Position numbers and translations under genes: made by a program. The notes under the pieces are model-generated. The model was not told the DNA's origin. It searched no databases and saw only the letters and a program-made list of their open reading frames with translations. Source: Chthoniobacterales bacterium (GTDB lineage Bacteria; Verrucomicrobiota; Verrucomicrobiia; Chthoniobacterales; UBA6821). From it: a DNA stretch of 41,730 bases. How positions within the stretch are numbered: the first letter of the stretch is position 1; every line of letters starts with the position of its first letter. Of this stretch, positions 1 to 41,730 are shown one piece after another. The stretch is taken from positions 1-41,730 of the forward strand of contig JAPJNA010000006.1 of the NCBI GenBank assembly GCA_026461395.1. Reading direction: 5' to 3'.

Positions 1-182
1 ACAGGGTTGCAATCCACCCAACAACCATCCACAACATCAACCAACCAATACCATCCGAACTTCAGTTTTGATGTGTCCCAACTTTGGGGTCAGGTCAGCT
101 GTAATGAAACAGCCTATTTAAAAACACTGGTATTGAAATAGATCGCTGTTTAAATAAAACGCATCGTTATTGAATTTTGTTC

Positions 183-211
183 TTTCCTTTACCAGTTATT
201 TCCGCTAAACT
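183..211 (+). promoter_or_regulatory. Promoter-like site with shared element motif
   Basis: A -35-like TTTCCT (183-188) and a -10-like TAAACT (206-211) are separated by exactly 17 bases. The spacer begins with TTACCAGTTATTT, the same motif found at 3550-3572 and, inverted, at 3454-3476. The ATG of the next gene lies 6 bases after the -10 box. A repressor or activator binding inside the spacer is inferred. The rest of 1-217 shows no gene. Confidence 0.45.
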
Positions 212-217
212 GTATAG

Positions 218-703
218 ATGATGAATATCTTCAAACCGTCAGAACCAAAAGTTACTGAGGTTAAATCACCTGAACCGAATCTGGATAGAAATTACTTTGA
301 TGAGTTGAAGTTGCTGAAACAGAAAGCCATTGAGCAATTGATAGATCGAAAGAAGCGGATCACTTGTGACATTCAAAATCAGATAGAAGAGCTTCAGGTG
401 AAACTCAAAGCTGAACTGGCAGATATTCATGCAAAATTGAAGGAACTTGGTCATATTACTGAGACTACCACTTCATCTCCTAAGCAGCGTGGTGCCCGTA
501 AATTCCATCCCGCTGTTACCGATGAGGTATTGAAGCAGAAGTTTTCGACATTACTCTCTGATGGTAAGAAGGCAGGGAGCAAAGAGATTTTTGCAGCATT
601 GGATATCTCCAGACCTCGATTCATTGCCTTCCAGAAAAACTGCACAGGCTACCTTGTAATTACAGGGAGCAAGAAAACTACTCAGTATTCTCTCAAGGCA
701 TAA
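218..703 (+). CDS. Coiled-coil protein with winged-helix-like C-terminus, unknown function
   Basis: 161 aa. I do not recognise a named family. Residues about 25-80 are rich in Leu, Lys, Glu and Gln in heptad-like order and should form a coiled coil. Residues about 95-161 follow a Lys/Arg-rich linker and look like a small helix-turn-helix or winged-helix domain: two helices with KEIFAALDISRPRF, then two short beta strands at the end. This layout would suit a dimeric DNA-binding protein, perhaps the regulator of the element; that is inference. The ATG (218) sits 6 bases after a -10-like box, so the message would be nearly leaderless. There are two consecutive ATG codons and the start could be either. 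The next gene starts 12 bases after the stop. Confidence 0.65.
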   Translation: MMNIFKPSEPKVTEVKSPEPNLDRNYFDELKLLKQKAIEQLIDRKKRITCDIQNQIEELQVKLKAELADIHAKLKELGHITETTTSSPKQRGARKFHPAVTDEVLKQKFSTLLSDGKKAGSKEIFAALDISRPRFIAFQKNCTGYLVITGSKKTTQYSLKA

Positions 704-714
704 GCCCAACGGTC

Positions 715-1248
715 TTGAAGACTTACCGTCTAGTCTTAAATCTTGCGGATGATGGAGTTAAGGAACTCTACAATAAAGTCTTAAAGGCACTTGAGGCACA
801 GCCTGACCGCTTAGAGATTGATCTGATAGGATTAGGCCATCAAAAGCCTGATACGATTCTCATGATCTGGGATATGCTGTTGAAAAGAGATCCCAAGACC
901 ATTCTCTCTGTCCATGCCAGAACTTCTCTGTTTGATGGATGCCTTCTTTTGCTCCTGATAGCAGATGAGAGGAGAATCCGTCCAAAGAGTTGGGTTCAAT
1001 TGGACTCACCATCTAAACTGAAAGAAACAGATTGGGCAGAGCTTGAGGATAAAGCGACTCGCAGAGGGAAAAATCTGATTCATGAACCCACTTTTGTAAC
1101 TGACTACTGCCAGATTGCAGAATTGATGAATGAGTATCTTCCTGTTGAGAAAATTTCTGGTCAAAGGTGGGCTTTGGAGAATCTGAAAGAGTACGGATTG
1201 CTTCTGGATTCACAGGAAGAGAAGGCGTTTCAGGAATGTTTTAAGTGA
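715..1248 (+). CDS. ClpP/crotonase-fold-like protein, degenerate, unknown function
   Basis: 177 aa with a TTG start at 715; no in-frame ATG lies close to the N-terminus. The pattern of strands and helices resembles the ClpP fold: a hydrophobic strand (LEIDLIGLG, about 33-41), a helix with IWDMLLKRD, a strand ILSVHA, then SLFDGCLLLLLIADERR and PKSWVQL, which align by eye with the ClpP segment containing SMG, the following helix and the PNSR-type strand. The Ser of SMG would be Phe here and the catalytic His is not seen, so protease activity is unlikely. The assignment is tentative and could be wrong. It is probably in one operon with the preceding gene. Confidence 0.55.
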   Translation: MKTYRLVLNLADDGVKELYNKVLKALEAQPDRLEIDLIGLGHQKPDTILMIWDMLLKRDPKTILSVHARTSLFDGCLLLLLIADERRIRPKSWVQLDSPSKLKETDWAELEDKATRRGKNLIHEPTFVTDYCQIAELMNEYLPVEKISGQRWALENLKEYGLLLDSQEEKAFQECFK

Positions 1249-1901
1249 GCAGGAAGCGATCCTAGTACTCCCAGACAGTCACCACATATCCTGAATCCCC
1301 ATTCTCGACCACATAGACCATCCCAATTGCTCCTCGAAGTGCGTATGGATGCCTTGAGAATGGATATTCCAGGACCATCTATCGGACAAAAAAGCTGGGT
1401 TGCCTTATCTGTCTCAGTATCTCCAAGCCAAGAATACAAAGGAACATCCTTCAGGTTCCGTAGGAGTGGGTCTTCCTGATCTGTAAAAGGCCGTAGAATT
1501 GATTTTCCAAAGGTTTCTAGGTCTTTGCTCATAAAAGAATTCGGAAACCGTACAGGGGCATCCTCGATCCTCAGTTCATATCCACTGGTTCCTAATCCTG
1601 ATTGGGTTAGAGCAAACCTAAATCCAAAGAATCTCTCCTTGAAGAGCCTTCTGACCGTTTTTCTGTTGATCAGATAGGTTGTCTTCATGCCACCAAATGG
1701 TTTTTCGATACTGTAGGAATAATATCCCAAAGGATTGAAGGTCTCATGAATGACACTGCCTGAGTCTTTGGACAGAAGAAGTGCCAAGAAGGGAGTATCA
1801 TGCGTTTTCTGGAGATTTTTCTGATCTCTAGGAGAAGCAGTGTCCTTTTGAGGGATGGTGGTGAAGAATGGCATGGGTTCCGTAAACGATTCTCTCCTCA
1901 A
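1230..1901 (-). CDS. Unknown protein translated with the polymerase-like gene
   Basis: 223 aa, no recognised family. The TTG start (1901) overlaps the TGA of the upstream polymerase-like gene in a TTGA, so the two are very probably translationally coupled and may act together. An in-frame ATG at 1874 is an alternative start. The protein has no signal peptide or membrane segment. It is rich in Phe, Gly, Arg and Thr, has a middle part with alternating hydrophobic residues suggestive of beta structure (about 35-115), and a C-terminus with three Cys residues (GLCGREWGFRICGDC) that could bind metal. Its 3' end overlaps the 3' end of the convergent gene ending at 1248 by 19 bases. Confidence 0.6.
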   Translation of the reverse strand: MRRESFTEPMPFFTTIPQKDTASPRDQKNLQKTHDTPFLALLLSKDSGSVIHETFNPLGYYSYSIEKPFGGMKTTYLINRKTVRRLFKERFFGFRFALTQSGLGTSGYELRIEDAPVRFPNSFMSKDLETFGKSILRPFTDQEDPLLRNLKDVPLYSWLGDTETDKATQLFCPIDGPGISILKASIRTSRSNWDGLCGREWGFRICGDCLGVLGSLPAHLKHS

Positions 1902-3034
1902 GGAATCTGATTTAGAGCGTCCATTATGGTCAAAGGACGCTGATTCGGGATCTTTGGTGTGATTTTGGTGGATCCATTCATTCCTTGTCGTTGGAGGAAG
2001 TCTTCCAATGCCACTTGGACGATAATTGCGTCATTCTCTCCACAGAAGACACCATCATGAGCAGGAATAACCTTCAGTGACTTATTTCCCATGATGAAGT
2101 CTCTAATCAGCTTTCCCTCCATCTGTTGAGTCCTAAATTGAACGGAATCCACATCGTTGAGTTTATCGACATATGCCATGATCTCAGGGAACTCCTTACG
2201 AAAGAGTTTTTGGATGGATAAGACCGACCCATAACACTTTTTTTTGCTGAATGCTGTCCAAATCATGTCCTTGATATCTTTACGCTTTTCTTTCAGACCC
2301 AACGTCGTTTTCAAGGTATCTGCGAAATCATTCACAATCCACAGATCCCACTTCTTGTCATTGATCTCCTTGTTCAAGATTTGTTGCATCATTCCAGAGA
2401 CATCTACATTCACCAGTTTGCCAGCATCGCCGAAAACGATATGCTTTCGGAGTTTCTTATCCTTCATGATGATCGGAGAATAGACTCGAAGGTTCCCACC
2501 TATGGTTATCCGTGGTCTTTTACGATCCAAAATCGACCTCAATACCTTCCCTTCACCTTTACGAGGGCGGATTGTCATCTTGAGCGTGTTGTGACGCTCT
2601 TTAATGAGGCGTAAATACTCGGAATCGGGATCTGTAGGATCATCCTCTCCATCTCTGGGTAATTTGTCCCAAACGCTCTTCAGCAGCGAAACAGGGTGGT
2701 CGTAGTGATTTGCTGTATCCCATAAAGCTTCATCAGAAAGCCTGAATGACTTTGGGAAACCATCCTTGTCGTTCTTGTATTTGCCATTCTCTTCAACCCA
2801 TCCAAGTTTGTCTGGAAGAAGAGCCTCAATGTGCTTCCTGTATTCCTTCCCAAGCTGTTTCTGTAGCAATCTCGATTTTTGAGGGATGTATCTTCCTTTA
2901 ATCATCTGAGAGAGGCATTGGCATCGAAGAAGATGATAAAAGACCAACGATCTCCAATTCATGCTTTTCAGCATTTTGGCGGTGGCAAAGGAAGGAACTT
3001 TTACGATGTAGTCTTGACGAAGTGCTTTTGTCAT
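1898..3034 (-). CDS. Family A DNA polymerase-like palm protein of a mobile element
   Basis: 378 aa. The C-terminal half carries the motif order of a family A polymerase palm. NLRVYSPI and KLRKHIVF lead into LVNVDVSGMMQQIL (motif A-like, Asp211); RKDIKDMIWTAFSKKKCYGS (251-270) resembles motif B with Arg251, Lys255 and Tyr268-Gly269; then EFPEIMAYVDKL, QQMEGKLI and VIPAHDGVF (motif C-like, His326-Asp327). The same order (RxYSP, KLVxxD, YG, xEFP, HD) occurs in uncharacterised plasmid and phage proteins that resemble a reduced Pol I palm. No exonuclease or primase domain is seen; residues 1-160 are not recognised. I infer a replication or repair role for the element. The gene is preceded by a small basic ORF and coupled to the next gene. 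Confidence 0.65.
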   Translation of the reverse strand: MTKALRQDYIVKVPSFATAKMLKSMNWRSLVFYHLLRCQCLSQMIKGRYIPQKSRLLQKQLGKEYRKHIEALLPDKLGWVEENGKYKNDKDGFPKSFRLSDEALWDTANHYDHPVSLLKSVWDKLPRDGEDDPTDPDSEYLRLIKERHNTLKMTIRPRKGEGKVLRSILDRKRPRITIGGNLRVYSPIIMKDKKLRKHIVFGDAGKLVNVDVSGMMQQILNKEINDKKWDLWIVNDFADTLKTTLGLKEKRKDIKDMIWTAFSKKKCYGSVLSIQKLFRKEFPEIMAYVDKLNDVDSVQFRTQQMEGKLIRDFIMGNKSLKVIPAHDGVFCGENDAIIVQVALEDFLQRQGMNGSTKITPKIPNQRPLTIMDALNQIP

Positions 3035-3064
3035 TGGAGGAAATCTTTTGGAGGTAAAAAAATT

Positions 3065-3205
3065 TTAAATTAAATTTAATTCTTTTATCTTTATCATTAT
3101 ATCTTGTACCTTTTTATATATGGAATACTCAATGTAAGAGGCTTTGGATTGCTTGTTGGTTCGGTTTTTGACCTCTTTGTTCTTCTTATGCGTTGACTTG
3201 TTCAT
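3065..3205 (-). CDS. Possible small basic protein (46 aa)
   Basis: An ATG at 3205 opens a 46-codon frame ending in TAA at 3065, 30 bases before the start of the polymerase-like gene on the same strand. The peptide starts MNKSTHKKNKEVKNRTNK and is strongly basic, with over a dozen Lys/Arg; such small basic proteins often bind nucleic acid. There is no Shine-Dalgarno; the sequence before the ATG is A-rich. Composition bias in AT-rich DNA could produce such an ORF by chance, so it is a candidate only. Confidence 0.35.
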   Translation of the reverse strand: MNKSTHKKNKEVKNRTNKQSKASYIEYSIYKKVQDIMIKIKELNLI

Positions 3206-3240
3206 TTTTCTGTTTTTTTGGTAATTGTGTGAGTGATACT

Positions 3241-3255
3241 GAGTTTAATAAACTC
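3241..3255. promoter_or_regulatory. Perfect palindrome, operator-like
   Basis: GAGTTTAATAAACTC is a perfect 7+1+7 palindrome in the leader between the divergent promoter region and the polymerase-like gene. It lies about 35 bases upstream of the small basic ORF on the minus strand. It is not followed by a T-run, so an operator is more likely than a terminator. Function is inferred. Confidence 0.35.
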
Positions 3256-3377
3256 CCAATCTCGGCACGGTGCTGCTTATTCCGTAAGATATGATTATCC
3301 TTCAGAGTAAACGTGACTGTTGAACCTCAGAAAATCGCTTAAAACGACAACATTTATCGTTATTTGGACGGCTTTTT

Positions 3378-3400
3378 ACCTGAAGTACAGGTGTTTTTTT
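3378..3400 (+). terminator. Weak intrinsic-terminator-like hairpin
   Basis: ACCTG (3378-3382) pairs with CAGGT (3388-3392) across a 5-base loop and is followed by G and seven T (3394-3400) on the plus strand. The stem is short. No plus-strand gene ends here, so it may end an antisense transcript opposite the leader of the polymerase-like gene, or be fortuitous. The rest of 3206-3453 shows no gene. Confidence 0.3.
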
Positions 3401-3444
3401 GGGAGTTATGGTTAATCGCTCACGGATGAACTCTTAACTCCACA

Positions 3445-3473
3445 AGCCTATTGAAAATAACTGGTAAAGTCAA
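3445..3473 (-). promoter_or_regulatory. Promoter-like site toward the polymerase-like gene
   Basis: On the minus strand, TTGACT (3473-3468), a 17-base spacer starting TTACCAGTTATTTT, and TAGGCT (3450-3445) form a sigma70-like promoter pointing at the small basic ORF and the polymerase-like gene. It is the inverted twin of the promoter at 3553-3581. The -10 match is weak (3 of 6). Confidence 0.45.
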
Positions 3474-3572
3474 TAACAATCGTACTGTGCGATTAAGATC
3501 CAATTGGAATAAGATTATTACACTGTCGGCTGTTACGATTGCTGTTTAATTATTGACTTTACCAGTTATTTT
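3454..3572. repeat. Perfect 23-bp inverted repeat with nested 8-bp arms
   Basis: Bases 3454-3476 are the exact reverse complement of 3550-3572; both arms contain TTGACTTTACCAGTTATTTT read outward. Directly inside, CAATCGTA (3477-3484) pairs with TACGATTG (3534-3541). Each outer arm overlaps the -35 and spacer of one of two divergent promoters. This suggests a control region for the two transcription units, possibly also an origin or a recombinase site. The 49-base centre has no gene. Confidence 0.8.
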
Positions 3573-3581
3573 TACTAGCAT
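3553..3581 (+). promoter_or_regulatory. Promoter-like site toward the excisionase-like gene
   Basis: TTGACT (3553-3558), a 17-base spacer that begins TTACCAGTTATTTT, and TAGCAT (3576-3581; 4 of 6 match to TATAAT). An ATG follows 10 bases later (3592). Same layout as the sites at 183-211 and 3445-3473. Confidence 0.5.
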
Positions 3582-3591
3582 ACAGCCCATC

Positions 3592-3702
3592 ATGAATAAA
3601 GAACGGCCATTACATCAATTTTCACAAAGGGATAACAGAGTAATTGCACACAATTATATCTTACGGATTCCTGTTATTAAACAGGATCGCATCTCTCGCT
3701 AG
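3592..3702 (+). CDS. Possible short leader ORF (36 aa)
   Basis: An ATG just after the -10-like box opens a 36-codon frame (MNKERPLHQFSQRDNRVIAH at the start, SR at the end) that stops at 3702, 16 bases before the probable ATG of the excisionase-like gene. No family is recognised. Its position right at the expected transcription start suggests a leaderless leader peptide or a real small protein; chance is also possible. Confidence 0.3.
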   Translation: MNKERPLHQFSQRDNRVIAHNYILRIPVIKQDRISR

Positions 3703-3718
3703 TCAAATAGCACCGCCG

Positions 3719-3976
3719 ATGAATAGTATAACCGCACTATCTCAGACTTGGAGCGATCACGACAAGGTGGTGCAGTTCAGCCATCCAATTAAAGATATCC
3801 AAAAGATGGAATTCCCAGAGGCAATCGCTGATGATATTGGCTTTAGGAAGGAGTACATCAACAATCTGAAAAGGAAGGGATGTCCATTCGTCGGTCGCAA
3901 AACCTGTATCCTTTGGGTTAGGGAGTTTCTGGCAAGGGAAGCAGGGGCAGCACCACCTTACTCAATGCAGCACTAG
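3719..3976 (+). CDS. Small excisionase-like DNA-binding protein
   Basis: 85 aa from the ATG at 3719; a longer frame from TTG 3644 is possible but its extra 25 residues look non-native. Residues about 27-75 (KMEFPEAIADDIGFRKEYIN, then NLKRKGCPFVGRKTCIL) have the shape of a helix-turn-helix of the excisionase/MerR-like kind: a helix, a turn, a recognition helix and a small wing ending in a trailing helix. Being small, basic and next to a tyrosine recombinase gene fits a recombination directionality factor; that role is inferred from context. The 3' end overlaps the convergent integrase gene by 59 bases. Confidence 0.55.
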   Translation: MNSITALSQTWSDHDKVVQFSHPIKDIQKMEFPEAIADDIGFRKEYINNLKRKGCPFVGRKTCILWVREFLAREAGAAPPYSMQH

Positions 3977-4958
3977 AATCACCCACATTCAAACGGGTGT
4001 AGATCTTGTGAACCTCAGTTGATGAATGATTCACCAATCTCATTACCTGTGCTTCGGTAAGTCCTGCTCTATGGCAACGAGTAATAAAGGTAACACGGCA
4101 AGAATGAGAAGTAGCACCACAGGCCTCTTTGATAACACTATTGAAATTCTGATTCCTGCTACCGTCCAGTATTGGAACGGCATATCCATCTTCCCACTTG
4201 AGCTCTTTCAAATAGGCAGCGAATTCCTTGCTAATCGGTACCGTGAACATTTTTCGAGGATCTGTTGGTTTCCTCTTTGAATCTTCGATTTGGATGAGTG
4301 GCTGTATTGCTTGGAAATCAATCTGCGATTTGTGAAATCTGGCTTCTCCAAAGCGACATCCAAGCTGCAGCAGGATCTCAAACACGGTTTTCATCCATGA
4401 GGAACGCTTCTTAAAAAGACGCCTAGCCTTGTCAATATCATCATCAGTCAACTCCTCTTTCAACGGAGCTTCTTTTTTGTGGACTCTGTACTGAGCAATG
4501 ACATTTCTGTCTGCGTACTCTCTTCGGATTGCCTCGCTCATCAAGGAACCAAAGAATTTTAGTTCAAGTCTAGCCGTGTTGTGAACAACAGACTCCTTCC
4601 TCCATGCCATGTACCTTGAAGCATGTTCATACTTTATTTCTCTTGGATGCCGGATTTTTTCGCTCAAAAGCCATCCGTTCAAATTTGTCCAAGCAATGGA
4701 GTACCGTTTGAATGAGCTAGGCTTTGGATACTGCTCTTTAAGATAAAGAGGAACCCACGATGAAAATTCTCCACCAGAAACAGGAGCAAACTTTTTTTCG
4801 AGTTCGGTTCTCTTAACTCTCTCCCTGTTCGCTTTAATCCTATCCTGTGGATTGTCCACACGGTACCTCGTCGTCTCGTCTAACCATTCTCCCGAATCAA
4901 TGTCTCGGTATCGGATGGTGAAGTACGGAGATCCTTTTCTTTCACGCAGGGAAGCCAT
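3918..4958 (-). CDS. int: Tyrosine recombinase / integrase
   Basis: 346 aa from the ATG at 4958; an upstream in-frame ATG at 4997 would add 13 residues. The start MASLRERKGSPYFTIRY resembles other integrases, and the extra stretch overlaps phased DNA repeats, so 4958 is preferred. An N-terminal AP2-like strand region and a SAM-like core-binding domain (about 65-165) precede the catalytic domain. Counted from 4997, the visible catalytic residues are Arg215 (GCRFGEAR), His298 and Arg301 (HSCR), His324 (VNHSS, in place of GHSS) and Tyr333 (HKIYTR). The set is complete, so the enzyme should be active in integrating and excising this element. Confidence 0.9.
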   Translation of the reverse strand: MASLRERKGSPYFTIRYRDIDSGEWLDETTRYRVDNPQDRIKANRERVKRTELEKKFAPVSGGEFSSWVPLYLKEQYPKPSSFKRYSIAWTNLNGWLLSEKIRHPREIKYEHASRYMAWRKESVVHNTARLELKFFGSLMSEAIRREYADRNVIAQYRVHKKEAPLKEELTDDDIDKARRLFKKRSSWMKTVFEILLQLGCRFGEARFHKSQIDFQAIQPLIQIEDSKRKPTDPRKMFTVPISKEFAAYLKELKWEDGYAVPILDGSRNQNFNSVIKEACGATSHSCRVTFITRCHRAGLTEAQVMRLVNHSSTEVHKIYTRLNVGDSSAALSKVVLPLLPLPETP

Positions 4959-4968
4959 AACCAAAAAT

Positions 4969-5011
4969 TGCCCCATGCTGCCCCAAGACACAAGCATTCT
5001 AACGCATTCTA
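4969..5011. repeat. Two pairs of helically phased short direct repeats
   Basis: TGCCCCA occurs at 4969-4975 and 4979-4985, and GCATTCTA at 4994-5001 and 5004-5011. Both pairs are repeated with a period of exactly 10 bases, one turn of the helix. They lie just upstream of the integrase start at the presumed element edge. Candidate binding sites for integrase arms, for the excisionase-like protein, or for autoregulation; inferred. Confidence 0.45.
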
Positions 5012-5019
5012 TCTCATCC

Positions 5020-5090
5020 TAACACTGTAGATGCTATGCCCTAGACGGGCTAATAAGTACTACCGTTACACCACAAGGCAGTGGTAAAAA
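5020..5090 (-). other. tRNA-like 5' half, possible attachment-site remnant
   Basis: Read on the minus strand, TGCCTTG (acceptor-like) is followed by TG and GTGTAACGGTAGTAC, which matches a D-arm well (GTG pairs with TAC around an AACGGTAG-type loop) and resembles the start of bacterial tRNA-Gln. After the D-arm the sequence does not form a normal anticodon arm (only GCCC/GGGC around five bases) and there is no T-arm. It may be a tRNA fragment cut by integration, or a chance resemblance. Confidence 0.25.
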
Positions 5091-5127
5091 ACTAGGTTGG
5101 AGAGATTGACTGACCGGGCTCGGGGAT

Positions 5128-5760
5128 TCAAGCCTTTGCTTCACGGCGACCCTCCAAGAGGTCTTGAAAGCTGAAGGATTCCGAGACTGATCCAAACTTT
5201 GCGTAGACATGGCGGGCCGCCACGGTCCCGTCACGGGTAATCCCGGACGCGCTTGTCAGGCCGCGTTCTTGAAGCGCCGCAAGGGATGCATGCAGAAGAA
5301 GGGAACCGATACCCCTGTTCCGGTACTCCGTGGTAACCATGGGCCCGCTGACAAGCTGATGCGCCGCGTCAGGATCAGGATCCAGAAGTGAGGCAGCAAT
5401 AAGCCTGTTCCCTTTCTGAATGACGAAGCACAGAGGTTCAGTCTCGTTAAAAAGCCTGCCGACCGTGGAGGTCAAATAATGCTCCGCTATGGCATAGGAA
5501 TCGTTCCAAGAGGAATCCATTGACAGGGAAAGAAGAATTGTTTGCAGGACTTCCTCCCCCTCCTCCCGCCTGGCCAAGCGGATCAAATCACCATTCTGGG
5601 GAGAGGGCTCGATGGATAAAACGGATTCCAGTGACCAAGAGAAACGTCTCCAGAGAGAGTCATGACGCCGAATCATTGGCCCCCCTGCAATAGCCGCATC
5701 AGCTGAAAAAACAATGGGGAGGCTGGGAAGGTAGGAAGTCGCGGACGTACGGAAAGCCAT
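5128..5760 (-). CDS. GNAT family N-acetyltransferase
   Basis: 210 aa. The C-terminal half contains a GNAT fold: QLVSGPMVTTEYRNRGIGSL (acetyl-CoA pyrophosphate-binding RNRGIG loop, about 160-165) followed by an amphipathic helix LLLHASLAALQERG and a C-terminal strand with AARHVYAKFGSVSES. Residues about 100-145 hold the two central strands (CFVIQKGNRLIAASLLD). The substrate cannot be told. The first 60 residues are poorly conserved-looking. It is the first backbone gene next to the integrated element, and is divergent from purF with about 180 bases between them. That stretch (5761-5943) shows no gene and no promoter I would defend. Confidence 0.8.
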   Translation of the reverse strand: MAFRTSATSYLPSLPIVFSADAAIAGGPMIRRHDSLWRRFSWSLESVLSIEPSPQNGDLIRLARREEGEEVLQTILLSLSMDSSWNDSYAIAEHYLTSTVGRLFNETEPLCFVIQKGNRLIAASLLDPDPDAAHQLVSGPMVTTEYRNRGIGSLLLHASLAALQERGLTSASGITRDGTVAARHVYAKFGSVSESFSFQDLLEGRREAKA

Positions 5761-5943
5761 CGGAAAGGGCGAGAGCGAACGGCAAAAATCCCCTCAGGTC
5801 AACGGATTTATCTCAAACACAGAGTTTCCTCCGCTTCATTTTCCAAATCATGTTTGATGATAAAGGCAAAAGATGAAAAGTTTGTTGCTTCCAGTCCTCC
5901 ACCTGACTGAACCATCCTGTTGAACTTCCAAACCACGCCTCCC

Positions 5944-7407
5944 TTGTCCGAGTCCCATCGTCCCAAACATGAATGCGGCGTCTTCGCCGTCTTCGGTCAC
6001 AAGGACGCCCCACTGCTAACATACTACGGACTCTTTGCCCTTCAACATCGTGGCCAGGAAAGCGCCGGCATCGCCTCGAGCAACGGCGACGGAAAAGTAT
6101 TCTGCCTCCATAAAGGAATGGGCCTTGTCTCCCAGGTCTTTGATCCGGAGAACCTTGAATCGCTCAAGGGCACGCGGGCCATCGGCCATGTCCGTTATTC
6201 CACCACCGGATCGAGCACTCTCCTGAACTCTCAGCCCCTGGGCGTCGATACGGCGCGGGGGCAGATCGCTGTGGCCCATAACGGAAACCTCGTCAATGCG
6301 GCGGCTCTCCGGGATGAGCTTGAAAACCGCGGCTCCATTTTCCAGACGACTGTCGATAGCGAGATCGTCCTCCATCTCCTTGCCCAGCCGGATCACACGA
6401 TGGGAGGACCGATTGGGTCACTGCGTCGTCTCGAAGGGGCCTTTTCCATTGTCGTCATGGGGGAGAATGAGATTATTGGCGTCCGGGATCCCAACGGCCT
6501 GCGCCCCCTTTCGCTCGGAAAGCTCGGTGATGCCTGGGTGCTCTCCTCGGAGACCTGTGCCTTCGACCTGATCGGCGCCACATTCATCCGCGATCTTGAG
6601 CCGGGAGAGGTTGTGGTTATCAATGATCAGGGTCTGCGCTCGGAGTTTCCCTTCGTTCCGGCCCGGGAAGCCTTCTGCATCTTCGAGTACGTCTACTTCG
6701 CCCGCCCTGACAGCCGCCTGCGCGGAGTGACTGTGAGCAAGGCCCGTGTGAACATGGGTAGGGAACTGGCACGCCTCCACCCCGTCGAGGCCGATGTCGT
6801 CATTCCGGTACCGGATTCGGGAATTTATGCGGCGCTCGGTTTCGCCGAGGAGCTTGGAATTCCCTACGACCCTGCCTTCGTCCGCAATCACTACATTGGC
6901 CGCACCTTCATCCAACCAAACCAACTCATCAGGGATTTCAACGTCCGCGTGAAACTCAACCTCATCGGCGATGCGGTGAAGGGGAAGCGTGTCGTCGTCG
7001 TCGATGATTCGGTCGTCCGTGGCACTACGGCTAAGGCCCGCGTGGTAAATCTCCGTGAGGCTGGAGCCAAGGAGGTTCACCTCCGCATTAGTTGCCCCCC
7101 TCACCGACACGCCTGCTACTACGGCATCGACTTCCCCGATCCTGAGAAGCTCATCGCCAACCAGCACACCCATCAGGAGATCTGCGATTATCTGGGCGCA
7201 GACAGTATCGGCTACCTGGACGTCGACGGCATGGTCCGGGCAACCGGCCTAGAGAAAAACTCTTTCTGCATGGCCTGCTTCACCGGGGAATACCCCGTGC
7301 CCTTCGACGCGGCCTTCGACAAGCTGATCATGGAACGACGCAAGGATAGCGCCCAACTTCTTGCTGACCAAAGCGCCCAGCCCACACTCATCACCGCCCG
7401 ATCCTGA
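5944..7407 (+). CDS. purF: Amidophosphoribosyltransferase
   Basis: Converts PRPP and glutamine to 5-phosphoribosylamine, the first step of purine synthesis. The N-terminal Ntn-hydrolase glutaminase starts at the Cys of HECGVFAVFG; the preceding residues must be removed to free it. A TTG at 5944 gives a 10-residue propeptide (MSESHRPKHE), close to the 11 residues of B. subtilis PurF; a TTG at 5920 would give 18. There is no ATG and no clear Shine-Dalgarno. The PRPP loop is VVVVDDSVVRGTT (about 7000 in the DNA). Cysteines in FCIFEYVYF, ISCPP and CMACFTGEYP match the 4Fe-4S ligand positions of the Bacillus type. 29 bases separate it from purM, so an operon is likely. Confidence 0.95.
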   Translation: MSESHRPKHECGVFAVFGHKDAPLLTYYGLFALQHRGQESAGIASSNGDGKVFCLHKGMGLVSQVFDPENLESLKGTRAIGHVRYSTTGSSTLLNSQPLGVDTARGQIAVAHNGNLVNAAALRDELENRGSIFQTTVDSEIVLHLLAQPDHTMGGPIGSLRRLEGAFSIVVMGENEIIGVRDPNGLRPLSLGKLGDAWVLSSETCAFDLIGATFIRDLEPGEVVVINDQGLRSEFPFVPAREAFCIFEYVYFARPDSRLRGVTVSKARVNMGRELARLHPVEADVVIPVPDSGIYAALGFAEELGIPYDPAFVRNHYIGRTFIQPNQLIRDFNVRVKLNLIGDAVKGKRVVVVDDSVVRGTTAKARVVNLREAGAKEVHLRISCPPHRHACYYGIDFPDPEKLIANQHTHQEICDYLGADSIGYLDVDGMVRATGLEKNSFCMACFTGEYPVPFDAAFDKLIMERRKDSAQLLADQSAQPTLITARS

Positions 7408-7435
7408 TTTGTAGAACCACTCCAACACCCTTGTC

Positions 7436-8575
7436 ATGACCACCAAGAAAAAAGCCTCCAAAGCTCCCAAAGCGCAAGAAACATCCAAGAAGAAGCCCGC
7501 CGGATCTGCGGCAAAAACGAAATCCTCGAAACTCGCCAAAAGTTCCTATGCGCGCGCGGGAGTTGATGTGGCGCTCGGCAACCGGCTCAAGTCCGGCATC
7601 GGAGCACTCGTTCGTCCCACCCACGGGGCCGAGGTACTGGGAGGTATCGGCGGCTTCGGCGGCCTCTTCCGTCCCGATTTTAAGAAACGCGGGATCAAAG
7701 ATCCCGTCCTGGTCGCAAGCGTCGATGGTGTCGGCACGAAACTCAAAATTGCCTTTGCCACGGACAAGCACGACACGATCGGGGCCGATCTTGTGAACCA
7801 CTGCGTCAACGACATCGCTGTGACGGGCGCCCGTCCCCTTTTCTTCCTCGATTACATTGCAGCCGCCCAACTCGACCCCCGCGTGCTCAAAGAAATCATC
7901 ACCGGCCTCTCCCGTGCCTGCAAGGAAGCGGGCTGCGCCCTGATCGGTGGTGAGACAGCACAGATGCCCGGACTTTACAGCGAGGGGGAATATGATTTGG
8001 CAGGCTCCATCACCGGTATTGTTGACCGGAAGGACCTGCTCGACGGGAGTCGGGTGAAGGTGGGCGACGCTCTCATCGGACTCCCCTCCAACGGCCTTCA
8101 CACCAACGGATACTCGCTGGCCCGGAAGGTTCTCCTGGATCTTCTCGGGCTCAAGCTCAGCGACCGTCCAGCCGGACTTGGCACGACCGTCGGTGCGGAG
8201 CTTCTCAAGGTTCACCGCAGCTACCTGCCGGCTTTTGAGAAAATTCACCAGATGAAGGGCAAACCACTCCATGCCGCGGCACACATTACAGGCGGCGGAC
8301 TGATCGACAACCTCCCTCGCATCCTTCCTAAGGGTTGCGACGCAGTGATCGATCCCCATTCCTGGAAGGTGCCGGCGATCTTCGGAATCATCGGGCGTGG
8401 TGGAAACGTCGATCCGCTCGAGATGTATCAAGTCTTCAATATGGGTATTGGCATGGTGCTTGTGGTTCCCGGCAAGGAGGGCTCCTCTATTGCCAAGAAA
8501 CTCGGGGGAAAAATCATCGGGCAGGTCACCAAGGGAAGCGGTATTGTCCGCTTCGTCCCCGAACCCGGGAAATAA
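7436..8575 (+). CDS. purM: Phosphoribosylformylglycinamidine cyclo-ligase
   Basis: 379 aa AIR synthetase: ATP-dependent ring closure of FGAM to aminoimidazole ribotide, step 5 of purine synthesis. Recognised by SYARAGVDVALGNRL, the glycine-rich GGIGGFGGLF, SVDGVGTKLKIA, HCVNDIAVTGARPLFFLDYI, IGGETAQMPGLY, GLPSNGLHTNGYSLAR and HITGGGLIDNLPRILP. The first about 33 residues are a Lys/Ala-rich extension not found in the E. coli enzyme (345 aa); it may be a disordered tail. It follows purF closely and is followed 11 bases later by the hydrolase-like gene, so all three may be cotranscribed. Confidence 0.95.
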   Translation: MTTKKKASKAPKAQETSKKKPAGSAAKTKSSKLAKSSYARAGVDVALGNRLKSGIGALVRPTHGAEVLGGIGGFGGLFRPDFKKRGIKDPVLVASVDGVGTKLKIAFATDKHDTIGADLVNHCVNDIAVTGARPLFFLDYIAAAQLDPRVLKEIITGLSRACKEAGCALIGGETAQMPGLYSEGEYDLAGSITGIVDRKDLLDGSRVKVGDALIGLPSNGLHTNGYSLARKVLLDLLGLKLSDRPAGLGTTVGAELLKVHRSYLPAFEKIHQMKGKPLHAAAHITGGGLIDNLPRILPKGCDAVIDPHSWKVPAIFGIIGRGGNVDPLEMYQVFNMGIGMVLVVPGKEGSSIAKKLGGKIIGQVTKGSGIVRFVPEPGK

Positions 8576-8586
8576 GAAGTCCCGGC

Positions 8587-9612
8587 ATGAACGAGGAATC
8601 CCAAAACCAGCCAAGTCGTCGCAAGGCTCTTGGCGTGGGATTGGGAGCAGGCCTCCTCGGCGCCGTCGCACTGGCCGTGCGATACGGCTGGCGCAATACC
8701 CTGCGCAGTATCATACCGGACGCCATCTCGCCGGCGGTCTTCGCAACCCGCGTGGCCGACACATCGGCCGGGGAGATCGTCTACCATACCGCCGACAGCC
8801 AGTTTCCCGGACAGCCTCTCCTCTTTCTCCACGGCGTCTTCCCCGGTGCCTCTTCCTTCGAGTGGTCGAAGATCTACCCCCGCTTTGCCGACACGTGGAG
8901 GGTGCTCGTGCCCGATATGATCGGATTCGGAGAATCGCAGCGCCCCTCACCCTCGCCGACTGCGGAGGAACAGGTCCGCTCGATTGCAGAATTTCTGGAT
9001 GCCACCGTCCCGGGTCAGGCGTCCGTTATTATCGCCTCGGGATTAAGCGCGAACATTGCCCTGCTTTTTGCAGCGCGTCATCCGGAAAAAACCGTGAAAC
9101 TTGTCCTCTGGATGCCGGATGTCGCACTGGGGAAGGCCAATCCCTCACGGGGATGGCACCGTCTCGGCTGGTTCCCGAGAATGGCGCGTCTTGTCTACCG
9201 CTACCAACTCTCCACCGATTCCTTCCTGAGGGCCTGGTTGCTACGTTCGGGATTCGTCGCGGAGGGTCCCGGATTCGAGGAGTCGGTTAGTGTCATCACA
9301 TCGACCGCCCAACAGTACGGCGCGGAACATGCCTTCCTGGCCCAATCGTCAAAAGCCTATTGGCGCAGTATGCGCACGGGACTTCGCAACCTAGCCTCGC
9401 CTGTATCCGTACTCCTGGCCAATAGGTCGGACAAGGACTCCTCCGCGGCAATTAATGACTTGCGGCCACTCGTTACGCGGTTTTCTATCGTTGAGGTGAC
9501 AGCGCTCGGCGCCCTGGCCCCGCTTGCCGAACCCGAGAGCGTGGCGGTCGCGCTTGAGAGGGAACTGGAAACACCGAATCAGTCAGAAACCGCGGGCGGC
9601 AACATAAATTGA
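8587..9612 (+). CDS. Tat-exported alpha/beta-hydrolase-like protein, catalytic His apparently lost
   Basis: 341 aa from ATG 8587 (a longer frame from 8335 lies inside purM and is rejected). The N-terminus has a twin-arginine signal: PSRRKALGVG followed by a hydrophobic stretch to about residue 31. The alpha/beta-hydrolase core shows LLFLHGVFPGASSF (oxyanion region, 79-91), VLVPDMIGFGES (107-117) and the nucleophile elbow SGLSAN with Ser154. At the place of the usual C-terminal G-H-x-P-x-x-E-x-P the sequence reads TALGALAPLAEPE, so the catalytic His seems replaced by Ala (about 309). It could be a non-enzymatic relative, or use another His. Substrate unknown. Confidence 0.8.
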   Translation: MNEESQNQPSRRKALGVGLGAGLLGAVALAVRYGWRNTLRSIIPDAISPAVFATRVADTSAGEIVYHTADSQFPGQPLLFLHGVFPGASSFEWSKIYPRFADTWRVLVPDMIGFGESQRPSPSPTAEEQVRSIAEFLDATVPGQASVIIASGLSANIALLFAARHPEKTVKLVLWMPDVALGKANPSRGWHRLGWFPRMARLVYRYQLSTDSFLRAWLLRSGFVAEGPGFEESVSVITSTAQQYGAEHAFLAQSSKAYWRSMRTGLRNLASPVSVLLANRSDKDSSAAINDLRPLVTRFSIVEVTALGALAPLAEPESVAVALERELETPNQSETAGGNIN

Positions 9613-9652
9613 TTGCACCATCGGGAGGCGAAACCTCACCATTCCCAATTCA

Positions 9653-10948
9653 GTGAACGTTTCCGATCTCAGAGAAATCCTCCAGTATGTTCCCCGCTTC
9701 CGGGAGAGAATTTTCGTGATTGCGGTCGACGGGGCCGTGGTGGCTTCGGACAACTTCCCGAACATTCTTCTCGACCTTGCCGTGCTACGCTCACTCAGCG
9801 TTCGGGTGGTCCTTGTCCACGGGGCAAGCCACCAGATCAAAGAGCTTGCAAGAAAACGCGGCATCGCCGTGACCAACACCGATGGCACCGGCATCACCAA
9901 CGACTCCACCCTGGAGATTGCGATCGACGCGGCCATCAGGTTGACCAACGGGATCATGGAGGGACTCTCGGCTGTCGATCTGCGGGCTGCTTATGCCAAC
10001 GCGATCATCGCTCATCCGGCCGGCATTCTCGGGGGTGCCGACCAGCTCTTTACGGGACGGGTGGAGAGAATCGACAACCACGCTCTTGAACTTCTCCTGA
10101 AGGAAGGGATTATTCCCGTCATCCCTCCGCTAGGCTTTGACGGTGAGGGCCGGACCTACCGAGTGAATTCCGACGGCATTGCGCTGGAGGTGGCAGAAGC
10201 ACTCCATGCCGCCAAGATCATCTTTCTTGGGGAGGATGAAGTGGTGGGAGGAACCAATCCTTTACCAAGGCAGCTTTCCATCGACGAGTCGGAGGAGCTG
10301 ATCAAGAAACTTAAGGCTTCTAATGGCCCCTCGGGACTCATTTCCAAAATCGAATGTGCCGCGCGCGCCTGTCGTGGCGGCGTCCCGAGGACACACTTGC
10401 TCGACGGCAGGATCAATGAGGCCTTGCTGACCGAGATCTTCAGTCACGAGGGCTCGGGCACGATGATCTACTCCAATGAGTACCAGCAGATCAGACGCAT
10501 CTTCAAAAAAGATGTCCGGGCCGTCATGTCGCTCATCCGCCAGTCGGTTGAGGACGAAGAGATCTCTCATAGGACTCGGGCCGATATCCTCTCGAGGATC
10601 GAGGATTACTGGATTCTGGAAATCGACCGGACGCCGATCGCCTGCGTAGCCCTCCATGTTGACAAAGAGAACTCCCTTGCGGAAATGGCCTGTCTTTATG
10701 TCAGTAAGTCTCATGAAAACAAGGGGTTCGGAAAAAAATTGATGGCCTTTGTAGAAAACCTAGCCAAAGAAAAGGGAGTCGATCGGATCTACGCCCTCTC
10801 GACCCGTGCGATGAATTATCTTCAGCAGAAGGGTGGCTACATCGAGACCGATCCTGTCATCCTGCCCGAGGAACGACGTCTCCGGTATGAGGGAAGCGGC
10901 CGGAATTCCAAGATCCTGGTGAAGCAGCTTCGCCCGAAAGGCGCCTGA
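9653..10948 (+). CDS. argA: Amino-acid N-acetyltransferase (N-acetylglutamate synthase)
   Basis: 431 aa with a GTG start. Classical ArgA layout: an amino-acid-kinase-like domain (about 1-285; VIAVDGAVVASDNFPNILLD, VLVHGASHQI, NGIMEGLSAVDLRAAYANAI, GIIPVIPPLGFDGEGRTYRV) that normally binds the arginine feedback inhibitor, and a C-terminal GNAT domain (about 290-431; MACLYVSKSHENKGFGKKLM with the NKGFGKK acetyl-CoA loop). It makes N-acetylglutamate from glutamate and acetyl-CoA, the first step of arginine synthesis. The length matches E. coli ArgA (443 aa). It starts 40 bases after the hydrolase-like gene; no other arg gene is nearby. Confidence 0.92.
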   Translation: MNVSDLREILQYVPRFRERIFVIAVDGAVVASDNFPNILLDLAVLRSLSVRVVLVHGASHQIKELARKRGIAVTNTDGTGITNDSTLEIAIDAAIRLTNGIMEGLSAVDLRAAYANAIIAHPAGILGGADQLFTGRVERIDNHALELLLKEGIIPVIPPLGFDGEGRTYRVNSDGIALEVAEALHAAKIIFLGEDEVVGGTNPLPRQLSIDESEELIKKLKASNGPSGLISKIECAARACRGGVPRTHLLDGRINEALLTEIFSHEGSGTMIYSNEYQQIRRIFKKDVRAVMSLIRQSVEDEEISHRTRADILSRIEDYWILEIDRTPIACVALHVDKENSLAEMACLYVSKSHENKGFGKKLMAFVENLAKEKGVDRIYALSTRAMNYLQQKGGYIETDPVILPEERRLRYEGSGRNSKILVKQLRPKGA

Positions 10949-11019
10949 TTCCTGGGGACCTCGGCCTGGTGATCCCCTCGCATCTTACAGCTTTTGCATC
11001 GGCCAATGCTTCCTGCAGC

Positions 11020-12645
11020 ATGGCTCGCTTGCCCGCTTCATTCCTTATCGATGCGGTCGTTATCCTGATCTACTTCGGAGTGATCATCGGTATCGGTCTT
11101 CGAGCGGGTCGAGGAAATACCAGTCTCAAGGAGTTCGCGCTCGGGGGGCGCTCAATTCCTTGGTGGGCGGTGCTGGCCTCCATCGTGGCCGCAGAAACCA
11201 GTGCCGCAACCTTTCTTGGCACCCCGGCGGAGGGATATAAGACCCGTGCCTTTTTCTACGGTCAACTGGCAATCGGCACGGTTATCGCGCGCGTGGTGAT
11301 CGCTTTCACCTTCATCGGTCCCTATTACAAGTACGGAGTCGAGAGCATCTACGAGTTCCTGATGGTTCGCTTCGGCCCCTGGACTAAGAATATGGCTAGC
11401 GGAATCTTCCTTTTCACCCGCGTGCTGGGAATCGGGGTTCGTCTTTATCTAGGCGGTGTAATTCTGGTCGTGCTTCAGCGCCACCTCTTCCCGGACATCC
11501 CGGTGACACTCGGAACCTACTTCTGGGGAATCCTCTTCGTCACGCTGGTCACCACGGCTTACACGATGGTGGGGGGGATTAAGGCCGTGATCTGGACTGA
11601 CCTGATCCAGGCCACCCTGATGATCGGTTCGGTTGTATTCGTCCTTTGCTTCCTACTCCACCAACTAGGAGGAGTAGGCGTGACAGGAGATCTGCTCGGC
11701 GGCTGGGATCATCTTCGCTGGATCCAGGTAGGCTGGGATAGTTCACTCCCCTTCGGTAAGGCGCTGGCAGGAATGCTTGAAGAGCCCTACACGATTTTTG
11801 CGGCGGTGATCGGCTCCACTTTTTTGACGATGGCCACACACGGCACTGACCAGGATATGGTCCAGCGCCTTCTCACCGCGCCTGATCCCCAACGCTCCCG
11901 CCTTTCACTGATCGTAAGTGGTCTGGCGGACATTCCTATTGCACTGGCCTTCTTGGGAGTCGGCATCCTGCTGGCGCTCTACTATGCCGGACCAGGAGGA
12001 GGAGCTCCGCATATCCCTGACAATGAGATTTTTGCGGATTTCATTGTGGGAAATCTACCGACCGGACTCCGGGGACTCATCATTGCGGGGGTCTTTGCCA
12101 CCATGATGGGGTCCACCTCGGCTGCGCTCAACGCACTCGCCACAAGTTTCACCGCCGATTTCTATCTCCCATACTTCAATCCCGGAGCCGACGATCGGAC
12201 AGCGGTACGCGCCGCCCGGATCGCCACCCTTATCTTTGGATTGCTGATGGTCCTGATCGGAACCATGGCAGCCTACTCGGTGCTCCATGATCCACGCCTT
12301 ACCATCATACCGATCGCGATTGGCATTCTCGGTTATACCTACGGAGCCCTCCTAGGGATCTTCCTGCTCGGAATGCTCTCCAAGAAACGGGGAAATGATC
12401 GGATGAATATCCTAGCCATGGCCGGGGGCATCCTAGCCGTGTTTTTTATGGGCAAGGTTCATCTCCCAGGCATCATCGATTTTGGACGCTGGATGCCAGC
12501 ATGGTGGCCGGAGATCGCCTGGCCATGGTACGTCCTGATCGGCTGTACCGCGACCCTTGCGTTAGCCATTCCCTTTCGCCAACCACGAGAAAATGGAACC
12601 AAGCAGTTGACCTCAAGCCCGGGTCAAGGTTTTTCAGGTAGCTAG
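11020..12645 (+). CDS. Sodium:solute symporter (SSS family)
   Basis: 541 aa from ATG 11020; a GTG at 10969 would add 17 residues of no membrane character. The protein has about 13 hydrophobic segments. SSS hallmarks are the first helix followed by LKEFALGGRSIPWWAVLASI, ETSAATFLGTPAEGY (TM2, substrate and Na+ region), AYTMVGGIKAVIWTDLIQ (TM5) and THGTDQDMVQRLLTAPDPQRSR, then GVFATMMGSTSAALNALATS (TM8, Na+ site with SS/ST). It imports a small solute, probably a sugar or organic acid, with sodium; the exact substrate cannot be read from sequence. 71 bases separate it from argA. Confidence 0.88.
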   Translation: MARLPASFLIDAVVILIYFGVIIGIGLRAGRGNTSLKEFALGGRSIPWWAVLASIVAAETSAATFLGTPAEGYKTRAFFYGQLAIGTVIARVVIAFTFIGPYYKYGVESIYEFLMVRFGPWTKNMASGIFLFTRVLGIGVRLYLGGVILVVLQRHLFPDIPVTLGTYFWGILFVTLVTTAYTMVGGIKAVIWTDLIQATLMIGSVVFVLCFLLHQLGGVGVTGDLLGGWDHLRWIQVGWDSSLPFGKALAGMLEEPYTIFAAVIGSTFLTMATHGTDQDMVQRLLTAPDPQRSRLSLIVSGLADIPIALAFLGVGILLALYYAGPGGGAPHIPDNEIFADFIVGNLPTGLRGLIIAGVFATMMGSTSAALNALATSFTADFYLPYFNPGADDRTAVRAARIATLIFGLLMVLIGTMAAYSVLHDPRLTIIPIAIGILGYTYGALLGIFLLGMLSKKRGNDRMNILAMAGGILAVFFMGKVHLPGIIDFGRWMPAWWPEIAWPWYVLIGCTATLALAIPFRQPRENGTKQLTSSPGQGFSGS

Positions 12646-12788
12646 AAAAAATAAAAAGGGCCCATGGCAGGATTTCTGCTTGAGGGGGGGGAAGGGTGGT
12701 TTGCTAATCTGCTCCTCCCCCAAAATCTTTTCCCCTTACTTTGAACGCCCCTTTAACCAACAACTCGGAGGAATCTCTTCTTCCGACA

Positions 12789-14171
12789 ATGACTCCCCTC
12801 ACCAAGCTCTGGAAGAGCCTTTCCGATGTGATCCGCAGTCGTGTGAGCGCAGACAGCTTCGACCGTTGGTTCAGCAATGTCTCGGTGATTGCCGCATCGG
12901 CAGATTCCGTGACTCTCGAAGTTCCTAATCCGATTCATCAGTTTTTCATCGAGAGCAACTACTCGAGCCTTCTCTCCTCCGCCCTAGAGGAAGTGCATGG
13001 CGGACCACGGGAGCTCCTGCTGGAATGCACTCAGGAATCCTGCCAGGCAACTGTGGAAACGGTGGAAACGGTGGAAAAGGAACTGCCCCAGGCTCCTGAC
13101 AGAGCCTCCGCAGCGATTTCTCAGCGCTCTCCTTCCGCAACCCCGGCAGCAGCAGGCATGAATCCCTCCTACACCTTCGAGAGCTTCATTGTCGGAGCAA
13201 ATAACCAGTTTGCCCACGCCGCTTCGCAGGCCGTCGCCAACTCACCGGCCAGGACCTATAATCCTCTCTTTATCTATGGTGGAAGCGGCCTGGGAAAAAC
13301 CCACCTACTCCAGTCGATCGGTCACCACATCCTCTCTGTTAAGAAGAATGCCCGTGTCGTTTACCTTCGAAGCGAGCAGTTCACCAACGAGTTCATCGAT
13401 GCGATCCAGAACAATGCGCTCGTAGCGTTCCGTAAGCGCTACCGTCAGGCCGACATCCTGATGATCGATGATATTCAGTTCTTTGCCGGAAAAGAGCGCT
13501 CCCAGGAGGAGTTTTTCCACACGTTCGGAGCCCTCCATGACGGGCATAAGCAAATTATTCTCTCCAGTGACAGGCCGGCCAGCGAGATCTCAAACCTGGA
13601 ACAGCGTCTTGTCTCCCGTTTCGAGTGGGGCATGACGGCGGAGATCCAACCACCTGACATGGAGACCCGTATTGCGATTCTTCAGGGAAAGGCTTCGCGG
13701 ATGCATATCGAGATCGAGCAATGGGTTCTCGAATTCCTAGCCGACAAGATCCGCAGCGACATCCGCCGTCTCGAGGGTGCGCTCATGCGCGTTGCTGCTT
13801 ACAAGTCACTAAGCGGTCAATCGCTCACCACCGATGCCTTGGAACACCTCCTGCGCGATGTCCTTCAGGAGCAGGCTCGCAAGGCGGTCACCATCGATCA
13901 AATTCAGAAGAAGGTTGCGGAGCACTTCGATATTCGTCTGGCCGATATGACCAGCAAGAAGCGAACCGCCAGCATTGCCTACCCGCGTCAAGTCGCCATG
14001 TATCTGGCTAGGGAGATGACCCCCTCTACGTTGGTGGAGATCGGCGGCGCCTTCGGCGGAAAGGATCACGGCACCGTTATCCATGCCTGCAAGCTTGTGA
14101 AGGCCCAGATGGAGAAAGACTCCAAGACCCGACATCTTGTGCGTCTACTGGACCAACAGCTCCAGCGGTAG
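12789..14171 (+). CDS. dnaA: Chromosomal replication initiator DnaA
   Basis: 460 aa from ATG 12789, which gives the usual start MTPLTKLWKSLSDVIRSRVS; a TTG at 12741 would add 16 residues. Domain I (about 1-80) has FDRWFSNVSVI; a variable linker follows with a short TVE repeat. Domain III is the AAA+ core: GGSGLGKTHL (Walker A, 164-173), ILMIDDIQFFAG (Walker B, 223-234), a sensor-1-like IILSSDRP and the arginine finger region LEQRLVSRFEWG. Domain IV ends with the DnaA signature GGAFGGKDHGTVIHACK, which contacts the DnaA box. GGAGGAA at about 12767 is rather far upstream. dnaN follows after 113 bases. Confidence 0.97.
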   Translation: MTPLTKLWKSLSDVIRSRVSADSFDRWFSNVSVIAASADSVTLEVPNPIHQFFIESNYSSLLSSALEEVHGGPRELLLECTQESCQATVETVETVEKELPQAPDRASAAISQRSPSATPAAAGMNPSYTFESFIVGANNQFAHAASQAVANSPARTYNPLFIYGGSGLGKTHLLQSIGHHILSVKKNARVVYLRSEQFTNEFIDAIQNNALVAFRKRYRQADILMIDDIQFFAGKERSQEEFFHTFGALHDGHKQIILSSDRPASEISNLEQRLVSRFEWGMTAEIQPPDMETRIAILQGKASRMHIEIEQWVLEFLADKIRSDIRRLEGALMRVAAYKSLSGQSLTTDALEHLLRDVLQEQARKAVTIDQIQKKVAEHFDIRLADMTSKKRTASIAYPRQVAMYLAREMTPSTLVEIGGAFGGKDHGTVIHACKLVKAQMEKDSKTRHLVRLLDQQLQR

Positions 14172-14213
14172 TGGTTTTAGGGTATTATTCGGGCTTTTCT
14201 TCAGAGAATCGCT

Positions 14214-14243
14214 TTGACAGGTGACCCCTTCGGAAACTATGCA
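14214..14243 (+). promoter_or_regulatory. Possible dnaN promoter
   Basis: TTGACA (14214-14219), an 18-base spacer and TATGCA (14238-14243) in the 113-base gap before dnaN. The -35 is perfect, the -10 weak. A DnaA-box-like TTATCCATG overlaps the dnaN start (two mismatches to TTATCCACA), but no box cluster is seen. Confidence 0.35.
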
Positions 14244-14284
14244 TTGGTTTTGCCATTAGTGGCCCCTCACCCATCACTTTATCC

Positions 14285-15397
14285 ATGAAACTAACGGTCA
14301 CCAAGCAAGCCCTTCTCGATGGCCTCCAGCGCATCCAGAACATCGTCTCCAACAAGGTTACTCTGCCTGTTCTCTCCAATGTGCTGCTCGAAACGACCGA
14401 GACCGGCCTTCGCCTCACGGCCACGGATCTCGACGTGAGCGTTCGTACGGAAACTCCTGCCTCCATCGAGAAGGCCGGAGCCACCACACTGCCTGCCAAG
14501 CGCCTCCTCTCTATCATTCGTGAACTTCCCGCCGAAGAGATCGAACTGGAAACCGATTCCAAGAACATCACTTCAATCCGCAGCGGCGCCAGCTTCTTCA
14601 AGGTGTTCGGTCTCTCCAAGGAGGAATATCCTGCCTTTCCATCGCTGGAGGAATCCCGAGGCTTTTCGATGAAACAGGGCGATCTCAAGGAAGGCCTCAA
14701 AAAGACCTCCTATGCCATCTCGCTCGACGAAACCCGCTATGTCCTCAACGGCATCCTCTTCTCCTTCCGCGACGGACGTCTGACGCTGGTTGCCACCGAT
14801 GGCCGTCGCCTTGCACTCTGCGATGCGGAACTCGGTGAAATCAAGTACCCTGCCGGCCACGAGCGCGACTTCATCGTGCCCACCAAGGCGATCGGGGAAC
14901 TTCAGCGCCTGCTCGTCGACGACAAGGAGGTTCGTTTGCACATCGGGGACAACCTCGTGGCCTTCGATCTCGGCACCACAGTCTTGGCCACCAAACTCGT
15001 GGACGGAACCTATCCGAATTACCGTCAGGTCATTCCCGGCGAGGCCAAGGAGCGCGTCTCCCTTGAGCGTGAAACCCTCCTCCAGTCGGTACGTCGAGTC
15101 GCCCTCCTCAGCAGCGACAAGAGTGGTTCCGTCCGGCTCAACTTCACCAAGAACAACCTTGATATCACCTCCAACACCCCCGAAGTCGGAGAGGCCAAAG
15201 AGTCTCTTGCTGTCGCCTACAAGGGGCGGGATCTCTCGATCGCCTTCAATCCCGAGTTTGTCATCGACCCGCTCCGCAATCTCTCCGACGACACGATCGC
15301 TCTCGAGTTGATCGACGAGATGAGCCCAGGCGTCATCAAGATCAACTCGGCCCAACGTTTCCTCTACGTCATCATGCCGATGCGCGTCTCCGTCTGA
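14285..15397 (+). CDS. dnaN: DNA polymerase III beta sliding clamp
   Basis: 370 aa, normal family length, three repeated clamp domains. Typical segments are MKLTVTKQALLDGLQRIQNI at the start, TLPVLSNVLLE, LRLTATDLDVSVR, the central ETRYVLNGILFSF and LTLVATDGRRLALCD, and the conserved end YVIMPMRVSV close to the family's VMPMR(L). It forms the dimeric ring that holds replicative polymerase on DNA. The gene follows dnaA, the common bacterial order. The ATG at 14285 is unambiguous. A small lipoprotein gene starts one base after the stop. Confidence 0.97.
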   Translation: MKLTVTKQALLDGLQRIQNIVSNKVTLPVLSNVLLETTETGLRLTATDLDVSVRTETPASIEKAGATTLPAKRLLSIIRELPAEEIELETDSKNITSIRSGASFFKVFGLSKEEYPAFPSLEESRGFSMKQGDLKEGLKKTSYAISLDETRYVLNGILFSFRDGRLTLVATDGRRLALCDAELGEIKYPAGHERDFIVPTKAIGELQRLLVDDKEVRLHIGDNLVAFDLGTTVLATKLVDGTYPNYRQVIPGEAKERVSLERETLLQSVRRVALLSSDKSGSVRLNFTKNNLDITSNTPEVGEAKESLAVAYKGRDLSIAFNPEFVIDPLRNLSDDTIALELIDEMSPGVIKINSAQRFLYVIMPMRVSV

Positions 15398-15398
15398 G

Positions 15399-15917
15399 GT
15401 GACTGTGAAGCTAGTTCTCACCGACACCGCAGCGCGTGCGGGAGACCTAATTCCGCGCTTCACACTCTGTATCCTCCTGCTGGCGATCGCCGGTTGCGAG
15501 ACTCCGATCGTCTATCAATCATCTCAGGATCGGGCAACCATCACAGCGGCGATCGCCAAGGAAACCCCTGGCAATTACTTCATCGGAAGACGCTTCTACA
15601 AGGTCGACTACAAAATGTGGGGATGGGTCAGAAAGCCTGGTGAACCCTGGAAGCAGTCACAGCTCGTCATGTTCAACGAGCAGAAGAAGCTCGCGCCCGA
15701 CCGGGAGCATAACGCCATCGGCTCCGACAACAACCATGAGTACCGGCTAAACGGCTATTTCTCGGGCGAGAAGGTCTATGAACCCGCCAGCGACAGCTTC
15801 TATCCTGAGTTCGTGCTGACTAGCTCCACTCTCATCTCGACCAACGCACCACTCATCTTTCCAGACCAGCGCTCGATTGATCCAGCGATGCGTCTCATCG
15901 GGCCTCCGCAGTATTAA
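15399..15917 (+). CDS. Predicted lipoprotein, unknown function
   Basis: 172 aa with GTG 15399 (or GTG 15405). A signal sequence ends with a lipobox, LLLAIAGC (about 27-34), so the mature protein is probably lipidated at Cys34 and anchored in a membrane. The rest is a soluble, Tyr- and Pro-rich domain (ETPGNYFIGRRFYKVDYKMW, then GYFSGEKVYEPASDSFYPEF) that I do not recognise. It follows dnaN by one base and could be cotranscribed with it. The 3' end lies 17 bases before the end of the convergent rfaE2 gene. Confidence 0.75.
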   Translation: MTVKLVLTDTAARAGDLIPRFTLCILLLAIAGCETPIVYQSSQDRATITAAIAKETPGNYFIGRRFYKVDYKMWGWVRKPGEPWKQSQLVMFNEQKKLAPDREHNAIGSDNNHEYRLNGYFSGEKVYEPASDSFYPEFVLTSSTLISTNAPLIFPDQRSIDPAMRLIGPPQY

Positions 15918-15934
15918 CCCGAGAAGAAGTCTTC

Positions 15935-16471
15935 TCAGGAAGACTGCTTCATCCTCTCCAGAATGCCCGTCGTGGAACGTCCGGGCACCAGTTGTAGCAG
16001 ACGGATCTCTGCACCTGTCTCTTCCAGCGCGGCGCGCTCGCCGGAATCAAGCGTCTCGAGGGTGTAGTCCCCTCCCTTGGCATAGATGGCGGGCCGTAAG
16101 GAGCGGATCACGTCGGTCACCCGCTTGCCGGTGAAAATCGTCACATGATCGACGCAGCGAAGAGCCGCCAGCACCTCGGCACGATCTAGTTCCCCATTGA
16201 GTGGACGGTCGGGTCCTTTGAGTTCACGCACCGAGGCATCGCTGTTCACGGCCACAATCAACGCGTCACCACAACCGCGAGCCTGCTCGAGGTAACGGAC
16301 ATGGCCTGTGTGCAAGAGATCGAAACATCCGTTGGTGAGCACCAGTTTCTTACCCGTAGCGGCATACTCCGCGCCAAGGGCTGCCAGTTCATTCGCCTCA
16401 ACAAGTCGGTTCATCCCCTCATGGGAAACCGCCTGAAGCCGGGATGGAAGCAGATTCTCCTGTTTTGCCAC
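15935..16471 (-). CDS. rfaE2: D-glycero-beta-D-manno-heptose 1-phosphate adenylyltransferase
   Basis: 178 aa nucleotidyltransferase of the stand-alone RfaE2/HldE C-terminal type. It activates heptose 1-phosphate to ADP-heptose for the LPS inner core. Visible motifs: LVLTNGCFDLLHTGHVRYLE with the HxGH site (His54, His57), VAVNSDASVRELKGPDRPLN, VTDVIRSLRPAIYAKGGDYT and the C-terminal RSTTGIL that serves as the ISTSxI-like nucleotide motif. The kinase half of HldE is absent, so a separate kinase must exist elsewhere. ATG 16471 is used; an internal ATG at 16414 is possible. The presence of this gene implies a Gram-negative envelope with heptose-containing LPS. Confidence 0.9.
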   Translation of the reverse strand: MAKQENLLPSRLQAVSHEGMNRLVEANELAALGAEYAATGKKLVLTNGCFDLLHTGHVRYLEQARGCGDALIVAVNSDASVRELKGPDRPLNGELDRAEVLAALRCVDHVTIFTGKRVTDVIRSLRPAIYAKGGDYTLETLDSGERAALEETGAEIRLLQLVPGRSTTGILERMKQSS

Positions 16472-16498
16472 TCTCCGTAGCCCCGATAGCTTTTTCCC

Positions 16499-17737
16499 AT
16501 GCCCCCGTCAGCCGCCAACCACGACCTCCTCTCACATCTCATGGAGGGATGCAAAGCCTGCTTCCCTCAGTATGCGGCGCGTGCTCATGCCCCCTTCGGC
16601 TATGATGAGGAGCACGAGGAGTGGCGCCTCATGGCCGCCTTGGAAGCCGGGTGTCTTCTCTTTGGGATCCTCGGGCTTCTCACCGAAGGGATTTTCCACC
16701 ACCAGATGGCCGCCACGGCCCTCTATCTCCTCGCCTATCTCTGCGGAGGATGGGATGCGGCCGGGGCCGCCTGGGAACGTATCCGGAAAGGACAACTCGA
16801 CGTCCACTTTATAATGCTTGCCGTCGCAGTGGGCGCCGGAATCGTCGGTGCATGGCGCGAGGGTGCCATCCTGCTCTTTCTCTTTTCGGCCTCGGGAGCC
16901 ATGGAGCACTTCTCAATGGGGCGGACCAAGAAGGCGATTTACGCCCTCTTCCGCAGCGCCCCCAAGACGGCCCGCGTCCTCCGGGAAGGTCGTGAAGAGC
17001 AGATCCCCACCGACATGGAAGTGATCAAGGGAGAGGGCCCTATGTCATGGGAAGCCGGAAGCTGGTGCTGGGACTCGAACGCTTCAAGGGCAGGGAACTT
17101 CTTTCGGCCGGCAAGACGGTCGGCGCAGTAGTTTGGGTTGCATGCGACCATCTTCTTGGTCGGATGATCTTCACCGACGAGGTGAGGCCGGAATCGGCCG
17201 TGACCCCCAGGGCATTGCATGCCCAAGGAGTCCGTACCGTCATGCTCACCGGAGATCACGACGAGGCCGCCCGACTCATCGGAGGAAAGGTCGGCATCGG
17301 AGAGATCCTCTCCGAACTCTCCCCAGACCGGAAGGTCCAGGCCATAGAAAACCTGAAGGATGGAGGCAAGGTGCGCGTCGCCATGATCTCGGATGGCGTG
17401 AACGATGCTCCGTATATCGCGCCAGCGTATGTGGGCATCGCCATGGGAGCACTGGGATCGGATGCGGCATTGGAGCAGGCAGAGGTCATTCTCATGAATG
17501 ATCGGATTGAGAATTTCCTGCTTGCCCGATTGCTCAGCATCCGGGCCAAGAGCATCATCACTCAGAACATCATCGTGACCCTAGGCACCGTCCTAGTAAT
17601 GGTCTCCGCCGCTTTCATATATCCTGTTCCTCTCAACCCTAGGCGTCGCCGCCCATGAGGGAAGCACGCTCCAGGTGGTACTCAACAGCCTGCGCCTGCT
17701 GACGATCAAGCTGCCGGAGGCATCAAAAGAGACTTAG
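16499..17737 (+). pseudogene. Broken P1B-type heavy-metal ATPase (ZntA/CadA-like)
   Basis: Frame 1 (16499-17131) gives the N-terminal membrane helices and the start of the actuator domain (EGAILLFLFSASGAMEHFSM, RTKKAIYALFRSAPKTARV), then goes out of frame after MEVIKGEGPM. A second frame (about 17047-17658) resumes in the P-domain with MLTGDHDEAARLIGG and MISDGVNDAP and the last helices. A further shift near 17630 is needed to reach the normal end VAAHEGSTLQVVLNSLRLL, stopping at 17737. The TGES loop, the phosphorylation site DKTGT and the N-domain, roughly 300 residues, are missing. It therefore cannot pump metal; it is a decayed gene. Confidence 0.88.
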
Positions 17738-18029
17738 ACTCTAGTAGTTTATGCTGTAGGCTTTTAGTCAGATTTATGCGATCTGAAAGAATATGGTCTG
17801 CATCCAATCGAAAATTACCAAGGGAACTCGCTTTACCCCTACTCGATTCCTGAGTTCCTAATTAATCACGAACTCCGAAATTGAGTAGAGCAATTTGACA
17901 TAATCTACTGAGCGAAAAGTAGTATTCTCGATCCTCCCCTGTATCAATTGATACGCCCTCGGGTCTCAGCAACTCCCATCGGCCAGCATCTTGCGCCAAC
18001 TCATCCCTTTCATCTTTGGAGTTCGGGTT
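17738..18029. other. Gene-free stretch after the ATPase pseudogene
   Basis: About 290 bases without a convincing ORF. It holds the first copy of the 55-bp repeat (17811-17865) and several GAACTC/GAGTTC inverted pairs (17823-17829, 17852-17858, 17870-17875). Otherwise nothing is recognised. Confidence 0.5.
17811..17865 (+). repeat. Imperfect 55-bp direct repeat, copy 1
   Basis: Matches 20221-20275 without gaps in 42 of 55 positions by hand count, same orientation. It contains a hairpin, GGAACTC (17823-17829) with GAGTTCC (17852-17858). It lies at the left edge of the autotransporter island. Confidence 0.6.
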
Positions 18030-18063
18030 AAAAAAAAGAGGGAGGCGCTTTCACGCCTCCCTC
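18030..18063 (-). terminator. Strong intrinsic terminator of the autotransporter gene
   Basis: A perfect 10-bp stem, GAGGGAGGCG (18038-18047) with CGCCTCCCTC (18054-18063), loop of six, followed on the minus strand by eight T (A-run 18030-18037 on the plus strand). It sits 38 bases after the stop of the minus-strand gene ending at 18102. Confidence 0.9.
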
Positions 18064-18101
18064 TCTCTGTTGTCAAACCAGTACCAATGAACTGAAACTG
18101 A

Positions 18102-19535
18102 CTAGAACTTCAGGTTGACGCCAGCGGAGATCGCTTGGCTGAAAATCTGAGCGTCGCTGTTGATCAGATTGCAGATCGCATAGGCGCTGAGGCTCTTGGA
18201 GAGAATTAGGTTACCACCGATGCCGGCGATGAACTGATCGCGTCCGGCGTTGGTTGTCTGGTAGTTGTAGCTCTGGCCCCCAATTGAGGAGGAGAGGTTG
18301 TAGCCGTTTTGTAAGAATTCATGCTGCCAAGCGAGGCTTCCAAATGGCTGGAGTTTCACCGTCTGGGTGATGTTCAGGTCGTAGTGGGCCTGAGCACCGA
18401 GTGTGTAGAGGAGGCTGGAGGCATTCTGGGAACCGATATTCTGGTTCAGAGCGCCAGCCCCGGTCTCCTGAGTGCCGCCTAGCTGAAGGTAGGTGTACTG
18501 AAGGCTGGTTGCAGGACCAAAGGTCAACTTGCCCGCCTTGAACTCGTATCCAGTTCCGAGCATGGAGTCGAACTCGCCACCTGCAACATTGCCTTTAGCC
18601 ATTGAGTTAAAGGTATTGCCGTTGCCGGAGATGCTGATGCCATGATTCACATCGACTGAGTTGTAGGCACCGCCGATAATACCATCCGTGTACCAGCCGC
18701 CCTTCACGAATTCACCGAAGAGTCCGTAGCGAACACTGTTATCGGTAGCTGTGCTACCTCCGCCATTGCTGCCATTGAAATTCACTTTGGTCCCCTGATA
18801 ACCGACATAGGGGCCAACATTGAGTCCCTTGAAGAGCTCGTAGCTCGCACCGACCTGCACACCACCTGCGTAGGTGTTGTAGCCAGGAAGGTTGTTTACG
18901 CTCTGCGCTTGGGACCACATGCCGTTACCATCGGCAAAGGTAACCCACTTCTGATCGGGCTCTGCAACAGGGGCAACGACCTTCTTTCCGCTCATTGTTG
19001 CCGACTTGCCGCCATCTGCCACGGGGGCTTCCACCTGATCTTGCGACATGCCAGCACGCACTGCCCAGAGACGCTGTTGGATCTGAGTATTCTGGACATT
19101 TGCACTGTTGAACAGGATCGTCGGCAGAGCAGTGTAGAGTCCAGGGCTAAGCTGATTCAGGAAGGTTTTTGATGTGTTAGCAATTTGCGCCTCGGTTGCT
19201 TCACCATTTGAACCAAAGAGCACATTGTAGATTTTAAGCTGTGTATTGTAGTATGCGACTTTGTTTGCAGGGTTACCAGATGCAAACCCTTTATTATCAA
19301 ACGTCACACCCGCAAGGTCTGCTTCTGTTAGATTTTGAAAAAAGAGGAAGTCCACCTTTGCTAAGGCAACAAAAAGGTTCTTTTGATTCTGCGTAGCTCC
19401 ATACTGGGTAGCTGTTGCATTAGCGTCTTCTATAGCATTTTGGATAGTATAGTCTTGAGCCGACGCCGAAAGCGTCAGGCTGATCATGCCCAACAGCGCA
19501 TAGGCCGTAGGACGGAGTGTTTTGAGTAGGTTCAT
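18102..19535 (-). CDS. Autotransporter-type outer-membrane beta-barrel protein
   Basis: 477 aa. A signal peptide ends at SLTLSASAQD (cleavage about residue 26). Residues about 27-190 form a short helical or mixed passenger rich in Asn, Ala and Gln. Residues about 200-477 are a typical autotransporter beta-domain: alternating strands such as GGVQVGASYELFKGLNVGPY, VRYGLFGEFVKGGWYTDGII, GKLTFGPATSLQYTYLQLGG and a final SAGVNLKF ending in Phe, as the BAM machinery requires. The passenger is much shorter than in adhesins, so the role could be a porin-like or surface protein. It ends at a strong terminator and lies 48 bases downstream of an RHH-like gene on the same strand. Codon use is more AT-rich than in the neighbours. 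Confidence 0.82.
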   Translation of the reverse strand: MNLLKTLRPTAYALLGMISLTLSASAQDYTIQNAIEDANATATQYGATQNQKNLFVALAKVDFLFFQNLTEADLAGVTFDNKGFASGNPANKVAYYNTQLKIYNVLFGSNGEATEAQIANTSKTFLNQLSPGLYTALPTILFNSANVQNTQIQQRLWAVRAGMSQDQVEAPVADGGKSATMSGKKVVAPVAEPDQKWVTFADGNGMWSQAQSVNNLPGYNTYAGGVQVGASYELFKGLNVGPYVGYQGTKVNFNGSNGGGSTATDNSVRYGLFGEFVKGGWYTDGIIGGAYNSVDVNHGISISGNGNTFNSMAKGNVAGGEFDSMLGTGYEFKAGKLTFGPATSLQYTYLQLGGTQETGAGALNQNIGSQNASSLLYTLGAQAHYDLNITQTVKLQPFGSLAWQHEFLQNGYNLSSSIGGQSYNYQTTNAGRDQFIAGIGGNLILSKSLSAYAICNLINSDAQIFSQAISAGVNLKF

Positions 19536-19575
19536 TGGTTTGTTTGTTGGTTTGTTTTGGTTTTTTTTAGTTATG
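19536..19575 (-). promoter_or_regulatory. A/C-only leader before the autotransporter gene
   Basis: On the minus strand the 30-odd bases before the ATG consist almost only of A and C (repeats of AAACC and ACAAAC). It would be unstructured and has no Shine-Dalgarno. It may act as a translation enhancer; inferred. Confidence 0.3.
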
Positions 19576-19583
19576 GTTTCTGA

Positions 19584-19808
19584 CTAGATGTGAATTTTCA
19601 GCAGATCAAAGCCGCGTATGATCAACTCGCCAGCAACGACAGGTTCAGGAAGGCGCGTCTTGGCTGAGACGCTGCGAATCTTCCGGGCAAGGCGATCCGA
19701 AACTCTCACGGACAACGAAAGATCGTACCCCTCACGCAGAGATCCGCTCCCCTTGGCTGGTTTGCTGATGCGTTGCATCACGTATGTCTGGTTATTTTTA
19801 CCAGACAT
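19584..19808 (-). CDS. Small ribbon-helix-helix-like regulator
   Basis: 74 aa from ATG 19808 (an ATG at 19829 would add 7). The core LSLSVRVSDRLARKIRSVSA, KTRLPEPVVAGELIIRGFDL fits a beta strand followed by two helices, the RHH/CopG pattern, with basic residues before the strand. It points toward the autotransporter gene and is divergent from a second RHH-like gene starting at 19859, with about 50 bases between. It may repress both directions. The family assignment is by pattern only. Confidence 0.5.
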   Translation of the reverse strand: MSGKNNQTYVMQRISKPAKGSGSLREGYDLSLSVRVSDRLARKIRSVSAKTRLPEPVVAGELIIRGFDLLKIHI

Positions 19809-19858
19809 GTCAACGCATTTGTTTGGCAACTTTTACCAATGCAGCGAAAAATCTCAAA

Positions 19859-20188
19859 ATGATGGTGAAGAAACCCAAAAAATCTGGATCCCGTAGGGTG
19901 AAAAAGCCTTCCTCCGGCACAACGATTGCTATGCATCTCCCGGCGGAGATGCGTAATAGGGTGGATGCTGCTGCCGAACGGGGCGGCCTCTCGAAGCAGG
20001 ATTTCTACCGGCTTTGTCTGGAAATCGGCATGATCTTCTGGGATGAGGCAGGCTCAGTCGCCTTCACACTCCATGATGCGGGAAAGAATCCCCAATCCGT
20101 GGCCAAGGTCAGGGCCATCTGCGCAGACTACGGCCTCTATCTCCCGGAGGAAGTCACTGCGCTGCGTGCTGCTGAAGAGACAAAATAA
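19859..20188 (+). CDS. Small ribbon-helix-helix-like DNA-binding protein
   Basis: 109 aa from ATG 19859; a longer frame from 19784 overlaps the divergent gene and is less likely. The N-terminus is very basic (VKKPKKSGSRRVKKPSSGTT). IAMHLPAEMRNRVDAAAERG, GLSKQDFYRLCLEIGM gives a strand, helix, turn, helix in RHH style, and a C-terminal helical part follows (SVAKVRAICADYGLYLPEEV). It pairs with the divergent small regulator and the autotransporter gene within the island. Function otherwise unknown. Confidence 0.55.
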   Translation: MMVKKPKKSGSRRVKKPSSGTTIAMHLPAEMRNRVDAAAERGGLSKQDFYRLCLEIGMIFWDEAGSVAFTLHDAGKNPQSVAKVRAICADYGLYLPEEVTALRAAEETK

Positions 20189-20220
20189 AAATCCCTTCCA
20201 AAAAAAGAAGAGAGAGACTC

Positions 20221-20275
20221 AAAATTGCCAAGGCAACTCCCTTTACTCTCCGTATTTTCCTGAGTTCCTGATTAC
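20221..20275 (+). repeat. Imperfect 55-bp direct repeat, copy 2
   Basis: Partner of 17811-17865. The hairpin is kept with one mismatch (GCAACTC and GAGTTCC). It lies between the RHH-like gene and the convergent lipoprotein gene, at the right edge of the island. Confidence 0.6.
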
Positions 20276-20288
20276 TTCTTCCAGAAGA

Positions 20289-20738
20289 TCAATTAACCGG
20301 AGCGAAGGCACCGTTTGGCATCATCCGGAAGAGCTGCTTACCCCTCGGGTAAGCGGGGGCGTAGCTACCATCGGGCTGCTGAATATAGCTTGTTTTGGCA
20401 GGAATGAAGCTATCGCCCGAGCGGACATAGAGCTGCTGATTGGCCTGCTGAGGTGCTCCACCACCAGACCCGCTGGATTTAGGAATAAAGGCATTAATCG
20501 CCTGCGAGCCAATGCTGCCCGCTCCGGCGGAGATGGCTCCGGCGGCCACGGGATTCACCCCAGGCATGAGCGCGCCAGTTCCCGCACCGATTGCCGCGGC
20601 AGACAAGCCCTGAACCACGGCCGCTCCAGTCGGAGTCATGACCTGACGGGTTTGTCCATTGGGACCGACTTCGGTTGTGCAGCCACTGGCGAAGAATGCG
20701 GTGATGATGGCAGCAGGCAGAAGTGGGAAGGTTTTCAT
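20289..20738 (-). CDS. Glycine-zipper lipoprotein
   Basis: 149 aa. The signal peptide ends with a lipobox, ITAFFASGC (Cys20), so the protein is lipidated. Residues about 35-85 have small-residue spacing (GAAVVQGLSAAAIGAGTGAL, AAGAISAGAGSIGSQ) typical of glycine-zipper membrane-inserting segments such as those in SlyB/Rcp-like and YMGG proteins. The C-terminal third (QQLYVRSGDSFIPAKTSYIQ, ending MMPNGAFAPVN) is Pro/Tyr-rich. It is probably an envelope protein of unknown role. The upstream 60 bases to the next gene show no clear promoter. Confidence 0.72.
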   Translation of the reverse strand: MKTFPLLPAAIITAFFASGCTTEVGPNGQTRQVMTPTGAAVVQGLSAAAIGAGTGALMPGVNPVAAGAISAGAGSIGSQAINAFIPKSSGSGGGAPQQANQQLYVRSGDSFIPAKTSYIQQPDGSYAPAYPRGKQLFRMMPNGAFAPVN

Positions 20739-20805
20739 GTAATTTAATTATCAAACAGCGCTTTCAAAATGCAATAGGGTTTATAGCTTAGATCCTCTGA
20801 GATTT

Positions 20806-22461
20806 TCACTCCACCGGGTGAAGCGAGGGAGTCGTTTCCCTAGCCCAAGGTAGCTTCGAGTCAGGCCAGCGCTTCGCCTCCAGATCACTCCAGTAGAGAT
20901 GCGAAATTCCAAGAGAGCGGGCTTTTTCAGACCAGCCAAGCCCTCCCATCATGATGCTGTTCAGTGTGGCCAAACGACTTTTGTAATCCAACCCATGGCT
21001 CCAGAGATGGCCTTCATAGCCGCAGACAACAGGATGTCCGAGCATCAGCACCGGGTGATTGTATTCAGGGGCGCAGGCGATAACCGCATCGGGAACAACC
21101 CTCCGCAAGATCCATGCAGTCTGATCCAACGTGCTTCGCTTGATGAGTTCGTAGCCCTGGCGCCCATCCAAACCCGCGAGCAGAGTTGCAGCACCTGATC
21201 CGAATAAAAAGACTAGCACAGGAAGCCGTACCCAGAGAGGCCTAGAGCGCAGCAATGCACTCCAGAGATAGGGAATTATCACAAGCCATGACCAGAGCAT
21301 CAGCTTCGTATTGTCCCAGGGCCACGGGGCGAACCGGATGAGAATGCAGAGTAGGAAGACAAAGGCTGCGGGCCAGACAAAGGCTCTTGCCTCCTCATTC
21401 CCTCCTCTCTTCACAAGCACGAGAGAGAGGAAGAGACAGAGCGGCAGGGTGATGCCGAAGTTCCAAAACCAGAATCCGAAGGTTCCATCCCCCACCCATC
21501 CCGGGGCCCACCCAAGCGAGTGAAGCGCCGAGGGACCTCCGGCTCCGCTGCTGACCAGCCATCCAGTGAAGGCCATCACGGGCCAGGCGAGAAAAGCTAG
21601 GCGAATGATCCGGGGGCGCGAGGCAGGAGAGAGAAGGGCAAGTCCCGTCATGGCAATGCCCAGAAACAGTCCAGCATGAATGCTGAAGAGCGGTATCGCC
21701 CCAAGAAGAAGAGCTTGGACAGATAGCGGTAGGATTATACTTCCCGGCTCTCCGAATGTCTCCTCCCTCCATGCGGCTAGCAGGAGCAATCCTGCAGGGA
21801 GGGCAAAAAGAAATCCCCGTTGGGTGACAAAGAGGGTGAGGAAGAGGTTCTTCCATTCACTCACAGCATCGGGATCGGCACCCCGCAGAAGCACTATTCC
21901 GGCAAAACCCCCATTAAAGAGCAGCGCGGCAATCGCCACAGCCCCCCCCCAACGCCAGAGGGCGTAGCCCGTCAGCGCAGCGCCTCCGATCCCGCACCAG
22001 AGAAGTCCTTGCTCCACAGGTAGCCCGCTGTGGAAAAGGAGCGCATTGAAGAGATCGCTTCCCAGCGGATAGCGAAGCGGGTCACCCACGAGAATAGGGC
22101 TTCCTGGCCACCAGTGGGGTGACACGGTAAGCCACCGGATGAGGGAAAGATGAAGGGAGAGATCCCCGAGATTGTTAGGGGAAAGAATTTTCCACACATC
22201 GCCGTCCGGATAGATCAGCCAGAAAAACGCGCGGGCAGAGGCACAGGCAAAGATGGCAACCATGAGCCACTCCCAGAATGTCACGGGTCGTTGCGCCGGG
22301 GAGAAGGGGGTGATCGCGAAGGCCGTTCCAGCGACGACGAGTCCCAGCAGGAGCGCTGCCCACGAATTCCACGGATGAAGTCCAGAGCCAATCCATGCCA
22401 GCGGCAAAGCCGTGACGACGGAGGCGGCCACTCCCGAAAGAATCGCAGCGGAAAGCTTCAT
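20806..22461 (-). CDS. Polytopic membrane protein, GT-C glycosyltransferase-like
   Basis: 551 aa with about 12 hydrophobic segments. An acidic loop after the second or third helix (LIYPDGDVWKILSPNNLGDL, SLHLSLIRWL) and a C-terminal soluble part (VPDAVIACAPEYNHPVLMLG, then GLGWSEKARSLGISHLYWSD) resemble GT-C enzymes that use polyprenyl-linked sugars, but I cannot place it in a named family. Its ATG overlaps the stop of the Agl23-like gene by four bases (ATGA), so the two are coupled and probably work on the same glycan. It contains a run of nine C at 21942-21950. Confidence 0.65.
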   Translation of the reverse strand: MKLSAAILSGVAASVVTALPLAWIGSGLHPWNSWAALLLGLVVAGTAFAITPFSPAQRPVTFWEWLMVAIFACASARAFFWLIYPDGDVWKILSPNNLGDLSLHLSLIRWLTVSPHWWPGSPILVGDPLRYPLGSDLFNALLFHSGLPVEQGLLWCGIGGAALTGYALWRWGGAVAIAALLFNGGFAGIVLLRGADPDAVSEWKNLFLTLFVTQRGFLFALPAGLLLLAAWREETFGEPGSIILPLSVQALLLGAIPLFSIHAGLFLGIAMTGLALLSPASRPRIIRLAFLAWPVMAFTGWLVSSGAGGPSALHSLGWAPGWVGDGTFGFWFWNFGITLPLCLFLSLVLVKRGGNEEARAFVWPAAFVFLLCILIRFAPWPWDNTKLMLWSWLVIIPYLWSALLRSRPLWVRLPVLVFLFGSGAATLLAGLDGRQGYELIKRSTLDQTAWILRRVVPDAVIACAPEYNHPVLMLGHPVVCGYEGHLWSHGLDYKSRLATLNSIMMGGLGWSEKARSLGISHLYWSDLEAKRWPDSKLPWARETTPSLHPVE

Positions 22462-24077
22462 GACTTAACTCTCTTCTTGGCCTGTGTAGAGCCTTGCTCG
22501 GGCACGACTTTCTCGACACTTCCATGAGCCTTCTCTGCAAACCATGGTGCAAACAGGGCCTCTCGAAACCAAACGGTGCATTCCTCCATCGAGTCACGTA
22601 GTTCAAAGCTCCGCCGCAGATACGGCTCCCGGAGCTTTTTTTCGACATCACGCTTCTGAGAGCTCATCGCAATGATGAAATCACCCGTCAGTTCCGTTGC
22701 TGTGTGGTCTTTTCCGTAGTAGCCGATGTGCGTGAACTCCCCGAAAATCCACGGAAGCGGATAGTAGCTCTCGATTAACACATCTCCCGATATGCCATGA
22801 TTGCGGGGGTCGCGTGCAGCCATCCCGAGTACAGGCTCGGTCACCACCGCAATGCCTTGCTGGGTCTGGACATAGACATACGGCTCCTTGGGGTCGGTGC
22901 AGTGATGGAAATTCAACCTCAGGGTGACTAGGAGCGATGCCATGAGGAGCACGGCCGCAAACAAAGCTGCTACCCAGCGAACGCAGACTTTCCTCCATAG
23001 TTCCTCAATAAAACATCCGAAGAGCAGGAGAAAGGGCCAGAGGATTGAAACGATACACCATGGCGTCTTGTAAGGGACGATCGAGTAGGCGATCAGAACC
23101 CCCAGACCATAGATCGCCAGATAACGCTGCTGGGCTGGAGTTGGCCAGACCAGACGGAATGCATAGAGCAACCCCAGTAAGGTTGGCCACTCGTAACGAG
23201 CCATTAAGGCAAGCCAGTACCAATTCAGGAAAGCGAATGGACCAATCTGGTAGTCTGTCTTCACATGGCCACCGGCACTGGTTCCAGTCTGGAACCATTT
23301 GATATAGGCTTTGAAGAAATCGAGGGCCCCATGCCAGTTCATGAACGTGCCCGAATAGAAAAAAACCACTACAAGAACCGAAGCTGCGCAGCACTTGAGC
23401 AGATCACAGCTATTCCATTCCTGCTTGGCAATGGGCATTGCCGGACGCGAAGGAACAATCAGTTGCCAAAGCGCCAGACATCCTGCCGCGAGCGCAAAAC
23501 AAACCAAATGGATCACCGCAGTCTCCTTGAGTAGCAGTAACAGCGTTACCCCTGAAGCCGTGATCGCGAGATCGCTCCGGCGAGCATCTTTCCAAAGCCC
23601 GAGCAGCCCAAAGGCCGTGATCATCATTGAAGCAACGAACCACGACTCATGGATCGCATAGCGCCCATAGAAAACGGCTGCGGGTGAGATCGCCAGCGCT
23701 AGTGCTCCGAAGCGTGCGGCAGTCGATCCGAAGAAGCGGTCGAAGCGAAGCGCCATCCAGACCGAGGCAATGCTTGCGAGTACAGCGGGCAGGCGGAGGG
23801 CCCAGAGATTTCTGCCCAAAAGCGAAAGGAAAACAAACAGCGCGTAGAAGTAGAGGGGGCCGTGATAATTATCCGGATCGTAGCGGTAGAATCCCGACAC
23901 CTTCATCTGGTCGACAAACCATCCGTTGATCCCTTCGTCAAAATGGGCCGGCTTCAGATCAAGCCCCCAGAGCCTTAGCAGCGCAGCCAGAAGAATTATG
24001 GCACCCTCGAAAAGAACTCCCCTGCCAACAAGAGCAAGGAGTGGCTTGACGCTGGAATCACTTCGACGAGTCTGCAT
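22458..24077 (-). CDS. Agl23-like membrane protein (TIGR03663-type, GT-C fold)
   Basis: 539 aa. The first luminal loop reads HFDEGINGWFVDQMKVSGFY and RYDPDNYHGPLYFYALFVF, close to the HYDE-x-x-H-GW and YRYDP-x-x-HGP pattern of the TIGR03663 family, called flippase-activity-associated Agl23 in archaeal N-glycosylation. About 11 membrane helices follow, then a soluble C-terminal domain of about 150 residues. It probably transfers or helps translocate a polyprenyl-linked sugar. It forms an operon with the next membrane protein and is divergent from a GT2 gene 15 bases away. Confidence 0.75.
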   Translation of the reverse strand: MQTRRSDSSVKPLLALVGRGVLFEGAIILLAALLRLWGLDLKPAHFDEGINGWFVDQMKVSGFYRYDPDNYHGPLYFYALFVFLSLLGRNLWALRLPAVLASIASVWMALRFDRFFGSTAARFGALALAISPAAVFYGRYAIHESWFVASMMITAFGLLGLWKDARRSDLAITASGVTLLLLLKETAVIHLVCFALAAGCLALWQLIVPSRPAMPIAKQEWNSCDLLKCCAASVLVVVFFYSGTFMNWHGALDFFKAYIKWFQTGTSAGGHVKTDYQIGPFAFLNWYWLALMARYEWPTLLGLLYAFRLVWPTPAQQRYLAIYGLGVLIAYSIVPYKTPWCIVSILWPFLLLFGCFIEELWRKVCVRWVAALFAAVLLMASLLVTLRLNFHHCTDPKEPYVYVQTQQGIAVVTEPVLGMAARDPRNHGISGDVLIESYYPLPWIFGEFTHIGYYGKDHTATELTGDFIIAMSSQKRDVEKKLREPYLRRSFELRDSMEECTVWFREALFAPWFAEKAHGSVEKVVPEQGSTQAKKRVKS

Positions 24078-24092
24078 TCAGACCAAGTAAAC

Positions 24093-24836
24093 GTGCCCCG
24101 AGAAATGAATCAAGATCGCCTAGCCCTCTCCATTGTCATTCCGGCAAGGAACGAGGAGAAACGTCTCCCAAAGACACTGGAACTGATCCGGGACTGGACT
24201 CTCAAATCGGGGCGATTGACGGAGGTAATCCCGGTAGTCCAGGGAGACGACCGCACCGCCGAAATCGTCGATGCGGCCGCAGCGAACGATCCGAACTTGC
24301 TTCCGATCATCCAGCACTCTGGCCAGGGTAAAGGTATGGCTGTCCGTCTCGGCATCACGGCCGCACGGGGATCGATCATTCTCTTTACCGATGCCGACTT
24401 GAGCGTTCCCGTGGAATGCATGGAGGATCTTGTGTGCATGATGGAAGCCCACCCCGAGTTCGATGTCATTCTAGGCAGCAGGCGACTTCCGGACAGTAAG
24501 ATCACAATCGCACAACCTCCAATGAGACAGTTGTCCGGCAAAGCCTTCAATATGGCACTGCGCGTCGGAGGCTTGACCCGTTTTACCGATACGCAGTGTG
24601 GGTGCAAACTCTTCCGTCATATCGCAGCAAAGGAGATCTTTGCTAAATCGGAATTGAACGGATTTGCCTTCGATGTGGAGATCCTCAATATCGCGGAACA
24701 TCTCGGTTATCAGATAAAGGAAGTTCCTGTGACTTGGGCTGATGTCGGAGGCTCTCGGGTCTGGTTGCCCAGAGATGGATTCAGGGCTCTTCGCGATGCG
24801 TGGTCACTTCGAAAGCGCTTTTCTATCTCTCGGTAG
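24093..24836 (+). CDS. Glycosyltransferase family 2, dolichyl-phosphate glycosyltransferase-like
   Basis: 247 aa with GTG 24093 or ATG 24105. A GT-A fold starts with LSIVIPARNEEKRLPKTLEL, followed by QHSGQGKGMAVRLGITAARG, the metal-binding FTDADLSVP (DAD about residues 98-100), DVILGSRRLP and RFTDTQCGCKLFRH. This is the pattern of dolichyl- or undecaprenyl-phosphate beta-glucosyl/mannosyltransferases (ALG5/DPM1 group) without a membrane anchor. It would load a sugar on a polyprenyl phosphate for the two neighbouring GT-C proteins; that link is inferred from position. Confidence 0.82.
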   Translation: MPREMNQDRLALSIVIPARNEEKRLPKTLELIRDWTLKSGRLTEVIPVVQGDDRTAEIVDAAAANDPNLLPIIQHSGQGKGMAVRLGITAARGSIILFTDADLSVPVECMEDLVCMMEAHPEFDVILGSRRLPDSKITIAQPPMRQLSGKAFNMALRVGGLTRFTDTQCGCKLFRHIAAKEIFAKSELNGFAFDVEILNIAEHLGYQIKEVPVTWADVGGSRVWLPRDGFRALRDAWSLRKRFSISR

Positions 24837-24846
24837 AAACCGCCGG

Positions 24847-25908
24847 CTACAAACTGGATCTCTTGAGAAGCAAGTCCTCTGCGGCAAAGAGACCTGAAAG
24901 CCACGCCCCCTCGACACGACCTCCATGGAGACCATCCCCTATGAGATAGAGGGGCTCGTGGCAAGGGGCCTTCAAGAAGCCGCTTGGCGTACTCGGTCCC
25001 TTCGGATGGGCATAACGCCAGCGATGTACCACGAGATCAACGGGATGATTCATCCAGTCCCCGCCGATCAAAGCCGCCTCCTTCAGTAACTCTTCTCCAG
25101 CATTTTTTAACTCTTCCTTGGAGGCCTGAAGCCAGAGAGAGCTGTATTCGGGAGATGCATGGATGACGGCAATGGAGCCAGGAGTCTCACGGGTTCTCTT
25201 GGAAGAGTCCCAGGCCATCCAGGAAATCGGTGAGGTCATATCTCTAACTTGAATCCCACGCCAGAGTGGAGACTCGGTAACATCCGGATATCGGGCGATC
25301 ACGGCAATGCATGGGCCGCAGGTGATCCTGGCCGCAAACTCCTGCTGCTCAAGAGAGAGGCGGTCGCTGACCAATTTCATCGCTTGGGGAAGTGGGGCGG
25401 AAACCAAGAGTGCTCTGGCACTTACCGGCGAGGAGGGGTGGGCGGAATCGGCATACAGATGCCAGATCCCCCCCTCCAAGATCACGGAATCCACCTGAAA
25501 CTCCCTGACAACATCCAGCCCCTTCGCTAGGAACTTACCAAGCAGACTCATCCCACCACGACACGCATAACGGGTATCCTTCCACTGCTCTTCGGGCTCA
25601 TGAAGCGATCCGTTTTGCCAGGTCATGAAGCCCTCCGACCAAGGAAAACAGATCCCCTGTTCTTGCCAACGCCCAACCTGATTTTGAAACCTAAGATCCC
25701 GTGCGGTGAAGAACTGAGCTCCGTGGTCGATGGGAATTTCGCCACCTTCAGCTAGAGTTATCCTGCGCGTGGCCGCGCGTCCGCCGAGGCCCCGGCTTTT
25801 CTCCACCACGACCACATCAAGACCTGCCTCCCGGAGGCGTTTTGCAGCGGTAAGACCGCTGATGCCTGCGCCAATGATAGCAACATCATGGAGAGTCGTC
25901 GTGCTCAT
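24847..25908 (-). CDS. FAD-dependent oxidoreductase, renalase-like
   Basis: 353 aa. An N-terminal dinucleotide-binding motif VAIIGAGISGLTAAKRLREA ends in a conserved acidic VVVVEKSRGLGGRAATRR, typical of the renalase/amine oxidase-like flavoproteins. IDHGAQFFTARD is another mark of the group. The C-terminal FAD-binding end is LYLIGDGLHGGRVEGAWLSG. Bacterial renalases oxidise isomeric dihydronicotinamide cofactors; the substrate here is not certain. The ATG overlaps the stop of the RNase HIII gene by four bases (ATGA), so they are coupled. Confidence 0.82.
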   Translation of the reverse strand: MSTTTLHDVAIIGAGISGLTAAKRLREAGLDVVVVEKSRGLGGRAATRRITLAEGGEIPIDHGAQFFTARDLRFQNQVGRWQEQGICFPWSEGFMTWQNGSLHEPEEQWKDTRYACRGGMSLLGKFLAKGLDVVREFQVDSVILEGGIWHLYADSAHPSSPVSARALLVSAPLPQAMKLVSDRLSLEQQEFAARITCGPCIAVIARYPDVTESPLWRGIQVRDMTSPISWMAWDSSKRTRETPGSIAVIHASPEYSSLWLQASKEELKNAGEELLKEAALIGGDWMNHPVDLVVHRWRYAHPKGPSTPSGFLKAPCHEPLYLIGDGLHGGRVEGAWLSGLFAAEDLLLKRSSL

Positions 25909-26831
25909 GGCTCTTGGAAGGTTGCGAGAATTTCTGATGCTGTCTTGAAGTGCATCTTGGCAACTTTGGAAAGCATTCCGGCACCGTACATCCTGATCAC
26001 TTCGGTGGCGGCACTCTTCACTTTAGCCGAGACCCCTTTGGCCAGAGTGATCTCAAGATCCTTACTATGCTTGTCCAGCCAGTCGATGAAGCCCTCGCGG
26101 GCCAGAATCGATGCAGCTGCAACGGCGTAGTCGCTCTCCGCCTTCGTGCGTTGATCGAGCTGAATTTTGCTGCCTTTTTCGAGCAGCGCTTTCTCAAGCA
26201 CCCGCGCATCGGCGAATTTATCGGAAAGCGCGCGGCGGCACCCTGGAACTCGGGCGCAAAGATTCTCGATAATGCGGGCATGGCCCCAGGCGAGCAGGCG
26301 GTTCAGGTTCCCAATCTTGGCGTAGAGCTGGTTGTACTTTTCAGGGCTGATCACAATAATTTCTGAGGGTGCTCCCGAATTCCGAATTACCCGGGCAAGT
26401 TCCCGGATCTTCTTGTCCGTTCCGATCCCCTTACTGTCACGGATGCCCTCATCGCGCAGATGTCGTGCCAGATCACCATCAACATAGACCCCCGCAATCA
26501 CCAAGGGCCCAAAGAGATCCCCTTTACCGCTCTCATCGATGCCGAAGTGGGGGGCGAATTGCTCAGGCTCATGCACCTCCTCATAGCCCAGACGAGCTTC
26601 GCCGAGAATCTCAGGCTCCAGAACGAAGGTAATGAAATCCTCCAGCCCGCGCCCCTGCAAGAGAGCCTTCGGCCCCTTTTCATAGACTGCGATATTGAGC
26701 TTCTCCTTAGTTGCGGCGTAGAGGGTGTACGGCTTCTCGAGGAACGTAAATCCTCGCTCGCGAAGAAGAGTCTGCAACTTTGCCGCCTGCTCGGGTGTCA
26801 GCGGATAGGTCTGGGAGTGAAGCGGGGGCAT
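25905..26831 (-). CDS. rnhC: Ribonuclease HIII
   Basis: 308 aa from ATG 26831 (MPPLHSQTYPLTPEQAAKLQ), rather than 26876. The N-terminal about 90 residues are the TBP-like substrate-binding domain of the HIII type (LRERGFTFLEKPYTLYAATK). The catalytic domain starts with FGIDESGKGDLFGPLVIAGV (DEXGKGD motif) and has RDSKGIGTDKKI and LSDKFADARV with the further acidic residues. It removes RNA from RNA:DNA hybrids. HIII rather than HII is found in Firmicutes and Chlamydiae, in line with a PVC origin. It is divergent from mutY and their start codons overlap. Confidence 0.92.
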   Translation of the reverse strand: MPPLHSQTYPLTPEQAAKLQTLLRERGFTFLEKPYTLYAATKEKLNIAVYEKGPKALLQGRGLEDFITFVLEPEILGEARLGYEEVHEPEQFAPHFGIDESGKGDLFGPLVIAGVYVDGDLARHLRDEGIRDSKGIGTDKKIRELARVIRNSGAPSEIIVISPEKYNQLYAKIGNLNRLLAWGHARIIENLCARVPGCRRALSDKFADARVLEKALLEKGSKIQLDQRTKAESDYAVAAASILAREGFIDWLDKHSKDLEITLAKGVSAKVKSAATEVIRMYGAGMLSKVAKMHFKTASEILATFQEP

Positions 26832-27924
26832 GAAAAATGGAAAAAGGCAGGCGGAGCGGCTTGATGTTTTTCTCACCGTGCCCTACGAGCCTACTGTGGA
26901 CAAGCAGAAGAGACCCGCAAGCAAAGTAAGATTATCGCACTTAACAAAGCGGTTAGGCAATGCGCGTGAAGAACTTCTGAAATGGCATGATCTCCATGGC
27001 AGGCATGAACTCCCGTGGCGAAAGGATCACAATCCCTACGCCGTCCTTGTCTCAGAGTTCATGCTTCAGCAGACCACGGTTTCCACGGTGATGCCGCGTT
27101 TCCATGCCTGGATGGGCCGCTTCCCAACCATCAGCGACTTGGCAGAGGCGGAGGAGCAGGAGGTCCTCGCGGCTTGGGAAGGACTAGGATACTATTCCAG
27201 AGCACGAAGGCTTCATGCAGCGGCGCGAACTGTGATGGAGCGCCATGGAGGTGATATCCCGGTGGAGGAATCAGACCTGCTATCACTGCCGGGAATCGGA
27301 GCCTATACGGCGGCGGCGATCCGTGCCTTTGCCTATGATCAGCACGCCGTGGTGCTCGACACGAATATCATCCGGGTCCTAGCCCGCTGGGGAAACATGA
27401 GCGATCCCATCGATACGGCTCTTGGGAAAAACAACCTTGCCGCAATCGCCGCTAGTTTTTTCCCTAGAACCGAATGCCGTGCTATGGCATCTGCCCTGAT
27501 GGATCTTGGAGCAACGATCTGCAAGTCGGGTGATCCCGACTGTACATCCTGCCCCCTTCAGAAAACATGCAGAGTGAGTGAGCCAAAAAAACTCCCAAAA
27601 AAATCCTCCCGCTCCGTGACGACCAAACTTGTCGAACACCGCGCCTGGTTCTGGAAAGCGAATCGGCTCTATCTAGAGCAATCGCAAGGGCCTCGCTGGC
27701 GGGGTCTCTGGATTCTGCCAGAGCTGGGGAACGCTCAATCCAGCGGACGCATCCTCCCCGAGATTACGTACCCCATCACACGCTACAGAGTCAAGATGAA
27801 GGTCCACCGGGTGGTCGGGAAGATTCCAGCCCTACTGAAAGGCTTCACGGTGGATGAACTGGTGGCGCTGCCGATGCCTTCGCCCTTTCGCAAAGTCATC
27901 GTGAATCTCGCGTCAGGCTCTTAG
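26830..27924 (+). CDS. mutY: A/G-specific adenine glycosylase
   Basis: 364 aa. Removes adenine mispaired with 8-oxoguanine. Seen: ELPWRKDHNPYAVLVSEFML, QQTTVSTV (with the catalytic Glu of SEFMLQQT), the helix-hairpin-helix LPGIGAYTAAAI, VLDTNIIRVLAR with the catalytic Asp, and the 4Fe-4S loop C-x6-C-x2-C-x5-C in CKSGDPDCTSCPLQKTC. The C-terminal NUDIX-like domain is present (WFWKANRLYLEQ, WRGLWILPEL). The ATG at 26830 adds about 45 residues before the usual start; a GTG at 26878 is an alternative. ATG 26830 overlaps the start codon of the divergent RNase HIII gene in CATG. Confidence 0.93.
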   Translation: MKNGKRQAERLDVFLTVPYEPTVDKQKRPASKVRLSHLTKRLGNAREELLKWHDLHGRHELPWRKDHNPYAVLVSEFMLQQTTVSTVMPRFHAWMGRFPTISDLAEAEEQEVLAAWEGLGYYSRARRLHAAARTVMERHGGDIPVEESDLLSLPGIGAYTAAAIRAFAYDQHAVVLDTNIIRVLARWGNMSDPIDTALGKNNLAAIAASFFPRTECRAMASALMDLGATICKSGDPDCTSCPLQKTCRVSEPKKLPKKSSRSVTTKLVEHRAWFWKANRLYLEQSQGPRWRGLWILPELGNAQSSGRILPEITYPITRYRVKMKVHRVVGKIPALLKGFTVDELVALPMPSPFRKVIVNLASGS

Positions 27925-27992
27925 GAGAAGAGTAGCATCTTTTGGATGATGGGCGATTGCCGCGGATTGACATCCAAGTCATAGTAACTGCG

Positions 27993-29216
27993 ATGGCATC
28001 TAAGTCGCCCACCACCAACAACCTTACCAGCTTTCCCGACCAATATGGCCACTTCGGTCCTTACGGGGGGCGTTTTGTTCCGGAAACCTTAATGACCGCA
28101 CTGCTCGAGCTTGAGCAGCAGTATGATGATGCCAAGAAAGATCCCGCCTTCCGGAATGAGTTGGCCTCGCTACTCCAGGAATTTGCAGGTCGTCCCACTC
28201 CTCTTTATTTCGCCGAACGCCTGACTAAGGAACTTGGAGGAGCCAAGATTTACCTGAAGCGTGAAGACCTGCTTCATACCGGCGCTCACAAGATCAATAA
28301 CGCCCTCGGCCAGATCTTGCTAGCTAGGCGCATGGGCAAGAAGCGGATTATCGCCGAGACAGGGGCTGGCCAGCACGGCGTCGCCACAGCCACGGCGGCA
28401 GCACGCTTTGGGTTCCAATGCCGCATTTACATGGGAGCAGTTGATATGGAGCGCCAGGCACTGAATGTCGCCCGCATGCGCTTTCTTGGAGCTGAGGTGA
28501 TAGGTGTCACCGCCGGTCAGGCTACGCTCAAGGAAGCGATCAACGAGGCGATGCGTGACTGGGTTACCAATGTCCGCGACACCCACTACATTCTCGGTTC
28601 AGCCCTCGGGGCTCATCCTTATCCGATGATTGTGCGAGATTTTCACCGGATCATCGGGGATGAGGCACGTAAGCAGATCCTCCAGCGCGAGGAGCGACTG
28701 CCTGATCTTCTGGTGGCCTGTGTTGGTGGCGGAAGCAATGCCATCGGCCTCTTCTATGCCTTCCTTAATGACGAAAATGTCAGGATGACCGGGGTCGAGG
28801 CCGGCGGCGGCGGCATTATTCGGGGTAAGCATGCGGCACGCTTTCAGGGGGGTAAGTTGGGGGTTCTTCAGGGAACTAAGACCTGGCTTCTGGCTGATGA
28901 CGATGGACAAATCGAACTGACCCACTCGGTCTCCGCGGGACTAGATTATGCCGCAATCGGACCCGAGCATAGCTTCCTGAAGGACGTCGGTCGGATTGAT
29001 TACTCCTACGCCACTGATGACGATGCTCTTGCCGCCTTCCACAAACTTTCCTCGATCGAAGGGATCATCCCCGCGCTCGAGACCGCCCATGCCATTGCTG
29101 AGGTAATTAAGATCGCCCCGACGATGACCCCCGATCAGCTCATCGTGGTGAATCTCTCAGGCCGGGGTGACAAGGATGTGCAGCAGGTGGCAGCTCTTGA
29201 GGCCGAGGAGGCCTGA
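27993..29216 (+). CDS. trpB: Tryptophan synthase beta chain
   Basis: 407 aa from ATG 27993 ([20 protein letters not shown]); an upstream TTG-type start at 27942 has no family support. Catalyses indole + serine to tryptophan with PLP. Seen: [43 protein letters not shown] (PLP Lys in HKIN), [31 protein letters not shown] (phosphate-binding) and [16 protein letters not shown]. This is the classical TrpB1. The usual partner trpA is not next to it; the gene stands alone between mutY and the convergent export gene. No trp leader or attenuator is visible in the 68 bases upstream. Confidence 0.96.
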
Positions 29217-29252
29217 TGTTTTCCTGAAGCTTTTCTGAATCGGGATCTGATC

Positions 29253-29813
29253 CTACCAGAAACTTCTCGGAACGGAGATCTTGTCACCAGGCTCCACGGC
29301 AGGGTCCGCATCGATATTTTGGCGGACTTTTTTGACATTCACAAAGGTTCTGCTGCCATTTCTAGTAATCGTTACCTTGGTCTGATCGGCATAATCCGTG
29401 AATCCGCCACAGGCAGTGATAGCGCCGAGAATCGTCAGATCAGATGTATACTTCACTCGCTGGGGTCCTCTGACATCCCCCTCGACATCGACAAACCTGT
29501 CGAATTGCACAGAGACCGTCACGATAGGGGATGAATAAATACCCTTGGTTTTGAAACTTGTTTCAATGCTGTTCTGGACTTCGGCCTGCTTGAGTCCTGC
29601 GGCACGGATTTTGCCGATATAGGGAATATTGATGTCACCAGCTCCATCAATGGTGTAGGCCCCGGAAACCTGACTGATTTCTTCGGAGGGAACGCCGGCT
29701 AGACGGACGCTCAATATATCACCGGAATGGAGTGCCACTTCTTTGGCCTGTAGTGGAATTCCCCCAGAGAGAAGGAAAATCAAAAGGAGGGCATGCCGGA
29801 TCAGGGGCTTCAT
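29253..29813 (-). CDS. Polysaccharide export protein, Wza-like
   Basis: 186 aa from ATG 29813, which gives a clean signal peptide (RHALLLIFLLSGGIPLQAKE); longer frames run into the kinase gene. Residues about 30-110 are the polysaccharide biosynthesis/export domain (LHSGDILSVRLAGVPSEE, DGAGDINIPYIGKIRAAGLK), and a SLBB-like strand region follows (VDVEGDVRGPQRVKYTSDLT to VEPGDKISVPRSFW). It is about half the length of E. coli Wza and has no lipobox or membrane-spanning C-terminal helix, so it likely forms only a periplasmic ring and relies on a separate outer-membrane channel. It is 7 bases downstream of the kinase gene. Confidence 0.85.
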   Translation of the reverse strand: MKPLIRHALLLIFLLSGGIPLQAKEVALHSGDILSVRLAGVPSEEISQVSGAYTIDGAGDINIPYIGKIRAAGLKQAEVQNSIETSFKTKGIYSSPIVTVSVQFDRFVDVEGDVRGPQRVKYTSDLTILGAITACGGFTDYADQTKVTITRNGSRTFVNVKKVRQNIDADPAVEPGDKISVPRSFW

Positions 29814-29820
29814 CGTGGAT

Positions 29821-31965
29821 TTAATATTTACCATCTGCTTCCTTCTTGGAAGAGGCATCCTTTTCAGGTGTTTTCTCTGCAGCATTCTTGGACTGTTGTG
29901 GACTGTAGTACTGATAGTAACTCGTGTAGTATTCGTAATATTCGTCGTGTCGGATATCCGTGTTGTTGAGGACGCATCCCACAATCTTGGCCCCGACATT
30001 CTGCAAAGTTTGCTTCACACGTAACAGCATTGCTTTGGGGAAGCGGCGATGCTGCACCACGACCAGCGTGAGATCCACCGAACTGGCGATGACAGAGGCA
30101 TCGCTGACTCCTAGGACGGGGGGAGAATCAAAAAACACCATGTCGTATGATGCTCTGAGCTGCTGGATCAGATCGATCATCCGTTGCGAATTAAGAATTC
30201 CCACGGCATCGATAGGCAACCTGCCGCTCGGCATAAACCAGAGATTATCAATGGGGGTGCTCATAATGAGAGGTTCAAATGGAATATCTGTGGTAAGGAA
30301 GTCCGTGAGCCCTCGATCGTTGGCAAAGCCAAAAAACCTATGTTGAGAGGGTCTTCTTAAATCCGCATCGACAATGAGCGTGCGGTAACCGCCCTTGGCA
30401 AAGGTAAAAGCAAGGTTGTTGAGGGTCGTGGATTTACCCTCACCCACTCCACCACTCACGATCGTTAAAGTTTTTGCATCCGGAGACTTCCGGTTGAATT
30501 CGATATTGGTTCGCATGATGCGATACCCCTCCGCATCCGAGCAGTCGGCGGGGGCATCCTTGAGGATTGCGATATCCCGTGGGATAACTGCCAGAACTGG
30601 AACTCCAAGCGCAGCCTCAATGTCCTGCATGGTCTTCACGCTGGTATCAAGGTACTCGATCAGGAAGGCCAACCCAATGCCGAGAGCCAATCCCACAGCC
30701 ACGGCGATAGCCATATTCTTCCCCACCTTGGGTTTGGCTGGGAAATCGGATACCTCGGCTTTTTCCCAGATGGTGGCGGGACTCTGGGGCATCGTACGCT
30801 GCATTGCCTCGGTGGAGTAACGTGTCTCGGCAGACTCTAGGATGCGCTTGGCCTTGAGATATTCGTTTTTGGCCTCTTGGTAGTGGAGCGCTTTTGATTT
30901 GGAATCCTGCTCACCTGTTCGGGCCTCGCTCAGCTTGAGCTCCATGGCTTCGAGAGCCTTCTGGTTAATCTCCAGATTCGCAACCAGGGACTTGCGCAGG
31001 ATGCCGATCTGATTTCCCAGTTGTTCGGCGTAGACTTTTTTCCTGGCCTGCAATGACTGCACGGAAGGGTGATTCGCACCAAGCCCAGAGCTGAGTAGTT
31101 GAGCCTCCTGAGAAACGCAGGCCTCGTACTGGGGCAGGATCTGAGAGATCGTCGCATCATCCATCTCGAAGGTTTTCAGACTCCGGATAATCTGGTCATC
31201 CGTCATTCCCTTAATCTGTTCCTGCTTGGAACGCAGGGTCGCCACCCGGATCCGGGCATCGTTCACTTGACCCTCAACGCTGACTAGGATGTTCTTCTCA
31301 GCAAGGCTGAGGTCTTCCACGCTCTCGGGATTCAAATCATTAATCTTAGCCTCGATTCTCATCTTCGTCATCGCATCCCTGAGTGCTTCGGTCTTGATGC
31401 GCTGTTTATTGACCTCGTCCTCAAGCTGGACCAAGGAACGGGCCACCCATCCCTGCTGCTCGTCGATACGCTTTTTCTGGTATTCCAGTGCGATCGTATT
31501 CGCTAGGTCGGCCGCTTCTTGGCGATCGGTATCCAGGATTGAGATCTGGATCAGGTCGGTCCCTCTGACCTCGGAAACACTCATCATTCCGCGCAGCCTC
31601 ATGAAGGCCACATCCCTTGATCGAAGATCCCATTTCTGGAGAAGCTTCATGGTGTCGACGACTGGATAGAGGATCTCCTTGCGCTGGAGAATCTGGAACT
31701 GAGTGGTTGCGAAGCGTGGATCGACACCCCGTCCTCCATCCGAACCGAAAATGTGCATGTTGTTGTTATCCTCCTTCACCTGCATCGTGACAGATGACTG
31801 GTACTGCCTGGGGGTCAGATAGGTGGACACACCAGCTGTGGTCACGACCAGCAGGAAGACAAGGATGATGAGCGGCAGGCGGACGCGGATAACCCTCCAG
31901 TAATCCAGCATGTGGAGATTGATTTCCCCGGTATCGCCGCCCCCCTCGTTATGTTGATACTGCAT
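29821..31965 (-). CDS. Chain-length determinant/BY-kinase (Wzc-like)
   Basis: 714 aa. A Wzz domain starts with membrane helix 31-50, followed by a long coiled coil (about 150-395) and a second helix (418-438). The cytoplasmic bacterial tyrosine kinase domain shows Walker A GGVGEGKST (505-513), Walker A' LIVDADLRR (530-538) and Walker B MVFFDSPPV (609-617). The C-terminus carries a cluster of eight Tyr in twelve residues (676-687) and ends in Tyr714, the expected autophosphorylation sites. It controls chain length and polymerisation of an exopolysaccharide. It is the central gene of the minus-strand locus. No separate phosphatase (Wzb) is in the window. Confidence 0.92.
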   Translation of the reverse strand: MQYQHNEGGGDTGEINLHMLDYWRVIRVRLPLIILVFLLVVTTAGVSTYLTPRQYQSSVTMQVKEDNNNMHIFGSDGGRGVDPRFATTQFQILQRKEILYPVVDTMKLLQKWDLRSRDVAFMRLRGMMSVSEVRGTDLIQISILDTDRQEAADLANTIALEYQKKRIDEQQGWVARSLVQLEDEVNKQRIKTEALRDAMTKMRIEAKINDLNPESVEDLSLAEKNILVSVEGQVNDARIRVATLRSKQEQIKGMTDDQIIRSLKTFEMDDATISQILPQYEACVSQEAQLLSSGLGANHPSVQSLQARKKVYAEQLGNQIGILRKSLVANLEINQKALEAMELKLSEARTGEQDSKSKALHYQEAKNEYLKAKRILESAETRYSTEAMQRTMPQSPATIWEKAEVSDFPAKPKVGKNMAIAVAVGLALGIGLAFLIEYLDTSVKTMQDIEAALGVPVLAVIPRDIAILKDAPADCSDAEGYRIMRTNIEFNRKSPDAKTLTIVSGGVGEGKSTTLNNLAFTFAKGGYRTLIVDADLRRPSQHRFFGFANDRGLTDFLTTDIPFEPLIMSTPIDNLWFMPSGRLPIDAVGILNSQRMIDLIQQLRASYDMVFFDSPPVLGVSDASVIASSVDLTLVVVQHRRFPKAMLLRVKQTLQNVGAKIVGCVLNNTDIRHDEYYEYYTSYYQYYSPQQSKNAAEKTPEKDASSKKEADGKY

Positions 31966-32070
31966 GAAAAAATTAGATCTGTTGAATGACTGGAATCCGT
32001 ATGTTCAAGAAATCGGAAGCGATTTCAGGAAAAATAAACCAACCCCTCACAATTGTCCAAGGGATGTCGC

Positions 32071-33708
32071 TCAAAAGGCTCCATTGAGTTGGAGGTAACT
32101 GATGCCGCGATTGTACTCTTGGCCCGAAGTGGCAGAACCTCCCGAGGTGGTGGAGGTCATGTACTGATACCCAGTGGAGATTTGAAAGATTCGGTTCAGC
32201 TCATACGAGAGGGAAGCATTGCCTTGGATGCTCTGCTGGTTGTAGTCGATAAGACCTGCCTTTCCATCTTGGACGGGCCCATAAGCTGCATTCTTGTAAT
32301 TCTGAATCAGATAGAAGATGCCGGCATTGGCTTTCAGCTTGGCCGTAATGCCCTGTGAGTAATTCAGACCGCTCCTGGCAGCAGGGCTGAAACTGACATT
32401 GCTCTGACCGGAAGGCTGAGTTCCCACACGGGCAGTCCAGTTAATCGAGGAGGTCTTTCCTAGAGCCCAAGACAGGTTGCTGGTGACATAGGGGCCAATA
32501 TAGGTACCGGAGGTGCCTGAGCCGTTTGCGTTATTCTGATAAGTTCGAAATTCGGCGCCGGCGCGGAAGTTCCAGAACCATTGAGGATTGAAGGTGTGGT
32601 CGCATCCTGCGGACAAACTCTGCCCCCAGCTGCTATTGCCCTGCTGTGCGTATCCGTAGTAGTCAGTGTTGTAGTCGAGGACGGCAGTGGTCGTGGGCTT
32701 GACAAGCCAGCGGAAGGACTGAGAGAAGGCGGGCTGATTGAATCCCTGACCGCCAGTATTGAGAATGTTATCCAAATAGAACATGGAGGTGAAGCTGAGG
32801 CGCGTGATGGTGGTGAAGAGATCCGACCATTGATAGGCACCTGAGAAACTATTGGCAGTGAAGATGTAGGATCCGTTCTGGTTCTGCGAACTGCCGATAA
32901 GTGACGGATTAGGCTGCTGTTGATAGGAGCTAGAAGTATTGAAAGTCAGGATCAGACGGGGGGTGTAGCGGTACTCGGTCGAGACCCCCAAGCCGATAGT
33001 TCCCTGAGTCCTTTGGTTTGGGGGCGGGTTCTGATACAAAGTGATCCCTCCGGTGAGGGTTGCATTCACATTAAGTCGCGGAGCGCCGAAGCGGTAATTG
33101 ACCCCGCCGTTCAAATTGCCGAACCAACTTCCAAAAGCATTGGTATTCGCGCTGTTGACATTGTTGTCATAGCCGCTGCGCACAGCGGCGTTGAAACGGA
33201 GCTTATTGGCCCAGTCAAACATGCCGCCTAGAAGGCCTGGTCCTGAGCCTGTAACGCCATCACCTGGATTCGAATCATCTAATTTGATGCTTGGCATTCC
33301 CACCGAAGCGGGGGCGAACTCTGGATTTCCAGCGGGTTGTGCGCTGGGGAGATTCAGGGTTTCAGCCGTTGGGGGATTAAATTCAGGCGGAGCAACAGTA
33401 GGCGGCGTTGGCTGTGACTGATTCTCAGATGGAGAGGGGGAGGGGGTCGCCTCTTGGAGCGGAGGGGGCAAGGGAAGAGGTGGCGTCGGAAGTGTGGCCG
33501 AAGGCGGGGAAACCTGAAGAGCACTGTTTGCTGACGATGACTGTTGCGATGGGGCGGCACTTCCGCCATTTCCGGCACTTTCACTACCGCCTTGCGAAGA
33601 CCCACCATCGCTTTGATTCTCCTGCGCATGCAGAAACACAGCTTGGACACTCAGGACGAGTGCCAAGAGCCATGCCTTCCATACAAAACTGTACGATCTT
33701 AAAAACAC
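32071..33708 (-). CDS. Outer-membrane beta-barrel protein of the exopolysaccharide locus
   Basis: 545 aa from GTG 33708, giving signal peptide MFLRSYSFVWKAWLLALVLS ending near FLHAQEN; the frame is open back to 33777. Residues about 30-155 are a disordered Ser/Gly/Pro/Gln-rich linker. The rest is a barrel that starts with LRFNAAVRSGYDNNVNSANT, like the YDDN-type start of BBP2-family porins, and continues in alternating strands rich in Tyr, Asn and Gln to a final YLQLNGAF ending in Phe. It may be the outer-membrane exit for the polymer, complementing the short Wza-like protein; that is inferred from position. Confidence 0.75.
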   Translation of the reverse strand: MFLRSYSFVWKAWLLALVLSVQAVFLHAQENQSDGGSSQGGSESAGNGGSAAPSQQSSSANSALQVSPPSATLPTPPLPLPPPLQEATPSPSPSENQSQPTPPTVAPPEFNPPTAETLNLPSAQPAGNPEFAPASVGMPSIKLDDSNPGDGVTGSGPGLLGGMFDWANKLRFNAAVRSGYDNNVNSANTNAFGSWFGNLNGGVNYRFGAPRLNVNATLTGGITLYQNPPPNQRTQGTIGLGVSTEYRYTPRLILTFNTSSSYQQQPNPSLIGSSQNQNGSYIFTANSFSGAYQWSDLFTTITRLSFTSMFYLDNILNTGGQGFNQPAFSQSFRWLVKPTTTAVLDYNTDYYGYAQQGNSSWGQSLSAGCDHTFNPQWFWNFRAGAEFRTYQNNANGSGTSGTYIGPYVTSNLSWALGKTSSINWTARVGTQPSGQSNVSFSPAARSGLNYSQGITAKLKANAGIFYLIQNYKNAAYGPVQDGKAGLIDYNQQSIQGNASLSYELNRIFQISTGYQYMTSTTSGGSATSGQEYNRGISYLQLNGAF

Positions 33709-33893
33709 GTAGCTGAGATGAGAAAAGATTAATAAAAATTGGCAGATAAAAACACACTGAATCAGCCGAAATGACAAGGATTGCTTTTTGTCAAAAACGT
33801 CTCATAAATTTCAAAAGAGTTGTCAATCTCTCCAGCTTCTCTTCACACCGGAATACATACAGTAGCTGATTTCTCCCTTCCCCCTCCCCTTCC

Positions 33894-35756
33894 TTATCGA
33901 GAAAGCTTAGTCCCCCGATCATGAGCATCCTGAAATCGCTTGGAGAGGCGGAAATAATGAGCAGATTCCTCATCAGCCCCCTCCTTCGCAAGGGAAATAG
34001 CAAATTCCTCATAGGGTAGTGCAAAAAGTGGAAGTCTCTGCATAGCAAGAAGAAAGGACTTTCTGGCTCGGTTCTCATCACCGAGAGCAGCCCGAAGTTG
34101 AGCCAATCTCATCGACGGGTACCAGGCCCCAGGATCGCCTTCCTCCACCTTCTCCAACACTCGCAAGCGAAGATCCAAGGCTTCCTGCACAGTCATTCCT
34201 GCAATCGGCCCACAACGGACAAGAAGGTCCTCAAGCACCGTGGCATTCCTAGCGCTCCACGGCGAAGCGTCACAAGCTCGAACGGCCGCTGCAACGAGTT
34301 GACCCGTAGTTTCGGCACCCTTTGGAGACGCGATGCCCAAACTCATCATGTCCGCATGAAAAACATCCCTCTCAATTTTCCAATCTCTCAAGCAAAGCAG
34401 TGTCAGTGACAGGCAGAGAGCAATCTGAATCAATCCCATAACGGGGCCAAACCACGCTCTTGTCTGCTTCTCTTCTCTGCTTTGGAGACATGGGTTCGAG
34501 AGCATCCCAAGACAGGCCCCGGCAATGAGAACATTGGCACCGAGATGCATGTTGAAATCAAAAAAAGAATGGATGATTTCGGCCAAGACCACGACGAGAC
34601 ACCCCAGCAGAATTGCTCGAGAATCACTGAAACGAATGCCATCCTCACCGCTGTGCGATGAGTGGCGCGAGAAGCCTATAACGTATTTCAAACCATAAAA
34701 ACAATGAGCCGACAGAGTGGAGGCAACGAGTAGAAGGCCAATCAGCCCATATTCGGAAAGCAATTGGGCAAAATCATTATGAGCAAGCAGGGATTCGTAG
34801 GGCATCATCAGTCGGGCGGACCACTGGAAACTGCCCGCGCCCATCCCGAAAAACGGAGCCCTCCCGAAATCATGCGCCGCCGCCCGCCACAGATCCTCCC
34901 TGAAGGTATCCATCCAAACATGCTGAAGACGAGAGGTCACACTTGCATCCGTAAGAAGAAAGCAAGTCAACGCGACCCCGAGAATCCCGATGACGCCTGC
35001 CGCAATAACACCGGAGATCAATGCGGATCGGTTTCCCGATAAAAAAAGCAACATGAGGGAACAAAGACCGAAGAGCACCAATCCGATGACGAGGGAGACA
35101 GAACCTCCCCTGCTCAGACTAAGAAAGACCCCCATGGAGAAAAAGAGCCAGAAGTAGAACAAGGCGCTTCGGGTCGTCCATTTCAAGCGCCCCCAGCAAG
35201 CCATTGAGAGTGAGAAAAGGGCCGCTGCACACAACAACCAAGCAAGATGGTTCTTGTTGGCATATGTGCCCACCGTTTGCGGGTAGCAGGCTTTTAACTC
35301 AGGAAGATACAAGGAAAGCGGTTGCCATGATGGATCGCAGTAAATCTGGTATATCTCCGCAGCAGTTTGAAAAACCGCTGATGCGCATATCATAAAGATC
35401 AAAAGGAGGCGCGGTCCCTTGTCGACGAGGGAGACCGAGAGAATCATATATGTCAGAAACAGCCCGCCCATCCGCAACAACTCATAACTCCTGAGCCCTG
35501 GATCACCTCCCTCCATGGTCCTAGGGATCAGATAAAGGGCTGTAATCATCATGAGAAGAAAGGCCCGCTCTGGAAGGCGCGAACGATTCCCCAATGTTCC
35601 GGGCAGAGAAATAAATCCAGCCAGGAGGATCGGAATATAGCAGGCCAGCAAGGGGAACATCGGCCTCCCTCCCCCGCCGATCATCTCCATTCCGATGATC
35701 CCGAGAGCAAGCAACAACGAGGCAAGCCAAGGAAGCGATAAAAGAACTGGTCTCAT
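33894..35756 (-). CDS. O-antigen ligase/polymerase family protein with C-terminal TPR-like part
   Basis: 620 aa with about 12 membrane helices in the first 450 residues. The Wzy_C/WaaL signature is seen: VGTYANKNHLAWLLCAAALF, FLSLSRGGSVSLVIG and the large periplasmic loop FFGMGAGSFQWSARLMMPYE followed by HNDFAQLLSEYGLIGLLL. The last about 150 residues are helical and TPR-like (AWYPSMRLAQLRAALGDENR). It polymerises or ligates polysaccharide units on the periplasmic side and is the first gene of the locus. The gap to the barrel gene is about 120-185 bases, without a gene. Divergent from moeB. Confidence 0.85.
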   Translation of the reverse strand: MRPVLLSLPWLASLLLALGIIGMEMIGGGGRPMFPLLACYIPILLAGFISLPGTLGNRSRLPERAFLLMMITALYLIPRTMEGGDPGLRSYELLRMGGLFLTYMILSVSLVDKGPRLLLIFMICASAVFQTAAEIYQIYCDPSWQPLSLYLPELKACYPQTVGTYANKNHLAWLLCAAALFSLSMACWGRLKWTTRSALFYFWLFFSMGVFLSLSRGGSVSLVIGLVLFGLCSLMLLFLSGNRSALISGVIAAGVIGILGVALTCFLLTDASVTSRLQHVWMDTFREDLWRAAAHDFGRAPFFGMGAGSFQWSARLMMPYESLLAHNDFAQLLSEYGLIGLLLVASTLSAHCFYGLKYVIGFSRHSSHSGEDGIRFSDSRAILLGCLVVVLAEIIHSFFDFNMHLGANVLIAGACLGMLSNPCLQSREEKQTRAWFGPVMGLIQIALCLSLTLLCLRDWKIERDVFHADMMSLGIASPKGAETTGQLVAAAVRACDASPWSARNATVLEDLLVRCGPIAGMTVQEALDLRLRVLEKVEEGDPGAWYPSMRLAQLRAALGDENRARKSFLLAMQRLPLFALPYEEFAISLAKEGADEESAHYFRLSKRFQDAHDRGTKLSR

Positions 35757-35857
35757 TCCTGATCCTCAATGATATCAGAGAGCGTGTCCTAAAGTCACGG
35801 GGAAGCCTCTTTCCCTTGAACCATGGGAAGCGAAAGGTTACCAATAACACCCTTTTT

Positions 35858-37048
35858 ATGAGCAATAGCATTCTGGACCCGGCCCGCACGGCGGCTGTCG
35901 AACTTAGCAACGACGAGATCGCGCGCTATTCGCGCCACCTCATCATGCCCGAGGTTACCCTCGAGGGGCAGAAGCGGATCAAGGCGGCCAGCGTCCTCTG
36001 CATCGGAACCGGTGGACTTGGTTCCCCGATCGCCCTTTATCTTGCGGCAGCTGGCATCGGACGGATCGGCCTAGTCGATTTTGATACGGTCGATTTCTCC
36101 AACCTCCAGCGTCAGATCCTGCATGGCACGCGCGATGTGGGTCGCAAGAAGATCAATAGTGCCAGGGACACCATCAAGGAGATCAACCCCAACGTGCAGG
36201 TTGACCTGCACGACTGCTTCTTCACCTCCGAGAATGCCGCACAGATCGTCGCGCCCTACGACATCGTGATCGATGGAACGGATAATTTCCCAACGCGTTA
36301 CCTCTCCAACGACATCTGCGTCTTCCAGAAGAAGCCGAACATCTACGGATCCATCTTCCGGTTCGATGGTCAGTGCACTCTCTTCGCCCCCCATCTCGGA
36401 GGCCCCTGCTACCGCTGCCTCTATCCCGAACCCCCCCCCCCGGGCATGGTCCCGAGCTGTGCCGAGGGAGGTGTTCTGGGCGTACTGCCCGGTATCATCG
36501 GCGTGATGCAGGCGATCGAAGCAATCAAGCTGATCGTCGGCATCGGCGATCCTCTGATCGGACGCCTTGTCCACTTCGATGCGCTGAAGATGAAGTTCCG
36601 TGAATTCAAGATCCGTAAGGATCCCAAGTGCCCGGTCTGCGGTGAGCATCCGACCGTCACACAGCTCATCGACTACGACACCTTCTGCGGCATCCCGCAG
36701 GCCGCGGCTGCCGAAGAAGCCGAGGTTCCCGTTCCCGAGATCACGGTCGAGGAGCTTCAGGCAAAGCTCCAGAGTGGAGAGAAAGTGGCCTTGATCGACG
36801 TACGCGAGCAGTTCGAGTGGGACATCGCCCGGATCCCCGGAGCCAAGCTGATCCCGCTAGGAGACCTCCACTCGCGGATGAGCGAGCTCGATAGTGCTGA
36901 CACGATCTATCTCCAGTGCAAGTCGGGTATCCGCTCGGCGAATGCCCTGCGAGAACTTCAGGGAGCGGGCTTCACAAAGCTCTTCAATGTGCAGGGAGGC
37001 ATTCTGGCCTGGGCCGATAGGATCGATCCCTCCGTCGCGAAATACTGA
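35858..37048 (+). CDS. moeB: MoeB/ThiF-type adenylyltransferase fused to rhodanese
   Basis: 396 aa from ATG 35858. The E1-like domain (about 20-265) shows LCIGTGGLGSPIALYLAAAG, VDFDTVDFSNLQRQILH, GTDNFPTRYLSND, the Zn pairs CYRC and CPVC, and the Cys in VPSCAEGGVLGVLPG. It adenylates the C-terminus of a sulphur-carrier protein (MoaD or ThiS). The C-terminal rhodanese (about 295-396) has its active-site loop YLQCKSGIRSANAL with Cys, so it can deliver sulphur itself, as in MoeZ/Uba4. A run of eleven C (36431-36441) encodes the Pro stretch in YPEPPPPGM. The carrier gene is not in the window. Confidence 0.9.
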   Translation: MSNSILDPARTAAVELSNDEIARYSRHLIMPEVTLEGQKRIKAASVLCIGTGGLGSPIALYLAAAGIGRIGLVDFDTVDFSNLQRQILHGTRDVGRKKINSARDTIKEINPNVQVDLHDCFFTSENAAQIVAPYDIVIDGTDNFPTRYLSNDICVFQKKPNIYGSIFRFDGQCTLFAPHLGGPCYRCLYPEPPPPGMVPSCAEGGVLGVLPGIIGVMQAIEAIKLIVGIGDPLIGRLVHFDALKMKFREFKIRKDPKCPVCGEHPTVTQLIDYDTFCGIPQAAAAEEAEVPVPEITVEELQAKLQSGEKVALIDVREQFEWDIARIPGAKLIPLGDLHSRMSELDSADTIYLQCKSGIRSANALRELQGAGFTKLFNVQGGILAWADRIDPSVAKY

Positions 37049-37051
37049 CCG

Positions 37052-37282
37052 ATGGCAGACGTGCTGACTGAGCTCGCCTCACTGCTTCGTTGCCCGATTA
37101 CCGGACAGCAACTGCATCTGGCAACACCCGAGGAATTCTGCTCACTCGCCTCCCATGATGCGGATGGCTTCCTTGTCCGTGAAGATGGCACTGCCGCATA
37201 TCCGGTCGAGAAAGGCATCCCCAGCCTCCTCCCGGAGTCGGCCATCGGGCTCGCGCCCGCTGACCGGAAACCTGCAAGCTGA
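37052..37282 (+). CDS. Trm112-like/UPF0434 small protein
   Basis: 76 aa. Pattern of the YcaR/Trm112 family: LASLLRCPITGQQLHLATPE, then DGFLVREDGTAAYPVEKGIP and SLLPESAI. The N-terminal CP pair is present but the second zinc-type Cys pair is not, as in many bacterial UPF0434 members. Family members often activate methyltransferases or are found next to LPS genes; no function can be proven. It starts three bases after the moeB stop, so it is probably cotranscribed with it. Confidence 0.82.
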   Translation: MADVLTELASLLRCPITGQQLHLATPEEFCSLASHDADGFLVREDGTAAYPVEKGIPSLLPESAIGLAPADRKPAS

Positions 37283-37385
37283 AACTTGAAACCTGAAGAT
37301 TTAGGATTTCATCAATCATTGCTGCCTGCCAATTCATCCTCTGACCTAACAGTCTAACAGCCTTCAGCCTAATAGCCTCTCTGCC
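37283..37385. repeat. Degenerate short-repeat spacer before thrS
   Basis: Contains near-copies of AAACTTGAAACCTGAA (37264-37300) and of CTAACAG / CCTAATAG / CAGCCT (37346-37378). No T-box-type structure or promoter recognised. Low-complexity spacer of unknown role. Confidence 0.3.
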
Positions 37386-39308
37386 ATGACCGAACTCGAA
37401 ACGATCCGCCACTCCTGCGCCCATATTCTGGCAAATGCGATCCTGCGCATCTGGCCCGAGGCTCAGTTTGCAGCAGGACCTCCGGTCGAGAATGGTTTCT
37501 ACTACGACGTCGACCTTCCCCATCGGATCAGTCCCGAGAATTTCGATGCGATCGAGAAAGAAATGGCCGCCATCATCGCCGAGGCACAGCCTTTTCAGCG
37601 AGAGGTCATCAGCCGGGATGAGGCCCTTGCCATGGGTGAGCGAGGAGAACTGGCCGGCCTGACACCGCGTCCGGAGGTAAGTAAATTCAAGCTCGATATC
37701 ATCACCCGCATTCCCGAGGGGGAAGAGATCACTCTTTACCGCAACGGTGCTTTCACCGACCTCTGCGCTGGGCCCCATGTCGCGGATACCTCCAAGGTGG
37801 CGGCCTTCCGCCTCACCCATGTGGCCAGCGCCTTCTATCAAGGCGATGAGAAGAACCCCCAGCTCCAGCGCATCTACGGAACGGCCTTCTCATCCACGGA
37901 GGAGATGGAGAGCTGGTTTGCCATGCTGGAAGAAGCAAAGAAGCGTGATCACCGCAAGATTGGCAAGGAGCAGGGCCTTTTTCACATCGACGATGCAGTC
38001 GGCCAGGGTCTGATTCTCTGGACCCCGAAAGGAGCAATCATCCGTCAAGAGCTTCAGAATTTCATCAGCGGTGAGCTCGCCAAGCAAGGCTACTCGCAGG
38101 TCTTCACGCCTCACATTGGCAAGATCGGTCTCTACAAGACCTCAGGCCATTTCCCTTACTACAAGGAGTCCCAGTTCCCGGCGATTCCCGAACCGGATCA
38201 ACTCGAACGGATCGCCTCGGAGGGATGCGGATGCGCGGAGATGACCGCGCGGCTGGAAGCGGTTTCTGAATCATTTGCCAACTCGCTGAACGAGCGGGCA
38301 GGCAAGGAAATCGTCTCATCCGAACGCGTGATGGATCCCACCCGATTGCTGGATGGCTTCATGCTGAAGCCGATGAACTGCCCTCATCACATCAAGATCT
38401 TCGCCTCCCAGCCTCACAGCTATCGCGATCTGCCGGTGCGTCTGGCGGAGTTCGGAACCGTCTACCGATGGGAGCAGTCCGGAGAGTTGAACGGCATGAC
38501 CCGTGTTCGCGGCTTCACTCAGGATGACGCGCATCTCTTCTGCACCGAGGAGCAGGTAGCCGCGGAGGTGCAGGGATGTCTCGAACTCGTGAAGAAAGTG
38601 CTCACCACGCTCGGCATGTCCGACTACCGTGTGCGCGTGGGACTCCGCGATCCTGACAGCAGTAAATTCACTGGCAATCCAGCCCAGTGGGATCTTGCGG
38701 AACAGGCCTGTCGCGATGCGGCCGCCACCCTCGGTGTCCCCTTCTCGGAGGAGCCCGGCGAAGCTGCTTTCTATGGGCCTAAGATCGACTTCGTGGTCAA
38801 GGATGTCCTCGGACGCGAGTGGCAACTCGGAACGGTTCAGGTGGATTACGTCCTTCCTGTCCGCTTCGACCTCTCCTACACCGGTCCCGACGGCAAGCCT
38901 CATGTCCCCGTGATGATCCACCGGGCTCCCTTCGGGTCATTGGAACGGTTCACGGGCGTCCTGATCGAGCACTTTGCCGGAGACTTCCCCGTCTGGCTTG
39001 CTCCCGAGCAGGCTCGCATCCTGCCAGTCTCTGAAAAGGTTGCCGAGTACGCACAAAAAATGGTCTCCGAAATGAAGTCTAAAGGCATCCGCGCAACCGC
39101 CGATCTCTCACCCGAAAAGCTCGGTTCCAAGATTCGCCTTGCCCAGCTTGATAAGGTTCCCTACATGATCGTTGTCGGACCCAAGGAGGAGGCCGCCGGC
39201 CAGCTCTCCATTCGCAGCCGTCAACGCGGCGACGAAGGGGCCATCGCAGCAGATGCATTCATCCAACGAATCGAATCCGAAATCCGCGACCGCACGCTCA
39301 CCGTATGA
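37386..39308 (+). CDS. thrS: Threonyl-tRNA synthetase, lacking the TGS domain
   Basis: 640 aa. The protein begins directly with the editing domain (RHSCAHILANAIL, GPPVENGFYYD, DLCAGPHV), so the N-terminal TGS domain of the E. coli enzyme is absent. The class II core has TSGHFPYYKESQFP (motif 1 region), LKPMNCPHHIKIF with zinc ligand Cys332, RWEQSGELNGMTRVRGFTQD (motif 2) and the end of motif 3 in IHRAPFGSLERF, then an anticodon domain. Between residues about 266 and 322 there is an insertion of roughly 50 residues (with GCGCAEMTARLEAVSESFAN) not in E. coli. It charges tRNA-Thr. infC follows, as in many bacteria. Confidence 0.95.
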   Translation: MTELETIRHSCAHILANAILRIWPEAQFAAGPPVENGFYYDVDLPHRISPENFDAIEKEMAAIIAEAQPFQREVISRDEALAMGERGELAGLTPRPEVSKFKLDIITRIPEGEEITLYRNGAFTDLCAGPHVADTSKVAAFRLTHVASAFYQGDEKNPQLQRIYGTAFSSTEEMESWFAMLEEAKKRDHRKIGKEQGLFHIDDAVGQGLILWTPKGAIIRQELQNFISGELAKQGYSQVFTPHIGKIGLYKTSGHFPYYKESQFPAIPEPDQLERIASEGCGCAEMTARLEAVSESFANSLNERAGKEIVSSERVMDPTRLLDGFMLKPMNCPHHIKIFASQPHSYRDLPVRLAEFGTVYRWEQSGELNGMTRVRGFTQDDAHLFCTEEQVAAEVQGCLELVKKVLTTLGMSDYRVRVGLRDPDSSKFTGNPAQWDLAEQACRDAAATLGVPFSEEPGEAAFYGPKIDFVVKDVLGREWQLGTVQVDYVLPVRFDLSYTGPDGKPHVPVMIHRAPFGSLERFTGVLIEHFAGDFPVWLAPEQARILPVSEKVAEYAQKMVSEMKSKGIRATADLSPEKLGSKIRLAQLDKVPYMIVVGPKEEAAGQLSIRSRQRGDEGAIAADAFIQRIESEIRDRTLTV

Positions 39309-39440
39309 GCGGGTTGATCATTCCGTTGCCTGATCCTCTTGATTCCTTTGGTTTCCTTGTTCCAGCAGTCCGTCACCAGCCGGCACCCACGTGCCGTCAC
39401 AACCCCGTGCCTCCGCAAGACGAGGGCGCATTAAAGTCCC

Positions 39441-40088
39441 ATTAATCCAGCATTCATCCGTATTAACGACCGCATTCGCTCCCGCGAAGTGCGCGTCATC
39501 ATCGGCTCCACAGGCCAGCAACTCGGTATCCTGAACACCGACGAGGCTATACGCCGCGCCAAGTCCTATGGCCTCGACCTGATCGAGGTGGCGCCGACCG
39601 CCAATCCTCCTGTCTGCCGGATCGCCGATTTCGGAAAGTTCAAGTATGAGCTCACCAAGAAGGAGAAGGAGAGCAAGCACAGCGCAACCAAGATCAAGGA
39701 GATCAAGTTCCGAGTGAAGATCGGTGCCCATGATTACGAGACTAAGCTTCGGCATGCCGAGGAGTTCATCGAGAAGGGGAACAAACTTAAGATTGTTCTC
39801 CAATTCCGTGGCCGTGAGAACGCCCACAAGGATCTAGGCTTGGCGATGATGTACAAAATCAAGCAGGACCTCGAGACCATGGCCTTGGTGGACATGCCCC
39901 CGAAAATCGTGGGGCGTGCTGTCGGCATGACTATGAGCCCTCTCCCCGCTGCCAAACGGAAGCGAAAATATGCTAAAATCGAGGAGGAATACGTCGAGGA
40001 TGTTGATTCCGACGAAGATGAGGAAGAGACTGAAGAGACAGCCGAGACAGTTACAGCCGAAGGCAAGGAAGAGAGTCATGCCGGTTGA
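39441..40088 (+). CDS. infC: Translation initiation factor IF-3, probable AUU start
   Basis: 215 aa if it starts at ATT 39441. The frame is open from 39435 (stop at 39432) and has no ATG, GTG or TTG before GTG 39489, yet the conserved IF-3 start INDRIRSREVRVI lies upstream of that GTG and must be coded. ATT 39441 (MNPAFIRINDRI), ATC 39456 or ATT 39462 are the options. E. coli infC also starts with AUU, used for autoregulation. Seen domains: N-terminal GQQLGILNTDEAIRRAKSYG and VAPTANPPVCRIADFGKFKY, linker, and C-terminal VKIGAHDYETKLRHAEEFI. An acidic tail of about 35 residues (EEEYVEDVDSDEDEEETEE) is unusual. Confidence 0.9.
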   Translation: MNPAFIRINDRIRSREVRVIIGSTGQQLGILNTDEAIRRAKSYGLDLIEVAPTANPPVCRIADFGKFKYELTKKEKESKHSATKIKEIKFRVKIGAHDYETKLRHAEEFIEKGNKLKIVLQFRGRENAHKDLGLAMMYKIKQDLETMALVDMPPKIVGRAVGMTMSPLPAAKRKRKYAKIEEEYVEDVDSDEDEEETEETAETVTAEGKEESHAG

Positions 40089-40803
40089 TTTCGATCATTC
40101 ACCGGCTATACCCGCTATCAAACGCCTCTACCTCTTCGACATCGATGGCACCCTGATCACCTCGGGTGGCGCAGGAGAGAACTCCTTCCGCGATGCCGTT
40201 ATCGAGGTCTGCGGTGGTGACGCTGCCTTGGAAGGCGTTAATTTTGCAGGCAACACGGATACAGGCATTGCCCGCGAAGTCTTGCTTGCGGCAGGCATGG
40301 AACCCTCTCAAGAGAACATCATGGCTCTGCTCGACGCCTATCTGGGAAAACTGGCCGACCGGATTCACCTCCATCAAGGAAAACTTCTGCCGGGCATTAT
40401 TCCCTTACTAGAACGCCTCAAAGAGCGGCCCGACTGCAGGCTTGCCCTGCTGACAGGCAATCTTGCGAGGGGGGCCGAGGTGAAGCTCTCCCATTACGGA
40501 GTCTGGAACTATTTCGCTTTCGGCGCTTATGCCGATGACCATCATGTCCGCAATGAACTCGGCCCTGTGGCGATGGCCCGCGCCCTGGAGGATCATGGAG
40601 AGGAATTCACTCCCGATCAGATTTATGTGATCGGTGATACGCCCCGCGATATCGAGTGCGGGAAAGCTTTTGGCGCCGTCACCGTCGCCGTCTCCACGGG
40701 AAAATATTCCCGAGAAGAGCTCGCCTCACACCATCCCGACATCCTCTTCGATGATCTTTCGGATGTGGACGCCGTCCTAGCGCTGATAGCTCCTGAGATT
40801 TAA
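40078..40803 (+). CDS. HAD family phosphatase
   Basis: 241 aa from ATG 40078, overlapping the infC stop by 11 bases, so coupled translation is likely. HAD motifs: LYLFDIDGTLITSGG (motif I with nucleophile and acid Asp), LALLTGNLARG (motif II Thr), the Lys in EVKLSHYG, and VIGDTPRDIECGKAFG (motif IV). A helical cap (about 35-95) makes it similar to phosphoglycolate phosphatases and beta-phosphoglucomutases. The substrate is not certain. In most bacteria rpmI and rplT follow infC; here this gene takes their place. Confidence 0.85.
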   Translation: MPVDFDHSPAIPAIKRLYLFDIDGTLITSGGAGENSFRDAVIEVCGGDAALEGVNFAGNTDTGIAREVLLAAGMEPSQENIMALLDAYLGKLADRIHLHQGKLLPGIIPLLERLKERPDCRLALLTGNLARGAEVKLSHYGVWNYFAFGAYADDHHVRNELGPVAMARALEDHGEEFTPDQIYVIGDTPRDIECGKAFGAVTVAVSTGKYSREELASHHPDILFDDLSDVDAVLALIAPEI

Positions 40804-40810
40804 TTTTCCC

Positions 40811-40835
40811 GCAGAGGCGCGGAGGCGCAGAGGTT
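40811..40835 (+). repeat. GAGGCGC short tandem repeat
   Basis: GCAGAGGCGCGGAGGCGCAG and following bases contain GAGGCGC at 40814-40820 and 40822-40828 and a third partial unit, period 8. Similar CGCAGAGG-type tracts are common in intergenic DNA of several phyla. The stretch 40804-40915 has no gene. Confidence 0.5.
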
Positions 40836-40915
40836 TTTGAATTTGGAATGCTTGCCAGGCCGATGCTTCGCAGCCGTTACATCAAGAAGACAGGAAAGGG
40901 ATCAACGGGAAATCA

Positions 40916-41560
40916 CTATTTCGGCGTTTGCTCTGAGTCTGGCGCGTATCCCGTCTTATACCCCTTATTCTGCTCGGGACGCAGTGCATTAGGGTAGTTC
41001 CAGTCGGTCTTCACATCGACGGTAACAGTCTTGAGTTGCTTGTAGACTTCGTACGGCTTCTCGATCCCAATGAAAAAGTTGAAGGTCGGAGCCCCTTTCG
41101 CCGTTATCCCTCCGCTGAACATCTTGAGACTTCCCACGCCGAGCATGTTCTCGATGGGATTGACGGTCACTTCGATCTCTTGGAGACGGTCAAAGTCGAT
41201 GCTCTTGAAATCAATCCCCCAGAACCCCGTCCTGAGTAAAATGCGCTTATTGGTAAACGCGTAGCAAGTGTTCCCGAACACCAGACAGAGCCGGAGCATG
41301 TTGCCCACCCCAAGCCAGAGAGGTAGGAGATGGAGAGCAAAGAATGGAACCATGAAACCCAATGCAGGTCCCTTAGCAGTTCCGATGTGCTTGATAAAAC
41401 CGAAGTAGTCGATCGCACCCCAGATCAGCCCAAGCAGTAGAAAGGGTAAGCCAGACATGAGGAATGGTATCACGGTGGGATTCCCCACCCAAAGCACCTG
41501 CTCATCATGATCGAGTACCGCATCAAACTGAGGGGGCAGGTTGTCAGTTGTGAATTTCAT
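40916..41560 (-). CDS. Membrane protein with bacterial PH domain
   Basis: 214 aa. An N-terminal soluble part (FDAVLDHDEQVLWVGNPTVI) is followed by two membrane segments (about 30-52 and 65-95). The C-terminal half is a bPH domain of the YdbS/YdbT type: YAFTNKRILLRTGFWGIDFK, SIDFDRLQEIEVTVNPIENM, GVGSLKMFSGG. The last about 40 residues are polar. The function of these proteins is mostly unknown; they are envelope proteins. It stands alone in the window, convergent with the HAD gene. The remaining 41561-41730 contains no ORF that I would support. Confidence 0.8.
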   Translation of the reverse strand: MKFTTDNLPPQFDAVLDHDEQVLWVGNPTVIPFLMSGLPFLLLGLIWGAIDYFGFIKHIGTAKGPALGFMVPFFALHLLPLWLGVGNMLRLCLVFGNTCYAFTNKRILLRTGFWGIDFKSIDFDRLQEIEVTVNPIENMLGVGSLKMFSGGITAKGAPTFNFFIGIEKPYEVYKQLKTVTVDVKTDWNYPNALRPEQNKGYKTGYAPDSEQTPK

Positions 41561-41730
41561 GGAGACTTGTCGTTGTTCTCACTCACAACTATCCCTCCTA
41601 CTTCACAAGACAAGGAGGATTGGAAATATCATGGGTCTTATGTAGTTGATGGGGTGCTGATGGGGTATAAGTCCCTAATCAGCAATGAAGAACAGATATT
41701 CAAAAGGTGCGCACGTTTCTGAGGCCCGAT

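Follow-up and report, generated by a model that had tools for sequence, protein, structure and literature searches.

We propose, with moderate confidence, that a 378-aa protein from the 41,730-bp window, which is the whole stretch of DNA analysed and an entire contig of a 2.03-Mb MAG, is an element-encoded initiator/primase-polymerase (Rep) from an integrative element with a tyrosine recombinase, and of the same kind as TV-Pol and divPolA2. Computation shows that the protein has a family A palm/fingers fold with both metal-binding aspartates, the RxxxK motif and a conserved arginine, without a nuclease domain, and that its gene resides in a low-GC island together with an integrase; N-terminal DNA binding, priming and replication of the element are inferred. 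The original prediction spoke of a new kind of replication, priming or repair enzyme. That range of functions still offers the best explanation as a class, but to call the enzyme a new kind goes too far, because TV-Pols were described in 2008 (PMC2579912), a related primase in 2020 (PMC7581432) and divPolA2 in 2024 (PMC11348598).

The low-GC island and its parts

GC content is mostly 42-44% over the first ~5 kb of the window against ~60% further right, and this low-GC stretch holds a tyrosine recombinase, an excisionase-like gene, the polymerase-like gene, a gene coupled to it and two unknown ORFs. The parts are as follows.

1..98, no strand: multi-copy sequence found at many contig ends
177..201, plus strand: repeat copy ...TTTACCAGTTATTT, upstream of the ORF at 218
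218..703, plus strand: uncharacterised 161-aa ORF (ORF list; Pfam and PHROGs searched)
715..1248, plus strand: uncharacterised 177-aa ORF (ORF list; Pfam and PHROGs searched)
1230..1901, minus strand: coupled 223-aa gene, its TTG start overlapping the polymerase stop
1898..3034, minus strand: 378-aa minimal A-family polymerase, TV-Pol-like (ORF, model, fold matches, family alignment)
3448..3476, minus strand: repeat copy oriented toward the polymerase gene
3550..3578, plus strand: repeat copy oriented toward the excisionase-like gene
3721..3976, plus strand: small excisionase-like gene (ATG at 3721 inside ORF 3644-3976; no Pfam match)
3918..4997, minus strand: tyrosine recombinase/integrase, 359 aa (PF00589, 4.7e-8; phrog_1, 4.6e-31)

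The predicted 378-aa reading frame was borne out, with the addition of its strand, which had gone unstated: it runs from 3034 to 1898 on the minus strand, and the plus strand there is full of stops. The putative excisionase is so named from its size, sequence and position. Three repeats centred on TTTACCAGTTATTT each lie upstream of one of three transcription units, and two of them (3550-3578 and 3448-3476) form a 29-nt inverted repeat of 93% identity; these repeats could be operators, promoters or an origin.

The contig stops inside the element, whose left end lies outside it. Bases 1-98 recur at the ends of ~12 other contigs of the same MAG; they probably come from one end of an IS or another multi-copy element at which the assembly broke. 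Neither a helicase gene nor an OB-fold partner was seen in the visible part of the element, which runs past the contig end, and the visible neighbours of the polymerase gene include no nuclease gene. An Rfam search gave no match, and no tRNA was called within the window.

Fold and active site of the 378-aa protein

Single-sequence searches with the protein returned no Pfam, PHROGs or PDB match. An AlphaFold model built from 35 sequences (pLDDT 81.2, pTM 0.65) matched 46 PDB chains in Foldseek at E 0.001 or better, all of them A-family DNA polymerases. When residues 129-368 were compared by VIA-align, Pol theta gave Z 14.3 (3.3 A over 233 residues), bacterial Pol I 14.1 and yeast mitochondrial RNAP 13.5, and the model of a huge-phage relative (pLDDT 90.7, pTM 0.86) reached Z ~15 to those same enzymes. 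The palm expected by the original prediction is thus present in the predicted structure, and its statement that exonuclease and primase parts are missing also held, since neither Pfam and PHROGs nor the model revealed an exonuclease or a known primase domain in the protein. The domains and key residues are the following, all on the minus strand.

2675..3034: N-terminal domain, residues 1-120 (DSSP of the AlphaFold model)
1931..2647: polymerase core of palm and fingers, residues 130-368 (VIA-align Z: Pol theta 14.3, Pol I ~14)
2486..2488: R183, invariant Arg ahead of motif A (45/45)
2402..2404: D211, metal Asp of motif A (45/45; aligned with the Pol A Asp)
2270..2284: R251-x3-K255, the core of motif B in the O helix (Lys at 255 in 45/45; Arg or Lys at 251 in 45/45)
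2243..2248: S263-K264 where motif B usually has (F/Y)-G, degenerate (family F 40/45, G 37/45)
2117..2119: E306 in TQQME, invariant (45/45)
2054..2059: H326-D327, motif C (45/45)

In the model, DSSP places N-terminal helices at 27-42, 54-61 and 65-70, followed by strands at 80-82 and 96-99; by this helix-strand order the first 120 residues look winged-helix-like and may bind DNA. Within the core, helices span 136-148 and 161-170, and a strand at 184-185 lies beside R183.

Seven residues (R183, D211, K255, P283, E306, H326 and D327) are invariant in 45 of 45 diverse family sequences, position 251 is R or K in all 45, and position 196 is R in 43 and K in two. In an hhalign comparison of the family with Pol A, which scored 30.2 where the best of 30 column shuffles reached 14.8 (30/30 beaten), D211, R251/K255, the Q-x-x-E stretch and H326-D327 fell on the Pol I motifs. 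The conservation and the profile alignment together uphold the earlier assignment of D211 to motif A, R251/K255 to motif B and H326-D327 to motif C, with D211 and D327 aligned on the two metal-site aspartates. The proposed Y268-G269 of motif B did not survive: it is absent from a 46% identical relative, and the true O-helix Y-G position, at +8/+9 from the Lys, is occupied by S263-K264 in the window copy and by F-G in most relatives. The copies of the window and of the related genome G006 have also lost a Tyr (238) and a Gln (216) that are otherwise conserved; the window copy has M216 and A238 in the steric-gate region, and the E710 steric-gate position is not Glu. This divergence of the motif B Y-G and the steric-gate region means that the window copy could be weak or altered. 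Motif spacing in the window protein is 44 (A-B) and 72 (B-C); in Taq it is 53 and 122, so the fingers are probably reduced.

Relatives, neighbourhoods and known systems

When viral and genome contigs were first scanned with the window protein alone, no match appeared; the family was reached via one genus relative, a weak phage match and then profile searches. The full-length genus relative, 46% identical, occurs in one of 96 related genomes (G006), so that the polymerase is present in 2 of 97 with the window's own included. A two-sequence profile retrieved a third relative in the same class (E 4.6e-11), and tblastn gave a weak match in a 635-kb phage (E 0.1) that held up in a profile alignment (E 2e-6). 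Relatives were then found on 47 viral contigs in one scan and at 60 loci in another, the contigs being partly shared, as well as in five further phage records of 595-735 kb, two of them alike, and on a 35-kb Hymenobacter plasmid. Among Verrucomicrobiota, 10 of 388 genomes match a wide profile at E 0.001, four of them strongly, including the window's own. The family is a widespread, largely unannotated clade in huge phages, a plasmid and integrative elements. The Hymenobacter plasmid (L008) also carries a CAP12/Pycsar TIR-domain gene at 8499-9272.

Two of four Verrucomicrobiota relatives adjoin integrases at tmRNA or tRNA genes: in G006 the integrase overlaps a tmRNA gene, and in G373 the relative is on a short contig with an integrase-like gene next to tRNA-Pro, both integrases being named from sequence with no Pfam match at E 0.01. 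In G220 a serine recombinase (PF00239) lies ~4.4 kb upstream of the relative, and near the G282 relative there is a small MerR-like ORF and no recombinase in the stretch read. Between the G220 recombinase and polymerase relative (L242:2574-6779) is a 1401-aa NTPase-like protein, possibly a defence gene.

Among 14 phage and plasmid records with a relative, DnaB_C was found in 11 (L007, L009-L012, L019, L028, L083, L091, L098 and L041) and Pol A in one; DnaG_N and the DnaG Zn-ribbon, the primase domains searched, scored over the cut-off in 0/14, and the IMG/VR huge-phage records may be fragments. Huge phages mostly with a DnaB helicase and no detected DnaG fit a priming role for the relative. 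The record with Pol A is LR756511 (L012:1111-3557), whose 428-aa Pol A-like gene overlaps, with its start, the stop codon of the relative; no other such pairing was seen. PF00476 is missing from the host MAG (G000) and matches 6 of 29 class genomes as well as the control genomes, so much of this group may lack Pol I.

The original prediction also coupled the polymerase to an unknown gene. The 1230-1901 gene (minus strand) does overlap the polymerase stop codon, yet this arrangement is not conserved: no copy of the gene lies beside the G006 polymerase, so that it is not an obligate or general partner. Its 223-aa product has no Pfam or PHROG match and carries CPxDGP, GREW and CxxCLG motifs, whose cysteines may form a zinc site. 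For an MP/SSB identity of this gene no support was found. Homologs occur at three genus loci, and the one in the host's own genome overlaps an AAA+ ATPase gene. Pairs of a Cys-motif homolog and an overlapping AAA+ ATPase gene lie in the host genus at L249:5868-7927 and L251:6068-8292, the L251 ATPase being named from sequence.

TV-Pols (Iyer, Abhiman and Aravind 2008, PMC2579912) are A-family polymerases reduced to a minimal core that occur in mobile elements and viruses. They have a conserved Arg, two Asp and RxxxK without a nuclease and often lie beside integrases or D5 helicases, and a role in priming and extension was predicted for them. Their Arg sits in a beta-hairpin ahead of motif A, their fingers also carry a conserved Asp, and their thumb consists of two antiparallel helices, to which helices 136-148 and 161-170 of the model may correspond. 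The window protein shares with them the minimal core without a nuclease, the two metal Asp (D211 and D327, 45/45), the conserved Arg before motif A (R183) and the fingers RxxxK, [RK]xxxK across the family, and like them it sits in a mobile element with a recombination gene, an integrase or resolvase in TV-Pols and an integrase in the window. The LMM01 and Polaromonas TV-Pols have the family's R...R...D and LQ..E...HDG, and the E306 pattern reads TQQME in the window, LQRIE in LMM01 and LQGVE in Polaromonas; the in-register profile match of the TV-Pols to the family is weak (E 0.017 with a 3-sequence profile), and 0/30 shuffles were as good. Unlike many TV-Pols, which have an all-helical N-terminal domain and a D5 helicase partner, the window protein has a winged-helix-like N-terminus, and PF08706 (D5_N) had no match anywhere in the host genome.

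The divPolA2 proteins of phages (~430 aa; Yutin 2024, PMC11348598) resemble the window protein in having a palm without an exonuclease and an unrelated N-terminal domain in place of the thumb. The family profile matched divPolA2 AUR84708 in register (hhalign E 2.5e-4, then 1.5e-5 with prob 80 when two more members were added), but motif C reads FDE there and HDS/HDG in the family, and divPolA2, unlike the window gene, is found in phages beside a regular PolB. Because the divPolA2 match is in register and the TV-Pol match weak, we place the protein as a divergent variant in the TV-Pol/divPolA2 neighbourhood.

DNA priming has been proved for CCPol-MP (Bebel 2020, PMC7581432), a system later widened to PolA-SSB pairs (Rice 2023, PMC10061031). 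In these too, an integrative element with a site-specific recombinase carries an A-family polymerase, which in some cases lacks an exonuclease (PMC7581432; PMC10061031), and some PolA-SSB primase elements sit at ssrA, like the G006 relative. However, their operons include an OB-fold partner and a helicase, whereas the window has a Cys-motif coupled gene and no helicase was seen, and CCPol keeps the E710/F762 equivalents where the window protein has M216 and W259. Bacterial DNA polymerase I (PF00476) has the same palm/fingers fold, motif A, motif B core and motif C, but the window protein matches neither PF00476 nor an exonuclease domain in Pfam and its motif spacing is shorter. The family is a divergent branch without profile models, neither a new kind nor formally a PolA-SSB primase.

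Proposed role and alternatives

Our data suggest a model whereby the recombinase would first excise the element, the winged-helix-like N-terminus would bind element DNA, perhaps at the repeats 177-201 and 3448-3578, and the palm would synthesize a short new strand or primer to be extended by host polymerases, so that the element could gain copies before re-integration or transfer. Since no helicase is encoded in the visible part, one is assumed to come from the host or from a gene beyond the contig end.

A rather unlikely alternative is a primer-dependent DNA polymerase that fills gaps in the element or repairs it, for instance once it has been excised or has entered as a single strand, with no priming. 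The family A fold would suit it, CCPol minus its partner just extends primers (PMC7581432), repair or RNA polymerase activity was proposed for divPolA2 (PMC11348598), and a Pol I-like activity could be useful to a host genome without a PF00476 match; however, a sporadic, element-bound distribution (2/97 genomes) is unlike that of a host repair gene, and the winged-helix-like domain fused to the palm points to DNA binding at specific sites. We regard as improbable a degenerate palm protein that has kept the fold but whose main function in replication is structural or in DNA binding. Catalytic residues are indeed missing from some Pol-like RRM proteins of mobile elements (PMC10061031), and the window and G006 copies have lost the (F/Y)-G of motif B, the Tyr at 238 and the Gln at 216, but the seven invariant residues, including both metal Asp, the His and the Lys, are kept between these two genomes at 46% identity, which argues for retained catalysis.

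An element-specific RNA polymerase, with the TTTACCAGTTATTT repeats upstream of the three transcription units as its promoters, is very doubtful. The Z of 13.5 to yeast mitochondrial RNAP, the HDS/HDG motif C resembling that of T7-like RNAPs, the missing Glu at the steric gate and the repeats themselves all point its way, but the best Foldseek matches are DNA polymerases, and the repeats equally fit sigma-70-type -35 regions or a repressor operator. A relation to T7 RNA polymerase was not supported at the profile level, where 7/30 shuffles were as good.

Beyond the preferred reading of an element-encoded initiator/primase-polymerase, we tentatively raise the possibility of a one-chain primase clade that combines a winged-helix origin-binding domain with a minimal A-family palm, without an OB-fold partner or DnaG/AEP, and that may initiate small integrative elements and elsewhere be the missing primase of DnaB-carrying huge phages. 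To our knowledge, established primase superfamilies are only two (DnaG and AEP), plus a few exceptions. If the proposal is true, an A-family clade without a Pfam or PHROG model would join them as a third widely used way of priming, and would close a gap in the annotation of how huge phages replicate; proteins of 370-430 aa make a direct biochemical test possible.

As a separate observation, TV-Pol-like genes also lie near recombinase genes on 11-kb Polaromonas and 13.7-kb Calothrix plasmids (L252 and L253), where they are candidate plasmid Rep proteins.
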